NCBI RefSeq assembly: GCF_001938945.1 | Contig: NZ_MKIO01000025.1 | Span: 1-64,000, forward strand | Reading direction: 5' to 3' | Origin: Xaviernesmea rhizosphaerae | GTDB taxonomy: Bacteria; Pseudomonadota; Alphaproteobacteria; Rhizobiales; Rhizobiaceae | Length of the DNA stretch: 64,000 nt | Shown here: piece by piece, positions 1 through 64,000 of the stretch | Position numbering within the stretch: the stretch's first letter is position 1 | Layout of the letters: each line of letters begins with the position of its first letter | Made by a program: the position numbers and the translations under genes | The notes under the pieces: model-generated | Databases searched by the model: none | What the model was told of the DNA's origin: nothing | Seen by the model: the letters and a program-made list of their open reading frames with translations, nothing else

Positions 1-112
1 CCCTGCCGCCGGCCGCCAGACGGTGGCTGCCCAGCAGGCCCGCGTCAAAGGCTTCGCGCTCGATATGGGTGGGCCGGACGACGAAGATTATGAATTCAAG
101 GAGACGGCGTGA
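1..112 (+). CDS. C-terminal end of a probable methyl-accepting chemotaxis protein (partial)
   Basis: An open frame runs in from the left edge and stops at TGA 110-112. The 36 visible residues are an Ala/Gln-rich stretch followed by an acidic tail (DDEDYEF, then KETA). This composition, directly upstream of cheW-cheR-cheB, fits the flexible C-terminal tail of a chemoreceptor; many receptors end in an aromatic-acidic CheR-docking peptide, and DYEF is only loosely like one. The gene body is outside the window, so the family call is mainly contextual. Its stop overlaps a possible GTG start of cheW, so the two genes are probably translated together. Confidence 0.5.
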   Translation, partial: PAAGRQTVAAQQARVKGFALDMGGPDDEDYEFKETA

Positions 113-114
113 TC

Positions 115-609
115 ATGGCAACTGTAACCAATGAATCCCAGTTCGTGACGTTCAGCCTCGGCGATGAGATCTTCGCCGTTCCGGTCGACGTGGTTCGTGA
201 AATCCTCGATTACGAGGATCCCTCGCGCATTCCGCATGGTCCGGCCCATCTCCTCGGCCTGCGCGATGTGCGCGGGCAAGGTGTCCCGATCATCGATCTG
301 CGGGTGCGCCTGGGCATGGACAAGACCGTGCGCACCGCCCACACCCGCATCCTCGTGCTCGACATTCCGCTCGCCGACAAGATGCTGGCGCTCGGGCTGG
401 TGGCCGACAAGGTGTTCGAGGTCGTGCCCTTCCGCCATGATGCGGTGGAAACGGCGCCCGATATCGGCGCCGCCTGGAACTCCGACTACATCCGCGGCGT
501 CGTCCGGCGCACGAATGATTTCGTGATCATCATCGATCTGTCCCGGCTGTTTTCCGACAGCGCTCCGGCACTCTCGGCCGTGGCGCAGCCGTCCAGAGCC
601 GTTGCGTAA
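115..609 (+). CDS. cheW: Chemotaxis coupling protein CheW
   Basis: A 164-residue single CheW domain, the SH3-like adaptor that links chemoreceptors to the kinase CheA in the cytoplasmic signalling array. The N-terminal beta strands (FVTFSLGDEIFAVPV) and the segment with LLGLRDVRGQGVPIIDLR are typical of the family; the length is normal apart from a short Ala/Pro/Arg tail after the domain. AAGGAG at 98-103 lies 11 nt before ATG 115 and 5 nt before an in-frame GTG at 109 that overlaps the upstream stop; either may be used, and I take the ATG. It is followed 14 nt later by cheR in an apparent che operon. Confidence 0.93.
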   Translation: MATVTNESQFVTFSLGDEIFAVPVDVVREILDYEDPSRIPHGPAHLLGLRDVRGQGVPIIDLRVRLGMDKTVRTAHTRILVLDIPLADKMLALGLVADKVFEVVPFRHDAVETAPDIGAAWNSDYIRGVVRRTNDFVIIIDLSRLFSDSAPALSAVAQPSRAVA

Positions 610-623
610 GAAAGCGTATAGAA

Positions 624-1475
624 TTGAGCAACGCAGCCGTTCGCATTTCGCCCGACGACCGCCTGAGCGAGAAAAATTTCAAGCGGTTGGCGGATTTCAT
701 CTTCTCCTATAGCGGCATCAAGATGCCGCCCTCCAAGGCCACCATGCTGGAAGGCCGGCTGCGCCGCCGATTGCGGGCAACCGGCTACCCCAACTTCGAT
801 GCCTATTGCGACTATCTGTTCAAATATGACGGGCTCGAAAGCGAGACCGTGCATCTGATCGATGTCGTGACGACGAACAAGACGGACTTCTTCCGGGAAC
901 CGAACCATTTCGACTTTCTGACCGAAAGGGTGCTGCCGGAATTCACGCAACGCGGTGTGGGCAAGCTGCGTGTGTGGAGTTCGGCCTGCTCTATCGGCGC
1001 CGAGCCCTATACGCTTGCCATGGTGCTGGAGGACTACAGGCAGAAGCAGCGGGGGATGGACTACGGGATCCTCGCCTCGGACCTCTCCACCGATGTTCTG
1101 CAGCGGGCGCGCAAGGGCATCTACACCAGCGACATGATGGTGCCGGTGCCGCAGGAGCTGCGCAAGCGCTATGTGATGAGCGCGATCGATCCGGAGCGGG
1201 ACGAGGTGCGCATCACGCCCGCGCTGCGCGCGCGCGTCGGCTTCATGCGGCTCAACCTCATGGATGCGAGCTATCGCGTCGGCGAGCCGATGCATGTGAT
1301 CTTCTGCCGCAACGTGCTGATCTACTTCGACAAGAAGACGCAGCTGCATGTGCTGACCCAGCTGTGCGAATGCCTGCAGCCGGGCGGCTATCTCTTCATC
1401 GGTCATTCCGAGACGATCGCGGGCATGACCTTGCCGGTGCGCCAGATCGCCAACACCATCTTCATCCGGGAGTAA
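624..1475 (+). CDS. cheR: Chemotaxis protein methyltransferase CheR
   Basis: 283 residues, usual CheR length. It methylates glutamates of chemoreceptors using S-adenosylmethionine and thereby sets adaptation. The N-terminal helical domain comes first ([12 protein letters not shown]), then the SAM-binding domain with [19 protein letters not shown], and the late motif [14 protein letters not shown], which is diagnostic for CheR; the C-terminal [10 protein letters not shown] also matches. The start is TTG at 624, chosen because the protein then begins just before the conserved N-domain; the upstream purine stretch at 607-614 is a weak ribosome site. It lies between cheW and cheB, its natural antagonist. 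Confidence 0.95.
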
Positions 1476-1480
1476 CAGGC

Positions 1481-2590
1481 TTGGGCGGCAAAATTCGCGT
1501 TCTGATCATCGACGATTCCGCAAGCGTCCGGCAGACGCTCACCTCCGTGCTGCAGTCCGATCCGGCGATCGAGGTGATCGGCGCGGCGGCGGATCCCTTC
1601 ATCGCGGCAAAGCGCATTCAGGACGAAGTTCCTGACGTCATCACGCTGGATGTGGAAATGCCGCGCATGGATGGCATCACCTTTCTGCGCAAGCTGATGT
1701 CGCAGCGGCCGATCCCGGTCGTCATGTGCTCGTCCCTGACAGAGGAGGGCACGGAAACGTTGATGCAGGCACTGGAAGCCGGTGCCGTCGACGTGATCCT
1801 GAAGCCAAAGATCGGCGCGGCCGACCATCTCGCCGAACAGGCGCAGCGCATCTGCGAGGTGGTCAAGGGCGCCTCGCAGGCGCGCATCGGCAGCCGCCGC
1901 GTGGCCAGCGCTCGGGCCTCCGGCGCATCGGCTTCGGCGTCGGGCCCGGCGCAAAAGCTCACCGCCGACGTGATGCTGCCGCCGCCGCCCGCCGGCAGGG
2001 CCATGGCCAAGACCACCGAAATGGTCTGCTGCATCGGCGCCTCCACCGGCGGAACCGAGGCACTGCGCGAGCTCCTGGAGCGGCTCCCGGCCAATTCGCC
2101 GGGGATCGTCATTGTCCAGCACATGCCGGAAAAATTCACGGCTGCCTTCGCCAAGCGGTTGAATGGCCTGTGCGAAGTCGAGGTCAAGGAAGCGCAGGAT
2201 GGCGACCCGGTTCTGCGCGGCCATGTGCTGATCGCACCCGGCGACCGGCATATGCTGCTGGAGCGCCAGGGCGCGCGCTATCACGTCTCGGTGCGCGAGG
2301 GGCCCTTGGTCTCGCGCCACCGGCCGTCGGTCGATGTGCTGTTCCGCTCGGCGGCGCGTGCCGCCGGCTCGAATGCCATGGCCGTGATCATGACCGGCAT
2401 GGGCGACGACGGCGCGCGCGGCATGCTGGAGATGAAGCAGGCCGGCGCTTATACCGTGGCGCAGGACGAAGCGACCTCCGTGGTCTTCGGCATGCCGAAG
2501 GAAGCGATCGCCCGCGGCGGCGTCGACAAGATCCTGGGCCTGCCGCTGCTGGCCAGCGAAATCCTGGCGGAGGACCACCGGCGCCGGTGA
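1481..2590 (+). CDS. cheB: Protein-glutamate methylesterase/deamidase CheB
   Basis: 369 residues. The N-terminal receiver domain carries the acidic pocket (Asp11, Asp12), the phospho-acceptor Asp57 in [10 protein letters not shown] and Lys109 in ILKPK. A Ser/Ala-rich linker (about 131-175) leads to the methylesterase domain with the Ser188 (GASTGG), His214 (QHMPEKFT), Asp310 region (TGMGDDG) triad. Phosphorylated CheB removes receptor methyl groups added by CheR. Start is TTG 1481, with GGGAG at 1468-1472 eight nt upstream, five nt after the cheR stop. The reading frame extends far upstream through cheR, but those residues are out-of-frame cheR sequence. Confidence 0.95.
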
Positions 2591-2682
2591 CGCGGGCACG
2601 GGGCGCTCGTCAGAGCACGAACGAAGCGCGGCCGGCGGTTCAGCGCAGTCCCACGCCATCGGCGAAACCAGAGCGTCCGCAG

Positions 2683-2720
2683 ACGACAAAGCCCGGCTGG
2701 GAACGGCCGGGCTTTGTCGT
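2683..2720 (+). terminator. Strong hairpin terminator after the che genes
   Basis: A perfect 15-bp stem (2683-2697 with 2706-2720) closes an 8-nt loop about 90 nt after the cheB stop. The arm contains ACAAAGCCCGGC and its exact complement; the 3' arm ends in CTTTGTCGT, a short T-rich end. It should end the che transcript and separates it from the ParA-like gene. In the rest of the 2591-2943 gap I see only GGAGG a few bases before the next start. Confidence 0.75.
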
Positions 2721-2943
2721 GCCAGATCCACCCGGATCCGTCCCCTCGCCCCTGCCCTCCTCGGCCCCGCCCGACAGGCCTCTGCTCTTTTGGTGCCTGC
2801 CACCACCGTCCGTCTGGAACCAGCCCGGATTCGACTGTTAAGCCTCGCGTAACCATGAAGGTCGAGAATTGGTGCAGCACCATGACATCGGGTGCGCTTG
2901 CAAGCGAGCATGATTGACTTGCTGATCGAGACTGGAGGCCGGC

Positions 2944-3636
2944 ATGCCCACGATCACCTTCGCCAACACCAAGGGCGGCGCCGGAAAGACCACGGCGGTG
3001 CTGCTGCTGGCCACTGAATTCGTTCGCCGCGGCTATCGGATCTGCATCGTGGACACCGATCCGCAAAGATGGATCTCGCGCTGGTTCGAGGCGGCGCAAC
3101 CGCATGACAATCTCACGGTCGCGACCTTCGTTTCGCTCGCCTCGCTGCAGCGGACCATCCAGCAATATCAGACGAGCTGCGACTATATCATCGTCGACCT
3201 GCCCGGCGCACAGTCCCCCTTGCTCGCCACGGCGCTCGGCATGTCCGACCATGTGATGATCCCGATCCAGGGCAGCTCCATGGACGCGCAGGGCGGCGCC
3301 CAGGTGATCGAGCTTCTGAGCTATCTGGATCGGAAGGCCAACATCACCATTGCGCATTCCGTCGTGCTTTCCCGCGTCAACCCCATGGTGACGACGCGCG
3401 CTTTGCTCGCCGTCAAGGCGCTGCTGGCCGAGCGTTCGGTCAACCTGCTGCAGACCCCGATCATCGAGCGCGCAGCCTTCCGCGACATGTTCGAATACGG
3501 GGTTTTCCTGCATCAGATGCAGCCGGAACGGGTCAGCAACCTGGCAAAGGCGATCCAGAACGCCGAGAGCTTTGCCGACGAAGTCGAGCGCCTGGTGCCG
3601 CTGACATCGCGCACCCGCGCCGCCAGCGCTGCCTGA
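2944..3636 (+). CDS. Orphan ParA/MinD-family ATPase, VirC1-like
   Basis: 230 residues beginning with a deviant Walker A loop (TKGGAGKTT, Lys10 and Lys15), then Walker A-prime DTDP near residue 38 and a Walker B-like IIVDLPG. These define the ParA/MinD family of DNA- or membrane-positioning ATPases. No ParB partner is adjacent. The C-terminal motif with ERAAFRDMFEYG resembles that of Agrobacterium VirC1, an orphan ParA that recruits T-DNA transfer complexes; chromosomal VirC1-like genes of unknown role occur in rhizobia. GGAGG sits just before ATG 2944. It follows a chemotaxis cluster but is separated from it by a terminator, so a role in positioning chemoreceptor arrays is possible and unproven. 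Confidence 0.85.
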   Translation: MPTITFANTKGGAGKTTAVLLLATEFVRRGYRICIVDTDPQRWISRWFEAAQPHDNLTVATFVSLASLQRTIQQYQTSCDYIIVDLPGAQSPLLATALGMSDHVMIPIQGSSMDAQGGAQVIELLSYLDRKANITIAHSVVLSRVNPMVTTRALLAVKALLAERSVNLLQTPIIERAAFRDMFEYGVFLHQMQPERVSNLAKAIQNAESFADEVERLVPLTSRTRAASAA

Positions 3637-3761
3637 ACCGCATCCGAAGTCCGATGCTCTCCGGCCTGTCGCGCAGCTCCGCGACCTTTCGCCTGCCCCG
3701 CCCGGGCAGAATGCCGATTCCCCTGTGACGATCCATGCGGTAAAACCGCATCGTCTGCCTC

Positions 3762-3815
3762 ACACCAAATGTCGATGAGAGGGACTTATAGGTCCCTCTC
3801 ATCGACATTTGGTGT
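3762..3815. repeat. Perfect inverted repeat, 24-bp arms, 6-nt loop
   Basis: Bases 3762-3785 (starting ACACCAAATGTCGATGAGAG) are the exact reverse complement of 3792-3815, with TTATAG between. No T-run follows on either strand, so it is not a typical intrinsic terminator. A smaller 7-bp hairpin (3735-3741 with 3745-3751, loop AAA) precedes it and may belong to the end of the ParA-like transcript. The palindrome lies 31 nt before the DUF1467 start. It could be a small palindromic mobile remnant, a protein-binding site or an mRNA structure; I cannot assign it. Confidence 0.9.
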
Positions 3816-3846
3816 CAGCGCAGGGCGGAACATGGCGGGGAGGCTC

Positions 3847-4116
3847 ATGCCGATATTTTCAGTGATCGCGATCTATTTCGTCATCTGGTGGCTGACTCTG
3901 TTCGTCGTTCTGCCGGTGGGCCTGCGCACGCAGGCCGAGGAGCAGGACGTGGTGCGTGGCAGCACCGAAAGCGCGCCGGCCCGCTTCAGCGCCTGGAAGG
4001 TCTTCGGCGCGACGACGCTGCTGGCGGCCCTGATCCAGCTCGGCTTCACCATCCTCTCGGATGTCTACGGCATCGGCATTGATTCGATCCCGCGTTTCGC
4101 TCCAACCTTTTACTGA
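3847..4116 (+). CDS. DUF1467 family small membrane protein
   Basis: 89 residues with two membrane segments, one at the N-terminus (about 2-23, IFSVIAIYFVIWWLTLFVVL) followed by the conserved PVGLRTQAEE loop, and a second at about 52-72. This is the pattern of DUF1467, a family of unknown function found next to proS in many Rhizobiales; here proS also follows. The start at ATG 3847 gives the family's usual N-terminus (MPIFS) and has GGGGAGG only 3 nt upstream; an in-frame ATG at 3832 would add five residues. Frames reaching further upstream run into the palindrome and are not real. Confidence 0.8.
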   Translation: MPIFSVIAIYFVIWWLTLFVVLPVGLRTQAEEQDVVRGSTESAPARFSAWKVFGATTLLAALIQLGFTILSDVYGIGIDSIPRFAPTFY

Positions 4117-4182
4117 TACAGCCCACCGAGACAGCCTGCCTTGGCCGGCAAGCGCGCGCCCGCATGGACGCTCACCTGGCAG

Positions 4183-4344
4183 AGCACCAGACCGAAAACG
4201 GGCAACCAGTTTTCGGTGGAATCCGATGTGAAAACAAAGGACTAAAGCATCGGACCGAAAAGTGGGAACCGGTTTTCGGAAAAATCCGATGCAAAAACAA
4301 AAATCTAGAGCATCGGACTTGCATATGGTTTTCAGCCCGATGCG
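4183..4344. repeat. Mosaic palindromic repeat, locus A (one full and one partial copy)
   Basis: A full element at 4246-4344 has two hairpins: GCATCGGACCGAAAAG... paired with ...TTTTCGG...TCCGATGC (4247-4292), an A-rich spacer, and a second GCATCGG.../...CCGATGC hairpin (4309-4343). A degenerate copy of the first hairpin precedes it (4183-4230). Related elements lie in the same orientation at 10144-10228 and 37500-37597. The two-palindrome layout resembles the rhizobial intergenic mosaic elements (RIME type); that name is from memory and not verified by alignment. Confidence 0.75.
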
Positions 4345-4393
4345 CCAGGGCAGCCATGACCAATCACTGCGGAAAGGCCTGATTAAGGTCAAA

Positions 4394-4422
4394 AAAAAAC
4401 AAGGCCTGAAGCCTTGTTTTTT
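4394..4422. terminator. Bidirectional hairpin terminator
   Basis: A 12-bp stem (4394-4405 with 4411-4422, core ACAAGGC/GCCTTGT) has a 5-nt loop and T-runs on both strands (6 T on plus, 9 on minus). It lies 280 nt after DUF1467 and well before proS, so it isolates proS from the upstream unit and would stop transcription from either side. Confidence 0.75.
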
Positions 4423-4881
4423 AAGTTTCGCGTGATCCGTTTCCGTTACCGGCGGCTGCGAGCGACCGCGCCTAAGATCTGATCCTCCCAAGACTTTTCC
4501 GCGAGTGTCGGCAAGAAATTGTTCTCCCTGCCTCTTTTGTGAGCTGAAATTAGCTCAAAGATTAAGCTCTGTCACGCGGTTTTTTGCAAAATTGCGACAG
4601 CCGCGCAAAATCCTTCGTCAGGTGCGAAATGCCGCAATTTCGCCGTTTCAAGCAGGTTCGACGGTTTTCGTTCCACCTGTCGCGCAGCGCCTAGGCTTTG
4701 GCACCGCGCCGGAAGAACAGGCGGTGCTAGCGGGTTTTCTTCCCCGCGCGAACCGTTTATGAACGCGCTTGCCTTGCCGCCAAAGAGGCTGGCATTCGAT
4801 CACGTGCAAACCCGCCTGGTCGGCGCTCCGGTCCGCTTTCTTGCGCCGGGGCCCGCGGTCAACGAACCTGGAACCCTGTTC
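4423..4881. other. Gene-free leader before proS
   Basis: About 460 nt lie between the terminator and the chosen proS start. The proS frame stays open upstream to 4759, but those 41 extra codons do not resemble any ProRS N-terminus and I treat them as untranslated. The first half (4500-4620) is less GC-rich than the flanks and is the likely promoter region. I recognise no riboswitch or T-box here. Confidence 0.5.
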
Positions 4882-6210
4882 ATGCGCCTGTCCCGCTACT
4901 TCATGCCGATTCTCAAAGAAAATCCGAAGGAAGCGGAAATCGTGTCGCATCGGCTGATGCTGCGCGCCGGCATGATCCGCCAGCAATCGGCCGGCATCTA
5001 TTCCTGGCTGCCGCTGGGCAAGCGCGTTCTCGACAAGGTCAATGCCATCATCCGCGAGGAGCAGAACCGCTCCGGCGCCATCGAGCTCCTGATGCCGACC
5101 CTGCAGTCGGCCGAGCTCTGGCAGGAAAGCGGCCGCTACGACGATTATGGCAAGGAGATGCTGCGCATCAAGGACCGCCAGGAGCGGCCGATGCTCTACG
5201 GCCCGACGAACGAAGAGATGATCACCGACATCTTCCGCTCGTCGGTCAAGTCCTACAAGGACCTGCCGCTCAATCTCTATCACATCCAGCTGAAGTTCCG
5301 CGACGAGGTGCGCCCGCGTTTCGGCACCATGCGCTCGCGCGAATTCCTGATGAAGGACGCCTATTCCTTCGACCTGACGCGCGAAGGCGCGCTGCACGCC
5401 TATAACAAGATGTTCGTGGCCTATCTGCGCACCTTCGACCGACTGGGCATGCGCGCCATCCCGATGCGGGCCGATACCGGCCCGATCGGCGGCAATCACA
5501 GCCATGAGTTCATCATCTTGGCCGATACGGGCGAGTCGGAAGTGTTCTGCCACAAGGATTTCATCGATTTCGACATCCCCGGCATCGACACCGATTTCGA
5601 CGACGCAGCGGCGCTGCAGGGCGTGTTCGAAAAGTGGACCTCGCGCTATGCGGCCACCTCGGAAATGCATGACGAAGCCGCCTATGACGCAATTGGCGAG
5701 GGCGATCGCGTGTCCGCGCGCGGCATCGAGGTCGGCCATATCTTCTATTTCGGCACGAAATATTCCGAGCCGATGGGCGCCAAGGTGCTCGGCCCCGACG
5801 GCAAGGAGCATCTGGTGCATATGGGCTCCTACGGCATTGGCCCGACCCGCCTTGTGCCGGCGATCATTGAGGCTTCGCATGACGAGAACGGCATCATCTG
5901 GCCGCAATCGGTCGCGCCCTTCGATGCCGTCGTCATCAATATGAAGGCGGGCGATGCGGCCTGCGAAGCCGCCAGCCTCAAGATCTATGGCGAGCTCGGC
6001 ACGGCCGGCCTCGACATGCTCTATGACGATACCGACGACCGCGCCGGCGCGAAATTCGCCACCGCGGACCTGATCGGTGTGCCGTGGCAGGTCATCGTTG
6101 GCCCGCGCGGCGTGGCCGCCGGCGAGGTCGAGCTGAAGAACCGCCGCACCGGCGAGCGCGAGACGCTGCCGATCGACGCGGCGATCGCCAAGCTCGGCGC
6201 GGTACGATAA
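4882..6210 (+). CDS. proS: Prolyl-tRNA synthetase (alphaproteobacterial type)
   Basis: 442 residues from ATG 4882 ([11 protein letters not shown]). It charges tRNA-Pro with proline in the cytoplasm. Class II synthetase motifs are visible: [11 protein letters not shown] and the motif 1 region, [23 protein letters not shown] for motif 2, and [11 protein letters not shown] for motif 3, followed by an anticodon-binding domain. The length matches the short ProRS of alphaproteobacteria that lacks the roughly 180-residue editing insertion of the E. coli enzyme. The start was set by the conserved N-terminus; no strong ribosome site is seen. lolC follows after 9-12 nt. Confidence 0.95.
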
Positions 6211-6222
6211 ACGAGGAAAATG

Positions 6223-7530
6223 ATGACGGCTGTCCCAGCAGACACCGCGGCCGAAGCGGCTGCCAAGCGGCCCGCGGGCCGCCCCTTCTCCGCGTTCGAG
6301 CGCATGGTGGCCTGGCGCTACCTGCGCTCGCGTCGGCGGGAAGCCTTCATCTCGGTCATTGCCGGCTTTTCCTTCATCGGCATCACGCTGGGCGTGGCCA
6401 CGCTGATCATCGTCATGGCCGTGATGAACGGCTTCCGCACCGAGCTGATCTCGCGCATTCTCGGCATTAACGGCCATATGATCGTTCAGCCGCTCGATGG
6501 CCCGCTCGACAATTACGCCGATCTCGCGGCGAAGTTCTCCGCCATCAAGGGTGTCACCATGGCGATCCCGATGATCGAGGGGCAGACGCTCGCCTCCGGC
6601 ACGGGCGGCGCCGGCACCGGAGCCCTGGTGCGTGGGGTGCGGCCGGAGGATTTCGGCAAGATGTCGGCGGTCTCGGGCCATATCCGCTCGGGCGATCTGA
6701 CGGCCTTCGCCAATGGCACGGGCGTCGCCATCGGCTCGCGCATGGCCGACCAGCTCGGCCTGCAGGCCGGCGGCACCATCACGCTCGTGGCGCCGGAGGG
6801 CGATGTCACGCCGATGGGCGTCAATCCCCGGGTGAAGTCCTACACCGTCTCGGCCATTTTCGAGATCGGCATGTCGGAATATGACGCGTCGATCATCTTC
6901 ATGCCGCTGTCGGAAGCGCAGCTCTACTTCAACGCCGAGGGCATCGCCCAGTCGATCGAGATCTTCGTCGAAAAGCCGGACATGGTCGACAGCCTGCGCA
7001 AGGCGGTGGAGGACGCGGCCGGGCGGCCGGTGCTGATCACCGACTGGCGTGACCGCAACAAGACCTTCTTCTCCGCGCTTCAGGTCGAGCGCAATGTCAT
7101 GTTCATGATCCTGACATTGATCGTGCTGGTGGCGGCGCTCAACATCGTCTCCGGCCTGATCATGCTGGTGAAGGACAAGGGCAGCGACATCGCGATTCTG
7201 CGCACCATGGGCGCCTCCTCGGGCTCGGTCATGCGGATCTTCTTCATGACGGGTGCGGCCATCGGCATTGTCGGCACGCTGGCCGGCGTGGCGCTCGGCA
7301 TCGTCGTCTGTCTGAACATCGAATCGATCCGGCAGTTCTTCTCCTGGGTTTCGGGCACGACGCTGTTCAATCCGGAACTCTATTTCCTCAGCCAGCTGCC
7401 GGCGGAGATGAACCCGGGCGAAACGATTTCCGTCGTCGCCATGGCCATCGGCCTGTCCTTCCTGGCGACCATCTTCCCGGCCTGGCGTGCCTCGCGGCTC
7501 GATCCGGTCCAGGCGCTGCGTTACGAATAA
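6223..7530 (+). CDS. lolC: Lipoprotein-releasing ABC transporter permease LolC/LolE
   Basis: 435-436 residues. It is the inner-membrane permease that, with LolD, detaches lipoproteins from the inner membrane and hands them to LolA. The N-terminal cytoplasmic part contains [18 protein letters not shown], then TM1 ([20 protein letters not shown]), a large periplasmic domain (about 70-285) and three C-terminal TM segments within the FtsX-like domain, ending [18 protein letters not shown], a classic LolC/E ending. ATG codons at 6220 and 6223 are in tandem; GAGG at 6213-6216 favours 6223. A single permease gene suggests it acts as a homodimer in place of LolC plus LolE. Confidence 0.93.
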
Positions 7531-7543
7531 GGTGATAAGAAGC

Positions 7544-8230
7544 ATGGCCGCGCGCGTGGTACTCGAACTTTCGGCCGTCGAACGCCATTACAGCCAGGGG
7601 GACAAGGCCCTTTCGATCCTGAAGGGCGCCGATTTCCGGCTGAATGCCGGGCAGACCGTGGCGCTGGTCGCGCCGTCGGGCACCGGCAAATCGACGCTCC
7701 TGCATCTGGCCGGCCTTCTGGAACGGCCGGATGGCGGCGACGTGCTGATCAATGGCCGCTCCTGCGGTAAGCTCGGCGATGAGGAGCGCACCCGCATCCG
7801 CCGCCATGAGATCGGCTTCGTCTACCAGTTCCACCATCTTCTGCCGGAGTTCTCGGCCATCGAGAACATCATGATGCCGCAGCTGATCGGCGGCCTGTCC
7901 AAGGCCGAGGCGCGCGAGCGCGCGGCAGCCTTGCTCGACTATATGCGCATCGGCCACCGGGCCGATCACCGCCCCTCCGAACTTTCGGGGGGCGAACAGC
8001 AGCGCGTGGCGATCGCCCGGGCCGTGGCCAATGCCCCCTTCGTCCTGCTCGCCGACGAACCCACCGGCAATCTCGATCCCGAAACGGCCGGCTATGTCTT
8101 CGAGGCGCTGAAGGCGCTGGTCAAGCAATCGGGCCTCGCCGCCATGATCGCCACGCACAATCACGACCTCGCCGGGCTGATGGACCGCTGTGTCACGATC
8201 GAGGATGGCAAGGTCGTGCAGCTGCGGTAA
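7544..8230 (+). CDS. lolD: Lipoprotein-releasing ABC transporter ATP-binding protein LolD
   Basis: 228 residues, standard ABC ATPase. Walker A is [13 protein letters not shown], the signature is [14 protein letters not shown], and Walker B is [12 protein letters not shown]. It powers lipoprotein release by the LolC permease encoded 13 nt upstream, so the pair is one unit. The loop [16 protein letters not shown] after the Q-loop is typical of LolD rather than MacB. Start ATG 7544 is preceded by purine-rich AAGAAG. In many rhizobia dnaE follows lolD; here a chemotaxis-like gene follows instead (synteny recalled, not checked). Confidence 0.94.
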
Positions 8231-8406
8231 ACGCGTGTCACACCTCGTTGCCCGGCAGGCGATACGACAGGAACTGCAAACAATTTATCGGAAGTTCTCA
8301 GCGGCCCGCTAACTCTTCTTGTCGCTCCAATGATTGAATGCGCTTTCGTTTACCGGTGGTTTTTGAATATCCCCTAGGATGCATCCGTTAACGACGGAGT
8401 GTCATC

Positions 8407-10143
8407 GTGTTTGCAGCCGCACGCAGAAATGAACTTGGATCTTACGGTCCGCGTGTGACGCTTCTTGAAAAGCTGTCCGCATCCCATGCGCGGATCGAGC
8501 AGTGCTTCCTCAAGGCTGGCGAGACGCTGGTTTCGGTGATGGAGATCGTCGGCGCGCTCGTCAGCGCGCTGGACCAGTTCACCAGCTCGCTCGGCGGCGA
8601 CGCGATCAAGGACACGATCGCCGACCTGCGCAAGTCCGTGGCCGATCTGGCGTCCCTGCCGGAAACGGCGGCGGCGCGCCAGAAGGCTTTTGACGATATC
8701 GCCCAACTGTGCGCCCAGACAGTCCTTCAGGTGGAGGACATGCGCGAGACCTTCCGTTATCTGCGCACTTTCGCCATCTCGGTGAAGATCACCGGCGCCG
8801 GCATCGATGAATTTGCCGGTTTCGCCGACGAGATCCGCGAGCGCATCCAGTCCGGCGCGCGCGAAATCGACAGTTTCGCCCAGCAGCTCGGCGCGATGAA
8901 CGGCGAACTGGGCAAGGCCAAGAACTTTGCCGATGGCGTTCTGAGCGATTTCCAGGCGACCATTCCCGCCATCATTGCCAGCCTGGACCGCAGCGCCCTT
9001 CTCCTGGCGCAGGAGCGCAAGGAAATGTCGGCGATCGCCGACGATGTCCGCCACACCGCCAATCAGGTCCAGAGCAAGATCGCCTCGGTGCTTTCGGCCC
9101 TGCAGATCGGCGACATCACGCGCCAGCGCATCGAGCATGTCCGGGACTCCTTCAAGATTACGGAAGAGTTTACCGCCTCGACCGACGGACGATCGCTGAC
9201 GCCCGAGGAGCGCTGGGATATCGAACGCGCGGTCTTCGCGCTGGCCGTGGCGCAGATCGACCAGATGCTCGAGGATTTCCGCGAGAAGAGCGCCAGCATT
9301 TCCTCGATCATCGCCAGCTTCGCCCAGGATGCGACGCAGATGCTCTCCCAGCGCGAAAGGCTCGGCTCCTTCAGCGCCAATGCCGACAAGAACGTGCTCA
9401 AGGCCATGGAGCGCGATATCGGCCATGCCTCGACGCTGGCCGTCGATATCCAGGCGCGGGGAAGCGAATCGGATAAGCTCGTCGCACGTGTCAGCGAATC
9501 GGTGCAGGCCCTCCTGAGCGGCATTGATGTCGTGCGCGGTATCAAGACCGACATTCACTATATGGCGCTCAATTCCAACCTGCGCTGCTCGCGCCTCGGC
9601 GATGCCGGCCGCGCCGTCAACGTGGTCAGCGGCGAGTTGCGGACCTTTGCAGGGCGCCTGGAAGACCCGGCCAATGCGTTGATGGCCGGCATGCAGGCGG
9701 TCAAGGCGGTGGCGGGCAGCCTGCTCGTCACCCATGAGGACGGTCGGGCCCATGACGTGGTTCTGCCGCTGCGCGAGGCACTCGAAGCGATCAAGGCAGC
9801 CTCGCAATCCATGGATGCCGGCCTTCGGGACGTCACCGAGCAGGGCGGCGCCGTGTTCGGCCGCATCATGGCCGCCGTCAAGTCGCTCGACTTTGAAAGC
9901 CAGCTTGGCGCGGTCCTGGCCGACTCAGCCGACATCGCCCGGAAGGTGATGGAACAGCAGGGTGTTCCCGACCAGCTGCCGCCCGTGGCGGAGATCGTCG
10001 GCAGCAAGATCTTCGCCATTTACACCATGGTGCAGGAACGGCAGATCCATATCGCCATCCTCCCCGGCAGCACGCTGGAGGCCGCAGCAGAGGCGCCGGC
10101 CGCGCAGAGCGACGACGATTTCCTGGAGGACGCGCTGTTCTAA
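8407..10143 (+). CDS. Soluble MCP-like protein with two DxxxQ helices and a CheZ-like C-terminus
   Basis: 578 residues, almost entirely helical, no membrane segment or signal peptide, so cytoplasmic. Residues 386-412 (MALNSNLRCSRLGDAGRAVN and VVSGELR) match the hairpin tip of chemoreceptor signalling domains. A degenerate counterpart lies at 121-146 (TFAISVKITG...FADEIR). Each is followed about 110 residues later by a DxxxQ helix: LQIGDITRQRIEHV (Asp236, Gln240) and LDFESQLGAV (Asp495, Gln499). CheZ phosphatase uses Asp and Gln in this spacing (QDLTGQ). The last residues, DDFLEDALF, resemble the E. coli CheZ tail DDLLDSLGF that binds CheY. Start is GTG 8407 with GGAG seven nt upstream. No close family is known to me; a CheY-P phosphatase or a receptor-like scaffold are both possible. 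Confidence 0.6.
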   Translation: MFAAARRNELGSYGPRVTLLEKLSASHARIEQCFLKAGETLVSVMEIVGALVSALDQFTSSLGGDAIKDTIADLRKSVADLASLPETAAARQKAFDDIAQLCAQTVLQVEDMRETFRYLRTFAISVKITGAGIDEFAGFADEIRERIQSGAREIDSFAQQLGAMNGELGKAKNFADGVLSDFQATIPAIIASLDRSALLLAQERKEMSAIADDVRHTANQVQSKIASVLSALQIGDITRQRIEHVRDSFKITEEFTASTDGRSLTPEERWDIERAVFALAVAQIDQMLEDFREKSASISSIIASFAQDATQMLSQRERLGSFSANADKNVLKAMERDIGHASTLAVDIQARGSESDKLVARVSESVQALLSGIDVVRGIKTDIHYMALNSNLRCSRLGDAGRAVNVVSGELRTFAGRLEDPANALMAGMQAVKAVAGSLLVTHEDGRAHDVVLPLREALEAIKAASQSMDAGLRDVTEQGGAVFGRIMAAVKSLDFESQLGAVLADSADIARKVMEQQGVPDQLPPVAEIVGSKIFAIYTMVQERQIHIAILPGSTLEAAAEAPAAQSDDDFLEDALF

Positions 10144-10228
10144 AGCATCAGACCGAAACGGGGGAGCCGGTTTTCGGGAAAATCCGATACGAGAGCCGCG
10201 ATCTGGAGCATCGGACTGCGTGCGATGT
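10144..10228. repeat. Mosaic palindromic repeat, locus B
   Basis: Immediately after the stop of the MCP-like gene. The first hairpin starts GCATCAGACCGAAACG and ends TTTTCGGGAAAATCCGATAC; the second is a shortened GCATCGG hairpin at 10207-10227. It is the same family and orientation as the elements at 4246-4344 and 37500-37597, more degenerate, and may also serve as a 3' stem-loop for the gene before it. Confidence 0.65.
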
Positions 10229-10632
10229 CACAGCACACGACGCATCTGACATTCGCGCTGCGTGGCGTCTCTTGCGCGCTCTGCGACACAGTTAGGACTA
10301 CCCAGCCATCCAAGGCGGACGCCTCCAGGCCGGAATGGTCGGGCAGGACCCGACCTTCCATTTCCACCCGTAGCCGCTTTGAAAAAATGGACGCGCAGGT
10401 CAGGCCTCGACGCGAGGCGGTGAGTGGTTTTCCCTCTGCGGAACGTTCAGCGGAAGGCTACACTCCCACATCAAAAGCGGCGGGCGGCGGCGGAAAATTA
10501 CTGTGTCGCGACTTGCCACAGGATTTGCCGCAGAATCCCCACGGTCGGGATGTGACAGGATGAGCGCTTCGCGTCGTCTCCTGTCACGTCCGGGGTTATG
10601 GCACATCAGCGCGAAGACCCCTCGCCTGCCGT
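10229..10632. other. Convergent intergenic region with a candidate rnj terminator hairpin
   Basis: No credible gene. The only notable structure is a long stem at 10548-10560 with 10579-10591 (GTGACAGGA/TCCTGTCAC core plus one wobble pair) and an 18-nt loop. It lies 40-85 nt past the rnj stop on the minus strand, so it may help end that transcript, though a T-run is missing. Confidence 0.45.
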
Positions 10633-12303
10633 TCAGCCGACCTTGTTGACGAACACCGTCACGACCGGCTTCTTGCCCCAGATGTCGTTCACCGTTCCGC
10701 GCACGGCCCGGCGCACGGATTCCTGCACCAGGGCCAGATCCTTGCGGCGGACCTTGGGGATGCTCTCCACCGCGCCGACGACGGCATCATAGAGCGTCTC
10801 CTCCATGTCCTCGCCTTCGTCGTCATATTCCGGCAGGCCGATCGGCACGACGACGGGATCGATGGCAATATCCAGCCGGCCGTCGAGCATCAGATTGACG
10901 GCAACATGGCCGGCGAAGGAGAGTTTGCGGCGGGCGCCGATGCCCATCTCTTCGAAATCGCCGATGAGCGAACCGTCCTTGAAGATGCGCCCGTGCGGCG
11001 CTTCGCCGACGATAACGGGCGCGCCGGGCGCCAGGCGCAGGATCTCGCCATTGCGCAGCCGGGGAACCTCGGCGATGCCCGACTGGCGCGCAAGCTCGGC
11101 ATGGGCCGTCAGATGCGCCGCCTCGCCATGCACCGGCACGAGGATCTTCGGCCGGACCCATTCATACATCTGCCGCAACTCGCCGCGGCGCGGATGGCCT
11201 GAGACGTGCACCAGCGCATCCGAATCGGTCAGGACGTGAATGCCCTGCTCGATCAGGCCGTTCTTGATGTCGTTGATGGCCTTTTCATTGCCCGGGATCG
11301 TGCGCGAGGAAAAGACGACCGTATCGCCGGCCGAGAAAGCGACGTTGCGCATCTCATCGCGCGAGAGCTTGGCGAGCGCCGCGCGCGACTCGCCCTGGCT
11401 GCCCGTCAGGATCACCACGACCTTGTCGCGCGGAATATAGCCGAAATCCTCTTCATCGATGAAATCGCTGATCCCCTCCATCAGGCCGATATCGCGGGCG
11501 ACATTGACCACGCGCTTCATCGAGGAGCCCATCAGCAGAACTTCGCGGCCGGCCGCCTCGGCGGCGCGGGCGATCGAGCGGATGCGGCCAACATTCGAGG
11601 AGAAGGTGGTAATGGCCACGCGCCCCTCGGCCGCCTCGATCAGCTTGGTCAGGCTGGCGCCGACCTCTTCCTCCGTCGGCGACGCGCCGTCGCGCATCGC
11701 ATTGGTGGAATCGCACATCATCGCCAGCACGCCCTCGTCGCCGAGCGCGCGCAGCCGCGCCTCGTCGGTCAGCGGCCCCAGCGATGGCTGCAGGTCGATC
11801 TTCCAGTCGCCCGTATGCAGCACGGTGCCGAGCGGCGTGCGGATGGCCAGCGCCATCGGCTCGGGGATCGAATGGTTGACGCCGATCGCCTCGATCTCGA
11901 AGGAGCCGGCGCGGATGCGATCGCCCTGCTTGAAGATCGTCACCGGGATTTCCGTGCGGCTGCGCTCGAACTGGCGCTTGGCCTCCAGCATGCCCGCCGT
12001 AAACGGCGAGGCATAGACAGGAACGTTGAGGCCCGGCCAGAGATCGTTCAGCGCGCCGTAATGGTCTTCATGCGCATGGGTGATGATGATTGCCTTCAGC
12101 GTCTTGCGTTCTTCCGCCAGGAAGCGGATATCCGGCAGCACGAGATCGACGCCGGGCAGATCCGGCCCCGGGAAGGTCACGCCGCAATCGACCATCAGCC
12201 ATTCGCGCTTGGCGGCTGGACCGAAGCCATAGAGGGCGAGGTTCATGCCGATCTCGCCGACGCCGCCGAGCGGCAGGAAGACCAGTTCATCCTGTTTGGT
12301 CAT
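10633..12303 (-). CDS. rnj: Ribonuclease J
   Basis: 556 residues, full-length RNase J, a metallo-beta-lactamase/beta-CASP enzyme with 5'-3' exo- and endoribonuclease activity used in mRNA turnover and rRNA maturation. The zinc motif THAHEDHYG places His76, His78, Asp80 and His81; further metal-ligand regions are NHSIPEP, HTGDWK and DSTNA, and the beta-CASP motif VHVSGHPRRGELR is present. The start at 12303 (MTKQDELVFLPLGG) fits the family N-terminus; the frame is open a further 25 codons upstream without family similarity. It lies downstream of nuoN-birA on the same strand, across a 204-nt gap in which I see nothing else. Confidence 0.94.
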   Translation of the reverse strand: MTKQDELVFLPLGGVGEIGMNLALYGFGPAAKREWLMVDCGVTFPGPDLPGVDLVLPDIRFLAEERKTLKAIIITHAHEDHYGALNDLWPGLNVPVYASPFTAGMLEAKRQFERSRTEIPVTIFKQGDRIRAGSFEIEAIGVNHSIPEPMALAIRTPLGTVLHTGDWKIDLQPSLGPLTDEARLRALGDEGVLAMMCDSTNAMRDGASPTEEEVGASLTKLIEAAEGRVAITTFSSNVGRIRSIARAAEAAGREVLLMGSSMKRVVNVARDIGLMEGISDFIDEEDFGYIPRDKVVVILTGSQGESRAALAKLSRDEMRNVAFSAGDTVVFSSRTIPGNEKAINDIKNGLIEQGIHVLTDSDALVHVSGHPRRGELRQMYEWVRPKILVPVHGEAAHLTAHAELARQSGIAEVPRLRNGEILRLAPGAPVIVGEAPHGRIFKDGSLIGDFEEMGIGARRKLSFAGHVAVNLMLDGRLDIAIDPVVVPIGLPEYDDEGEDMEETLYDAVVGAVESIPKVRRKDLALVQESVRRAVRGTVNDIWGKKPVVTVFVNKVG

Positions 12304-12507
12304 TGTAAACTCAAAAGCCTTTCTTGGCGCATCGTCCGGCGCGACGCGCCTCAACGATCCTGCCGAACAGAATGTCATGCGGCCCCGCGACCGGCGGCAA
12401 AGCCGCTAGGGTCGGAGCCCATCGTCATCATCTCACACCGCGACCCGCCCGAGAACCGATCGCGACAAAGCGACACCGCGGAGCGGCCGTCGCGCGCGGC
12501 TCCGGCC

Positions 12508-13275
12508 TCAGCCGAAGAACACATCGCCCACGGAAATCAGCCGCCGCTGGCCGCCTTCGTCCCGCAATATGAGCTGACCCGCTTCATCGATATCCTCAAA
12601 TACGCCGGAAAGCGAACCATTCGGCAAATTGACGGTGATTCGCCCACCGATTCCCGCCGCCCGCTGGCGCCAGGCCGCCACGATCCGTGCCAGGCCGCGC
12701 CCCTCATCCCACAAGGCCAGCCCCTCGGCCATGGCGCGAAACAGATGGGCGAAGACTTCGTCGGCGGAAAGCGTGCCGCCCATTTCGCGGATCGAGGTGA
12801 TCGGATAGAGCCCGTGGTCGGGTGCCTCGGCGACGTTGATGCCGATGCCGATCACCACAGCGCGGCGCCCGTCGGGCAGACCCTCGCTCTCCAGCAGGAT
12901 GCCGACGGCCTTGCGGCCTTCGATCAGAATGTCGTTCGGCCATTTGACCCGGGCTTCGACCCCATAGGGCAGCGCTGCCGACACCGCCTGTTGTGCGGCC
13001 ACGGCTGCCACCAGCGGCAGGCTGTGCAAAAGCGCGATCGGCCCGGGATCGATCAACATCAGCGACGAATAGAGATTGCCCTCGGCAGAGCTCCAGCTTC
13101 GGCCGCGGCGGCCGCGGCCCGCCGTCTGCCGGCGCGCAGTGATCCACAGGCCACCTTCCTCGCCGTCGCGGGCAGCGGCGAGCGCCGTCGCATTGGTCGA
13201 GGAGACTTCCTCAAACGCATGATGGCGGAACCGGTCCAGCTCCGCCATCCTCAAATCGTGATCAGCCCGCGTCAA
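12508..13275 (-). CDS. birA: Biotin-[acetyl-CoA-carboxylase] ligase
   Basis: 255 residues. It attaches biotin to carboxylase carrier proteins. The adenylate-binding loop is [15 protein letters not shown], followed by [17 protein letters not shown] and VVIGIGINV, all diagnostic; a short C-terminal SH3-like domain ends the protein. It lacks the N-terminal DNA-binding domain of E. coli BirA, so it is a class I ligase without repressor function. Its ATG overlaps the nuoN stop by 4 nt, so it is translationally coupled to the nuo operon, an arrangement common in Rhizobiales. Confidence 0.93.
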
Positions 13276-14714
13276 AAGAACGTCCGCGCAGCCGCTTCTG
13301 CCGCCGCACCAAGCGGCCCGCCAATCAGCACATAGCCGATCAGGAAAAGGCCCGAGAGGCTGTAGACCAGCCGCAGCGCCATTTCCGGCCGGGCGAAGCT
13401 GCCCTTGGCATCATCGAACCACATCAGCTTGACGACGCGCAGGTAGTAATAGGCACCGACGACCGAAGCCAGCACGCCGATGATGGCGAGCGCATAGAGC
13501 TTTGCCTCGATGGCCGCCAGAAACACGAAGTACTTGGCGAAGAAGCCGGCCAGTGGCGGAATGCCGGCGAGCGAGAACATCAGCGCGGTGAGGATCACCG
13601 CCATGAAGGGATTGGTCTGCGAGAGGCCGGCCAGATCGCTGACGTTCTCGACATGCTCGCCATCCGGCCGACGCATGGCCAGGATGCAGGCGAAGGCGCC
13701 GAGCGTCATGATCATGTAGATCGTCATATAGAGAATGACGCCCTGAATGCCCTGCAGCGAGCCGGCCGCCAGACCGACCAGGGCATAACCCATATGGCCG
13801 ATCGAGGAATAGGCCATCAGCCGCTTGATGTTCTTCTGGCCGATGGCGGCAAACGAGCCGAGCAGCATCGAGGCGATCGAGATGAAGACGATGACCTGCT
13901 GCCAGTCCGGGGTAACCGGCTGGAAGGCGATGATGACAACGCGCACGATCATGGCGATCGCGGCAACCTTCGGGGCGCTGGCCAGGAAGGTCGTGACCGG
14001 TGTCGGCGCGCCCTGATAGACATCCGGCGTCCACATATGGAAGGGCACGGCCGAGATCTTGAAGGCAACGCCGGCGAGGATGAACACCAGGCCGAAGATC
14101 ACGCCGAGCGAACGGCCGCCGGCCGAAAGGAAGGCCGCGATCTCGGGGAAGCCCGTCTGGCCGGTAAAGCCATAGACCAGCGAGATACCATAGAGCAGCA
14201 TGCCCGAAGACAGTGCGCCAAGCACGAAGTACTTCAGGCCGGCTTCGGTCGAGCGCACATCGTCGCGGTTCATCGCCGCCACCACGTAGGCCGCCAGCGA
14301 CTGCAGTTCCAGCGCCATGTAGAGCGACATCATGTTGTTCGCCGAAACCATCAGCATCATGCCGAGCGTGGCAAGCAGGATCAGAACCGGATATTCGAAC
14401 CGGTTCATGTTGTAGAGTTTGGCCTGGCCCACCGTCATGAACAGCGCGATGGCCGAGCCGAGCAGCGTCAGCACCTTCATGAAGCGCGCGAAGGGATCGG
14501 CAAGGAAGGCGCCGCCATAGGCGACACCCGAACCGCTCATCGACACCAGGACGATGCCGGCCAGGGCGATGACGCCGATGGCCAGCCAGTTGACGAGACC
14601 CGTGGCCTTCTCCCCAAGGAAGACGCCAACCATCAGGAGCGCGAGCGCCCCGATGGCCAGGATCAGCTCGGGCATCGACAGGCCGAGGCTGGCGTAAAGT
14701 GCTTCAACAGTCAT
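13272..14714 (-). CDS. nuoN: NADH-quinone oxidoreductase subunit N
   Basis: 480 residues, one of three antiporter-like proton-pumping subunits in the membrane arm of complex I. About 14 membrane helices; the core motif [20 protein letters not shown] and the lysine-containing helix with [16 protein letters not shown] are characteristic. It is last of the nuo genes, 19 nt after nuoM and overlapping birA by 4 nt. Confidence 0.96.
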
Positions 14715-14733
14715 TTCGGTCCCTGCCCCGTCG

Positions 14734-16248
14734 TCAGTTCACCGTCGCCGCAGCGACAGTCGGCGCTGCGGAGAGCGCAGCATTATAGGTATTGACCAGT
14801 TGTTCCACGGAGGCGGCCGTCGCGTCGAACACGGGCGCGGGATAGACACCGTAGAAGATGGTGAGCACGACCAGCGGATAAAGGATGACCTTTTCGCGGG
14901 TCGAGAGATCGAGAAGCGACTTGAGGCTGTCCTTGTCCAGCGCGCCCCAGATGACGCGGCGGTAGAGCCACAGCGCATAGGCCGCCGAGAGGATCACACC
15001 GGTGGCGGCAAACAGGGCCACCCAGGTGTTGGCGCGGAAGGCGCCGAGCAGGGTGGTCGCTTCGCCGACGAAGCCGGAGGTGCCGGGCAGGCCGACATTG
15101 GCCATGGTGAAGACCATGAAGGCCACGGCATATTTCGGCATGTTGTTGACGAGACCGCCATAGGCCGAGATCTCGCGGGTGTGCAGGCGGTCATAGACCA
15201 CACCGACGCAGAGGAACAGCGCCGAGGAGACGATGCCGTGCGACAGCATCTGGAACAGCGCGCCCTGGATGCCCTGCATATTGGCCGCGAAGATGCCCAT
15301 GGTGACATAGCCCATATGCGCCACCGAGGAATAGGCGATCAACTTCTTGATGTCCTGCTGCATCATCGCCACCAGCGAGGTGTAGATGATGGCGACGACG
15401 GACAGCGTGAAGACCAGCGGCGCGAAATGCGCCGAGGCAAGCGGCAGCATACCGAGCGAAATGCGCACCATGCCATAGCCGCCGAGCTTCAGCATCACGC
15501 CGGCCAGGATGACGGAACCTGCCGTCGGGGCCTGAACGTGGGCATCCGGAAGCCAGGTGTGGACGGGCCACATCGGCATCTTCACTGCGAAGGCGGCGAA
15601 GCAGGCGAGCCACAACCAGGTCTGCATGCCGGCGGGGAAGCCGAACTTCAGGAGCTCGGTCATGTCGGTCGTGCCGGCCTGCCAGTACATCGCCATGATG
15701 GCGAGCATCATCAGCACCGAGCCAAGCAGCGTGTAGAGGAAGAACTTGTAGCTCGCATAGACGCGATCCTTGCCGCCCCACACGCCGATGATCACGAACA
15801 TCGGGATCAGCGTCGCTTCGAAGAAGACATAGAACAGGACGATGTCGAGCGAGACGAACACGCCGACCATGACCACTTCCAGAAGCAGGAAGGCGATCAT
15901 GTAGGACTTGATACGCTTCTCCACCGACTCCCAGCTCGCCAGCACGCAGAAGGGCATGAGGAAGGTGGTGAGGATGACGAACAGCATGGAAATGCCGTCG
16001 ACGCCGAGGTGGTAGGAAATGCCGGTGCCGAGCCAGGCGTGCTTTTCCACCATCTGGAAGCCCGGATTGGCATTGTCGAAACCGATCCAGACGAAGAGCG
16101 AGATCAGGAAGGTGACCACCGTGGTCGCCAGCGAAATGTTCAGCACATTGCGCCGGCCGGCGGGGCTCGCATCATTCGTCAGCAGCAGAAGCGCAACGCC
16201 CGCGAGCGGTAGGAAGGTGACCGTCGAGAGAATAGGCCAGTCGGTCAT
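14734..16248 (-). CDS. nuoM: NADH-quinone oxidoreductase subunit M
   Basis: 504 residues, antiporter-like subunit of complex I. The motifs [40 protein letters not shown] and [15 protein letters not shown] identify it, with a conserved Glu early in [21 protein letters not shown]. The start at 16248 (MTDWPIL) overlaps the nuoL stop by one base (TGATG). The frame continues upstream inside nuoL, but that part is not NuoM-like. Confidence 0.96.
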
Positions 16249-18245
16249 CACAGGGAGCTCCCGAGCATCATCCAGGTAACGAGGGCCGCGACGCCGATCA
16301 GCATCACGAAGGCATAGTGGTAGAGATAGCCGGTCTGCAGGCGCACGACGCGATCCGTCACGTCGAGGACGCGGGCGGCGACACCGTTCGGCCCGAAGCC
16401 GTCGATGACGCGGCCATCGCCTTCCTTCCACAGGAAGGTACCGATCCACTTGGCCGGACGAACGAAGATCCGGTCATAGAGCTCGTCGAAATACCACTTG
16501 TTCAGCAGGAATTCGTAGAGGCCGCGATGCTGGCGCGCCAGCGATTTCGGGGTCTCCGGCGAGTAGATGTACATGTACCAGGCCGTGAACAGGCCGAGCA
16601 CCATGGCGATGAAGGGGCTCCACTTCACCAGTGCAGGCACATGGTGGAACTCTTCCAAGAGCTCGTTTTCCGGCAGCGTGAACAGCGCGCCCTGCCAGAA
16701 CTCCGCATATTCGTGGCCAAAGAAATGGCCCTCGAACAGCGCGCCGGCCAGCAGGGCACCTATCGAGAGAATGAACAGCGGCACCAGCATGACCATCGGG
16801 CTCTCATGCACGTGATGCATAACCTCGTGCGAGGCACGGGGCTTGCCGTGGAAGGTCATGAAGGCCAGGCGCCAGGAATAGAAGCTCGTGAAGGCGGCGG
16901 CGACCACCAGCATGGTGTAGGCAAAGCCCGACAGCACATTGTGCGAGGCATAGGCCGACTCGATGATCACGTCCTTGGAGAAGAAGCCGGCGGTGCCGAT
17001 CATCGTGCCGGGAATGCCGACGCCGGTGAGTGCGATCGTGCCGATGAACATCGTCCAGTAGGTGATCGGAATATGTTTGCGCAGCCCACCCATGTGCCGC
17101 ATGTCCTGCTCGCCATCGACGGCGTGGATGACCGAGCCGGCGCAGAGGAACAGGAGCGCCTTGAAGAAGGCGTGGGTGAAGAGGTGGAAGACGGCCGCGC
17201 CATAGGCGCCAACGCCGAGCGCGACGAACATGTAGCCGAGCTGCGAGCAGGTCGAATAGGCAATGACACGCTTGATGTCGTTCTGAACCAGGCCGACGGT
17301 TGCCGCGAAGAAGGCGGTGATCGCGCCGACCAGCACCACGACGGTGCGGGCATCCGTGCTCAGCTCGAACAGAGGCGACATGCGGGCGACGAGGAAGACA
17401 CCGGCGGTGACCATGGTGGCGGCATGGATGAGGGCCGAGACCGGGGTCGGGCCTTCCATGGCGTCCGGCAGCCAGGTGTGCAGCAGGAACTGCGCCGACT
17501 TGCCCATCGCGCCGAGGAACAGGAGGAGGCAGATCGCGGTCACCGCATGGGCGCGATCAAGGCTCATGCCGAAGAGATGGATGACGGGCTCCACCGAGGC
17601 GGCAGCGCCTTCCGCCGGAAGATAGGTCTTGGCGGCGGCGAAGATCGTCTCGAAATTGACCGAGCCGAACAGGACGAAGACGCCGAAGATGCCGAGAATG
17701 AACCCGAAGTCGCCGACGCGGTTGACGATGAAGGCCTTCATGGCGGCGGCGCTGGCGGACGGCTTCTGGAACCAGAAGCCGATCAGCAGGTAGGACGCCA
17801 GACCCACGCCTTCCCAGCCGAAGAACATCTGCAGCAGATTGTCCGACGTCACCAGCATCAGCATGGCGAAGGTGAAGAGCGAGAGATAGGCGAAGAAGCG
17901 CGGCCGATGCGGATCATGGTGCATGTAGCCGATCGAATAGACATGCACGAGGCAGGACACGGTGTTGACCACCACGAACATCACCGCCGTCAGCGTATCG
18001 ACGCGGAACGACCATTCGGTGTCGAAGCCGCCGGTCTCGATCCAGCGCATGACGTGCACGCGCAGCAGTTCCGTCTCGCCGAGCGCGATGTGGAAGAAGG
18101 TGATCCAGGAGAAGATCGCCACGAGGATCATCAGACCGGTCGTGACATATTCCGAGGCCTTGGCGCCGATCGTCCGGCCGAACAGGCCGGCCGTCAGGAA
18201 GCCGATCAGCGGCAGGAACACAATGGCTTTGATAATCGTTTCCAT
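16248..18245 (-). CDS. nuoL: NADH-quinone oxidoreductase subunit L
   Basis: 665 residues, the largest antiporter-like subunit, with the long C-terminal amphipathic helix that runs along the membrane arm. Recognisable segments are [39 protein letters not shown] and [18 protein letters not shown] 18245 ([10 protein letters not shown]) is chosen; an in-frame TTG at 18251 would add two residues. nuoK ends 8 nt upstream. Confidence 0.96.
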
Positions 18246-18253
18246 GGCCAATA

Positions 18254-18562
18254 TCAGCCCTTCATCATGTTGACGTCTTCGACCGCGATCGAGCCGCGGT
18301 TGCGGTAGAAGACGACGAGAATTGCCAGGCCGATCGCCGCTTCCGCCGCCGCGACCGTCAGGATGAACAGCGCGAAGACCTGACCCGTGAGGTCATTGAG
18401 AAAGGCGGAGAAGGCCACCATGTTGATGTTGACCGCAAGCAGGATCAGTTCGACCGACATCAGGATGACGATGATGTTCTTGCGGTTCAGGAAGATGCCG
18501 AAAATGCCAAGCGTGAACAGAATGGCGCTGACGGTGAGATAGTGGGAGATGCCGATTTCCAT
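18254..18562 (-). CDS. nuoK: NADH-quinone oxidoreductase subunit K
   Basis: 102 residues, three membrane helices, exactly the usual NuoK length. The two buried glutamates used in proton transfer are in [18 protein letters not shown] and [13 protein letters not shown]. It is encoded between nuoJ and nuoL with short gaps. Confidence 0.97.
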
Positions 18563-18590
18563 GGCTGTACCTGTCCTCGGGGCTCGCGCG

Positions 18591-19205
18591 TCACACGCCC
18601 TGGCCGGGCCGCACCTTGACCACCTGGACGGCGGTTTCGGGCGTGCGGCCCACCTGCTGGGAGATATTCTGGCGCTTGATGTGCTGGCGATGGCGGAGCG
18701 TCAGCACGATCGCGCCGATCATGGCGACGAGGAGCACGAGCCCGGCAATCTGGAAGAAGTAGATGTAATGGGTGTAGATCACGTCGCCGAGGGCGGCCGT
18801 GTTGGTGCGCTGCGTCACCGCCGGGATCGGCATGGGAACGTTCTTCGCAATCGTCGGCGAGAAGACGCTGCCGGCGACCACGATGATCAGTTCCGCAGCG
18901 AGGATCAACCCCACCAGAGCGCCGACCGGTGCATATTCGAGGAAACCCGCCCGCATCTGGGCGAAGTCGACGTCGAGCATCATCACCACGAAGAGGAAGA
19001 GCACCGCGACCGCGCCGATATAGACGACGAGCAGGATCATCGCCAGGAACTCGGCGCCCGTCAGCAGGAACAGGCCCGCGGCGTTGAAGAAGGTGAGAAT
19101 GAGGAACAGAACCGAATAGACCGGGTTCCGCGCCGAGACCACCATGAACGCCGACGCCACGGCGATGAAGGCGAATAGATAGAAGAATAGAGTCTGCAGA
19201 CCCAT
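18591..19205 (-). CDS. nuoJ: NADH-quinone oxidoreductase subunit J
   Basis: 204 residues with five membrane helices. The conserved third helix [20 protein letters not shown] with the following MMLD is the NuoJ hallmark (the helix thought to change shape during turnover). The start at 19205 ([10 protein letters not shown]) fits the family. Unlike the other nuo junctions, a 204-nt spacer (19206-19409) separates it from nuoI; that spacer holds two GC-rich hairpins. Confidence 0.95.
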
Positions 19206-19243
19206 GACCGGTGCCTTTTCGTCTTCCCCCGCAGCAAGTCTCC

Positions 19244-19363
19244 GCGCTCCGATCCGGAGCGCGCCAGCGCCTGCTGCAAAAACGTTCAACTTCGCCCGGG
19301 ATCGGGCCGGCGGCAGAAGCCCGTCGGCAATCCCGCGGCGCCACCGGAGCGGGATGCTCCGGT
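19244..19363. repeat. Two GC-rich hairpins in the nuoI-nuoJ spacer
   Basis: GCGCTCCG (19244-19251) pairs with CGGAGCGC (19255-19262), and ACCGGAGC (19343-19350) pairs with GCTCCGGT (19356-19363). Both carry the CTCCG/CGGAG core. No coding frame with family similarity occupies the spacer. They could stabilise or partly terminate the nuo mRNA between nuoI and nuoJ, or be remnants of a small palindromic repeat. Confidence 0.5.
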
Positions 19364-19409
19364 CTGCGTGCCAAGGTGAGGCCGCCCGTGCCGGCGGCCG
19401 CAACCGCCT

Positions 19410-19901
19410 TCAGCGATAGGGCGCATCCATGCCGATGTTGCGCGCGATTTCGCGCTCCCACCGGTCACCATTGTCCAGAAGCCGGGCCTTATCGTAATAG
19501 AGCTCTTCGCGGGTTTCGGTCGAGAACTCGAAGTTCGGACCTTCCACGATGGCGTCGACAGGGCAGGCCTCCTGACAGAAGCCGCAATAGATGCACTTCA
19601 CCATATCGATGTCATAGCGGACAGTGCGCCGGGTGCCGTCATTGCGGCGCGGCCCTGCCTCGATCGTGATTGCCTGCGCCGGACAGATCGCCTCGCACAG
19701 CTTGCAGGCGATGCAGCGCTCTTCCCCGTTGGGATAACGCCGCAAGGCATGCTCGCCGCGGAAGCGCGGGCTGACCGGCCCCTTTTCATAGGGATAGTTC
19801 ACCGTCGCCTTCGGCTTGAAGAAATAGCGCATCGACAGGAAGAACGCGCCGACGAACTCTTTGAGAAACAGGGAACTGGCGGCTTGGGAAAGACCGGCCA
19901 T
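19410..19901 (-). CDS. nuoI: NADH-quinone oxidoreductase subunit I
   Basis: 163 residues, the 8Fe ferredoxin-like subunit carrying clusters N6a and N6b that relay electrons towards NuoB. Two 4Fe-4S motifs are intact: [12 protein letters not shown] and [12 protein letters not shown]. Of the tandem ATGs at 19904 and 19901, the second is chosen because GGAGG (19908-19912) is 6 nt away, and it gives the family N-terminus MAGLSQA. nuoH ends 67 nt upstream. Confidence 0.97.
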
Positions 19902-19968
19902 CATCAACCTCCAAAGCAGCCGGTCCGCCCGGGACCGGCAAGATGCGCCACGAGAGGGGAGCGGGCCA

Positions 19969-21012
19969 TCAGGCCCACCCACCGAGCTTCAGCGTAACGG
20001 CGACAAGGAAAACCATGACGAGCGACAGCGGAAGGAAGACCTTCCAGCCCAGCCGCATCAGCTGGTCGTAGCGGTATCGCGGCACGAAAGCCTTCACCAT
20101 GGCGAACATGAAGAAGACCATGGTCGACTTCAGCACGAACCAGATGATCCCCGGAACCCAGTTCAGGAACCAGACATCCACGGGCGGAAGCCAGCCACCG
20201 AGGAACAGGATGGTCGTCAGCGCGCACATCAGGCAGATCGCCGCATATTCGCCCAGCATGAACATCATATACGGGGTGGAGCCGTACTCGACCATGAAGC
20301 CGGCGACGAGTTCCGATTCCGCTTCGACCAGGTCGAAGGGCGGGCGGTTCGTCTCGGCCAGTGCCGAGATGAAGAACACCACGAACATCGGGAACAGCGG
20401 CAGCCAGTACCAGTCGAGGAAGGAACCGGGCAGGCCCATCATCGTGCCAAGGCCGTCGCGCTGCGAATTGACGATATCCGTCAGGTTCAGCGAGCCGACG
20501 CAGAGCAGAACGGTGACAATGACGAAGCCGATCGAGACTTCGTAGGACACCATTTGTGCCGCCGAGCGCAGCGCCGAGAGGAAGGGATATTTCGAGTTCG
20601 ACGCCCAGCCGCCCATGATGATGCCATAGACCTCCAGCGAGGAGATCGCGAGCACATAGAGGATGCCGACATTGATGTTGGCGATCACCCAGTTCTCGTT
20701 GAGCGGCACGACGGCCCAGGCCGCCAGTGCCAGCGTCACGGTGACGAGCGGGGCCAGCAGGAACAGCACCTTGTTCGCACCCGCCGGAATCACCGGCTCC
20801 TTGACGACGAACTTCAAAAGATCGGCGAAGGACTGGAAAAGGCCGAACGGGCCCACCACGTTAGGTCCACGCCGCAGCTGAACCGCGGCCCAGATCTTGC
20901 GGTCGGCGAGCAGGATATAGGCGATGAAGATGAGGAGTGCGACCAGAAGCAGAAGCGTCTGGCCGATCATGATGGCCGCAGGCCATACATAGGTCGAGAA
21001 AAAGCCGTCCAT
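19969..21012 (-). CDS. nuoH: NADH-quinone oxidoreductase subunit H
   Basis: 347 residues, eight-helix subunit joining the peripheral and membrane arms and lining the quinone-binding chamber. [40 protein letters not shown] and [18 protein letters not shown] are all conserved. nuoG ends 18 nt upstream on the same strand. Confidence 0.97.
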
Positions 21013-21030
21013 GGTCCTATTCCCCCGCGC

Positions 21031-23109
21031 TTATTCCGCCGCGGCCTTGAAATTGTTTCGCGCCAGGGCCGAACATTCGGCCATGACGGCCGACGCACGC
21101 GCGATCGGGTTCGTCAAATAGAAGTCTTTCACCGGCGACGCAAACACCGATTTCGCCATCGCACCGGCTTTTTGTGCAAGCGCGTCGATTTCGCCCGGTG
21201 CGCCCGGAGCGATCGCATCGACCTCGGCAAAATGCGGGTGGTCGGCATAGAGCTTACGGCGCAGTTCGGCGAGCGAGTCGAAGGGCAGCCGCTTGCCGAG
21301 CACGTCGGAGAGCGCGCGCAGGATCGCCCAGTCTTCGCGGGCGTCGCCCGGCGCGAAGCCCGCGCGGTTGCCCATCTGCACGCGGCCCTCGGTGTTGACC
21401 CAGGTACCCGACTTCTCGGTATAGGCAGCGCCGGGCAGGATCACATCGGCGCCATGCGCGCCATTGTCGCCATGCGAACCGATATAGACGGTGAAGCCGG
21501 CCTTGTTCGACAGATCCACCTCGTCGGCGCCGAGCAGGAACAGAACCTGGGCGGAAGCCGCGATATCGGCCGCCGTGCGGCGCGCATCGCCGGGTACGAA
21601 GCCGAGATCCAGCGCGCCGACGCGGGCGGCAGCGGTATGGAGAACGGCAAAGCCGTTCCACTCGGCCGAGACCGCGCCGACGGCGGCGGCAAGCTTGGCG
21701 GCCTGGGCCAGAACGGCGAAGCCGCCCTCCCCTGCCAGCGCGCCCTGGCCGACGATGATCATCGGCCGCTTCGCGTTCTTCAGCACATCGAGGAAGCTGC
21801 CATTGCCGGCGACCAGATCGGCCAGCGTGTCGGTGCCGGCGCCGAGATAGGCGTATTCATAGCGCAGTTCCGCGGCCTCGCCGATCAGACCGATCGGGAA
21901 ATTGCCCTGGCGGAAGCGCTTGCGCAGCCGGGCATTAAGCACCGCCGCCTCGAAGCGCGGATTGGCGCCGATGATCAATGCGGCATCCGCCTGTTCGATA
22001 CCCTGAATGGTTGGGTTGAACAGGTAGCTGGCGCGGCCCAGCGACGGGTCGAGCGCGGCGCCGTCCTGGCGGCAATCGACATCGCTGCTGCCGAGCGCAT
22101 TGACCAGCAGCTTCAGCGCGTAGATTTCCTCGACGGAGGCGAGATCGCCGGCGATCGCGCCGATCTTTCCGCCCTGCGTGGCCGCAACGGCGGTCTTGAT
22201 AGCGCCAAAGGCCTCGCCCCAGGTGGCGGGCTGCAGCCGGCCGTCCTTCTTGACATAGGGGCGGTCGAGACGCTGGGTCTTCAGACCATCCCAGATGAAG
22301 CGGGTCTTGTCGGAGATCCACTCCTCGTTGATCTCTTCGTTGACGCGCGGCATCACGCGCATCACTTCGCGGCCGCGCGTGTCGACGCGGATGGCCGAGC
22401 CAAGCGCGTCCATCACGTCGATCGATTCGGTCTTGCCGAGTTCCCAGGGACGAGCATGGAAGGCATAGGGCTTCGAGGTCAGAGCGCCGACCGGGCAGAG
22501 ATCGACGACATTGCCCTGGAGCTCGGAGGTCATGGCCTGCTCGAGATAGGTGGTGATCTCGGCATCCTCGCCGCGGCCGATCAGGCCGAGCTCGGCAATG
22601 CCGGCCACTTCGGTGGTGAAGCGGACGCAGCGCGTGCAGTGAATGCAGCGGTTCATCACCGTCTTGACCAGCGGGCCGATATATTTGTCTTCGACCGCGC
22701 GCTTGTTCTCATTGTAGCGGGTGGAGTCGACGCCGAAGGCCATGGCCTGGTCCTGCAAGTCGCATTCGCCGCCCTGGTCGCAGATCGGGCAGTCCAGCGG
22801 ATGGTTGATCAGCAGGAATTCCATCACGCCCTCGCGGGCCTTCTTGACCATCGGCGTGGTGGTGAAGACCTCGGGGGCTTCGCCGTTGGGGCCGGGACGC
22901 AGGTCGCGCACGCCCATGGCGCAGGAGGCCGCCGGCTTCGGCGGGCCGCCCTTGACCTCGATCAGACACATGCGGCAATTGCCGGCCACCGACAGCCGCT
23001 CATGGAAACAGAAGCGCGGGACTTCGGCGCCGGCCTCCTCGCATGCCTGAAGCAGCGTGAAGTGATCCGGAACCTCGATCTCTTTTCCGTCGACTTTCAG
23101 CTTGGCCAT
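21031..23109 (-). CDS. nuoG: NADH-quinone oxidoreductase subunit G
   Basis: 692 residues, the largest peripheral-arm subunit. It begins with a 2Fe-2S ferredoxin domain ([19 protein letters not shown]), followed by the His/Cys cluster region [18 protein letters not shown] and the 4Fe-4S motif [16 protein letters not shown], then a degenerate molybdopterin-oxidoreductase domain without catalytic cofactor. Alphaproteobacterial and mitochondrial (NDUFS1) forms have this size. It is separated from the helix-hairpin-helix gene upstream by 88 nt. Confidence 0.97.
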
Positions 23110-23197
23110 TTTCGTATTCGATCCTGTGCTTCGTTCACCGGCTTTCGCGCTTGTGAACCCACCCCTTGCCCTGCCTCAACTAAAGCGCGGCAAATCC

Positions 23198-24001
23198 TTA
23201 ATTCTTCATCAGTTCCCGGGCCTGTTCGACCCAGCCATCCCGCTCGATACGGCCGGAGACACCAAGCTCGGCATCCACCCGCTTCACATCATCCTCGCTC
23301 CAGGCGGCGATCTCGGCATAGCGGGTCACGCCCAGCCCGTTCAGCACCTGTTCCAGCTTCGGCCCGATGCCCGAGATCTTCTTCAGATCATCGGCCGTCT
23401 TGTCAGCCCGCCGGCGCGGCGCGGCTGGCTTGGAGGCCGTTGCCCGCGCTTTGGGCTTCTTCGCAGCCGGAGCACCCTTGGGCTCGGCTTTCGCTTCGGC
23501 CTCAGGCTCCTCGGGCAATCGCGCCTCCGGCAACGGCGCCACCAGCGCCTTGCTTGCAGGCTCTTCTGTCAACGCCGCCACGTCCGCGAGCGCGGCTTCG
23601 GGCTCCGCCACCGCTTCCGGCACGATTGCTTCCGGCACGACAGGCGCCTCAGCAGGCTCAGCGACGACGGCAGGCGCCGCGGCCTGGGCCTCGTCCTTAT
23701 CTGATGCCACGTCCGGCTCGGCAGGCGTCTCGCGGTCCGCCGCGGTCTTCCTGGCCGCATCGGACATCCCCTGCATCGCGCCGAGCATGATGCCGGCGAG
23801 CTGGCTGGTGACCCCAAAGCCCACCGCCGTGGCGGCCGCAAACGCCGCCACCGGGTGCTGCATCATCGGCATCTTGTTCAGCCAGTCGCTCAGCGCCGAG
23901 ATGTCTTTGCCGATGTCGGCCGGTTTCGACGTCTGGCCAGGGGCAAAGTCAGCGCCGGCCCCATTGGCTTGCTTGTCCTTGTCCTCGCCAGGCTTCGTCA
24001 T
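23198..24001 (-). CDS. Helix-hairpin-helix protein embedded in the nuo operon
   Basis: 267 residues in three parts. Residues 30-80 contain a hydrophobic Ala/Gly-rich segment (about 50-77) that could be a membrane or packing helix. Residues 85-200 are a low-complexity Ala/Pro/Glu/Lys linker. The C-terminal 64 residues are a helix-hairpin-helix domain (DDLKKISGIGPKLEQVLNGLG, then YAEIAAWSEDDVKRVD). The same domain is known as a C-terminal extension of NuoE in some alphaproteobacteria; here it is a separate gene. It starts 5 nt after the nuoF stop, so it is co-translated with complex I genes. Its function is unknown; such domains usually bind DNA, but protein binding within complex I is equally possible. 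Confidence 0.85.
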   Translation of the reverse strand: MTKPGEDKDKQANGAGADFAPGQTSKPADIGKDISALSDWLNKMPMMQHPVAAFAAATAVGFGVTSQLAGIMLGAMQGMSDAARKTAADRETPAEPDVASDKDEAQAAAPAVVAEPAEAPVVPEAIVPEAVAEPEAALADVAALTEEPASKALVAPLPEARLPEEPEAEAKAEPKGAPAAKKPKARATASKPAAPRRRADKTADDLKKISGIGPKLEQVLNGLGVTRYAEIAAWSEDDVKRVDAELGVSGRIERDGWVEQARELMKN

Positions 24002-24006
24002 CCTGC

Positions 24007-25311
24007 TTACTCCGCGGCTTGCATCACCGCCCCGTGCGGGGTGGCGTTGCGGGTGAATTCGTCGATGCGCTTTTCCATCTCGGGACGGAAGTTGCGGATC
24101 AGGCCCTGGATCGGCCAGGCGGCAGCGTCGCCGAGCGCGCAGATCGTGTGGCCTTCCACCTGCTTCGTCACGTCGAACAGCATGTCGATTTCGCGCTTCT
24201 GCGCCCGGCCCTGAACCATACGCTCCATGACGCGCATCATCCAGCCGGTGCCTTCGCGGCACGGCGTGCACTGGCCGCAGCTCTCATGCTTGTAGAAGGC
24301 CGCAAGCCGCCAGATCGCCTTGATGATATCGGTCGACTTGTCCATCACGATGACGGCCGCAGTGCCGAAGGACGACTTGACGTCCCGCATGCCGTCGAAG
24401 TCCATCGGCGCGTCGATGATGTGCTCGGCCTTGACGACCGGGCAGGACGAGCCGCCGGGGATGACGGCGAGCAGATTGTCCCAGCCGCCGCGAATGCCGC
24501 CGCAATGACGCTCGATCAGTTCGCGGAACGGAATGCCCATGGCATCCTCGACCGTGCAGGGCCGGTTGACGTGGCCGGAGACCATGAACAGCTTGGTGCC
24601 GACATTGTTCGGGCGGCCGATCGAGGAGAACCAGCCGGCGCCACGGCGCAGAATGGTCGGCGCCACCGCGATCGACTCGACATTGTTGACCGTCGTCGGG
24701 CAGCCATAGAGGCCCATATTGGCCGGGAACGGCGGCTTCAGGCGCGGCTGGCCCTTCTTGCCTTCGAGGCTTTCGAGCAGCGCGGTTTCCTCGCCGCAGA
24801 TATAGGCGCCGGCGCCGTGATGAACGAAGACGTCCATGTCCCAGCCGAGCTTGTTGTTCCGGCCGAGCAGGCCGGCATCATAGCATTCGTCGATCGCGCG
24901 CTGCAGCGCCTCGCGCTCGCGCATATATTCGCCGCGCACATAGATATAGGCGGCATGCGCGCCCATGGCGAAGCTGGCGATGACGCAACCCTCGATCAGC
25001 GTGTGCGGATCGTGGCGCATGATGTCGCGGTCCTTGCAGGTGCCGGGCTCGGATTCGTCGGCATTGACCACGAGGTAATGCGGACGGCCATCGCTTTCCT
25101 TCGGCATGAAGGACCATTTCAGGCCGGTCGGGAAGCCGGCGCCGCCACGGCCGCGCAGGCCGGACGCCTTCATCTCGTTGATGATCCAGTCGCGACCCTT
25201 TTCCAGGATCTGCTTGGTGCCGTCCCAGTGGCCGCGGCTCATCGCGCCCTTCAGCGACTTGTCGTGAAGGCCGTAGAGGTTCGTGAAGATGCGATCCTGA
25301 TCCTGCAGCAT
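24007..25311 (-). CDS. nuoF: NADH-quinone oxidoreductase subunit F
   Basis: 434 residues, the NADH- and FMN-binding subunit where electrons enter complex I. The glycine-rich FMN/NADH loop is [18 protein letters not shown], the second nucleotide region is [17 protein letters not shown], and the N3 4Fe-4S cluster motif is [13 protein letters not shown]. The start at 25311 ([14 protein letters not shown]) gives the standard length; nuoE ends 4 nt upstream. Confidence 0.97.
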
Positions 25312-25315
25312 GGGC

Positions 25316-26119
25316 TTATTCCTTGGCCTTGTCGGCATTGTCGCCGGAGACATCAGCGCTTGCCTTGGCGCCTTCGCTGTCGGTCGCGGGCGTCTTCAGC
25401 TTCGGATCGGTTTCCGGGGTATCGGTGGTCGGCCGGCCGGCATTGGCGGGCGGCACGCTCGCGCCGGGCGCCGCGCTGCCGTTCGAAGGCGTGGCGCCGG
25501 CGGCGACGGATTCATTCGTCAGCGTCGTCAGGCCGCCCTCGGGCGCGGAGAACACACGGTCGATCTGCGGGCCGGTCGGCACGGAGGCGCCCTCACCTGC
25601 CTCGAAACGATCGATGATCTCCTCGAGACGCTCGACCGTCAGATCCTCGTAGGAGTCCTTGAAGATCATTACCATCGGGGCATTGACGCAGGCGCCCTGA
25701 CACTCCACCTCTTCCCAGGACAGGGTTCCGGCAGCATTGGGCGTGAGCGGATCATGATGAATGCGGTGCCGACACAGATCGATCAGCGCTTCCGAGCCGC
25801 GCAGCATGCAGGGCGTCGTGCCGCAGACCTGCACATGGGCGCGGGTGCCGATCGGCTTGAGCTGGAACTGGGTGTAGAAGGTCGCCACTTCGAGCACGCG
25901 GATATAGGGCATCTCCAGCATGTCGGCGACATGCTCGATGGCGGCCTTGGTGACCCAGCCATCCTGTTCCTGCGCGCGCATCAGAAGCGGGATCACCGCG
26001 GACTGCTGCCGCCCCTCCGGATATTTGCGGATGGTGGCTTGGGCCCAGGCGGCATTGTCCGCATTGAAGGAGAAGCCCTGCGGCTGGAGGCTTTCCTCGG
26101 CTAGTCGACGAACAGACAT
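25316..26119 (-). CDS. nuoE: NADH-quinone oxidoreductase subunit E with extended C-terminal tail
   Basis: 267 residues. The first 175 or so are a normal thioredoxin-fold NuoE with 2Fe-2S cluster N1a ligands Cys99, Cys104, Cys140 and Cys144 ([18 protein letters not shown]). The remaining 80-90 residues are a Thr/Pro/Ala/Asp-rich, probably disordered tail absent from E. coli NuoE. In relatives, the NuoE tail ends in a helix-hairpin-helix domain; here that domain is encoded separately two genes downstream. It ends 4 nt before nuoF and begins 16 nt after the small ORF at 26136-26306. Confidence 0.96.
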
Positions 26120-26135
26120 TCTTCCCGCACCTTCA

Positions 26136-26306
26136 TCAGTTTCTCGATCCGGCCATGGCGCCGCTCATGAGCGCGATGGTGCCGGCGGTGTTGCTGGCGC
26201 GGCCCGCGGCCGCGTCGGTATTCTGGCTGCCTTCCGCAGCCTCGGCGAGCAGCCGGTCAAGCGCCTGCAGAACGAAGCGGCGCGCGGCAACGGCACGCGG
26301 GCGCAT
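26136..26306 (-). CDS. Small ORF (56 aa) between nuoD and nuoE
   Basis: ATG at 26306 overlaps the nuoD stop by one base (TGATG), and the frame ends 16 nt before nuoE. The product starts [20 protein letters not shown] and continues with an Ala/Ser/Thr-rich second half (GRASNTAGTIALMSGAM). The N-terminal half could form a basic amphipathic helix. The tight coupling on both sides favours a real gene; the small size and lack of a recognised family argue for caution. A role as accessory subunit or assembly factor is speculation. Confidence 0.5.
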   Translation of the reverse strand: MRPRAVAARRFVLQALDRLLAEAAEGSQNTDAAAGRASNTAGTIALMSGAMAGSRN

Positions 26307-27496
26307 CAGCGATCGACCTCGCCGAAGACGATATCCAGCGAGCCCAGGATCGCCGAGACGTCGGCGAGCTGGTGACCCCGACAGATGTAATCCATCGCCT
26401 GGAGATGCGCATAGCCCGGCGCGCGGATCTTGCAGCGATAGGGCTTGTTGGTCCCGTCCGAGACCAGATAGACGCCGAACTCGCCCTTGGGCGCTTCGAC
26501 GGCGGCGTACACGTCACCTTCCGGCACGTGGTAGCCCTCGGTGTAAAGCTTGAAGTGATGGATCAGCGCTTCCATCGAGCGCTTCATCTCGCCACGCTTG
26601 GGCGGAACCATCTTGCCGTCGAGCGAGGAGACCGGTCCGGTCTTGGCATCGCCCAGCAGGCGGTTCACGCACTGGCGCATGATCTTCACCGATTCGCGCA
26701 TTTCGATCATGCGGATCAGGTAGCGGTCGTAGCAGTCGCCGTTCTTGCCGATCGGAATGTCGAAGTCGAGATCGCCATAGCATTCATAGGGCTGCGACTT
26801 GCGCAGGTCCCAGGCCGCGCCCGAGCCGCGCACCATCACGCCGGAAAAGCCCCAGGCCCAGCAATCGTCCAGTGAGACCACGCCGATATCGACGTTGCGC
26901 TGCTTGAAGATGCGGTTGCCGGTGAGCAGCGTGTCGATGTCGTCGAGCGTCTTCAGGAACGGGTCCAGCCAGTTGCCGATATCCTCGACCAGCTGGTGCG
27001 GCAGATCCTGATGCACGCCGCCGGGACGGAAATAGGCGGCATGCATGCGCGCGCCCGAGGCACGCTCATAGAACACCATCAGCTTTTCGCGCTCCTCGAA
27101 GCCCCAGAGCGGCGGCGTCAGCGCGCCGACGTCCATGGCCTGGGTCGTCACGTTCAGCAGGTGCGACAGGATACGGCCAATCTCGGAATAGAGAACCCGG
27201 ATCAGCTGGCCGCGGATCGGAACCTCGGTTCCGGTCAGGCGCTCGACGGCGAGCGCGAAGGCATGTTCCTGGTTCATCGGCGCGACATAGTCGAGCCGGT
27301 CGAAATAGGGCACGGCCTGAAGATAGGTCTTGGCCTCGATCAGCTTCTCGGTGCCGCGATGCAGCAGGCCGATATGCGGATCGACACGCTCGACGATTTC
27401 GCCGTCGAGCTCCAGCACCAGGCGCAGAACGCCGTGGGCGGCCGGATGCTGCGGGCCGAAGTTGATGTTGAAATTGCGGATATTGTGTTCGTTCAT
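26306..27496 (-). CDS. nuoD: NADH-quinone oxidoreductase subunit D
   Basis: 396 residues, the 49-kDa-type subunit related to NiFe-hydrogenase large subunits that forms the quinone site with Nuo[21 protein letters not shown] contains the quinone-site His of the HPAAHG loop; [20 protein letters not shown] and the C-terminal [18 protein letters not shown] are conserved. Separate from nuoC (not fused as in E. coli). Its ATG overlaps the stop of the preceding GFA-family gene by 4 nt. Confidence 0.97.
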
Positions 27497-27948
27497 CTTG
27501 AACCGTCCCGGTGTTCGGGCTGCTGATCGCCGGAAAAGGCCGCGAAAACGTCGGCTCCGGTCATCATCGTCGTGTTGTTGGCGAAGGCGTAGAAGTCAGG
27601 CTTTTCGTCTGTGAAGAGCTGCGCCTGGAAGCGCACATCCTCTTGATCGTCGAGCGCATGGGCGGAGACCGCCCAGTGGCTCCCATCGCGCAGGCGCCAG
27701 AACAGGCTCGTGCCGCAGGCGCCGCAGAAAAGCCGCTCGGCCCAGTCCGACGAGCCATAGGCCTTGAGCGCGGCGGAATCGGCGAAAACCGGCTCGCTGC
27801 AGGAAAGAGCCATGAACGCCCCGCCGGCCCAGCGGCGACAGAGACCGCAATGACAGGCATGCATGTCCGCATCGGCCCGGAGCGTGAACCGCACCGCGCC
27901 GCACAGACATTCGCCGAAGCGCTCCAGCCTGTCGCCCGCTTCGCCCAT
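27493..27948 (-). CDS. GFA-family zinc protein inserted between nuoC and nuoD
   Basis: 151 residues with the CENP-V/GFA fold signature: zinc ligands Cys14-x-Cys16 ([10 protein letters not shown]), Cys32, Cys34 and Cys37 ([10 protein letters not shown]), and Cys75/Cys78 ([12 protein letters not shown]). The family is named after glutathione-dependent formaldehyde-activating enzyme, but most members have no proven substrate. It overlaps nuoC by one base (TGATG) and nuoD by four (ATGA), so it is read as part of the complex I operon. It is not a known complex I subunit. Confidence 0.88.
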
Positions 27949-28553
27949 CAGTTGGCCTTGGCCTTTTCGTCGCCGGGCAGCACGTAATCCGTGCCTTCCC
28001 AGGGAGAGAGGAAGTCGAAATTGCGGAATTCCTGACGCAGGACCACGGGCTCATAGACCACGCGCTTGGCTTCGTCGTCGTAGCGCACTTCGACATAGCC
28101 CGTCATCGGGAAGTCCTTGCGCAGCGGATAGCCCTCGAAGCCGTAATCCGTGAGGATGCGGCGCAGATCGGGATGACCGGTGAACAGGATGCCGTAGAGG
28201 TCATAGGCCTCGCGCTCGAACCAGTCGGCACCAGGATAAACCGCCGTCGACGAGGGAACCGGCTGGTCCTCGCCGGTGGCGACCTTGACGCGGATGCGCA
28301 GGTTCTTCGTCGGCGAGAGCAGGTGGTAGACCACGTCGAACCGCTCGGCGCGCTGCGGCCAGTCAACGCCGCAGACATCGATCAGATTGACGAAGCGGCA
28401 GCGCGGATCGTCCCGCAGGAAGGTCAGCACGGAAATGACGGCGTCGCGCGTCGTCACCACGGTCAGATCGCCGAAAGCGATGCCTGCCGAAAGGACACGC
28501 TCGCCGAGCGCCTCGCGGATCGTGCCGGCCAGATCGTTCAAAGCCTCGATCAT
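27948..28553 (-). CDS. nuoC: NADH-quinone oxidoreductase subunit C
   Basis: 201 residues, the 30-kDa-type subunit of the peripheral arm. The family signature [20 protein letters not shown] followed by [21 protein letters not shown] is intact. It follows nuoB by 12 nt and is a separate gene, as in mitochondria and alphaproteobacteria. Confidence 0.97.
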
Positions 28554-28565
28554 TGTTCCAGCCCC

Positions 28566-29144
28566 TTAGCGCTCGATCGTGCCCGTGCGGCGGATCTTCT
28601 TCTGCAGCAGAAGCACGCCATAGAGCAGCGCTTCTGCCGTGGGAGGACAGCCCGGGACATAAATGTCTACCGGCACGACGCGGTCGCAGCCGCGCACCAC
28701 CGAGTAGGAATAGTGATAGTAACCGCCGCCATTGGCGCAGGAGCCCATGGAAATGACGTAACGCGGCTCCGGCATCTGGTCATAGACCTTGCGCAGAGCC
28801 GGCGCCATTTTGTTGGTCAGCGTGCCGGCAACGATCATGACATCGGACTGGCGCGGCGAGGCGCGCGGAGCGAAACCGAAGCGCTCCACATCATAGCGCG
28901 GCATGGAGAGCTGCATCATCTCGACCGCGCAGCAGGCGAGACCGAAGGTCATCCACATCAGCGAGCCCGTGCGGGCCCAGTTGATCAGCTCGTCGGTGGA
29001 GGTGACGAGAAAACCCTTGTCGGCGAGTTCGTTGTTGATCTCGCCAAAGAAAGCGTCATCGCTGCCGACAGGCTTGCCGGTGTTGGGATCGATGATCCCC
29101 TTCGGCTGCGGCGCGACGAGCGTGTTGCCGGTTGCTACTCCCAT
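28566..29144 (-). CDS. nuoB: NADH-quinone oxidoreductase subunit B
   Basis: 192 residues, holds the terminal 4Fe-4S cluster N2 that reduces quinone. Cluster ligands are in [14 protein letters not shown] (adjacent cysteines), [13 protein letters not shown] and [18 protein letters not shown] 29144 ([12 protein letters not shown]) is the chosen start; it overlaps the nuoA end by 10 nt, so the two are coupled. Confidence 0.97.
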
Positions 29145-29500
29145 TCGAGCGCTCCCTTCTTCCATTCATAGATGAAGCCCACGGTGAGGACCCCGAGGAA
29201 AACCATCATCGACCAGAAACCAAACCAGCCCATGCCCTTGAAGGCCACGGCCCAGGGAAACAGGAAGGCGACTTCGAGGTCGAAGATGATGAAGAGGATC
29301 GACACCAGATAAAAGCGGATGTCGAACTTCATGCGGGCATCGTCGAACGCGTTGAAGCCGCACTCATAGGCGGAAAGCTTTTCCGAGTCAGGTGCTTTGA
29401 ACGCCACGGCGAAAGGCGCGATCAGCAGCGAGAGACCGATCACCAGCGATATGCCAATGAAGATGGCAATCGGGATATAGGAGCCAAGAAGGTCTGTCAT
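29135..29500 (-). CDS. nuoA: NADH-quinone oxidoreductase subunit A
   Basis: 121 residues, three membrane helices. The conserved loop [20 protein letters not shown] carries the Cys that senses complex I active/deactive state in mitochondria, and the second helix has [14 protein letters not shown] with conserved acidic residues. It is the first gene of the nuo operon. Confidence 0.97.
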
Positions 29501-29944
29501 TGTCCGTGTGTCCCTGCCCGCGGGGGAGGCGCCGGGTGGACGCCGTTTCCTCAGAAAGCCGCAAGGCCGAAAAAATGATGTTGCAACGCCCCGTGGTTAC
29601 CGCAGCCGCTGCCCCTGCGCAAGCCTCGCGACCGGTTTTCACGCCGATCAATAGGCAGGAATGCGTGTCGTCCGGCATCCTCCGGCCGGCGGCCGAAAAT
29701 AGCGACGACGATGGTGAAAAGATCATGAATGCGGGAGCGGTCTTCAAGGGCGAAAATGCGCCTGTTCGCTGGCGCACAGTCGCGGCGCGCGAGGCTTAAA
29801 CCCGGCAGACTCATAGCGGCCGACGCACCGCCAACCACCCTGAGCAAGCGCCACCCACGCGCAAACCTGCGTGCGTCATATTGACGCACCGAACAGTGCT
29901 TTCCGAGTGAACACGATTTTTCTGAAAGAGAGAAAAGAGGGACA
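29501..29944. other. Upstream region of the nuo operon
   Basis: This 444-nt stretch should contain the nuo promoter, read leftward. I find no convincing gene and cannot place -35/-10 elements with confidence. The clearest structure is the inverted repeat at 29871-29889. Confidence 0.5.
29871..29889. promoter_or_regulatory. Inverted repeat, possible operator
   Basis: GTGCGTCA, then TAT, then TGACGCAC: perfect 8-bp arms with a 3-nt spacer. It lies between tRNA-Asp copy 1 and nuoA, about 370 nt before nuoA. The 19-bp size fits a dimeric regulator site, but no match to a known regulator is claimed. Confidence 0.3.
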
Positions 29945-30021
29945 TGGCGCGAGTGACGGGGCTCGAACCCGCGACCTCCGGCGTGACAGGCCGGCACTCT
30001 AACCGACTGAGCTACACCCGC
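29945..30021 (-). tRNA. tRNA-Asp(GTC), copy 1
   Basis: A 77-nt cloverleaf with encoded CCA. Acceptor stem GCGGGTG/CACTCGC (one wobble or mismatch position), D-arm GCTCAGTCGGTTAGAGT, anticodon stem-loop CCGGC-CTGTCAC-GCCGG giving anticodon GTC, and T-arm GGTTCGAGCCC. The mature sequence is identical to copy 2 at 30074-30150. Confidence 0.97.
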
Positions 30022-30073
30022 GTATCTATGTCCTGGCCTTGGGGCCGATCAGATCCGAAGACCTGAAGAGTAA

Positions 30074-30150
30074 TGGCGCGAGTGACGGGGCTCGAACCCG
30101 CGACCTCCGGCGTGACAGGCCGGCACTCTAACCGACTGAGCTACACCCGC
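30074..30150 (-). tRNA. tRNA-Asp(GTC), copy 2
   Basis: Same 77-nt sequence as copy 1, 129 nt further right, same strand and with encoded CCA. The 52-nt spacer between the genes is unrelated to their flanks. Both may come from one precursor, since copy 2 lies upstream in the transcription direction. Confidence 0.97.
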
Positions 30151-30587
30151 GCATAACAAGAAAAACAGGCAGTTACCTCGAATTTCCCGACCGGGGCAGC
30201 AACGCCGCGTCCGATGAGCGGCTGTCTAAGGCGTTCCCTTGGGAGTGTCAAGCGACTTTGAAGACAAAATCGTGACGGCTTGATTTTCCACAATGGCCGC
30301 CCTCCCCTGCCCCCGCCAAAGGCCTTTCGTGCGACCCCGCCGATACGCGGCACATGCAACTCGCGCACGGGTGCACGTGCAGGCCTCCGTGACGGCCAAT
30401 TTGCGGACAAGCAATGGTGCAATTTCGGCCAAAACGCGGATCAACAGAAAGGAGCGGCTACGACCGCTCGCCTAACCTGTTGTTTTATAAAGGATTGGCA
30501 AAGGGCCGTCAAAAAAATGATAAAAAACCGCAAGAAGGCTCTTGCGGTTTTCGCGGGGACCGAATAGATCACCCCTACCAACGCGGC
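30151..30587. other. Gap between the tRNA-Asp pair and tRNA-Val
   Basis: No protein gene is supported. The right part (30450-30560) is AT-richer and contains the terminator hairpin at 30524-30551. The tRNA-Asp promoter (minus strand) should lie close to 30151-30200. Confidence 0.5.
30524..30551 (-). terminator. Hairpin terminator between tRNA-Asp and tRNA-Val
   Basis: An 11-bp stem (30524-30534 with 30541-30551, core AACCGCAAG/CTTGCGGTT) with a 6-nt loop. On the minus strand the stem runs into six T and a further T-rich stretch, so it best fits termination of leftward transcripts from the 30.7-31.8 kb genes. It would work less well for rightward ones (four T). Confidence 0.7.
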
Positions 30588-30663
30588 GGGCGATTAGCTC
30601 AGTTGGTAGAGCGCCTCGTTTACACCGAGGATGTCGGGAGTTCGAGTCTCTCATCGCCCACCA
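30588..30663 (+). tRNA. tRNA-Val(TAC)
   Basis: 76 nt including encoded CCA. Acceptor GGGCGAT/ATCGCCC, D-arm GCTCAGTTGGTAGAGC, anticodon stem-loop CCTCG-TTTACAC-CGAGG with anticodon TAC, and T-arm with GTTCGAGTC. It marks the left edge of the accessory-looking region that runs to hupB. Confidence 0.97.
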
Positions 30664-30699
30664 TTCTTCTTCCCCCTTGTATGTATTGTGCAGCCATTG

Positions 30700-30873
30700 C
30701 TAGACTTGCAGCGGCTTTTTGTCGTTTTCGTCTGGATTGGGGTTTGGCGCCTCGTCTGGCAAGCGATCCGGCTCCGGTTCGTTGATCGGCGGAGTCGGGG
30801 GAACGACTGGCGGCGTGGTGGGCGGTGTTGCCGGCACCGGTTCACCGGGAATCTGCGCGATGGTAACCGTCAT
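30700..30873 (-). CDS. Small proline-rich protein (57 aa), unknown function
   Basis: ATG 30873 has an ideal ribosome site, AAGGAG with a 5-nt spacer. The product begins MTVTIAQIPGEPVPATPP; about one third of residues are proline, arranged as TPP/VPP/EPEP repeats, and it ends in an acidic, Asn-rich tail (PNPDENDKKPLQV). There is no signal peptide or membrane segment. I know of similar short Pro-rich proteins in rhizobia only as hypotheticals. The strong ribosome site is the main reason to call it a gene. Confidence 0.6.
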   Translation of the reverse strand: MTVTIAQIPGEPVPATPPTTPPVVPPTPPINEPEPDRLPDEAPNPNPDENDKKPLQV

Positions 30874-31002
30874 GCGGGCTCCTTGTTGCTCGTTGTTCTC
30901 ATCTTTTGGCGTTGTTCAGATCAGGCCTTCCCCGCAGCTGCGAGGGCAGAAGCCTGGGCGCTGCGTTGTCGGGCAGTTCCTTGCGATCAAGCCTGACCTG
31001 CC

Positions 31003-31437
31003 TCAGTGGCGCATCTCGTCCTTGCGCATGGGCATCTGATCGATGCGGGAGAAGATGGAGGAAGGATCGACCGGACGGTCGGACGTCAACTTCACCGTTC
31101 CGTCCTTGCCGATCAGAGCAATATGGAAACTGCCCGGCGCGGCATCGAGATCGCTCAGCAGAGCACCTGCATCAAGATGCGTTGTGGTAAGCGCCTCCGT
31201 GGGGCCGAAAAGCACACGCGCCGACGTCTCTGCTACGGATATCAGCACCAGATCGCGCTCGCGCAAAGCATCGGCTTGCGCCATGAAGCTGTCGGCCTGA
31301 GCGGCGGCCTCGATCCCGGTCTTGTCCTGAACAATGACGAGGACCCGATATTTCCATTCGAAGTCACGCAGGCTCGCGCCGCTTTCGACCGGCTCAGCGC
31401 CGACCCCGAGAACTTCGGTGACCAGGGATTTGAACAT
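31003..31437 (-). CDS. DUF4174 domain protein
   Basis: 144 residues. The pattern SLRDFEWKYRVLVIV near the start, ALRERDLVLISV in the middle, and the end IALIGKDGTVKLTS...IDQMPMRKDEMR is the DUF4174 signature, a thioredoxin-like fold family with no known function (some members are periplasmic; this one shows no signal peptide). Start ATG 31437 is preceded by GGAGAG; two in-frame codons upstream (31455) also give ATG. It may share a transcript with the 88-aa gene upstream. Confidence 0.78.
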   Translation of the reverse strand: MFKSLVTEVLGVGAEPVESGASLRDFEWKYRVLVIVQDKTGIEAAAQADSFMAQADALRERDLVLISVAETSARVLFGPTEALTTTHLDAGALLSDLDAAPGSFHIALIGKDGTVKLTSDRPVDPSSIFSRIDQMPMRKDEMRH

Positions 31438-31503
31438 TGCTCTCTCCATTTCCACATCAGCCCGGGATTTTTACGTTGGAGCGGAGCTGACGGTCCGCCT
31501 CGG

Positions 31504-31770
31504 TCAGTCGATCGCCGCGCCTTGTGCGCCGAGGCGCTGCTGCGCCAGGGAGCGCACAGCCTGTTCAACCTCGTCCCGTTCCCAGCCTTCGGCTTCCGCC
31601 GTTGCAATCAGCGGCTCTAACTGCGCCGGGAGGTCCGGTCCCACCGCGGCTGCGAGATCCAGATCGCCCGCCTCGGCCAGACGCGTGAAGGCGGGACGAA
31701 TAGCCTCCTCGCATCCTTGCGCACGGGCGGAGGAGGCAAGAACAGAGGTGGCGGCTGCGGGGGATGTCAT
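31504..31770 (-). CDS. Small hypothetical protein (88 aa)
   Basis: 88 residues from ATG 31770, with GGAG nine nt upstream. It is Ala-rich and acidic: RPAFTRLAEAGDLDLAAAV, then EPLIATAEAEGWERDEVEQA and a short C-terminal helix. The C-terminal half looks like a compact helical module. No signal peptide; no family recognised. It sits about 190 nt downstream of an EcfG-type promoter match on the same strand, which suggests general-stress control. Confidence 0.6.
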   Translation of the reverse strand: MTSPAAATSVLASSARAQGCEEAIRPAFTRLAEAGDLDLAAAVGPDLPAQLEPLIATAEAEGWERDEVEQAVRSLAQQRLGAQGAAID

Positions 31771-32388
31771 CAGATGAAACTCCATGCGTTGTCGAAAGCG
31801 GTTGATCGGGACCATCGCGCTGCACCTCATAGGGTATGCAATGCCATAGCCTCTCCGTTCGGATCCCCCCGAACGGCTCCGGCTCTCCGGTGCGATGTTC
31901 AAAAGCCCTCGACAGGTCCTGTGCGCGGGATCGCCAGGGCTTGAGGGATGTTGTGTTGCTAACGATGGTGCCTGCCCTTTGTTCCGCTGCGAAGCCGCTG
32001 GTACGTGCAAGGCTTTTAGAACGGCGCGTCGCCGCTTTTGCGCGGCGGCAAGCGCCGGCATGCCGGGAGAATCCTGCAATTCGGCCGGTGCATGCGCAGT
32101 CACGGAATATTGGTTTGGCTTGAGACCGTGCCCAGCGTAGGCTCCTAGACGTTCGCGCGAATCCGTATGCTGGATCGGGCGGTCGTGCTGTGACGGCAAG
32201 GGGAGCCGGCGGCACGGGCGAATGCGCGGGGCCCATGACGGGCGTGAAAGCCGGGCGCGGAAACCTTGCACGGCCATGACGCCGCCGGATCCGGCGGCCC
32301 GATGCGCACAGACAGCATGACATCGACAGCACGATGCGGCGGTCGCTCCCGCGAGCGCGCGTCCGGCACGATATTGAAGGGGGAAGCC
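31771..32388. other. Gene-free stretch with a stress promoter
   Basis: Open frames here have no family similarity and show the composition of GC-rich noncoding DNA. The only feature I can support is the EcfG-type promoter at 31961-31985 reading left. The promoter for the plus-strand 62-aa gene at 32389 must also be here, but I cannot place it. Confidence 0.5.
31961..31985 (-). promoter_or_regulatory. Candidate EcfG (general stress response) promoter
   Basis: On the minus strand: GGAAC (31981-31985), 16-nt spacer, CGTT (31961-31964). This is an exact match to the EcfG consensus GGAAC-N16/17-CGTT of alphaproteobacteria. It would drive the 88-aa gene and possibly the DUF4174 gene, with a leader near 185 nt. 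Confidence 0.55.
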
Positions 32389-32577
32389 ATGCCACGCAGA
32401 GAAAGCGACGAGAAGAACAGGGCTGACACGTCCAGCTTCGACGCGCTGATGACAGAGTGCCGCGACGACGGCGCGCAGCTCAGCCGAACCCTCCATGTCT
32501 TCGATGCCGGCCTGTTCGACCGGGCTCTGCTCGAGGCTCTGGTGACGGAAAACCGCGAACGCCGCGCGAAGGACTGA
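32389..32577 (+). CDS. Small hypothetical protein (62 aa)
   Basis: Begins MPRRESDEKNRADTSSFDAL, a charged N-terminus followed by a helical part (LHVFDAGLFDRALLEALVTE) ending in basic residues. AAGGGGGAAG lies just before ATG 32389, a good ribosome site. No signal peptide, membrane segment or recognised family. The codon pattern is plausible but the gene is short, so the call rests mainly on the start signals. Confidence 0.5.
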   Translation: MPRRESDEKNRADTSSFDALMTECRDDGAQLSRTLHVFDAGLFDRALLEALVTENRERRAKD

Positions 32578-32679
32578 CGCTCGCGCAGACCAGATGCCCG
32601 CGGCGTGCACTCCATGCGCGGCAGCGCGAATAGCTCCCGTCCCACAGGATCCGCGCCGCCCCCTGTTTCCGCCGATGCC

Positions 32680-35600
32680 TCAAAGCCGATGCAGCCGCAC
32701 CTCCGGGCAGACGGAGCGGGCGATATCGCAGAGATGCTCGTGGTGGGTCAGATAGATCACCTGCCCCTTGCGCGCCATATCGCCCATCAGCCGGAAGGCG
32801 TGGCCCGCGCGCCGGTCGTCGAAGGTTTCCATGATGTCGTCGGCGATGAAAGGCAAGGGCTCGCGGAAGCCTGCCGTCTCGTGATAGCCGGCGATGCGCA
32901 GCGCCAGATAGAGCTGGAAGCGCGTGCCCTTGGAGAGATCCTCGGCGAATTTCGTGCCGCCGCCGGCTGGCCGGGCATAGAGCACCTCGCGCCCCTTCAC
33001 CCGCTCGCTGCCGAGCCCCTCATAATCCCCGCCGCTGATGACGGAGAAGGCCTCGGAAGCGCGGGCCAGCATGGCGCTGCGGTGGCGCTCGCGATAGAGC
33101 CGCAGCGCCTCTTCACCCGCCAGAATGCCGGCACGCAGGCGCAGATAGCGGATCGCCCTGGTTTCGATCTCGGCCAGCACCGTGCGGCGCTGCTCTTCCA
33201 GATGCGCGGCAGCATCGCTTCCAGCCACCGCCGCCAGCGCCTTTTCCGCCGCGCGGCGTGCCACCAGCGCCTCGCCCGCCTGCGCCTCGGCCTCAGCCAG
33301 CCGCGCCTCCAGCGCCGCGCGCTCCTCCGCCAGAGCATGCCGGTCGAGCGCGTCGATCTGGGCCTCTGCCGTCTCGATCCGGTCGGCCTGCAGCCGGCGG
33401 CAGAGATCGTCCTCGGCATCGGCCAGCCGCTGGCGCAGCTGCGCACGCGCCTTCACCGCATCCAGGCCGGCGGCTACCTCATTGAGGCTGTCGGCCTGGA
33501 ACAGCGCCAGCATCTCGCGTTTCAGGGCCTCGTGCCGCCCGAGATCCTCGGCCAGACGCGCCTCGTCCTCCTCGAGCCGCTGCTCCTCCTGCGCAAGGCG
33601 CTCGGCGATACGCTCGGCCTCTTGCGCGGCCTGCACGCGCCGGCGCAGCGCCTCCAGAACCGGCAGAGGCGGCGCATCGGCGGCCATAGGCTGCAGGTCA
33701 GCCAAGCGGGCGCGGAAGGCCGCCCTGTCGGCCTCCATGGCGGCGATGCGATGATCCAGATCGGCCAGGCGAATCACGAGCGCCTCCACCTCCTGCAGGA
33801 TCGTGATCAGCGGCAGAACCATGGCGGGGGGCGGCACGGGCACATCGCCGGCGCCGCCCGATGTCGCCTGCAACCAGTCGAGCACGGCCGCCTTGGCCAG
33901 CGCCCGCTGCCATGCCTGCGCCCAGTCTTCAAGCTCCTGCCGTACGGCCGCATCATCCGCCCGCCGGCTTTCCAGCAGCTCGGCCGCCCGGGCGGCCGCC
34001 TCGCGGCCGGCCTTCTGGGCATGCGCCGCTTCCTGAAGCTCAGCCAGCAGGCGCTCTGCCCGTCGCACAAGCCCGTCCAGCCGCTCCGTCCCGGGGCCGC
34101 TGGCGCTTTCCCAGGGCAGCAGCCCCTGCGCGAGATCGGCCCGCAGTCCGGCCTCGTCGCCGGCCGCCCGGTCGAGATCCCGTTCGGCAAGCTGCAGCGC
34201 CGCCCGCGCGGCAAGCGCCTCGCTTCGGCGCGATAGCCAGGCCTCCAGCCGCGCCGGTGTCAGCGCGGGCTCCAGCGCGCAGGTCGCGCAGGCGGAACCC
34301 ACCTCCGCCAGAATCCGAGCCTTGTCTTCGGCGATCGCCGCCAGCCGCTCGCCAAGGGCCGCGCGGCGCGCCAGCCGGTCTGCCCGCGCCTCGGCCAGAT
34401 CGCGCAGGCGCGACAGGTCGGACGCCTGGGCAAGCCGGCTCGCGCCCGCCTCGTCATCAGCCATGAGGGCTACGCGGAAGCTCTGTGCGGTTTCGCTGTC
34501 GAGGGCGCTTGCATGTCTCTGCCAGGCTGCCTCACGCGCCGCGCGCAGGGCCGCGGCGGCGGCATCGTCGACAAGCCCGCCACGGCCCGCCAGCGCCTCA
34601 GCCCGGGCGGCATCTGCCGCAAGCTCCGTCTCGATCTCGCCGAGCCGGGACTGCTGGCGCAGACGCTCCTCCTCGAGGCTGGCAAGCCCAAGGCGCCAGG
34701 CGGAAATTTCCTCGTTGGTGGGAACCTGCAGCCCCGCCAGGGCATCGGCATCGCCGGTAAAGGGCGAGAGAAGGGCCAGCCTTTCTGTCAGTTCGACTGC
34801 CGCCTGCTCCCTGCGCCGCTCCGCCTCCTGCCGGCGCAGGCCGGCATCGCTGCCACGCGCAGCAGCAAGCGCCTGCTTCAGGGCTTCGACGGCATCCGGC
34901 GACGGGGGGGCAATTTCGCGGGGCGGCAGGGCGGCAGCCTCCGCCGGTTCCTGCCGCTTCAGCCGCGCGGAAGCCTGCTCGGCCGCCTGCAGCTCGCGCG
35001 CGGCAGTGCTCGCTCGCTCTGTCAGTTTGCCGTGCTGGACGACCAGCGCATGCAGATGGGCGGCCTCGCCGGCCGGCAGGATCAGCTTGGTCAGGGGAAT
35101 GCTGTCGTCGATGCCCAGACGGGCGCGCTGCATGGCAAGCTCCGCCATCAGCCGCTGGCGTTCCGCCTGGCGCACCGGCAGATCCTGGATCGCGGCGCGT
35201 TCGCGCGCCTCGAGATTGTCCTGCAGCAGGGCGGACAGCGCGGGAGCCAGCGCCAGGGCCTGCGGATCGCGGGCGAGCCCTTCCAGCGCGCCATCCAGCC
35301 GCGCGCGCGCGGCCTCGGCCTGCACCTGTCGGGACGAAAGCGCCGCCTCCTCGCGCATCAGCCCCGGCAGGGCGGCAAACCAGGCGCTCGGCGGCTCCGG
35401 CAGGTCGCCATAGGCCTCCAGCTCCGCCCGGCCGGCACGCAGCCGCGCGAGGATTGGCAGGGCGTCGATGGCGGCGCGGCACTGGTCGAGCGCGGCCTGA
35501 AGGCCGGCGCGGGCCGAAAGCGCCTGCTCATGCGTCTCGGTCGCCAGATCCCGATCGCGCCGCAGCTCCTTGAAGGCGCGTGCGGTGACATCCAGCGCGG

Positions 35601-36192
35601 TCCTCTCCTGCTTCAGCCGCTCCAGCACATCCTTGAGCTCGCCGAGCTGATGCTTTCGCCCCTGGGGCTTGTAGAAGGCCTCGGCCTCGCCCTTCAATGC
35701 CTCCAGCGCCGCCGCCGTGTCCGGCAGGCCGGCGCTTGCGGCAAACAGCAGCGTGCCAAGCTCGCCCTCGCTCTTCAGGATCGCCTCGCCCCCCTGCTCG
35801 ATGGTGTCGTCATCGAGCGAGAACATCATGCGGTAACCGGCCCGGTCGATCCCGCCAAGCGCGGCGGCAAAGAGACCGTCTGGCAGAGACCGGTCGGCCG
35901 CATCGATCAGCGTGTTCTGCGCACGCTTGACGCGGAACACCTCCTGCGCGCTGCCGCCCGCCTCCACGACGCCGCCGACGCGCATGGCGGCGTAAGGATG
36001 GAGGAAGCCATAGGCGCTGCGGGCCTCGATGCCGAACAGCAGATCGAGGAAACCGTTGAACAGCGTCGACTTGCCGGCTTCGTTCGGACCGTAGACGATG
36101 TGCAGGTCGGCGCCTTCCCCGCGCGGGCCGAAATCCAGGCGGCGGTCGGTGAACTTGCCGTAGCGGACGAGATCGAGACGGTTGAGGCGCAT
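32680..36192 (-). CDS. Rad50/SbcC-like ATPase, YhaN type
   Basis: 1170 residues of SMC/Rad50 architecture: N-terminal half-ATPase with Walker A GPNEAGKSTL (35-44), two long Ala/Glu/Arg-rich coiled-coil arms, and a C-terminal half-ATPase with signature LSKGTRFQLYLALRIAGY, Walker B-like LPFIADDIMETFDD and H-loop YLTHHEHLC. I see no CxxC zinc hook at the middle as in true Rad50, which together with the N-terminus MRLNRLDLVRYGKF fits the YhaN group. It probably works with the nuclease encoded immediately upstream, whose stop overlaps its ATG by 3-4 nt, in processing DNA ends. The substrate is unknown. Confidence 0.85.
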   Translation of the reverse strand: MRLNRLDLVRYGKFTDRRLDFGPRGEGADLHIVYGPNEAGKSTLFNGFLDLLFGIEARSAYGFLHPYAAMRVGGVVEAGGSAQEVFRVKRAQNTLIDAADRSLPDGLFAAALGGIDRAGYRMMFSLDDDTIEQGGEAILKSEGELGTLLFAASAGLPDTAAALEALKGEAEAFYKPQGRKHQLGELKDVLERLKQERTALDVTARAFKELRRDRDLATETHEQALSARAGLQAALDQCRAAIDALPILARLRAGRAELEAYGDLPEPPSAWFAALPGLMREEAALSSRQVQAEAARARLDGALEGLARDPQALALAPALSALLQDNLEARERAAIQDLPVRQAERQRLMAELAMQRARLGIDDSIPLTKLILPAGEAAHLHALVVQHGKLTERASTAARELQAAEQASARLKRQEPAEAAALPPREIAPPSPDAVEALKQALAAARGSDAGLRRQEAERRREQAAVELTERLALLSPFTGDADALAGLQVPTNEEISAWRLGLASLEEERLRQQSRLGEIETELAADAARAEALAGRGGLVDDAAAAALRAAREAAWQRHASALDSETAQSFRVALMADDEAGASRLAQASDLSRLRDLAEARADRLARRAALGERLAAIAEDKARILAEVGSACATCALEPALTPARLEAWLSRRSEALAARAALQLAERDLDRAAGDEAGLRADLAQGLLPWESASGPGTERLDGLVRRAERLLAELQEAAHAQKAGREAAARAAELLESRRADDAAVRQELEDWAQAWQRALAKAAVLDWLQATSGGAGDVPVPPPAMVLPLITILQEVEALVIRLADLDHRIAAMEADRAAFRARLADLQPMAADAPPLPVLEALRRRVQAAQEAERIAERLAQEEQRLEEDEARLAEDLGRHEALKREMLALFQADSLNEVAAGLDAVKARAQLRQRLADAEDDLCRRLQADRIETAEAQIDALDRHALAEERAALEARLAEAEAQAGEALVARRAAEKALAAVAGSDAAAHLEEQRRTVLAEIETRAIRYLRLRAGILAGEEALRLYRERHRSAMLARASEAFSVISGGDYEGLGSERVKGREVLYARPAGGGTKFAEDLSKGTRFQLYLALRIAGYHETAGFREPLPFIADDIMETFDDRRAGHAFRLMGDMARKGQVIYLTHHEHLCDIARSVCPEVRLHRL

Positions 36193-37466
36193 CAGGCAGG
36201 CTCTCCCGCGCGCGTGCCGGACAAAGCCGCCAGCACGTCTTCGGCGCCCTCCTGCGCCAGCATGGCCGTCAGCACGGCCGCGGCCTCCTCGTCGCGCACG
36301 AAGCGTTCGCGCAGCTCGCGCGGCAGCTGGCCGAGGAACTCCTCGAACAGAACCTCCACCTCGCGGCGGAAGCCCGGCGCGGTCAGCACATCCTCGCGCA
36401 GCAGCCGGCCCAGCTCGTCCACCGGATCGGCGGCATTGATGCTGGCTGCCGCCGGCGGCACGCAGGCGACGTCGATGGCCTCGATCCACAGGCCGGCCCG
36501 GCTGGCGGCGAGATTGGCGGCTTCCGCCAGGATGAGCTCGGGATCGCGGCGCAGACGCGCGGCGAGCGGCGTGGCGCCCGTCAGCACCAGCCGGGCAATG
36601 ATCTGCCCCGCCCCATGCAGCCGCCGCCCGGCATCGAGCGCGCGGCCGATGGCCTGCAGCGCGCCGGACCAGCTCTCGACAGCGGAGAGATCGACCGCGA
36701 TGCGCTCGAAAGCAGCCGTGCCGATCACCCGCGCCTCATGGGCAAGTGCGCCGTCCTCGCCGATGCTGACCAGCGTCACAGACTTTGCGCCGGCCTCGTT
36801 GATGTCGCGCCCCTGCGGCATTCCTGGCATGACGATCAGCGGCTTCTCGCTGTGCACCTGGCGCTGATGCACATGGCCGAGCGCCCAATAATCGAAGCCG
36901 TGGGCGATCAGCTCGCCAAGCGTGCAGGGCGCATAGGCGTCATGCCCCGGCGCGCCGGCAAGGCTGGTGTGCAGCATGCCGATATTGATCGCGTCCGCCA
37001 TCGGCGGATGGAAACCCGGCAGCAGGCTCTCGGGCGCATGCGGATTGTCGAAGCCGACGCCATGCACATAGACCGGCCGGCCATTGCCGAGCGCACCCGC
37101 CAGCATCGGCCGCACCTTGCCGCTGAAGAGATAGACATTGTCGGGCAAGCTCAGCTCGCGCTTGATGGTCGAGGCGGAGTCATGATTGCCGCGGATAATG
37201 AAGACGCGGACATTGCCCGCTTCGAGCCGGCGAAGCTCGGCTGCCAGATAGAGCGCCGTGTTCATCGAGGTCTGTGCGCCGTCATAGAGGTCACCGGCGA
37301 TCAGCAGCGCATCCACCCGCTCGGCCAGGCAGAGATCGACGATGGCCGCCAGCGCGGCGCGGGTGGCGCCGCGCACGAGTTCGGACAGATCCGGATTTTT
37401 GAGCGCCAGGCTCGACAGGGGGGAATCGAGATGGAGATCGGCGGTATGGACGAAGCGAAAGGGCAT
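36192..37466 (-). CDS. Mre11/SbcD-like DNA exonuclease, YhaO type
   Basis: 424 residues, calcineurin-like metallophosphoesterase. Metal motifs in order: HTADLHLDSP (Asp10, His12), LLIAGDLYDG, IIRGNHDS, GMLHTSLAG and YWALGHVHQRQV. The C-terminal 150 residues form the capping/partner-binding region. It is expected to be an Mn-dependent DNA nuclease of the Mre11 family, paired with the YhaN-type ATPase encoded next with overlapping stop/start codons. The N-terminus at 37466 (MPFRFVHTADLH) is standard. Confidence 0.88.
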   Translation of the reverse strand: MPFRFVHTADLHLDSPLSSLALKNPDLSELVRGATRAALAAIVDLCLAERVDALLIAGDLYDGAQTSMNTALYLAAELRRLEAGNVRVFIIRGNHDSASTIKRELSLPDNVYLFSGKVRPMLAGALGNGRPVYVHGVGFDNPHAPESLLPGFHPPMADAINIGMLHTSLAGAPGHDAYAPCTLGELIAHGFDYWALGHVHQRQVHSEKPLIVMPGMPQGRDINEAGAKSVTLVSIGEDGALAHEARVIGTAAFERIAVDLSAVESWSGALQAIGRALDAGRRLHGAGQIIARLVLTGATPLAARLRRDPELILAEAANLAASRAGLWIEAIDVACVPPAAASINAADPVDELGRLLREDVLTAPGFRREVEVLFEEFLGQLPRELRERFVRDEEAAAVLTAMLAQEGAEDVLAALSGTRAGEPA

Positions 37467-37499
37467 GGCGGCATTTCCCTTGCGGGGCTTGTTCTGCTA

Positions 37500-37597
37500 G
37501 GCATCGGACCGAAAAGTGGACCCCGGTCTTCGGAGACATCCGATGCACAAACAAGGACCCGGAGCATCGGATTGTGGGCGGCTTTCCGTCCGATGCG
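37500..37597. repeat. Mosaic palindromic repeat, locus C
   Basis: Full two-hairpin element: GCATCGGACCGAAAAGTGGA ... TCTTCGG ... ATCCGATGC (37501-37546), an A/C-rich spacer, then GAGCATCGG ... CGATGCG (37562-37597). Same orientation as loci A and B. It lies in the divergent gap between the YhaO-type gene and marR (37467-37778), where the only other structure is the inverted repeat at 37691-37708. Confidence 0.75.
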
Positions 37598-37690
37598 TCC
37601 GGGCACGGGCGGCCTGCCGCGATCGCTTGTTCATCTCACGCAAACCGACGGATCGAAAGCGCCGGTTAGAGCGTTTTCCGGCTGCTCTGT

Positions 37691-37708
37691 CAAACTTCAG
37701 GCAGTTTG
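37691..37708. promoter_or_regulatory. Inverted repeat, candidate MarR operator
   Basis: CAAACT-TCAGGC-AGTTTG, perfect 6-bp arms, about 70 nt before the MarR-family gene. The size fits the 16-20 bp sites of MarR dimers, which usually autoregulate. TTGACA (37745) and TACAAT (37765) follow but with an unusually short 14-nt spacer, so I do not claim them as a promoter. Confidence 0.35.
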
Positions 37709-37778
37709 GCGAAAGGGAATGGCCGTTGTCGCATAAGGCGCTATTTGACAGGGGCAGCTGCGTGTACAATGAGAAGAT

Positions 37779-38243
37779 ATGAAAAAGGCGTTCGACGTTT
37801 CCGACAAGCTGTTTGAGCTCTACCACCGCGTCCATCGGCTTCTCAACGAGTCGATGACCGAGGAAGGCGTCTCGCTGGCCCGCAGCAAGTTTCTCTTCTA
37901 CCTCTGCAAGCTCGGCCCCTGTCGTTCGACCGATATTGCCGACGCGCTGAAATTCGCCCCGCGCACCGTCACCGAGGCGATTGACGGGCTGGAGCGCGAC
38001 AAGCTCGTCGTGCGCCAGCCGGACCCGGACGACCGGCGCGCCAAGATCGTCACCATCACCGAAATGGGGCGACAGGCGCTCGAAGCTGCGGAGGGACCGC
38101 GCAAGCAGATGATCGGCGAACTCTTCGCCACGCTCGACGACAGCGAGCTCGACCAGCTGCACGATATCGTCGCCAAGCTGGTCGAAAAGGCCGAGGACAT
38201 GCGCGCCAAGCGCAAGGAAGAGGTCAGCAGCGCCGCTGAGTGA
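37779..38243 (+). CDS. MarR-family transcriptional regulator
   Basis: 154 residues, winged helix-turn-helix: dimerisation helix first, then SLARSKFLFYLCKLGPCRST, the recognition helix region ALKFAPRTVTEAIDGLERDK, and the wing VVRQPDPDDRRAKIVTIT, which is strongly MarR-like. Regulators of this family respond to small aromatic ligands or oxidants and usually control a neighbouring gene. Here the divergent neighbour is the YhaO/YhaN pair, so a link is possible but not typical. It ends near a terminator shared with hupB. Confidence 0.9.
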   Translation: MKKAFDVSDKLFELYHRVHRLLNESMTEEGVSLARSKFLFYLCKLGPCRSTDIADALKFAPRTVTEAIDGLERDKLVVRQPDPDDRRAKIVTITEMGRQALEAAEGPRKQMIGELFATLDDSELDQLHDIVAKLVEKAEDMRAKRKEEVSSAAE

Positions 38244-38397
38244 CGATGGCGGGGCTGGAGCGCCCTGCCCCTTTCTCCGCGGCACTGATCGCGTTGCCTT
38301 GCAGGGACATGCCCTTCGCTCGGTCGAATTCCCATCTCCGAGACGGGCGCCACGGCATCGGCGTCCATGTTATCTGCCTCCATGGGCGAAAACGAAA

Positions 38398-38424
38398 AAA
38401 GGTCCGGAGCAAGACCGGACCTTT
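38398..38424 (-). terminator. Terminator between marR and hupB
   Basis: A 10-bp stem (AAAGGTCCGG 38398-38407 with CCGGACCTTT 38415-38424), 7-nt loop. The minus-strand side has six T, so it mainly serves hupB; it can also stop marR transcripts. In the rest of the 38244-38525 gap I see nothing. Confidence 0.7.
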
Positions 38425-38525
38425 CACTTCGCGTCTCAGCCGTCTGCCGACCGACCCTCTCGCAACAAGGCGCACTCGGCGCAGTTCGCGATGGCCTTGG
38501 CCGGACGGTGGCCAAATGGAACGTC

Positions 38526-38798
38526 TTAGTTGACGGCGTCCTTCAGGCCCTTGCCGGCCGTGAACTTCGGCACGTTGCGCGCGGGAATGTCCACTTCGGC
38601 GCCGGTCGAGGGATTGCGGCCCTTGGAGGCTTCGCGGCGGCTAACGGTGAAGTTGCCAAAACCGACGAGGCGAATGTCGCCGCCATTCTTCAGCTCGGTC
38701 TGGATCACGTCGAACAGGGCATCGACCGCCGACGCTGCATCATTCTTGGAAATGCCGGCCTTGTCGGCAACAGCAGACACGAGCTCGTTCTTATTCAT
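38526..38798 (-). CDS. hupB: HU-family nucleoid protein
   Basis: 90 residues, exact HU size. It binds and bends DNA as a dimer and shapes the nucleoid. MNKNELVSAVADKAGISKND is the dimerising N-terminus; LVGFGNFTVSRREASKGRNP and the beta-arm with the intercalating proline (GRNPSTG), plus the C-terminal PKFTAGKGLKDAVN, are typical. GGTGGAAAC precedes the ATG. It lies downstream of lon, the usual rhizobial position. Confidence 0.96.
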   Translation of the reverse strand: MNKNELVSAVADKAGISKNDAASAVDALFDVIQTELKNGGDIRLVGFGNFTVSRREASKGRNPSTGAEVDIPARNVPKFTAGKGLKDAVN

Positions 38799-39115
38799 GT
38801 TTCCACCCTTTCACTCGGTTCGAAACGATTTTGATCGCGCGGCGAAAATGACCGAATCCTAAAAGAGATCGGTCAGCCGCTGCACCAGTCACGGGCAATC
38901 GCCCTTTGGCGGACCCCGGCGCTGACACGACGCCGGACACCGTCACGAAGGCGGGCGGCGCGCATCGGCAAACCGTCCGTCTTGGCAACCCATTCACTCC
39001 GAATGCCCGGGAATGCAAGGGTTTGCGGCCCATAAACGTGAAAAAGACCGGCCTTTGGCCGGTCTTTCACAAAAAAAGCCGTGAGATCAGGCGGGAGAGC
39101 CCCGCCTGATCTCTA
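38799..39115. other. hupB promoter region and lon 3' region
   Basis: The 317-nt gap contains the lon terminator (39043-39067) at its right end and should contain the hupB promoter, read leftward, in 38800-38950. No gene is supported. I see no RpoH- or EcfG-type promoter match here. Confidence 0.5.
39043..39067 (-). terminator. lon terminator
   Basis: An 11-bp stem (AAAGACCGGCC with GGCCGGTCTTT) with a TTT loop, about 50 nt past the lon stop; five T follow on the minus strand. It separates lon from hupB. Confidence 0.75.
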
Positions 39116-41536
39116 TCAGTGCGCGAAGCTCGACGACGCCTCGTCCACCTCGGCAACCGGCTTCATCGAGGCCGCCTGCTTGGCCGCATCCCATTCGATG
39201 GCTTCCGGCTGGCGCGTCAGTGCATGCTGCAGCACCTCGCCGATCATCGAGACGGGCACGATTTCCAGGCTGTTCTTCACATTGTCCGGAATGTCGGCCA
39301 GGTCCTTGGCGTTCTCTTCCGGGATCAGCACCTTCTTGATCCCGCCGCGCAGGGCCGCCAGGAGCTTTTCCTTCAGGCCGCCGATCGGCAGGACACGGCC
39401 GCGCAGCGTGATCTCGCCGGTCATCGCCACATCCTTGTTGACTGGAATGCCGGTCATGATCGAGACGATGGCGGTGGCCATGGCAACGCCGGCCGAGGGG
39501 CCGTCCTTCGGGGTCGCGCCTTCGGGAACGTGCACGTGGATGTCGTTCTTCTCGAACATCGGCGGCTCGATGCCGAAATCGATGGCGCGGGAGCGGACGT
39601 AGGACGCCGCCGCCGAGATCGATTCCTTCATCACGTCCTTCAGATTGCCCGTCACCGTCATGCGGCCCTTGCCGGGCATCATCACGCCTTCGATGGTCAG
39701 CAGCTCGCCGCCCACTTCCGTCCAGGCCAGACCCGTGACAACGCCGACCTGATCGGTGCGCTCGGCCTCGCCATGGCGATAGCGCGGCACACCGAGATAG
39801 TCGGCAATATTGGCGCCCGTCACCTCGACCCGCTCGGCCTTGCCCTTGAGGATCTCGGTGACGGCCTTGCGGGCGAGCTTCATCAGCTCGCGCTCGAAGG
39901 AGCGCACACCGGCTTCACGGGTATAGGTCTGGATCACGGCGCGCAGGGCGTCGTCGGTCACCGCGAACTCCTTCGCCTGCAGCGCATGGTCCGCCACCGC
40001 CTTGGGCAGAAGGTGCCGTCGGGCGATCTCCAGCTTTTCCTCTTCGGTATAGCCTGCGATGCGGATCACTTCCATGCGGTCCATCAGCGGAGCCGGGATG
40101 TTGAGCGTGTTCGCCGTCGTGATGAACATCACGTTCGACAGATCGTACTCGACCTCCAGATAGTGGTCCATGAAGGTGGCGTTCTGTTCCGGATCCAGCA
40201 CCTCAAGCAGAGCGGAAGACGGATCGCCGCGGAAATCCTGGCCCATCTTGTCGATCTCATCGAGCAGGAAGAGCGGATTGGAGCGCTTGGCCTTCTTCAT
40301 CGACTGGATGACCTTGCCGGGCATCGAGCCGATATAGGTCCGGCGGTGGCCGCGGATCTCGGCCTCGTCACGCACGCCGCCCAGCGCCATGCGGACATAT
40401 TCACGTCCCGTGGCCTTGGCGATCGAGCGGGCGAGCGAGGTCTTGCCGACACCCGGAGGGCCAACGAGGCACAGGATCGGACCCTTGATCTTGGCCGAGC
40501 GTGCCTGCACGGCGAGATATTCGACGATCCGTTCCTTGACCTTGTCGAGGCCGAAATGATCCTCGTCCAGAACCTTCTCGGCATTGTTGAGATCGGTCTT
40601 GACCTTGGACTTCTTGCCCCAGGGAATGCCGGTCAGCCAGTCGAGATAATTCCGCACGACGGTGGCTTCTGCCGACATCGGGCTCATCTGACGCAGCTTC
40701 TTCAGCTCGCCCTCGGCCTTTTCACGGGCCTCCTTGGACAGCTTGGCCTTGTTGATGCGATCTTCCAGCTCGGCCATCTCGTCGCGGCCTTCCTCGCCGT
40801 CGCCGAGCTCCTTCTGGATCGCCTTCATCTGCTCGTTCAGGTAATATTCGCGCTGGGTCTTCTCCATCTGGCGCTTGACGCGCGAGCGGATGCGCTTCTC
40901 AACCTGGAGGACGGAGATCTCACCTTCCATGAAGCCGAGCGCCTTTTCAAGGCGCAGCTTGACGCTGGTCGTCTCCAGCATTTCCTGCTTTTCGACGATC
41001 TTGATCGACAGATGGGACGCGACCGTGTCAGCGAGCTTGGAATAGTCCTCGATCTGGCTCGCGGCGCCGACCACCTCGGGCGAGATCTTCTTGTTGAGCT
41101 TCACATAGCTCTCGAATTCGGAGACGACCGAGCGGCTGAGCGCTTCGATCTCCACCGGATCCTCGGCCGGCTCTTCCAGGGCATGGGCCAGCGCCTCGTA
41201 GAATTCCTCGCGACGCGTATAGCCATCGATCTCGGCGCGGGCGCGGCCTTCGACCAGCACCTTCACCGTCCCATCGGGCAGCTTGAGCAGTTGCAGGACA
41301 TTGGCGATCGTGCCGACCTGATAGATGGCCGAGGGTTCCGGATCGTCGTCACTGGCATTGATCTGGGTGGCGAGCATGATCTGCTTGTCCGTGCCCATGA
41401 CCTCTTCCAGCGCGCGGATCGACTTCTCGCGTCCGACAAAGAGCGGAACGATCATATGCGGAAAGACCACGATATCGCGCAGCGGCAACACCGGGTATGT
41501 CGCGCTATCGGTCGCCGGAGACGTCTTTTTCGTCAT
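39116..41536 (-). CDS. lon: ATP-dependent protease La (Lon)
   Basis: 806 residues, LonA type. The N-terminal substrate-binding domain starts [20 protein letters not shown]; the AAA+ module has Walker [16 protein letters not shown] and Walker [11 protein letters not shown]; the C-terminal peptidase has the catalytic Ser in [12 protein letters not shown] and the Lys partner further on ([13 protein letters not shown] region). It degrades misfolded and regulatory proteins. ATG 41536 has AAAGGAA upstream; 15 extra in-frame codons further up are ignored. A heat-shock promoter match lies about 80-110 nt upstream. Confidence 0.97.
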
Positions 41537-41615
41537 TTCAGTTCCTTTCCGACCCGTTTCCGGGCCATTGCCGCAGCGCATTCAAGGTGCGCCGGGTTCT
41601 CGACTTTCTCAGCAG

Positions 41616-41644
41616 AAATGGCGTTTCGAGAGCTGGCTTTCAAC
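41616..41644 (-). promoter_or_regulatory. Candidate RpoH (heat-shock) promoter of lon
   Basis: Minus strand: GTTGAAA (41638-41644), 14-nt spacer, CGCCATTT (41616-41623). This parallels the sigma-32 pattern CTTGAAA-N13-15-CCCCATNT. The predicted transcript start is about 72 nt before the lon ATG. Confidence 0.5.
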
Positions 41645-41989
41645 CCTCGGGCCCGCTCTTCGCCAGTCCTCGCCATCTGGCGATCAAGGCTTTGATCCAA
41701 GCCCCGATTAGACGGCAGCGAACGTGCCTCAGGCTTGCCAGTCCGGCGCGCTCGGTCGAATCGTTCCGCCAAAGACCGCCGCGCAGACGCATAACATCAG
41801 GGGTCGCGACATCATCGCGCTGCCCAAGCGTTTGCGCAACCATTCATTTTAGGGGCGCTGCCTTGACGCAGTCTAGAGGCGGTCGGGGCACGCCGGTGAG
41901 CGGCACGGGCACGCCATCCGGCGCCGCAGACATCGCAGAGTTGGCAGATGCATCGATCGCCGATTCGTTTCTGCCAGCGTACCAAATGA

Positions 41990-42015
41990 AAAGGCCCGCA
42001 CGAGGGCGGGCCTTT
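41990..42015 (-). terminator. clpX terminator
   Basis: A 10-bp stem (AAAGGCCCGC 41990-41999 with GCGGGCCTTT 42006-42015), 6-nt loop, four T on the minus strand, 22 nt past the clpX stop. Confidence 0.75.
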
Positions 42016-42037
42016 CGACGGGATCGCGATATCAGGA

Positions 42038-43315
42038 TCAGGCCGAAACATTCGCCTTTTCGTCGGTCCGCTCCGAATAGATATAGAGCGGGCGGGCAGA
42101 GCCCTTGACGACTTCGTCGGAGATGACCACCTCGCGAACGCCTTCCAGCGTCGGCAGCTCGAACATGGTGTCGAGCAGGATCTTCTCCATGATCGAGCGC
42201 AGGCCGCGGGCGCCGGTCTTGCGCACGATCGCCTTGCGGGCAATCTCGCGCAGGGCGTCCTCATGGAAGGTCAGTTCGACATCTTCCATCTCGAACAGGC
42301 GCTGATACTGCTTGATCAGCGCGTTCTTCGGCTCGGACAGGATCTGGATCAGCGCTTCCTCGTCCAGGTCTTCCAACGTCGCCAGAACCGGCAGACGGCC
42401 GATGAATTCCGGGATCAGGCCGAACTTCACCAGATCTTCCGGCTCCAGCTCGCGCAGGACTTCGCCGACGCGGCGATCTTCCGGCGCGCGCACGGCAGCA
42501 CCGAAGCCGATCGAGGTCTTTTCGCCACGGGCGGAGATGATCTTGTCGAGGCCGGCAAAGGCGCCGCCGCAGATAAACAGGATGTTGGTCGTGTCAACCT
42601 GCAGGAATTCCTGCTGCGGATGCTTGCGCCCGCCCTGCGGCGGAACGGAAGCGACCGTGCCTTCCATGATCTTCAGCAGCGCCTGCTGCACGCCCTCGCC
42701 CGAAACGTCCCTGGTGATCGAGGGGTTGTCGGACTTGCGCGAGATCTTGTCGACCTCGTCGATATAGACGATGCCGCGCTGGGCCCGCTCGACATTGTAG
42801 TCAGCGGCCTGCAGGAGCTTCAGGATGATATTCTCGACGTCCTCACCGACATAGCCGGCCTCGGTCAGCGTCGTCGCGTCGGCCATGGTGAAGGGAACGT
42901 CGATGATGCGGGCGAGCGTCTGGGCAAGATAGGTCTTGCCGCAGCCGGTCGGGCCAACCAGCATGATGTTCGACTTCGCCAGTTCGACGTCGGAGCCCTT
43001 GGAGGCATGGGCGAGACGCTTGTAATGGTTATGCACCGCAACCGACAGGATGCGCTTGGCCTGCTGCTGGCCGATGACATATTCGTCAAGGACCTTGATG
43101 ATCTCCTGCGGCGTGGGAACACCATCGCGGGATTTCACCATCGAGGTCTTGTTCTCCTCGCGGATGATGTCCATGCAAAGCTCGACGCATTCGTCGCAGA
43201 TGAACACCGTCGGCCCGGCAATGAGCTTGCGCACTTCATGCTGGCTCTTGCCGCAGAACGAACAATAAAGAGTATTCTTGGAGTCGCCGCCGTTGCTGCC
43301 GCTGACCTTGCTCAT
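42038..43315 (-). CDS. clpX: ATP-dependent Clp protease ATP-binding subunit ClpX
   Basis: 425 residues. The N-terminal zinc-binding domain has Cys18, Cys21, Cys40 and Cys43 ([15 protein letters not shown]). The AAA+ module has Walker [16 protein letters not shown], Walker [11 protein letters not shown], and the ClpP-docking IGF loop (TSIGFGAAV). It unfolds substrates and feeds them to ClpP; in alphaproteobacteria ClpXP controls cell-cycle regulators such as CtrA. It is downstream of clpP across a 300-nt gap and so may have its own promoter. Confidence 0.97.
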
Positions 43316-43615
43316 TTCAAATTCCTTCCAGCACGCCCGACGCCCTCAAGGAGGCGCCGCGGACCACTCAAACCGCTCCGAAGACTGACGCCCGCAATGC
43401 CGGGCATCAGCGAACAGGGCCTCGGGAGTACGAACCGGCATCAAACGCGAGGTCCGAGTCCGGCGGCAACGATTCTCCCACCGAAACCGAATGCTAGGAA
43501 CAGACATTCAACATAGCATTAACGGCGGATATTAGCCGCTTTGGCTCGCGGATAAAGCCCTTTGAGGCTTACAATTGTGTCACAATTGCATCTATCCGCG
43601 AACAAAGCATCGCAA
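43316..43615. other. clpP-clpX intergenic region
   Basis: 300 nt with no gene. The notable structure is the 17-bp palindrome at 43572-43588 close to the clpP stop. The part next to clpX holds its ribosome site (GGAAGGAA) and presumably its promoter. Confidence 0.5.
43572..43588. promoter_or_regulatory. 17-bp perfect palindrome between clpX and clpP
   Basis: CAATTGTG-T-CACAATTG, 8-bp arms around one base, 28 nt past the clpP stop and 260 nt before the clpX start. It lacks a loop and a T-run, so an operator is more likely than a terminator. No regulator is assigned. Confidence 0.4.
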
Positions 43616-44251
43616 TCAGGCCGCCGGCGGCGCCGCTTCCATCGCTTCGCGCGATGTGATGACCTTATCCACAAGCCCCCAGGCCTGTGCTTCGTCTGCC
43701 GTCATGAAGTGGTCGCGATCGAGCGTCTGTTCAACCTCTTCATAGGTCCGGCCGCAGTGCTTCACGTAAACGTCATTGAGCCGGCGCTTCATCTTGATGA
43801 TGTCGCGTGCGTGGCGCTCGATGTCGGACGCCTGGCCCTGGAAGCCGCCGGAAGGCTGGTGGACCATGATGCGGGCGCTCGGCAGGGCAAAGCGCATGTC
43901 CTTGTGGCCGGCCGCCAGAAGCAGCGAGCCCATGGAGGCTGCCTGGCCGATGCACAGCGTGGAGACCGCCGGCTTGATGAACTGCATGGTGTCGTAGATC
44001 GCCATGCCGGCCGTGACGACGCCGCCGGGCGAATTGATGTAGAGCGCGATTTCCTTCTTCGGATTTTCCGCTTCCAGGAACAGGAGCTGGGCGCAGACCA
44101 GCGTCGACATATGATCTTCCACCGGTCCAGTCAGGAAGATGATCCGCTCTTTCAGGAGGCGGGAATAGATGTCGTAGGAGCGTTCGCCGCGGTTGGTCTG
44201 CTCGACGACCATCGGCACCAGGGCCATTGCGGTATCAACGGGATTTCTCAT
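43616..44251 (-). CDS. clpP: ATP-dependent Clp protease proteolytic subunit ClpP
   Basis: 211 residues. Catalytic Ser106 is in [13 protein letters not shown] and His131 in IMVHQPSGG; the Asp follows in the handle region ([12 protein letters not shown]). It forms the 14-mer protease chamber used by ClpX and ClpA. Start ATG 44251 ([16 protein letters not shown]) was chosen by the family N-terminus; 12 further in-frame codons upstream are not conserved. A heat-shock-type promoter lies 70-100 nt upstream. Confidence 0.97.
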
Positions 44252-44321
44252 GTCTAGCCTTGTCAATGATGCGCGCGACCGGTTCACGCGCCGGGAATCA
44301 TGAATGTGTCTCCTCTTCTAC

Positions 44322-44349
44322 ATAAAGGGCCTCATAGGCCCACTTCAAG
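44322..44349 (-). promoter_or_regulatory. Candidate RpoH (heat-shock) promoter of clpP
   Basis: Minus strand: CTTGAAG (44343-44349), 13-nt spacer, CCCTTTAT (44322-44329), close to the sigma-32 consensus CTTGAAA-N13-15-CCCCATNT. The spacer overlaps a small inverted repeat GGGCCT-CAT-AGGCCC (44327-44341). Confidence 0.5.
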
Positions 44350-44412
44350 ACGCCACCGTCTTATAACCTTAACCACCCTTGACCGGAGCGCCACCTGTCC
44401 CCGCGCCGACGG

Positions 44413-45972
44413 TCAAAGCTGTGATTCGACCGGCAGCACGCCGATGACCGTCGCGGTGAGCCAGCGCCAGAAGCCCGCTTCCGGCTCTCGCCTGAGCCGG
44501 CGGGCATGGTGGGCGCGCTCGTCGCTCCACACAAGCCGACGCCCCTCAAGGCTCAGGCGGAAGCTGTTGGCGGGCGCCGTCTCCTCGGTGAAGATGGCGT
44601 CGATATCGGCGATCAGCGCCGGACAGGTGATCAGCACGCCCATTTCCGTGTTGAGCGAGGCCGAGCGCGGGTCGAAATTCATCGAGCCGACGAAGCCGGT
44701 GCGCCCGTCTATGGTGAAGGCCTTGGTGTGCAGGCTGGCGGACCGGGAGCCGAACAGCGAGAGGCGCGCGGTCTCGCTCGGCTCGCGCTCCGCCTTCAGC
44801 TCGTAGAGCCGCACCCCGATGGACAGCAGTCGACGTCGATAGTTGGCATAGGCGCCATGCACGGCGGCGACGTCTGTGGCGGCCAGCGAATTGGTCAGCA
44901 CCGCCACCTCGGCCCCGCGCTCTGTGAGCGCGCCAAGCGCCTTCACCCCGTTCGCGCCGGGAATGAAATAGGGCGAGATAATGCGCAGATGCCGCTCAGT
45001 GTCATGGATCACGGGCATCAGCACTTCCATCAGCCAGTTCTGCCGCCGGCCCATATGCGCCTTTTCCGGGGGATCGGCGACCATGCGCAGCTCTCCGGTC
45101 CAGCGCAGCGGACCGGTGCCGTGAAACAGCCCCTCCTCCCCCGCCAGCCGGTCGAGATGGTCGAGATAGGGCCGGGCCGCGCTGCCATTGGCAATTCGGG
45201 CGAGCTTGCGGCGCAGCCGCGGGAGATAGTGGCGCCGCGGGGTGCGCAGCGCGCCGATCGGCAGCACCATCGGGCTGTTCCAATAGGCGTCAAAGATCTC
45301 GGAGGCCTGGCCGGCGATCTCGCCCAGCATCCACATGTCGAGATCGCGGAAATTGGACTGCTCGGCCGCATCGAAATAGGCGTCGCCGATGTTACGGCCG
45401 CCGGCGATGGCGATGCGCCCGTCAGCGATCCAGGCCTTGTTGTGCATGCGTCGGGTGGCGCTCAGCGGACGCGCCATCATTTCCAGGCCGCGCTTCAGCC
45501 GGTCGGTGCGGGCGCGGCTGGGATTGAACAGCCGCACCTCGATATTCTCATGCGCATCGAGCGACAGGCAGAAGGCATCGTGCAGGCCGGCATTGATGTC
45601 GTCGAGCAGCAGGCGCACCTTCACGCCGCGATCGGCCGCCGCCAGCACCTCCGCCGCGAGAAGGCGGCCGGTGAGATCCTTGCGCCAGTAGTAATATTGC
45701 AGATCGAGGCTGCGCCCGGCGCGCCGGGCCGAGAGCGCGCGGGCAGCGAAGGCGTCGATATTGTCGGACAGCAGTGCCACGCCGTTCTGCCCGGCATGCG
45801 CCGCGCGCATCGGCGCCGCCCGGCGGTCGATCTCCGTCTGCCCGTCAAGCGGTGGCAGAGCTCGGGCGGGCGCGCCCTGCGGACGCCGGCCGAACCGTCC
45901 CCAGGCATAGATTGAGGAAAGGGCCACGAGGGCGAGCAGGGCGCCGCCAAGCACCAGCAGGATCGTCAGCAT
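44413..45972 (-). CDS. Phospholipase D family protein, cardiolipin synthase-like
   Basis: 519 residues. An N-terminal membrane helix (LTILLVLGGALLALVALSSI) is followed by two HKD domains: MHNKAWIADGRIAIAGGRNI and LHTKAFTIDGRTGFVGSMNF, each with His, Lys and Asp in place, so it should be active. This layout matches cardiolipin synthase C (YmdC-like) and related phosphatidyltransferases or phospholipases at the inner membrane. The upstream EEP-family gene ends 19 nt before and is likely co-transcribed. The exact substrate is not decidable from sequence. Confidence 0.85.
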   Translation of the reverse strand: MLTILLVLGGALLALVALSSIYAWGRFGRRPQGAPARALPPLDGQTEIDRRAAPMRAAHAGQNGVALLSDNIDAFAARALSARRAGRSLDLQYYYWRKDLTGRLLAAEVLAAADRGVKVRLLLDDINAGLHDAFCLSLDAHENIEVRLFNPSRARTDRLKRGLEMMARPLSATRRMHNKAWIADGRIAIAGGRNIGDAYFDAAEQSNFRDLDMWMLGEIAGQASEIFDAYWNSPMVLPIGALRTPRRHYLPRLRRKLARIANGSAARPYLDHLDRLAGEEGLFHGTGPLRWTGELRMVADPPEKAHMGRRQNWLMEVLMPVIHDTERHLRIISPYFIPGANGVKALGALTERGAEVAVLTNSLAATDVAAVHGAYANYRRRLLSIGVRLYELKAEREPSETARLSLFGSRSASLHTKAFTIDGRTGFVGSMNFDPRSASLNTEMGVLITCPALIADIDAIFTEETAPANSFRLSLEGRRLVWSDERAHHARRLRREPEAGFWRWLTATVIGVLPVESQL

Positions 45973-45991
45973 CGCCGCGCCCCTGTCTGCC

Positions 45992-46951
45992 TCACCGCGA
46001 CCCCGCCTGCGGAGCCTGCCCGCCGCGCGCCTCTTGCCGCTCTTCCGCCGCGTCCGCCTCGGGCGCCGCCGCGTCAATCGGCCCGACCTGCGGCAGAGGC
46101 GATATGCCGAGCGAGTGCAGCGCGGCGGCGAGATCGATATGGGCTTTCAACGGCAGATGATCGGAGGCGATGCGCGAGAGCGGCGAGTGATGCGCCTCGA
46201 CATGGGTGACGAGCGTATGCGGGCTGCCCATCACGCGATCGAGCGCCAGCAGCGGAAAGCGCGACGGAAAGCTTGGCACCACCGAGATCGAATGGTCGAA
46301 GACCGGGTCCAGCATGCTGAGCGCCGAACTGGAACCGATCCGCCATTCGTTGAGATCGCCGATCAGCAGCGTCGGCCGCGCGTCCCCCGCCGAGAGCGCC
46401 GCCAGGATCGCCCGCGCCTGCTGCCCGCGCGAGTGGCGTAGCAGGCCGAAATGCGCGGCGATGATGCGCAAGGGGCCGAGTTTCAGGTCGAGATCGACCA
46501 TCAGCGCGCCGCGCGGCTCCACGCCCGGCAGCTTCAGCTGCTCCACGCGCCCCACCACCCCCTCACGAAAGAGCAGCACATTGCCGTGCCAGCCGTGGCC
46601 CTTGGGCGAGAAGGCAGCGATCGGCACCGGAACGAGATGGCAGTCGCGCCGCAGACGCTCCATGTCGAGCAGGCCGGCCCGCTCGCCGAAGCGCTGGTCC
46701 GCTTCCTGCAGAGCGATGATATCGGCGTCCAGCTCGCAGATCACGTCGATGATGCGGCCGGGATCGAAGCGCTTGTCCACGCCCACGCATTTGTGAATGT
46801 TGTAGGAAGCGATCACCAGATCGCCCTTGGCTTCCACGGCCTCCCGCCCGGCCAGCGGGACACGCCGCGCGCGGATGGCCTGGATCAGGCCCTGGCGAAG
46901 GGTCTTGGGCGGCGTCCGCTTGAGGGACGAGGTCTTCGGCTCGGAGGGCAT
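45992..46951 (-). CDS. Endonuclease/exonuclease/phosphatase family protein
   Basis: About 319 residues of the EEP (DNase I-like) fold. Motifs: IASYNIHKCVGVDKR, ALQEAD (catalytic Glu), LLIGDLNEW (Asp-x-Asn), and the terminal SRIASDHLPLKAHI (Asp-His). Members cleave phosphodiesters in nucleic acids, sphingomyelin or inositol phosphates. Pairing with a phospholipase D-type gene, as with E. coli ybhP-ybhO, points to membrane lipid metabolism. The start at 46951 (MPSEPKTSSLK) is uncertain: the frame is open to 47110, beyond the divergent P450 start. Confidence 0.82.
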   Translation of the reverse strand: MPSEPKTSSLKRTPPKTLRQGLIQAIRARRVPLAGREAVEAKGDLVIASYNIHKCVGVDKRFDPGRIIDVICELDADIIALQEADQRFGERAGLLDMERLRRDCHLVPVPIAAFSPKGHGWHGNVLLFREGVVGRVEQLKLPGVEPRGALMVDLDLKLGPLRIIAAHFGLLRHSRGQQARAILAALSAGDARPTLLIGDLNEWRIGSSSALSMLDPVFDHSISVVPSFPSRFPLLALDRVMGSPHTLVTHVEAHHSPLSRIASDHLPLKAHIDLAAALHSLGISPLPQVGPIDAAAPEADAAEERQEARGGQAPQAGSR

Positions 46952-47103
46952 CGGCGGGCTCGGCGGCTTTCCATTCACGCAGCAAAGAGATAGACCATCC
47001 GGGCGGCGAGGCAAGGCGGTGTTGCTCAGGAAGCGGCTGCCTGTCGTCTGCGCCTCTCCACCTTCCGCCTCCATCTCTGCACGCCGAGAAAGCGCCTGCG
47101 CAC

Positions 47104-48351
47104 ATGCCATTCGATCCGCCCTTCCGCCTTGCCGCCGACCACCCGTCCGTTTCGCTCGATCTGCATGATCCCCGCTTCTTCACCGACCCCTGGGCAAGCT
47201 ATGCGGCGCTGCATGCGCAGGCGCCGCGCTTCTTCTGGGAGGAGGAAGGCAAGTGGTTCTTCGCGTCCTATGCCGATGTCAACGCGCTGCTGCGCGACCG
47301 GCGCTTCGGCCGGCAGATCCTGCATGTGGCCAGCCGACAGGAGCTGGGCCTGCCCGAGCCGCAGCCGCATCTGGCCGATTTCGACCGGATCGAATCCTTC
47401 TCGCTCCTGGAACTGGAGCCGCCGGCACATACGCGGCTGAGGACGCTGGTCAACCGCGCCTTCGTCTCGCGCCAGATCGACAGGCTGACGCCGCGCATCA
47501 CGGCGCTCTCGCACGCGCTGATCGACGGTTTCGCCGACAAAGGCGAGACGGAACTGCTGACGTCCTATGCCGAAGTGATCCCCGTCACCATCATCGCGGA
47601 AATGCTCGGCGTGCCGCAGGAGGCAGCGCCCAGGCTGCTCGACTGGTCGCACCGGATGGTGCGCATGTATATGGCGCGGCCGACGCGCGAGACGGAAGAC
47701 GACGCCAACCAGGCCTCCGCCGACTTCGGCGCCTATCTGGCCGACATCATCGACTGGAAGCGCAAGAACCCGGCCGACGACCTGCTGACCCAGATGATCA
47801 CCGCCGATCGCGACGGCCAGACGCTGAGCGAGGAGGAACTGATCTCCACCGCTGCGCTGCTGCTCAATGCCGGGCATGAGGCGACGGTGCACCAGATCGG
47901 CAATGCGGTCGCGCTGATCCTGTCGCAGGGCGCCGACCCCGCGGCGCTCTTCGCCGATGACAGGGCGACCACGCTGACGGTGGAGGAATGTCTGCGCCGT
48001 GCCGCTCCCTTGCATCTGTTCCAGCGCATCGCGCTCGAGGACGTCACGCTGGACGGCGGCATCACGATCAAGCGCGGCGAGCGCATCGGCCTCCTGCTCG
48101 GTGCGGCCAATGTCGATCCGACCCGCTTCACCGACCCCATGGCCTTCCGTCCGACCCGCGACGAGGGCGCGAACCTTTCTTTCGGCGCCGGCATCCATTT
48201 CTGCATCGGCGCGCCGCTCGCCCGGCTGGAGCTAAAGATTTCCCTGCCGATCCTGTTCCAGCACCTGCCCAACCTGCGTCTGAAGGCCATGCCGGAGGTC
48301 AAGGACAGCTTCCATTTCCATGGGCTGGAGCGTGTCGAGCTGGTCTGGTGA
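47104..48351 (+). CDS. Cytochrome P450
   Basis: 415 residues, bacterial soluble class. The heme-ligand loop FGAGIHFCIGAPLARLE places the axial Cys at 367; the I-helix oxygen-activation motif is LLNAGHEATVHQ and the K-helix ExxR is in VEECLRRAAPLHLFQR. LLELEPPAHTRLRTLVNRAF near residue 100 is also typical (C-helix). It is a monooxygenase of unknown substrate, and no ferredoxin or reductase gene is adjacent, so it must use partners encoded elsewhere. It is divergent from the EEP/PLD pair. Confidence 0.95.
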   Translation: MPFDPPFRLAADHPSVSLDLHDPRFFTDPWASYAALHAQAPRFFWEEEGKWFFASYADVNALLRDRRFGRQILHVASRQELGLPEPQPHLADFDRIESFSLLELEPPAHTRLRTLVNRAFVSRQIDRLTPRITALSHALIDGFADKGETELLTSYAEVIPVTIIAEMLGVPQEAAPRLLDWSHRMVRMYMARPTRETEDDANQASADFGAYLADIIDWKRKNPADDLLTQMITADRDGQTLSEEELISTAALLLNAGHEATVHQIGNAVALILSQGADPAALFADDRATTLTVEECLRRAAPLHLFQRIALEDVTLDGGITIKRGERIGLLLGAANVDPTRFTDPMAFRPTRDEGANLSFGAGIHFCIGAPLARLELKISLPILFQHLPNLRLKAMPEVKDSFHFHGLERVELVW

Positions 48352-48598
48352 GAGTGCCGAGGCGGCCGCAGCATTCTCAGCGGTCGCGCCTCATTCGAAG
48401 CAAGCCCCCTTGAAACCGCCCTCCACAGCACGAAAATGGCGGCCGGTTAGCTTTCGACAAAGAATGTGCAGTGCAACATTAGAATTGACAAGCATACCGA
48501 TCGCCGAATAGTCCAATCTGATGCTTTTTCCGGCTTGCGACATATGCCTCGTCGACGGCTGCTTTTTTTGAAGTTCGCATTCAGGGAGCGATGCGCTG

Positions 48599-49621
48599 AT
48601 GACGGCCAAGCCTCGTTATCTGTCGATACAGTATCTGCGCGCGATCGCAGCCCTCATGGTCGTGTTCCACCATCTGCGCGACCCCAAGCCGTGGCTTTAT
48701 AATCCGTTCGAGAATTTTTCCTTCGGCGCCTATGGCGTCGAAATCTTCTTCGTCATCAGTGGTTTCGTCATCTATACCGCTGCGCGGCAGGAGCCGGTGG
48801 GTGAATTCGTCCGGCGAAGGATCATCCGTGTGGTGCCGCTCTACTGGCTGGCGACTGCCGGCTACATCGCCATCGATGCGGTGTCGCATGGCGTGGCCTA
48901 TCAGGCGGCATCGCTCGAGACGATCGTGAAGAGCTTCCTGTTCATCCCGCATTTTCATCCGCTGCTCACAGATCAGGTCCTGCCCTATCTTATTCCCGGA
49001 TGGAGCCTGAATTACGAGATGTTCTTTTACGCGCTGTTTGCGGTGACGGCCGCCTTCGGCGCCTACCGGCTCGGCATTCTGCTCGTGCTTCTGGTGCTAC
49101 TGGTCGCGCTCGGCGCTCTCCTGTCGCCCCTTCATTCCCCGCTTGCGCTGACCTATACCAATCCGTTGATTTTGCTGTTCGGCGCCGGTCTGCTCATCGC
49201 CTATGGCGAGCGCCTTGGACGGCTGCCTAAGGCTGCAGCTCTGCTGCTCTTCATCAGCGCACCGGCCGTGCTGGCCATCGACTGGCTTTCGGGAAGCATG
49301 CTGCATCTGTTGCCTGCCATCGGCCTAACGCTCGGCTTCGTCGCCTTAGAACACCACAGGCGCCTGGGCGAGGTTCGGCTCCTGCGCCTGATCGGCGATG
49401 CGAGCTATGCGATCTACCTCTCGCATTTTCTGATCATCCGCATCGTGGTGGTGCTGGTCCAGCATCTTCCCCTGTCGGGGCCGCCCCAGTTCATCATCCT
49501 CCTGGCAACGGGCCTCGCCGGATCGATCGTTTTCGGCATCGCCGTCCACCTCCTGGTCGAAAAGCCGTTGATCCGGCTGTTCAACCGTCGCCTGTTGCGC
49601 AAGCGCCAGCTGCCTGCTTGA
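48599..49621 (+). CDS. Acyltransferase 3 family membrane protein
   Basis: 340 residues, about ten membrane helices. The N-terminus SIQYLRAIAALMVVFHHLRD carries the catalytic-site Arg14 and the His pair (24-25) of the OafA/NodX/OpgC-type family; FGAYGVEIFFVISGFVIY is the second conserved block. These proteins O-acylate exported polysaccharides or lipids. The ribosome site GGGAG is about 10 nt before ATG 48599. No polysaccharide genes are next to it. The 247-nt gap before it is AT-richer than average. Confidence 0.92.
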   Translation: MTAKPRYLSIQYLRAIAALMVVFHHLRDPKPWLYNPFENFSFGAYGVEIFFVISGFVIYTAARQEPVGEFVRRRIIRVVPLYWLATAGYIAIDAVSHGVAYQAASLETIVKSFLFIPHFHPLLTDQVLPYLIPGWSLNYEMFFYALFAVTAAFGAYRLGILLVLLVLLVALGALLSPLHSPLALTYTNPLILLFGAGLLIAYGERLGRLPKAAALLLFISAPAVLAIDWLSGSMLHLLPAIGLTLGFVALEHHRRLGEVRLLRLIGDASYAIYLSHFLIIRIVVVLVQHLPLSGPPQFIILLATGLAGSIVFGIAVHLLVEKPLIRLFNRRLLRKRQLPA

Positions 49622-49720
49622 CGGATCGGCCACCGCTCGAACGATAAGCACGCATTCGGTCCGTTCTGCAGGCGCGCGCCCAGCCTGAGCAAAAAGCCGT
49701 TCGCGCGCAAGCGGTGGTCG

Positions 49721-50074
49721 TCAGATCCGGATCACATAATCCTTCCGCGTGGTCTCGATCACCTCCCAGATCCCCTTGAACCCGGGGCGCAGGATCATGC
49801 TGTCGCCAGCCTTCAGCTCGAAGACGGTTCCGTCCTCCGAGATCACGCGGGAATGGCCCGAGAGGATGTGGAAATACTCCCACTCCTCATAGACGATCCG
49901 CCAGGCGCCCGGCGTCGCCTCCCAGATCCCGGCATAGAGGCCGCCTTCGGCCTCCTCCAGGTTCCAGGTGCGAAATTGCGGGTCGCCCGAGACGATGCGG
50001 TCGGCCGCCGGCGCGCCGACATCAGGCGCGACGCTGCCGGGATCGAAGGTGAAGCCGAGTGACGGGATACTCAT
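49721..50074 (-). CDS. Cupin domain protein
   Basis: 117 residues, single cupin barrel. The second half (YEEWEYFHILSGHSRVISED, then FELKAGDSMILRPGFKGIWE) matches the DUF861 cupins related to ureidoglycolate and ethanolamine-utilisation cupins. The usual metal His set is incomplete: only His in FHILSGH is evident. It starts 24 nt after metY on the same strand and may be co-transcribed. Function unknown. Confidence 0.82.
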   Translation of the reverse strand: MSIPSLGFTFDPGSVAPDVGAPAADRIVSGDPQFRTWNLEEAEGGLYAGIWEATPGAWRIVYEEWEYFHILSGHSRVISEDGTVFELKAGDSMILRPGFKGIWEVIETTRKDYVIRI

Positions 50075-50098
50075 GCCAATCTCCTCACAGTCGTCGCC

Positions 50099-51379
50099 TC
50101 ATGCCTTGTCCAAAGCCTGCTGGAGATCGGCGATGATGTCGGCGACATCCTCGATGCCGATCGACAGGCGCACCACTTCCGGGCCGGCGCCCGCCGCCGC
50201 CTGCTGCTCCGGCGTCAGCTGCCGGTGGGTGGTGGAGGCGGGATGGATGACCAGCGACCGGGTGTCGCCGATATTGGCGAGGTGGGAGAGCATTTCCAGC
50301 CCTTCGACGAAGCGCTTGCCGGCGTCGTAGCCATCCTTGAGCCCGAATGTGAAGACGGCGCCGGCGCCCTGCGGCGCGTAACGCTGCTGCAGCGCATGGT
50401 TCGCATCGTCCTCCAGCCCGGAATAGCGCACCCAGGCCACCTTGGGATGTTGCTTCAGCCAGCGGGCGACCTCGCGGGCATTGTCGCAATGGCGCTGCAT
50501 GCGCAGCGGCAGCGTCTCGATGCCGGTGAGGATCATGAAGGCGTTGAAGGGCGAGATCGCCGGGCCGAAATCGCGCAGGCCCAGCACCCGGGCGGCGATG
50601 GCGAAGGAGACATTGCCGAAGGCCTGCGACAGCACGAGGCCGGCATATTCGGGCCGGGGCTCGCTGAGTGCCGGATAATTGCCCGAGGCCGCCCAGTCGA
50701 AGGTGCCGCCATCCACCAGGATTCCGCCCATGGAATTGCCATGGCCGCCCATGAACTTGGTCAGCGAATGCACGACGATGTCGGCGCCGTGCTCCAGCGG
50801 GCGCACGAGATAGGGCGTGGCCATGGTGTTGTCGACGATGAGCGGCAGGCCGTGGCGGTGGGCGATCTCGGCAATGGCGGCGATATCCACGAAGGTGCCG
50901 CCGGGATTGGCGAGACTCTCGATGAAGATCGCCCGGGTGCGGTCGTCGATCTCGGCCTCGAAGCTCTCCGGGTGATCGGTATCGGCCCAGCGCACCTGCC
51001 AGTCGAAGGACTTAAAGGAATGGGCGAACTGGTTGATCGAACCGCCGTAAAGCTTTCTGGCGGCAACGAAATTGTCGCCCGGACGCAGGATCGTATGGAA
51101 CACGAGCAACTGGGCGGCATGGCCCGACGCCACGGCAAGCGCGGCCGTGCCGCCTTCCAAAGCTGCCACCCGCTCCTCCAGCACCGCCTGGGTCGGGTTG
51201 GTGATGCGGGTATAGATATTGCCGGCGGCCTGCAGGCCGAAGAGCGCGGCGGCCTGATCGGTATCCTCGAAGACGAAGCTGGTCGTCTGATAGATCGGCG
51301 TCGCCCGCGCGCCCGTGGTCGGATCGGGCTGAGCGCCGGCATGGACGGCCAGCGTGTTGAACCCCGGATTGCCTGCCAT
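50099..51379 (-). CDS. metY: O-acetylhomoserine sulfhydrylase (PLP-dependent)
   Basis: 426 residues, Cys/Met metabolism PLP enzyme. The PLP lysine is Lys208 in [32 protein letters not shown] and [13 protein letters not shown] are hallmarks of the O-acetylhomoserine aminocarboxypropyltransferase branch, which makes homocysteine directly from sulfide. GGAGGAAAC precedes ATG 51379. I saw no SAM-II riboswitch motif in the leader. A cystathionine gamma-synthase or MetZ role is less likely on length and motifs. Confidence 0.9.
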
Positions 51380-51550
51380 GATGTTTCCTCCTGCTTGGCC
51401 TGTTTCTCCCGGCATCATGGCCCGGCGGACAGGCGCCGGTCAAAGCGGCTTTTGCCCGCGATCCACAGGCCGCACGCAAAGCACGCCGCGCAGGCCGAGC
51501 CCGAGAGGATGATTATTCTCCCGGCCGGCATCCGTCGTCGGGCGAAGGGT

Positions 51551-51979
51551 TCAAAGCCCGAGACGTGGAATTTCGATGGCCGGGCAGCGGTTCATCACCA
51601 CCTCGATGCCGCCCGCCTCCGCCCTGGCCGCGGCCTGATCGTCGCGCACCGAGAGCTGACCCCAGATCACCTTCGGACGCGGCACCATGGCAAGCGCCTC
51701 CTCCACCACGCCGTCCAGCTGGTCGGCCGCGCGGAAGACATCGACCATGTCCACCGGCTCGGCAATATCGGCAAGGCGGGCGGCGACGGTCTGGCCGAGG
51801 ATGGTCTTGCCTGCCTGCCCCGGATTGACGGGAATGACGCGGTAGCCGCGCGACAGGAGAAAAGCCATGACACCATGGCTCGGCCGCGCCGCATTGGGCG
51901 AGGCACCGACAAGCGCGATCACCTTGCTGTCCCCGAGAATGCGCGCGAGCTGCGCGTCGCTGTAATGATCGTGGTTCAT
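51551..51979 (-). CDS. CoA-binding domain protein (YccU-like)
   Basis: 142 residues, single Rossmann CoA-binding domain. The start has KVIALVGASPNAARPSHGVM (nucleotide loop), then YRVIPVNPGQAGKTILGQ and PKVIWGQLSVRDDQAAARAE; the final VVMNRCPAIEIPRL is typical. GGGAGGAG lies before ATG 51979. Members bind CoA but their role is unknown. It is upstream of metY in the same direction, 171 nt away. Confidence 0.9.
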   Translation of the reverse strand: MNHDHYSDAQLARILGDSKVIALVGASPNAARPSHGVMAFLLSRGYRVIPVNPGQAGKTILGQTVAARLADIAEPVDMVDVFRAADQLDGVVEEALAMVPRPKVIWGQLSVRDDQAAARAEAGGIEVVMNRCPAIEIPRLGL

Positions 51980-52332
51980 CCGCGTCTCCTCCCTTTGGCC
52001 GCTCTTTCGGGTCGTTACGTCACGGCCCGGAAATCGGCCTTGCCGGGGCGCTGCAGGGCCGCCCCGGGAATACCTATATCGAGCGCGGGCGCCGCCCTCT
52101 GTCCAGAGGCGGCGGCAAAAATTGCGGCTGGATCCGGCCTGATGGCAGCAGGCGACATCGCGCAAAGCGGGTTCTCGAATTCCCTGCTGCGCGCCAAGCG
52201 AACAAAAAACCGGCATTTCGCCAGCGCGGCTCTCTGCGGAATTTCATCGTTCCGTCAACGGATCATGACCGTTCTGTCATGGTGCCATCCTAGCAACGGG
52301 GCGTGCTCCTTCCCCAGTTTCAGGTGACATCC

Positions 52333-53703
52333 ATGAACGCACGTTTGCTTTCCGCCCTGATTTTCGCCCTTTCCGCGAGCGTTGCCCCGCTTGCGGCCCA
52401 TGCCGAGGAAAAGGCCTTCCCCGCCAAGCTCGCCGCCCAGGTGGTGCTGCCTGCCAATACGGTCATCCCCGCACCGGCCGATGCGCCCGAGGCCCTGAAA
52501 ACGGCTGGCAAGTTCACGACGCCGGATCGCAAGCGCGCCCAGGGCATCGGCACCGTTCCGGGCATGGACGGCGTTCACCCGACCGGCCTGTCTCTGCCGT
52601 TCGACGGTCAGGCGGTTCAGGGCCTGTCCGGCATCAAGACCATGGCCGACGGCACCTTCTGGACGCTGACGGACAATGGCTTCGGCACCAAGCTGAATTC
52701 GGTCGACGCCATGCTGATGCTCCATCATGTCAAGCTCGACTGGGCCGGCGGCAAGTTCGACCGGATGGAGACCATCTTCCTGTCCGACCCCAACAAGATC
52801 GCCCCCTTCCCGATCGTCATGGAAGGCGCGGAAAAGCGCTATCTGACCGGTTCCGATTTCGACCTGGAATCGATCCAGCCGGTGGCCGACGGCTTCTGGC
52901 TCGGCGAGGAGTTTGGCCCGTATCTGATGAAGGTCAATCTGAAGGGTGAGCTTGAGGCCGTCTATCCGACCACGATCGAGGGCAAGCCGGTGATGTCACC
53001 CGACAATCCGACGCTGACCCTGCCCTCCGACCCGACCAAGCCGCTGCCGGCCGGCTTCAACCTGCGCCGCTCCAACGGCTTCGAGGGCATGGCCATGTCG
53101 AAGGACGGCTCCAAGCTCTACGCGCTTCTCGAAGGCCCACTCTATCTCGGCGAGGGCAAGTTCGAGCAGGTGGACGGTCAGAACGCGCTGCGCATTGCCG
53201 AATTCGACACCAAGGCCAAGGCCTGGACCGGCCGCAGCTGGCTCTATCCGCTTTCGGCCGGCGGCACCAATATCGGCGATTTCAACATGATCGACGGCAC
53301 CGCGGCCCTGGTGCTGGAGCGCGACGGTGGCGAAGGCACGGCCGACAAGGCCTGCGCCGATCCGGCCAAGCCGCAGGTCGACTGCTTCGAGAAGCCGGCC
53401 AAGCACAAGCGCGTCTACAAGATCGAGATGACGGATGAGAACGCCGGCAAGGCCGTGCGCAAGATCGGCTATATCGACCTGATGAACATCGCCGACCCGG
53501 ACAAGAAGGCCAGCCAGGGCACCAAGGACGGCATCTACACCATGCCCTTCGTCACCATCGAGAATGTCGATGTGGTCGATGCGACCCACATCGTGGTCGG
53601 CAACGACAACAACCTGCCCTTCTCCATCGGCCGTTTCATCGACAAGGCCGACGACAATGAGATGGTGCTGCTCGACGTGGGTGATTTCCTGACCGCCAAG
53701 TAA
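52333..53703 (+). CDS. Secreted phytase-like esterase
   Basis: 456 residues with a clear signal peptide (LLSALIFALSASVAPLAAHA, cleavage before EEK), so periplasmic or secreted. The body is the esterase-like activity of phytase family (beta-propeller): LSGIKTMADGTFWTLTDNGF near the start, DFDLESIQPVADGFWLGEEF, NGFEGMAMSKDGSKLYALLE, and the closing VVGNDNNLPFSIGR. The family is thought to hydrolyse phosphate esters; activity is not proven here. Start ATG 52333 with AGGTGA upstream. It is convergent with ppx-ppk, which also concern phosphate. Confidence 0.88.
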   Translation: MNARLLSALIFALSASVAPLAAHAEEKAFPAKLAAQVVLPANTVIPAPADAPEALKTAGKFTTPDRKRAQGIGTVPGMDGVHPTGLSLPFDGQAVQGLSGIKTMADGTFWTLTDNGFGTKLNSVDAMLMLHHVKLDWAGGKFDRMETIFLSDPNKIAPFPIVMEGAEKRYLTGSDFDLESIQPVADGFWLGEEFGPYLMKVNLKGELEAVYPTTIEGKPVMSPDNPTLTLPSDPTKPLPAGFNLRRSNGFEGMAMSKDGSKLYALLEGPLYLGEGKFEQVDGQNALRIAEFDTKAKAWTGRSWLYPLSAGGTNIGDFNMIDGTAALVLERDGGEGTADKACADPAKPQVDCFEKPAKHKRVYKIEMTDENAGKAVRKIGYIDLMNIADPDKKASQGTKDGIYTMPFVTIENVDVVDATHIVVGNDNNLPFSIGRFIDKADDNEMVLLDVGDFLTAK

Positions 53704-53762
53704 GGCGCGCCGGACGCCGCCGGCACGCCGGACCTTCCTCGCAAGGAGGGTTCGGCCACAAG

Positions 53763-53799
53763 GCAAAAGGCCGATGCGGAAAACGCATCGGCCTTTTGC
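53763..53799. terminator. Bidirectional terminator between the phytase-like gene and ppx
   Basis: A perfect 16-bp stem (53763-53778 with 53784-53799) with loop GAAAA and core GGCCGATGCG/CGCATCGGCC; four T on each side. It serves the two convergent genes. Confidence 0.85.
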
Positions 53800-53815
53800 T
53801 TTGGATCTGACAGCC

Positions 53816-55336
53816 CTATTGGAACTGAAGCGTGATCTTCTTGCCGGTGAGCTTGGCCAGCTGCTGCAGCCTCCCGTCCAGGCGCTCGCCGGCGAAATCC
53901 TGCAGGCCGGCGGGCACGATCCAGTCCACCGCACCCTCCTCCTTCGCCGAGGGTTCGAGGCGCAGTTCGCGCACGACGCCGGGCATGGAGGCGGAGAAGA
54001 GATAGAGAACGCGCAGGAGGGCGCCGAGCACCCGTGCGCGCTGCATCATGCGCGGCGTGGCGATCATGGCCAGCGGCCCGGTGGCATCGTCGTCGCGCAC
54101 GCCTTCGAAGCGATAATAGTTGGCGAGCGCAATATAGGCACGGCCGGCATGGCTGATGCCGCTGAAGGTCGAATGCGCGATGATATTCAGCGCCTGCAGG
54201 CCACGATAATCCGGATGGGCGCGCCAGCTGATATCGGCCAGCAGGCAGGCAGCCTGGCGATAGCGGCTTTCCTCGTCGGTCTCGTCGAGCCCCAGCGCCT
54301 GCATGGCCGGCCCGGTCCAGGCCGCAAGCTCGCGGGCATGTTCGGGCGAGCGCGCCCGCAGGATCGCCAGTTCCTCTGCCGCGGCAAGCAGCGGGTCTTC
54401 CTTCTGCATCGATTCCGACAGAAGCGCGTAGAGATAGCCCTCGCGCACGCCGAGCGCGGAGAAGGAGACGAGGGCGGGCTTGGCCGCCGCAATCGCCTCC
54501 TGCAGCGTCACCGCGCCGAAGGGGATCAGAAGGCGGCGGCTCTTGGAGATCGCCGCATAGGCCGGCTCCTTGGAATCCTTGGACTCGGCCACCTCCGACA
54601 GGAAGCTCATCGCCTCCGCAAAGGGAATTTCATAGCCCTGCATCATGTGCAGCGGGTAGCCGCGCAGCTCCATATGCAGCTTGGCAATGGCGCGCCAAGT
54701 GCCGCCGACGGCATAGAAGGTGCGCCCCTCCCCGACTTTGAGAACGTCCGCGTCCTTGAAGTGGCGGCGGGCATAGCTGCGCGCCTTGGTCACCGATCCG
54801 CCGGAATGTTCCGACAGGCGGATGCCGCCCAGCGGCAGGGTGATACCCTTGCCGATCGCCGGTCCCTTGACCTCGACCAGTTCCAGCGAGCCGCCCCCGA
54901 GATCACCGACGATCCCATCAGGATCGTGATAGCCGCTGATGACGCCGAGCGCCGAATAATAGGCCTCTTCCTCGCCTGACAGCACCCGCACGGAGTGATG
55001 CAGGATCGCCTCTGCCCGGCGGATGAAATCCGGGCCGTTGGAGGCATCGCGGGCGGCGGCGGTCGCCAGCACGAAAGTGGTCCGGGCGCGGGCCTGCACC
55101 GACAGCGCGCGGAAGCGATGGAGCGCCGCGATGGCGCGCTCCACGCTTGCTTCGTCCATGCGGCCCGTCGCGTCGATTCCCTTGCCGAGCCCGCACATGA
55201 CCTTCTCGTTGAAGAGCACGGCGGGATTCCGGTTCAGTCCCTCGTAAACAACCAGTCGAACCGAGTTGGAGCCGATATCGACAACGGAGACAGGGGCAAT
55301 ACCCGGCAGGCGCCCCTGGGCTTCAGATTCCACCAT
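53816..55336 (-). CDS. ppx: Exopolyphosphatase
   Basis: 506 residues, Ppx/GppA family with the ASKHA fold. The phosphate-1 motif VVDIGSNSVRLVVYEG and phosphate-2 motif GIVGDLGGGSLELVEV are intact, with the catalytic Glu in the VLSGEEEAYYSALG region. It removes terminal phosphate from polyphosphate. It is downstream of ppk with 11 nt between, the usual opposed pair; an additional GppA-like (p)ppGpp activity cannot be excluded. Confidence 0.94.
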   Translation of the reverse strand: MVESEAQGRLPGIAPVSVVDIGSNSVRLVVYEGLNRNPAVLFNEKVMCGLGKGIDATGRMDEASVERAIAALHRFRALSVQARARTTFVLATAAARDASNGPDFIRRAEAILHHSVRVLSGEEEAYYSALGVISGYHDPDGIVGDLGGGSLELVEVKGPAIGKGITLPLGGIRLSEHSGGSVTKARSYARRHFKDADVLKVGEGRTFYAVGGTWRAIAKLHMELRGYPLHMMQGYEIPFAEAMSFLSEVAESKDSKEPAYAAISKSRRLLIPFGAVTLQEAIAAAKPALVSFSALGVREGYLYALLSESMQKEDPLLAAAEELAILRARSPEHARELAAWTGPAMQALGLDETDEESRYRQAACLLADISWRAHPDYRGLQALNIIAHSTFSGISHAGRAYIALANYYRFEGVRDDDATGPLAMIATPRMMQRARVLGALLRVLYLFSASMPGVVRELRLEPSAKEEGAVDWIVPAGLQDFAGERLDGRLQQLAKLTGKKITLQFQ

Positions 55337-55347
55337 GCAGACTCAAT

Positions 55348-57552
55348 TTACTTTCTACGATCGCTCTTCCAGCCGGCGATCACGCGCGGTGCGCTGGACT
55401 TCAGGGCCTCGCCGCGCCCCGACAGGCTCGGATTGGTCATGAAGTAAACCTGCGCATTGAACGGATCGGAGTCCTTCGACACCGCGATCCGCCGCGAGGT
55501 CCCGTCCTCAAGGATCTCGTAGCTCTGCTGATTATCGATCAGATTGGCCAGCATGATCTGCGAGAGAACCTGTTCGTGCACCGTCCGGTTGGTCAGAGGC
55601 ACGAGGGTTTCCACGCGCCGGTCCAGATTACGCGGCATCATATCCGCCGAGCCGATATAGACCAGCGCATGCTCGGAGGGAAGCCCGTGGCCATTGCCGA
55701 AGCAGAAGATGCGGCTGTGCTCAAGGAAGCGGCCGACAATCGATTTGACGCGGATGTTCTCGGACAGGCCGGGCACCTGCGGGCGCAGGCAGCAGATGCC
55801 ACGCACCACCAGTTCCACTTCCACGCCCGCGCGGCTGGCGCGGTAGAGCGCGTCGATGATGTCGGGATCGACCAGCGAATTCATCTTCATCCAGACGGCG
55901 GCCGGGCGGCCGGCCTGGGCGTGGACGATTTCCTCCTCGATATGCTGGAGGATGCGCGGGCGCAGCGTATAGGGCGAGATGCCGATCTTCATGTCCGGCT
56001 CGGGCTCGCCATAGCCGGTGATGAAGTTGAAGATGTTGGCCATGTCATGGCCGATCGCCGGATCGCAGGTGAAGAAGGACAGGTCGGTGTAGATCTTGGC
56101 GGTGATCGGGTGATAATTGCCGGTGCCGAGGTGGCAATAGGTGCGCAGGCGGCCATCCTCGCGGCGCACCACCATCGACATCTTCGCATGGGTCTTCAGC
56201 TCGATGAAGCCGAAGACGACCTGCACGCCGGCGCGCTCCAGGTCGCGGGCCCAGCGGATATTGGCTTCTTCATCGAAGCGGGCCTTGAGCTCCACCAGCG
56301 CGGTGACCGACTTGCCGGCCTCTGCCGCGTCGATCAGCGCGCGGACGATCGGGCTGTCGTTCGACGTGCGGTAGAGCGTCTGCTTGATCGCGAGAACATC
56401 GGGATCGCGGGCAGCCTGGTACAGAAACTGCACCACCACGTCGAAGCTCTCATAGGGGTGGTGGACGACCATGTCCTTTTCGCGGATGGCGGCGAAGCAA
56501 TCGCCGAAATGCTCGCGGACGCGCTCGGGAAATCGCGCATTGTAGGGCGGGAAGCGCAGGTCGTCGCGCGGGGCCTTGGCGATTTCCGACAGGGTGTTCA
56601 GCGCCAGCAGGCCCGGCAGAACGGCCACGCGGTTTTCCGGCACGGCCAGCTCGGAGATGACGAAGCGGCGCAGCTCGATCGGCATTTCCGAATCGATCTC
56701 GATGCGGATGACAGAGCCGCGGCGGCGGCGCTTCAATGCGGTTTCGAAGAAGCGCACGAGATCTTCGGCCTCTTCCTCCAGCTCGATATCGCTGTCGCGG
56801 ATCAGGCGGAAGGTGCCGGCGCCGCGCACCTCATAGCCCGGGAAGAGCCGCTCGATGAACAGGCCCACCACGTCTTCGAGCGTGATGTAGCGGATGGTCG
56901 ACTTCACATCCGGCAGGCGCACGAAGCGGTCCAGCGCGACGGGCAGACGCAGAAGCGCAGTCATGTGCTCGCGCTCGGCGGTGCTGACCAGCTGCAGCCC
57001 CATGGTGAAGCCGAGATTGGGAATGAAGGGGAAAGGATGCGCCGGATCGATCGACAGGGGCGTCAGCACGGGGAAGATGGTCTGCTCGAAGGTCGTCTCG
57101 AGCCAGGCGCGATCCTCGCGCGAGAGCGAGACCGGACGCACGATCAGGATGTCTTCCTTGGCCAGATATTGCTGCAGAACAGCCAGCGAGGCCTGCTGCT
57201 CCATCTGAAGATTGTTGATTTCGCGCAGGATTTCGTCAAGCTGCTCCGCCGGCGTCTTGCCGTCGGGCGAGCGCACCACCACGTTCTGGCGCACCTGGCC
57301 TTCCAGCCCGGCCACGCGCACCATGAAGAACTCGTCGAGATTGGCCGCCGAGATCGACAGGAAGCGGATGCGCTCCAGGAGCGGATGGGCCGGGTTCAGC
57401 GTCTCCTCGAGAACGCGCCGGTTGAACTGCAGCCAGGAGAATTCACGGTTGATGAAGCGGGTCGGGCTCGTCAGCAGGTCGACCCCGTCTTGGGCCGGCT
57501 TGACGTTTTCCTTGGCGCTTTCGATCGGGGTGGCGGCAGAAGACGTATCCAT
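55348..57552 (-). CDS. ppk: Polyphosphate kinase
   Basis: 734 residues, Ppk1. It polymerises ATP gamma-phosphate into polyphosphate through a phospho-histidine. Landmarks: [18 protein letters not shown] at the N-terminus, [33 protein letters not shown], and [20 protein letters not shown] containing the catalytic-site His. Start ATG 57552 ([10 protein letters not shown]); 38 further codons upstream are not conserved. A CTGTCAC box (57674-57680, minus) upstream could be part of a PhoB site, but the second half is weak. Confidence 0.96.
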
Positions 57553-57680
57553 AAGCCCTATCAACTCCTCTTGAAGCGAGACCTTGAGGATCTGCCGGCA
57601 GATGCCCCGCACGCTCGCGGTAAATTTCAATGTCTGCGTGTCTACGCGACTAGCGAAGTTTGGCAACCGTTCTGTGACAG

Positions 57681-58355
57681 TCAGTCGCCGCCTTTGTCCG
57701 CGCCATCCAGCACCTCGGCGATCAGCGCGCGGGTGATGCGGCTCGCCCGCGCCAGCGCCAGCCGGTCGATCTCCTCCACCAGCCGGCAGGCCGCGTCCAG
57801 GGAGCGTTCCATGCGCGCGACCATATAGTCGATCAGCCGCTCATCGATCGCAAGCTGCCGGTCGGAGAAGAGCTTCACCAGCACTTGGGACAGAAGGAAA
57901 GCATCGGGCGCGCCGAGCTCCACCACGGTCACGGCCTTCAGCCGCGAGCGCAGATCCGGCAGAGCGACGGCCCAGGCGGCCGGCATCTGCCGCGCCGTCA
58001 TCATCAGCGCCGTGCCGTTCTGGCGCACGGTATTGATCAGGTGGAACAGGGCGGTCTCGTCGAGCGGGCCGCGATCGGCATCCTCGAACAGCACGGGGCG
58101 CTGCCGACCGGCCTCGGCGGCATCGCGCATCGGACGATGGCGCTCCGCACCGCTCAGCTCCGCCCAGATCGATGCCAGATGCGATTTTCCCGAGCCGGCG
58201 GGACCGACCAGCACGACGACGGGCGACGGCCAGCGCGGCCAGGCGTCGATCAGGGCCACGGCCGGCGCGATGGCGTCGGAAACGATGAGGTCTTCACGCC
58301 CGGTCTGGGGAGCGGGCGCCAGGTCGAGCGGAAGCTGTTCGGCTGTGCGGGTCAT
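57681..58355 (-). CDS. hda: DnaA-related regulator Hda
   Basis: 224 residues. An N-terminal clamp-binding motif QLPLDL (7-12) is followed by a DnaA-like AAA+ domain with Walker [12 protein letters not shown] (51-61), a shortened Walker B (VLFEDAD) and sensor regions ([14 protein letters not shown]). Hda binds the DNA polymerase beta clamp and stimulates ATP hydrolysis by DnaA, preventing re-initiation; the Caulobacter form is HdaA. It is followed by ppk 128 nt later. Length and motif order fit well. Confidence 0.9.
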
Positions 58356-58543
58356 GTCTGTTTCAATCTTCGCCCGAAATTGCGGTCAAGATCGGGCCGG
58401 GCGCGTCTTATAGCATGGGGCGCCGGAAAAGGGTGGCAGGGCTTTCGGCCGGAATCGCCGCAATCCCCGTTTTCCCCGGTGCACCCCTCGGCCTGTGGAA
58501 GAGGCGGGCGCAGCCGATGCGCTTCAGCCAGGCAGCGGCGGGC

Positions 58544-59704
58544 CTACTCCCCCCGCTTCGGTTTGGTCGTGACATGCGGCTCGATGAGAAGCCCGCCATG
58601 CGGCGCACCGAGCACCTTGGGCGGCCCGTGATAGAGCGCGCTGTCGAGATAGCGCGACAGGGCGAAGCGTACGAGCACGCCGATGGCGGCCGCCAGCGGT
58701 ACGGCGACGATCAGGCCGACGAAGCCGAACAGCACGCCGAAGGCAAGCAGCGCGAACATCAGCCAGACGGGATGCAGGCCGACGCTGCCGCCGACCAGCT
58801 TCGGCTGCAGGATGTTGCCTTCCAGAAACTGCCCGCTGAAGAAGATGCAGGCCACCACCCCGATCCAGACATAATCCGGCCAGAACTGCACCAGCGCCAC
58901 GCCGACGGCCAGAAACAGGCCGACCAGCGAGCCGACATAGGGGACGAAGCTGATCATGCCGGCAAAAAGGCCGATCAGCAGGCCGAAATTGAGCCCGCTG
59001 AGCGACAGGAGCACGGCATAATAAATGCCGAGAATGAGGCAGAGCGAGCCCTGGCCACGCACGAAGCCGGCAATCGACAGGTCGATCTCGCGGGCCAGGC
59101 TGCGCACGGTGAGAAGATGCTGGCGTGGCACCCAGCTGTCGACCTTGTTGATCATCCGGTCCCAGTCGAGCAGCATGTAGAAGGCGACGACCGGCGTGAC
59201 CACGAAGAGCGAGATGATATCGAGCAGCGCCAGGCCGGAATTCCACAATTGCTGGATCAGCGTGGCCAGGAAGCCGGCGGCCTGCTGCAGGAGGCGCATG
59301 GAGTTCTGGCGGATATCCGGCAGCTCGGCGGTGATCCAGCTCGGCAGGAAATGGCTGTCCGGGCTGGTGAAGATGGTCTGCAGCGTCGTGACATAGTCTG
59401 GGATCTTGGCGATGAAATCCCCCGCCTGGGTGAAGACGATCGGCAGGATCAGGATCAGCGACATCACGAAGACCACGAGGAAGCTGACCAGGATGACGAT
59501 GGTGGCCATCATCCGGCTCAACCCCAGCCGCTCCAGACGGTCGGCCACGGGATCGAGGAAATAGGCCAGCGCCATGCCCGCGAAGAAGGGCAGAAGGATC
59601 GAGCGGAACAGAAACAGGAACAGGATGAAGACGGCGAGCACCGCGCCCCAGAAGATCGCGTGCCGCTTGAAGGCGCGGCTTTGTTGATTGACCTCAGATG
59701 CCAC
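58544..59704 (-). CDS. AI-2E family transporter (PerM-like)
   Basis: 386 residues with about eight membrane helices in the PerM/TqsA pattern: a helix pair at the N-terminus (ILFLFLFRSILLPFFAGMAL), a periplasmic helical segment with amphipathic repeats, then FVRGQGSLCLILGIYYAVLL and the conserved LIGLFAGMISFVPYVGSLVG. The family exports or exchanges small solutes; the quorum-signal role is shown only for a few members. It is divergent from purM, as in other rhizobia. The hda start lies 188 nt downstream. Confidence 0.92.
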   Translation of the reverse strand: MASEVNQQSRAFKRHAIFWGAVLAVFILFLFLFRSILLPFFAGMALAYFLDPVADRLERLGLSRMMATIVILVSFLVVFVMSLILILPIVFTQAGDFIAKIPDYVTTLQTIFTSPDSHFLPSWITAELPDIRQNSMRLLQQAAGFLATLIQQLWNSGLALLDIISLFVVTPVVAFYMLLDWDRMINKVDSWVPRQHLLTVRSLAREIDLSIAGFVRGQGSLCLILGIYYAVLLSLSGLNFGLLIGLFAGMISFVPYVGSLVGLFLAVGVALVQFWPDYVWIGVVACIFFSGQFLEGNILQPKLVGGSVGLHPVWLMFALLAFGVLFGFVGLIVAVPLAAAIGVLVRFALSRYLDSALYHGPPKVLGAPHGGLLIEPHVTTKPKRGE

Positions 59705-60019
59705 GGATCGATCCTCTCGGGCGGGTTTGCGAGGGTATGGACGGCCGGCTGCGCCGACGGCGGGGTGCCTGCCTCATGCGGTGTTGGCCGGCATCGTGAA
59801 GCTTTCGCCACGACCACATCCCGCAAGGCGACAGGCGCTTGAGGCTTGGCCGCGATTCGGGCGTTTTTTGGCGGGAAAGCCCTGTTCACAGGCCTGTGAC
59901 GCTTGCAGGATGCCGGCTTCCATGCCAATCGCAGGCACGTGTTACGGTTTTAGAAACATGCAGCGCGATTTGGCAACGGAGTTGCGCGGTGCGCGCCGAT
60001 GATATGGAGCGAGAAACCC
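59705..60019. other. Divergent promoter region of the AI-2E permease and purM
   Basis: 315 nt, no gene. It carries the 12-bp palindrome CACAGGCCTGTG (59887-59898), a possible regulator site near the middle. I recognise no purine riboswitch. Confidence 0.45.
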
Positions 60020-61090
60020 ATGAGCCAAGCCGGAAAGAACGGCCTGACCTATAGCGATGCCGGCGTCGATATCGATGCGGGCAACCTCATGGTCGAGAAG
60101 ATCAAGCCGCATGTGCGCTCCACCCGCCGCCCCGGCGCGGATGGCGAGATCGGCGGCTTCGGCGGGCTGTTCGACCTGAAGGCCGCGGGCTTCACCGATC
60201 CGGTTCTGGTGGCCGCCAATGATGGCGTCGGCACCAAGCTGAAGATCGCCATCGACGCCGATCACCATGACGAGGTGGGCATCGATCTCGTGGCCATGTG
60301 CGTCAATGATCTCGTTGTGCAGGGCGCCGAGCCCCTGTTCTTCCTCGACTATTTCGCCACCGGCAAGCTGGACCCGGACCAGGGCGCGGCCATCGTCGCC
60401 GGCATTGCCGCCGGCTGCCGCGAGGCGGGCTGCGCGCTGATCGGCGGCGAGACCGCGGAAATGCCCGGCATGTATCAGGGCGGCGATTATGACCTGGCGG
60501 GCTTTGCCGTCGGCGCGGCCGAACGCGGCCAGCTGCTGCCGGCCGCCGATGTCGAAGCCGGCGATGTCATCCTCGGTCTGACCTCGTCCGGCGTGCATTC
60601 CAACGGCTTCTCGCTGGTGCGCAAGATCGTGGCGCTGTCGGGCCTCGCCTGGGATGCGCCCTGCCCCTTCGGCGACGGCACGCTGGCCGAGCGGCTGCTG
60701 ACGCCGACCCGCATCTATGTCAAGCCGCTGCTCAAGGCCATCCGCGAGACCGGCGCGATCAAGGCGCTCGCCCACATCACCGGCGGCGGCTTTCCGGAAA
60801 ACATTCCGCGCGTGCTGCCGAAGCATCTCGCCGCCGAGATCGATCTTAACGCCGTCAAGGCGCCCGCCGTTTTCTCCTGGCTGGCGAAGACCGGCGGCGT
60901 CGAGGCGACGGAAATGCTGCGCACCTTCAATTGCGGCGTCGGCATGATCGCCGTGGTTTCGCCCGAGAAGGCTGACGCGGTGGCGGCCGTTCTTGCCGGT
61001 GAAGGAGAAACGGTGTTCACGCTTGGCCGGATGGTGGCGCGCGAAGACGGCGCGGCCGGCACGCTCTACAAGGGCACGCTCGCCCTATGA
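60020..61090 (+). CDS. purM: Phosphoribosylformylglycinamidine cyclo-ligase
   Basis: 356 residues, AIR synthetase, fifth step of purine synthesis. Motifs: [20 protein letters not shown] at the N-terminus, [38 protein letters not shown] and [18 protein letters not shown] 60020 (MSQAGKNGL) has GGAGCGAG upstream; seven codons further up are open but unlikely. Its stop overlaps the purN start by 4 nt. Confidence 0.96.
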
Positions 61091-61707
61091 CGACGACGGC
61101 AGCAGGGGATGGCGCGCGCAAGCGCGTCGTCGTGATGATATCAGGCGGCGGCTCCAACATGCTGGCACTGGTCAAAGCGGCCGGCGAACCGGGCTTTCCC
61201 GCCGAGATCGTCGGCGTGATCTCGGACAAGCGGGATGCGGGCGGCCTGGCCAAGGCCGCAGCGCTCGGCCTGCCGGCGCTGGCGCTGGAACGGCGCGATT
61301 ATGACAGCAAGGCCGCCCATGAGGCCGCCGTGCTGGAAGCGCTGGCCGGCTTCTCGCCCGATCTGATCTGCCTGGCGGGCTATATGCGGCTCCTGTCGGG
61401 GGCTTTCATTCAGCGCTATGAAGGCCGTATCCTCAACATCCACCCTTCGCTGCTGCCGCTTTATCCGGGCTTGCACACCCATAGCAGGGCGATTGAAGCG
61501 GGCGACGCCGAGGCCGGCTGCACCGTCCATTTCGTCACCGAGGGCATGGACGAGGGGCCGGCCATCGTTCAGGCGCGGGTGCCGATCCTACCCGGCGATA
61601 CGCCGGAGACGCTCGCGGCCCGCGTGCTCACCGAAGAGCACAGGGTCTATGCCCAGGCTCTGCGGGATGTGGCCGAGGGGCGCGTGCGGATGACGGCGGG
61701 AACCTGA
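61087..61707 (+). CDS. purN: Phosphoribosylglycinamide formyltransferase
   Basis: 206 residues, transfers formyl from 10-formyl-THF to GAR. The glycinamide-binding start is [16 protein letters not shown]; the catalytic Asn-His-Asp set lies in [20 protein letters not shown] and [13 protein letters not shown]. Translationally coupled to purM (ATGA). The next gene begins 134 nt later with a different function. Confidence 0.96.
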
Positions 61708-61841
61708 GGCGCCGCACCCTCTTTTCCGTGGCAGCCACAAGCCGAAGCAGAAATGTCACGCGCGGCAACAACCCGGCCAGCGGCGCGGAGCACCTCTTGT
61801 TGCCTTCATTCCGCCATGCTTAAGCAAGGTGTCCGACATCT

Positions 61842-62807
61842 TTGAAGGCTCCGCTCCTCGTGCGTTTCCTGCCCACTCTTGCTCTCCTTCTCTGCTCTGG
61901 CCTTCTGTGCTCCGCTCCCGCGCGGGCCGGGGATGGTCCTTTGCCCGATCCGGTCTACAGCATCACGGGCGGCGTTGGCGTCATCGATCTTCGCGCGAGC
62001 GAATATGTCTATGAGAATGGCGACAAACTGAGCCAGCTCAACTGGCACACCAGACATGCGCTCCTCTATACGCTGGGCCTCGAAGGCACGGTGGATGCGG
62101 ACTGGACGCTGAGCACGCAGCTGCGGCTCGGGGCGGAGGGCGACGGGCACATGGTCGATTACGACTGGGTCGACCCCTATGCCCGCGATGGCGGTATGAC
62201 CGGATGGAGCGACCGGTCGATCTCGCCGGACACGCAGCTCGATCACTATGTCGATCTGTCGCTGGAGGCGAAGCGACGTCTGGCAGACAGGGATGGCCTG
62301 TCCCTCTCGGCCTTCGGCGGGTTCCGCTATACCGATGTCAAATGGACGTCCTATGGCGGCGGTTACATCTATAGCGAAGACGGGTTTCGCAATTCGGTCG
62401 GGCATTTTCCCGAGGGCGAGCGCGGCATCAGCTACCGCCAGAAAATCCCCGTGCCCTATCTCGGCCTTGAGAGCCAGGCAAGTTTCGGCGGCTGGTCGCT
62501 TGGCGCCCGCGCCGGCCTCGGCCTGACCTTCGGCATCAAGGACATCGACGATCACTGGATGCGGAACCTGCGCTTCTTCGATTCCATGGATGCCGCGCCC
62601 GTGGCCATGCTCGGCCTCACCGCCAGCTATGCCATCAGCGACCACGTCGCGCTGACATTGGCAGGCGACGTCGAAAACGTGGCACGCCGACGCGGCGACA
62701 TGCGCTTGATCGATACCAAGACGGGGGAGAGCGGATCGGACCGCGAGGCGGCTGGCGCGAGCTTCCGCAGCCTGTCGGTCAGCTTCGGGCTCAAGGGCAG
62801 CTTCTGA
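61842..62807 (+). CDS. Omptin-family outer-membrane protease
   Basis: 321 residues with signal peptide (LALLLCSGLLCSAPARA, cleavage before GDG) and alternating beta strands ending in Phe, as outer-membrane barrels do. The omptin pattern is clear: DKLSQLNWHTRHALL, GHMVDYDWVD (Asp106 and Asp108, equal to OmpT Asp83 and Asp85), SISPDTQLDHY, GGGYIYSEDGFRNSVGHFPE, and DIDDHW (Asp236, His238, equal to OmpT Asp210 and His212). All four catalytic residues are kept, so it should cleave at basic residues on the cell surface. Only TTG 61842 is available as an in-frame start before the signal peptide; AAGGTG lies upstream. Confidence 0.87.
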   Translation: MKAPLLVRFLPTLALLLCSGLLCSAPARAGDGPLPDPVYSITGGVGVIDLRASEYVYENGDKLSQLNWHTRHALLYTLGLEGTVDADWTLSTQLRLGAEGDGHMVDYDWVDPYARDGGMTGWSDRSISPDTQLDHYVDLSLEAKRRLADRDGLSLSAFGGFRYTDVKWTSYGGGYIYSEDGFRNSVGHFPEGERGISYRQKIPVPYLGLESQASFGGWSLGARAGLGLTFGIKDIDDHWMRNLRFFDSMDAAPVAMLGLTASYAISDHVALTLAGDVENVARRRGDMRLIDTKTGESGSDREAAGASFRSLSVSFGLKGSF

Positions 62808-62928
62808 ACGGGCCCGACGAACAGAGCCGAAAGACAGGGCCAAGCTTGCTCTCGCAGCCTCTTTCTAGTGCCCTGCATGCCTGATGGCCTCATGTGAAGC
62901 CATCAGGGAATCGCCGTGCAGGGTTGGC

Positions 62929-63750
62929 TTAGCTGCGCAGGAAAGCCAGGAGATCGTCGGTCAGGCGCTGCTTGTGCGAGGCGAACAGGCCGTGCGGGGC
63001 GCCGTCATATTCGATCAGCGTCGAACCCGGAATGGCGCGGGCGGCAGCGCGGCCTGCAGCCTCGATCGGCACGGTCTGGTCGCCCGTGCCGTGGATGATC
63101 AGCGTCGGCGCGCGGAAGGCCGGCAGATCCGGGCGGAAGTCGGTTGTCGCGAAGGCTTCCGCGCAGGCGAGCGTCGGCTTGAGGCCGGCCATCATCGACT
63201 GGTTGACGGACCACTCGACCACTTCGTCGCTGACATTGCCGGTAAAGATGCCGACGCCATAGAAGGTCTTCATGAAGCTCGCGAAGAAATGCGCGCGGTC
63301 CTCGATCATCCCTTCGGTCATGCCGTCGAAGGTCGACTGCGGCGTGCCCTCGGGATTGTCGTCGGTCTGCAGCATGTAAGGCACGACCGAGGCGACCAGC
63401 GCCACCTTCGACACGCCCTTGCCGCCATGGCGCGACAGGTAGCGCGCGACTTCACCGCCCCCCATCGAGAAGCCGAACAGTGCCGCATCATCGAGACCCT
63501 TCGCCTCCATGACATCGGCGAGATCGTCGGCCAGCGTGTCATAATCGTAACCGGTCCAGGGCTGGTCCGAGCGGCCGAAGCCGCGGCGGTCATAGGCAAT
63601 TGCGCGGAAGCCGTTATTGGCGGCGACATAGGCGAAATCATCCCAGGTGTCCGAGGTCAGCGGCCAGCCATGCAGCAGCACGACAGGACGCCCCTCACCC
63701 CAGTCCTTCACATAGAGTTCGGTCCCGGAGCGGGTCTTGATCCTGGTCAT
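62929..63750 (-). CDS. Alpha/beta hydrolase, chloroperoxidase/arylesterase type
   Basis: 273 residues. Nucleophile Ser in LFGFSMGGGEVARY, acid in IIHGTGDQTVPIE, and His in YDGAPHGLFASHKQ; the oxyanion loop is LLHGWPLTSDTWDD. This is the cofactor-free chloroperoxidase/arylesterase group (with YDRRGFGRSDQPW). Start ATG 63750 has AAGGA eight nt upstream and a 27-nt leader behind an EcfG-type promoter. The physiological substrate is unknown. The 121-nt gap to omptin shows no terminator I can support. Confidence 0.9.
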   Translation of the reverse strand: MTRIKTRSGTELYVKDWGEGRPVVLLHGWPLTSDTWDDFAYVAANNGFRAIAYDRRGFGRSDQPWTGYDYDTLADDLADVMEAKGLDDAALFGFSMGGGEVARYLSRHGGKGVSKVALVASVVPYMLQTDDNPEGTPQSTFDGMTEGMIEDRAHFFASFMKTFYGVGIFTGNVSDEVVEWSVNQSMMAGLKPTLACAEAFATTDFRPDLPAFRAPTLIIHGTGDQTVPIEAAGRAAARAIPGSTLIEYDGAPHGLFASHKQRLTDDLLAFLRS

Positions 63751-63783
63751 TAGCAGATCCTTGGTTAGGGAATGGACCTGCGA

Positions 63784-63809
63784 AACGTCGGACGGCGGGC
63801 GCTTGTTCC
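63784..63809 (-). promoter_or_regulatory. Candidate EcfG (general stress response) promoter
   Basis: Minus strand: GGAAC (63805-63809), 17-nt spacer, CGTT (63784-63787). It matches the EcfG consensus exactly and lies about 34 nt before the hydrolase ATG. Stress-induced chloroperoxidase-like hydrolases are plausible members of this regulon. Confidence 0.65.
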
Positions 63810-63868
63810 GTGAAGATGATGTCATAGAGACACTGGTGAAAGCGCCCACGGTTATTGGAGCGGCGCCC

Positions 63869-64000
63869 CTACGCCTTCAGGCTCTCCCGGTTCATCGCCG
63901 CCCATTGCAGGAGGATGACGGTCTTGGCGTCGCGGATCTCGCCTGTCGCGATCTTGGCCAAGGCCTCGTCCAGCGGCAGTTCCACGCGCTCGATATCCTC
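63869..64000 (-). CDS. C-terminal end of a Nudix hydrolase (partial)
   Basis: The last 43 codons of a gene entering from the right edge; stop TAG at 63869-63871. The tail VELPLDEALAKIATGEIRDA followed by KTVILLQWAAM matches the C-terminus of ADP-sugar pyrophosphatase-type Nudix enzymes (NudF/NudK group). The Nudix box itself is outside the window, so the subfamily cannot be fixed. Confidence 0.6.
   Translation of the reverse strand, partial: EDIERVELPLDEALAKIATGEIRDAKTVILLQWAAMNRESLKA

Follow-up and report, generated by a model that had tools for sequence, protein, structure and literature searches.

The active-site aspartate and glutamine of CheZ position the attacking water. According to the portions of PMC7750401 available to us, CheZ has a DXXXQ motif, an AXXFQ motif next to it and, at the C terminus, a conserved region that binds CheY, and a CheZ has been described in Azorhizobium. 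A DXXXQ motif and CheY dephosphorylation are attributed to S. meliloti CheT in the accessible part of PMC12654446, where signal flow in this organism is presented as being under the control of a number of accessory proteins, CheS and CheT among them. With both proteins described, the premise of an earlier sequence-only reading of our locus, that rhizobia have no CheZ-type phosphatase, is outdated. In R. sphaeroides, CheA3 dephosphorylates CheY6 only (PMC10924463, PMC2924250; both seen in excerpt). The sections of PMC2924250 at hand, which reflect the state of knowledge in 2010, report no CheZ homologue in this organism and no known phosphatase for any regulator except CheY6, and hence none for CheY3-P and CheY4-P.

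A described protein of similar kind to the one analysed here is probably TlpC of R. sphaeroides, which for two decades has been investigated as an unusual receptor. As far as the consulted passages go, TlpC has 580 residues, lacks a membrane region, a methylation region and the glycine turn, is encoded in cheOp2, resides in the cytoplasmic cluster and binds CheA3 and CheW4, with no clear role (PMC3964821, PMC6829392). Excerpts of the same literature locate it apart from its own operon's polar cluster (PMC6829392, PMC10924463) and report that its deletion leads to a diffuse cluster (PMC6829392), while a review, seen in part, ties it to CheA4 instead (PMC10924463).

We analysed a stretch of 64,000 nucleotides (the window) from the Rhizobiaceae genome of Xaviernesmea rhizosphaerae, which encodes a receptor-like protein, P0001, with the following features:

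8407..10143, + strand: gene of the 578-residue receptor-like protein P0001 (open reading frame, translation, homologues)
8767..8844, + strand: receptor-hairpin-like block of the first half, residues 121-146, with a degenerate sequence and its turn near 130-133 (N-half model, chemoreceptor fold matches, half-to-half pairing)
9100..9138, + strand: CheZ-type helix LQIGDITRQRIEH, residues 232-244, with D236 and Q240 (conservation, register with the CheZ D and Q)
9562..9642, + strand: receptor-hairpin block of the second half, residues 386-412, with its turn near 397 (sub-threshold Pfam MCPsignal match at 358-434, N389 in 145/145, model)
9889..9903, + strand: second DxxxQ, residues 495-499, proposed by the sequence-only reading, not conserved (both residues in 3/145)
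10021..10050, + strand: family signature YTMxxERxxH, residues 539-548 (conservation in 145 homologues)
10105..10140, + strand: C-terminal tail SDDDFLEDALF, acidic and hydrophobic, preceded by a linker of low model confidence (tail statistics, CheZ tails)

The frame starts with GTG, just downstream of an ACGGAG. The open reading frame was confirmed as first proposed; P0001 is probably soluble, because its highest 19-residue hydropathy mean is 1.57 (in the 145 sequences, 32 reach at least 1.6, with a maximum of 1.89). Homologue searches placed P0001 in a large alphaproteobacterial family, mostly without a name. In annotated plasmid records its products are called hypothetical protein (Sphingomonas, Methylosinus) or chemotaxis protein (Agrobacterium), and two Shinella records label the product a type VII secretion target.

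D236 and Q240 of the first DxxxQ helix are kept in all 65 homologues found by profile or sequence search without the motif, and in 145/145 once 80 loci fetched by a motif-containing pattern are included; these 80 cannot test the motif, whereas the 65 can. The 145 sequences comprise 45 from alignments A2 and A3, 20 from Rhodobacteraceae and the 80 loci matching GDx[TA]RQR[ILV]EH, a pattern for which 539 of 597 stretches among the matches listed encode relatives. Strong matches were sampled (30 loci from the order survey and 20 from the Rhodobacteraceae survey). All 26 loci of one set carry the motif, five of which (L064, L069, L077, L078, L081) were left out of A2, and one of 24 loci in another set (L209) was left out for length. 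The latter (L209 1456-2610) lies behind cheB in genome G771; this homologue has LQIHDITRQRLEH in its N half, and its frame stops in the second half. Q233, D236, Q240 and R241 are invariant in alignments of 12, 33, 29 and 145 sequences, G235, R239, E243 and H244 almost never vary among the 145, and the aspartate and glutamine are retained even in homologues at 16-17% identity. Six columns in total are invariant across the 145 homologues, D236 and Q240 among them. This is firmer than what had been claimed for the site from the sequence alone. The hairpin residues are less constant (R412 in 128/145, G401 in 136/145), and in the Rhodobacteraceae the hairpin glycines are degenerate while both D and Q are intact in 20/20 members. 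The YTMxxERxxH signature near the C terminus is conserved almost as well as the DxxxQ helix (R545 in 145/145, Y539 and E544 each in 144/145, H548 in 143/145) and also occurs in the single-module relatives described below.

The second DxxxQ, which had been put forward as an equivalent site, did not hold. D495 and Q499 occur together in 3/145 sequences, position 499 is mostly D (53/145) or E (42/145), and the half-to-half alignment sets D495 opposite Q233, three residues off D236. As a conserved family site it was rejected, and because of its rarity and its register the second DxxxQ module appears to be a remnant at best. Of the duplicated hairpin-plus-DxxxQ module originally proposed, the duplication of the hairpin thus stands, while the second DxxxQ does not in the sequences of today.

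Evidence for two receptor-type halves came from profiles and models. The C half matches Pfam MCPsignal (PF00015) over residues 358-434 with 25.2 bits, below the curated cut-off of 34.6; the N half has no MCPsignal sequence match in the Pfam search, and 27 of 29 family members match the profile at E <= 10. A model of the whole protein built from 12 sequences (mean pLDDT 82, pTM 0.55) shows helices up to turns at 130-133 and 397, and an N-half model built from 25 sequences (pLDDT 87, pTM 0.50) shows helices at 65-129 and 134-257. All ten PDB chains that match the N-half model at E <= 0.001 belong to chemoreceptor entries, two of these entries being integrative models. A second aligner gave Tsr (Z 13.3, rmsd 3.7, 256 aligned residues) and 2ch7 (Z 12.9) for the same model, with unrelated coiled coils scoring close to the receptors (4ilo, Z 13.4; Smc, Z 12.8). 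The whole-protein model had no PDB match at E <= 0.001; its best matches were TTYH, condensin-like and pore-toxin helical bundles, and E. coli Tsr reached Z 8.9 on residues 258-522. Models and PDB comparison thus assign P0001 the helical hairpin fold of chemoreceptors, with Z values near those of unrelated coiled coils. The hairpin-like blocks predicted in both halves were borne out, the C-terminal one by the sub-threshold MCPsignal match and the N-terminal one by chemoreceptor structures. CheZ is absent among the PDB matches listed for the whole-protein and N-half models.

Aligned with each other, the two halves pair over 184 columns, hairpin with hairpin (hhalign, probability 80%, P 1.4e-5). 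The score was reached by 0/60 block shuffles and 0/60 column shuffles, and reversed profiles scored 25.6 and 27.2 against 44.5. Judged from these profiles, the internal duplication suspected from the even spacing of the modules is real.

Likeness of the first DxxxQ helix to the active helix of CheZ was weak in score and exact in register. An N-half profile gave 46 ungapped columns against 22 CheZ sequences from its own order (hhalign, P 1.8e-4, probability 48%); the D and the Q of one fall on those of the other, with ALQIGDITRQRIEHV opposite helices of the type EACNFQDITGQRI, and none of 60 block shuffles reached the score. For a shorter active segment, with Rhodobacteraceae and single-module sequences added, P was 5e-5 to 6e-5 and 0/100 controls reached the score; across comparisons of the family with CheZ, the hhalign probability was 39-67%. 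A profile of the CheZ active helix run over 11,773 ORFs, which came from loci gathered for this question and are in many cases redundant, ranked the 33 CheZ ORFs first, followed uninterrupted by 83 ORFs of the P0001 family with weak E-values (0.001 to 0.67) before the first other protein (E 0.67). The reverse search with the family profile was weak, retrieving 2/33 CheZ ORFs in the same collection (E 0.03 and 0.05). The resemblance suggested earlier is therefore supported by a register shared with the CheZ D and Q and by a score that is weak yet beyond all shuffles. Pfam CheZ (PF04344) did not match P0001 at E <= 10, nor was it among the best 25 of 104 families matched by 29 family members. 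By profile and fold, P0001 lies outside the CheZ sequence family.

A second CheZ-like element is found at the C terminus. In 143/145 sequences one of the final two residues is F, L, M or W, and the last 14 residues contain 4.8 acidic ones on average. Family tails such as DDFLEDALF, DEDIDDALF and DDLDDILF resemble the CheZ tails SQDDIDALF and, in E. coli, VDDLLDSLGF. In the P0001 model the tail forms a short helix (569-577) with pLDDT below 50, behind a linker that is probably flexible. From these similarities we infer that the tail is a CheZ-like CheY-binding peptide.

In the window, the gene lies near part of a second che cluster:

109..609, + strand: cheW of the second che cluster (homologous cluster comparison)
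624..1475, + strand: cheR of the second che cluster (homologous cluster comparison)
1493..2590, + strand: cheB of the second che cluster (start approximate, open frame from 974; counterpart in L021 at 1121-2221)
2944..3636, + strand: parA-like gene of the che cluster (adjoins the P0001 gene in L021, L253 and L095)

Here proS, lolC and lolD separate the P0001 gene from the cheW-cheR-cheB-parA segment (109-3636), leaving cheB 5.8 kb away. The block proS-lolC-lolD-P0001 (4759-10143) is inverted relative to L021 of the same-genus genome G001, in which the P0001 gene adjoins parA of the che cluster. The CheY, CheA and CheW genes of the second cluster are located at the end of another contig of the same genome (L235 9380-13259). 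The cluster is divided between two contig ends, with the break at receptor genes.

Among 43 loci, each from a different genome or record, 39 have the family gene beside che genes. It immediately follows cheB on the same strand in 26, is convergent on parA behind cheB in three, adjoins the STAS-cheY-cheA end of the cluster in nine and lies among receptor genes near che genes in one; a che core gene beside it is absent in the remaining four. The usual order is (STAS)-CheY-CheA-CheW-MCP-CheW-CheR-CheB followed by the family gene, and no CheZ was recognised in the 43 locus stretches with three CheZ references. In one of the four exceptions (L022), a single-domain receiver gene (8385-8780) lies about 290 bp upstream of the isolated family member. 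In R. leguminosarum the corresponding gene (L159) is adjacent to Che2, at its cheY end. As stated in the available part of PMC7617929, Che2 (RL4036-RL4028) is of class F8, and its mutant is slightly affected in swimming and altered in nodule maturation.

Family members occur in Rhizobiaceae, Rhodobacteraceae and Sphingomonadaceae and in Azospirillum and Methylosinus. P0001 alone as query confirmed no relative in a first scan of genome contigs. Strong homologues (at least 173 bits) are present in 50/397 genomes of the order, and near-full-length homologues (at least 130 bits) in 21/295 Rhodobacteraceae genomes. Two Rhodobacteraceae loci (L275 and L277) read CheY-CheA-CheW-CheW-CheR-CheB and then a family member of 549 and 575 aa, respectively, an order that we take to be that of R. 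sphaeroides cheOp2. Both members share with TlpC the place after cheB, a size of about 580 aa and the lack of a membrane part. Position and size, as given in published descriptions, suggest that TlpC itself belongs to the P0001 family.

Among Rhizobiaceae, at least two CheA were found in 15/18 genomes with the gene versus 1/37 without it (Fisher p 1e-9, a value that ignores kinship among these related genomes, 26 of the 37 having been searched with a single sequence only). Three Rhizobium-like genomes (G222, G316, G430) keep the gene with one CheA found, because of which the family gene may also serve the main chemotaxis system. Searches of the P0001 genome for CheZ, CheC and CheX gave no match, and none of 37 Rhizobiaceae passed the CheZ cut-off (one weak match, G006). 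In the order as a whole, CheZ matches occur in 232/397 genomes, 224 of them above the cut-off. The 50 genomes with a strong homologue divide evenly into 25 with and 25 without a CheZ match, split by family, and six of the 25 with both that were checked have two or three CheA each. General mutual exclusion of the P0001 family and CheZ was consequently rejected, which also speaks against simple replacement.

An origin from a receptor predicts single-module intermediates, and such proteins exist just upstream of CheY in three small alphaproteobacterial genomes:

L214 1273-2391: single-module receptor-like ORF, upstream of CheY
L288 and L289 (ORF from 1252): single-module receptor-like ORFs, upstream of CheY

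They combine a hydrophobic N terminus, a canonical receptor hairpin, the motif [LM]QFQDRxKQR (helix type LQFQDRxKQRLEH), YTM and a CheZ-like tail, NIDLF or NIELF; the L214 protein scores 99 bits with MCPsignal. Among 162 non-family ORFs with the receptor hairpin pattern, only L214 has both motifs, and a looser pattern added one further, chance-like match. These proteins strengthen the receptor-derived origin suggested earlier and point to an order of events in which a receptor would have gained the site and then duplicated. The second aligner placed D236 near Tsr 490-495, which we take to be the second methylation helix.

On balance, we regard it as probable that P0001 serves the second (Che2-type) cluster as a CheY-P phosphatase, soluble and derived from a receptor, with a CheZ-like action. 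The tail would dock on phosphorylated CheY of the same cluster, like the C-terminal peptide of CheZ, and bring CheY-P to the D236/Q240 helix, whose two residues would position the attacking water as in CheZ. The second half has lost the site and retained the receptor fold; through it the enzyme could be positioned within the receptor-CheW-CheA array, where signal decay would then be tuned or localised. For this assignment we count the invariant D236/Q240, the CheZ register, the ranking of family ORFs directly after CheZ by the active-helix profile, the CheZ-like tails, the che linkage, the CheA count and the single-module intermediates, along with the lack of CheZ, CheC and CheX matches in the P0001 genome; phosphatase activity would follow if the conserved pair acts as in CheZ. 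Against it we count the weak CheZ profile scores, the Pfam CheZ miss, the absence of CheZ among the PDB matches listed, the presence of CheZ in 25/50 genomes and the three Rhizobium genomes with the gene and one CheA. A CheT-like gene follows cheD in the main che operon of the P0001 genome (L236 14312-14704, 130 aa; LQGIDLAVQK, end DMEFF, one sequence judged by eye) and might serve both chemotaxis systems, which would also weigh against a phosphatase role for P0001.

In receptors, CheA and CheW bind at the hairpin. One rival reading is a non-catalytic protein, either a degenerate chemoreceptor of the cytoplasm or an array scaffold, in which the helix is structural or docks CheA/CheW and its DxxxQ is convergent; this would explain the receptor fold of both halves. 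It would also suit TlpC, probably a protein of the same kind, whose location fits a receptor or scaffold as does its interaction with CheA3 and CheW4, and whose deletion leaves the cluster diffuse (PMC6829392, in the part available). Under such a role, however, the hairpin should not vary far more than the DxxxQ helix, as it does at R412 and G401 and in the degenerate Rhodobacteraceae hairpins; a plain scaffold also gives the CheZ-like tail no role, and the conserved signature contains exactly the catalytic pair. We consider this explanation unlikely, though worth keeping in view. Less likely again is a CheY-P-binding adaptor or sink, whose tail and helix would bind CheY-P, with D and Q substituting for contacts and hydrolysis no faster, and so localise or buffer it: the tail and the CheY linkage agree with such a role, for which accessory proteins such as CheS and CheT of S. 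meliloti (PMC12654446, seen in part) offer a parallel, but retention of both D and Q in 65/65 homologues is beyond what binding alone should require. Two active phosphatase sites, one in each half, as the sequence-only reading had it, we hold to be highly improbable; the half-to-half duplication is real and P0001 itself has both D495 and Q499, but the 3/145 count already refutes this arrangement for the family as a whole, and the prevalent D or E at 499 and the shifted register add to it.

If P0001 is a phosphatase, its family may be an overlooked off-switch for the second chemotaxis system of many alphaproteobacteria. The way in which many alphaproteobacteria terminate the CheY-P signal has been unclear, and a duplicated receptor scaffold that carries a CheZ-type site bears on this. 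We tentatively extend the proposal, at somewhat less than an even chance, to Che2/F8-type alphaproteobacterial systems in general: these would use a receptor turned CheY-P phosphatase, arisen from a single-module receptor by duplication and loss of the second site, and TlpC would be the phosphatase in question, with CheY3-P and CheY4-P as possible substrates. What has been treated as a receptor would then be an enzyme, and CheZ chemistry would have arisen on, or moved to, a receptor fold. We found no published description of a receptor-derived protein with a CheZ-type site in the literature covered, which was seen in part and is thin on subscription journals.

Compared with known systems, P0001 shares with CheZ (PF04344, including Azorhizobium CheZ) the DxxxQ(R) active-site helix, recognisable by conservation and register, a similar acidic, hydrophobic tail and the location in a che operon. 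CheZ is, however, a short protein of about 200 aa forming one four-helix-bundle dimer, which P0001 with 578 aa and two receptor-type hairpins is not; P0001 also lacks a Pfam CheZ match, and its profile likeness is confined to about 45 residues. Chemoreceptors of the MCPsignal type (PF00015) resemble P0001 in the two hairpins, recognised by fold or profile, whereas P0001 is below the Pfam cut-off, duplicated and probably soluble, and carries the CheZ-type helix and tail. With S. meliloti Che1 CheT, for which CheY dephosphorylation is reported (PMC12654446, in the portion seen), the likeness is the DXXXQ motif; the CheT-like protein differs in its 130 aa, its place in the main operon after cheD and its lack of a receptor hairpin. 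CheA3 offers a precedent as a non-CheZ protein that acquired CheY dephosphorylation, but is a split CheA whose internal domain is long. TlpC is described in the accessible sources as a receptor, not a phosphatase, and a DxxxQ in it is a prediction, yet in size (580 aa), in the absence of a membrane part and a methylation region, and in its cheOp2 location it is like P0001.
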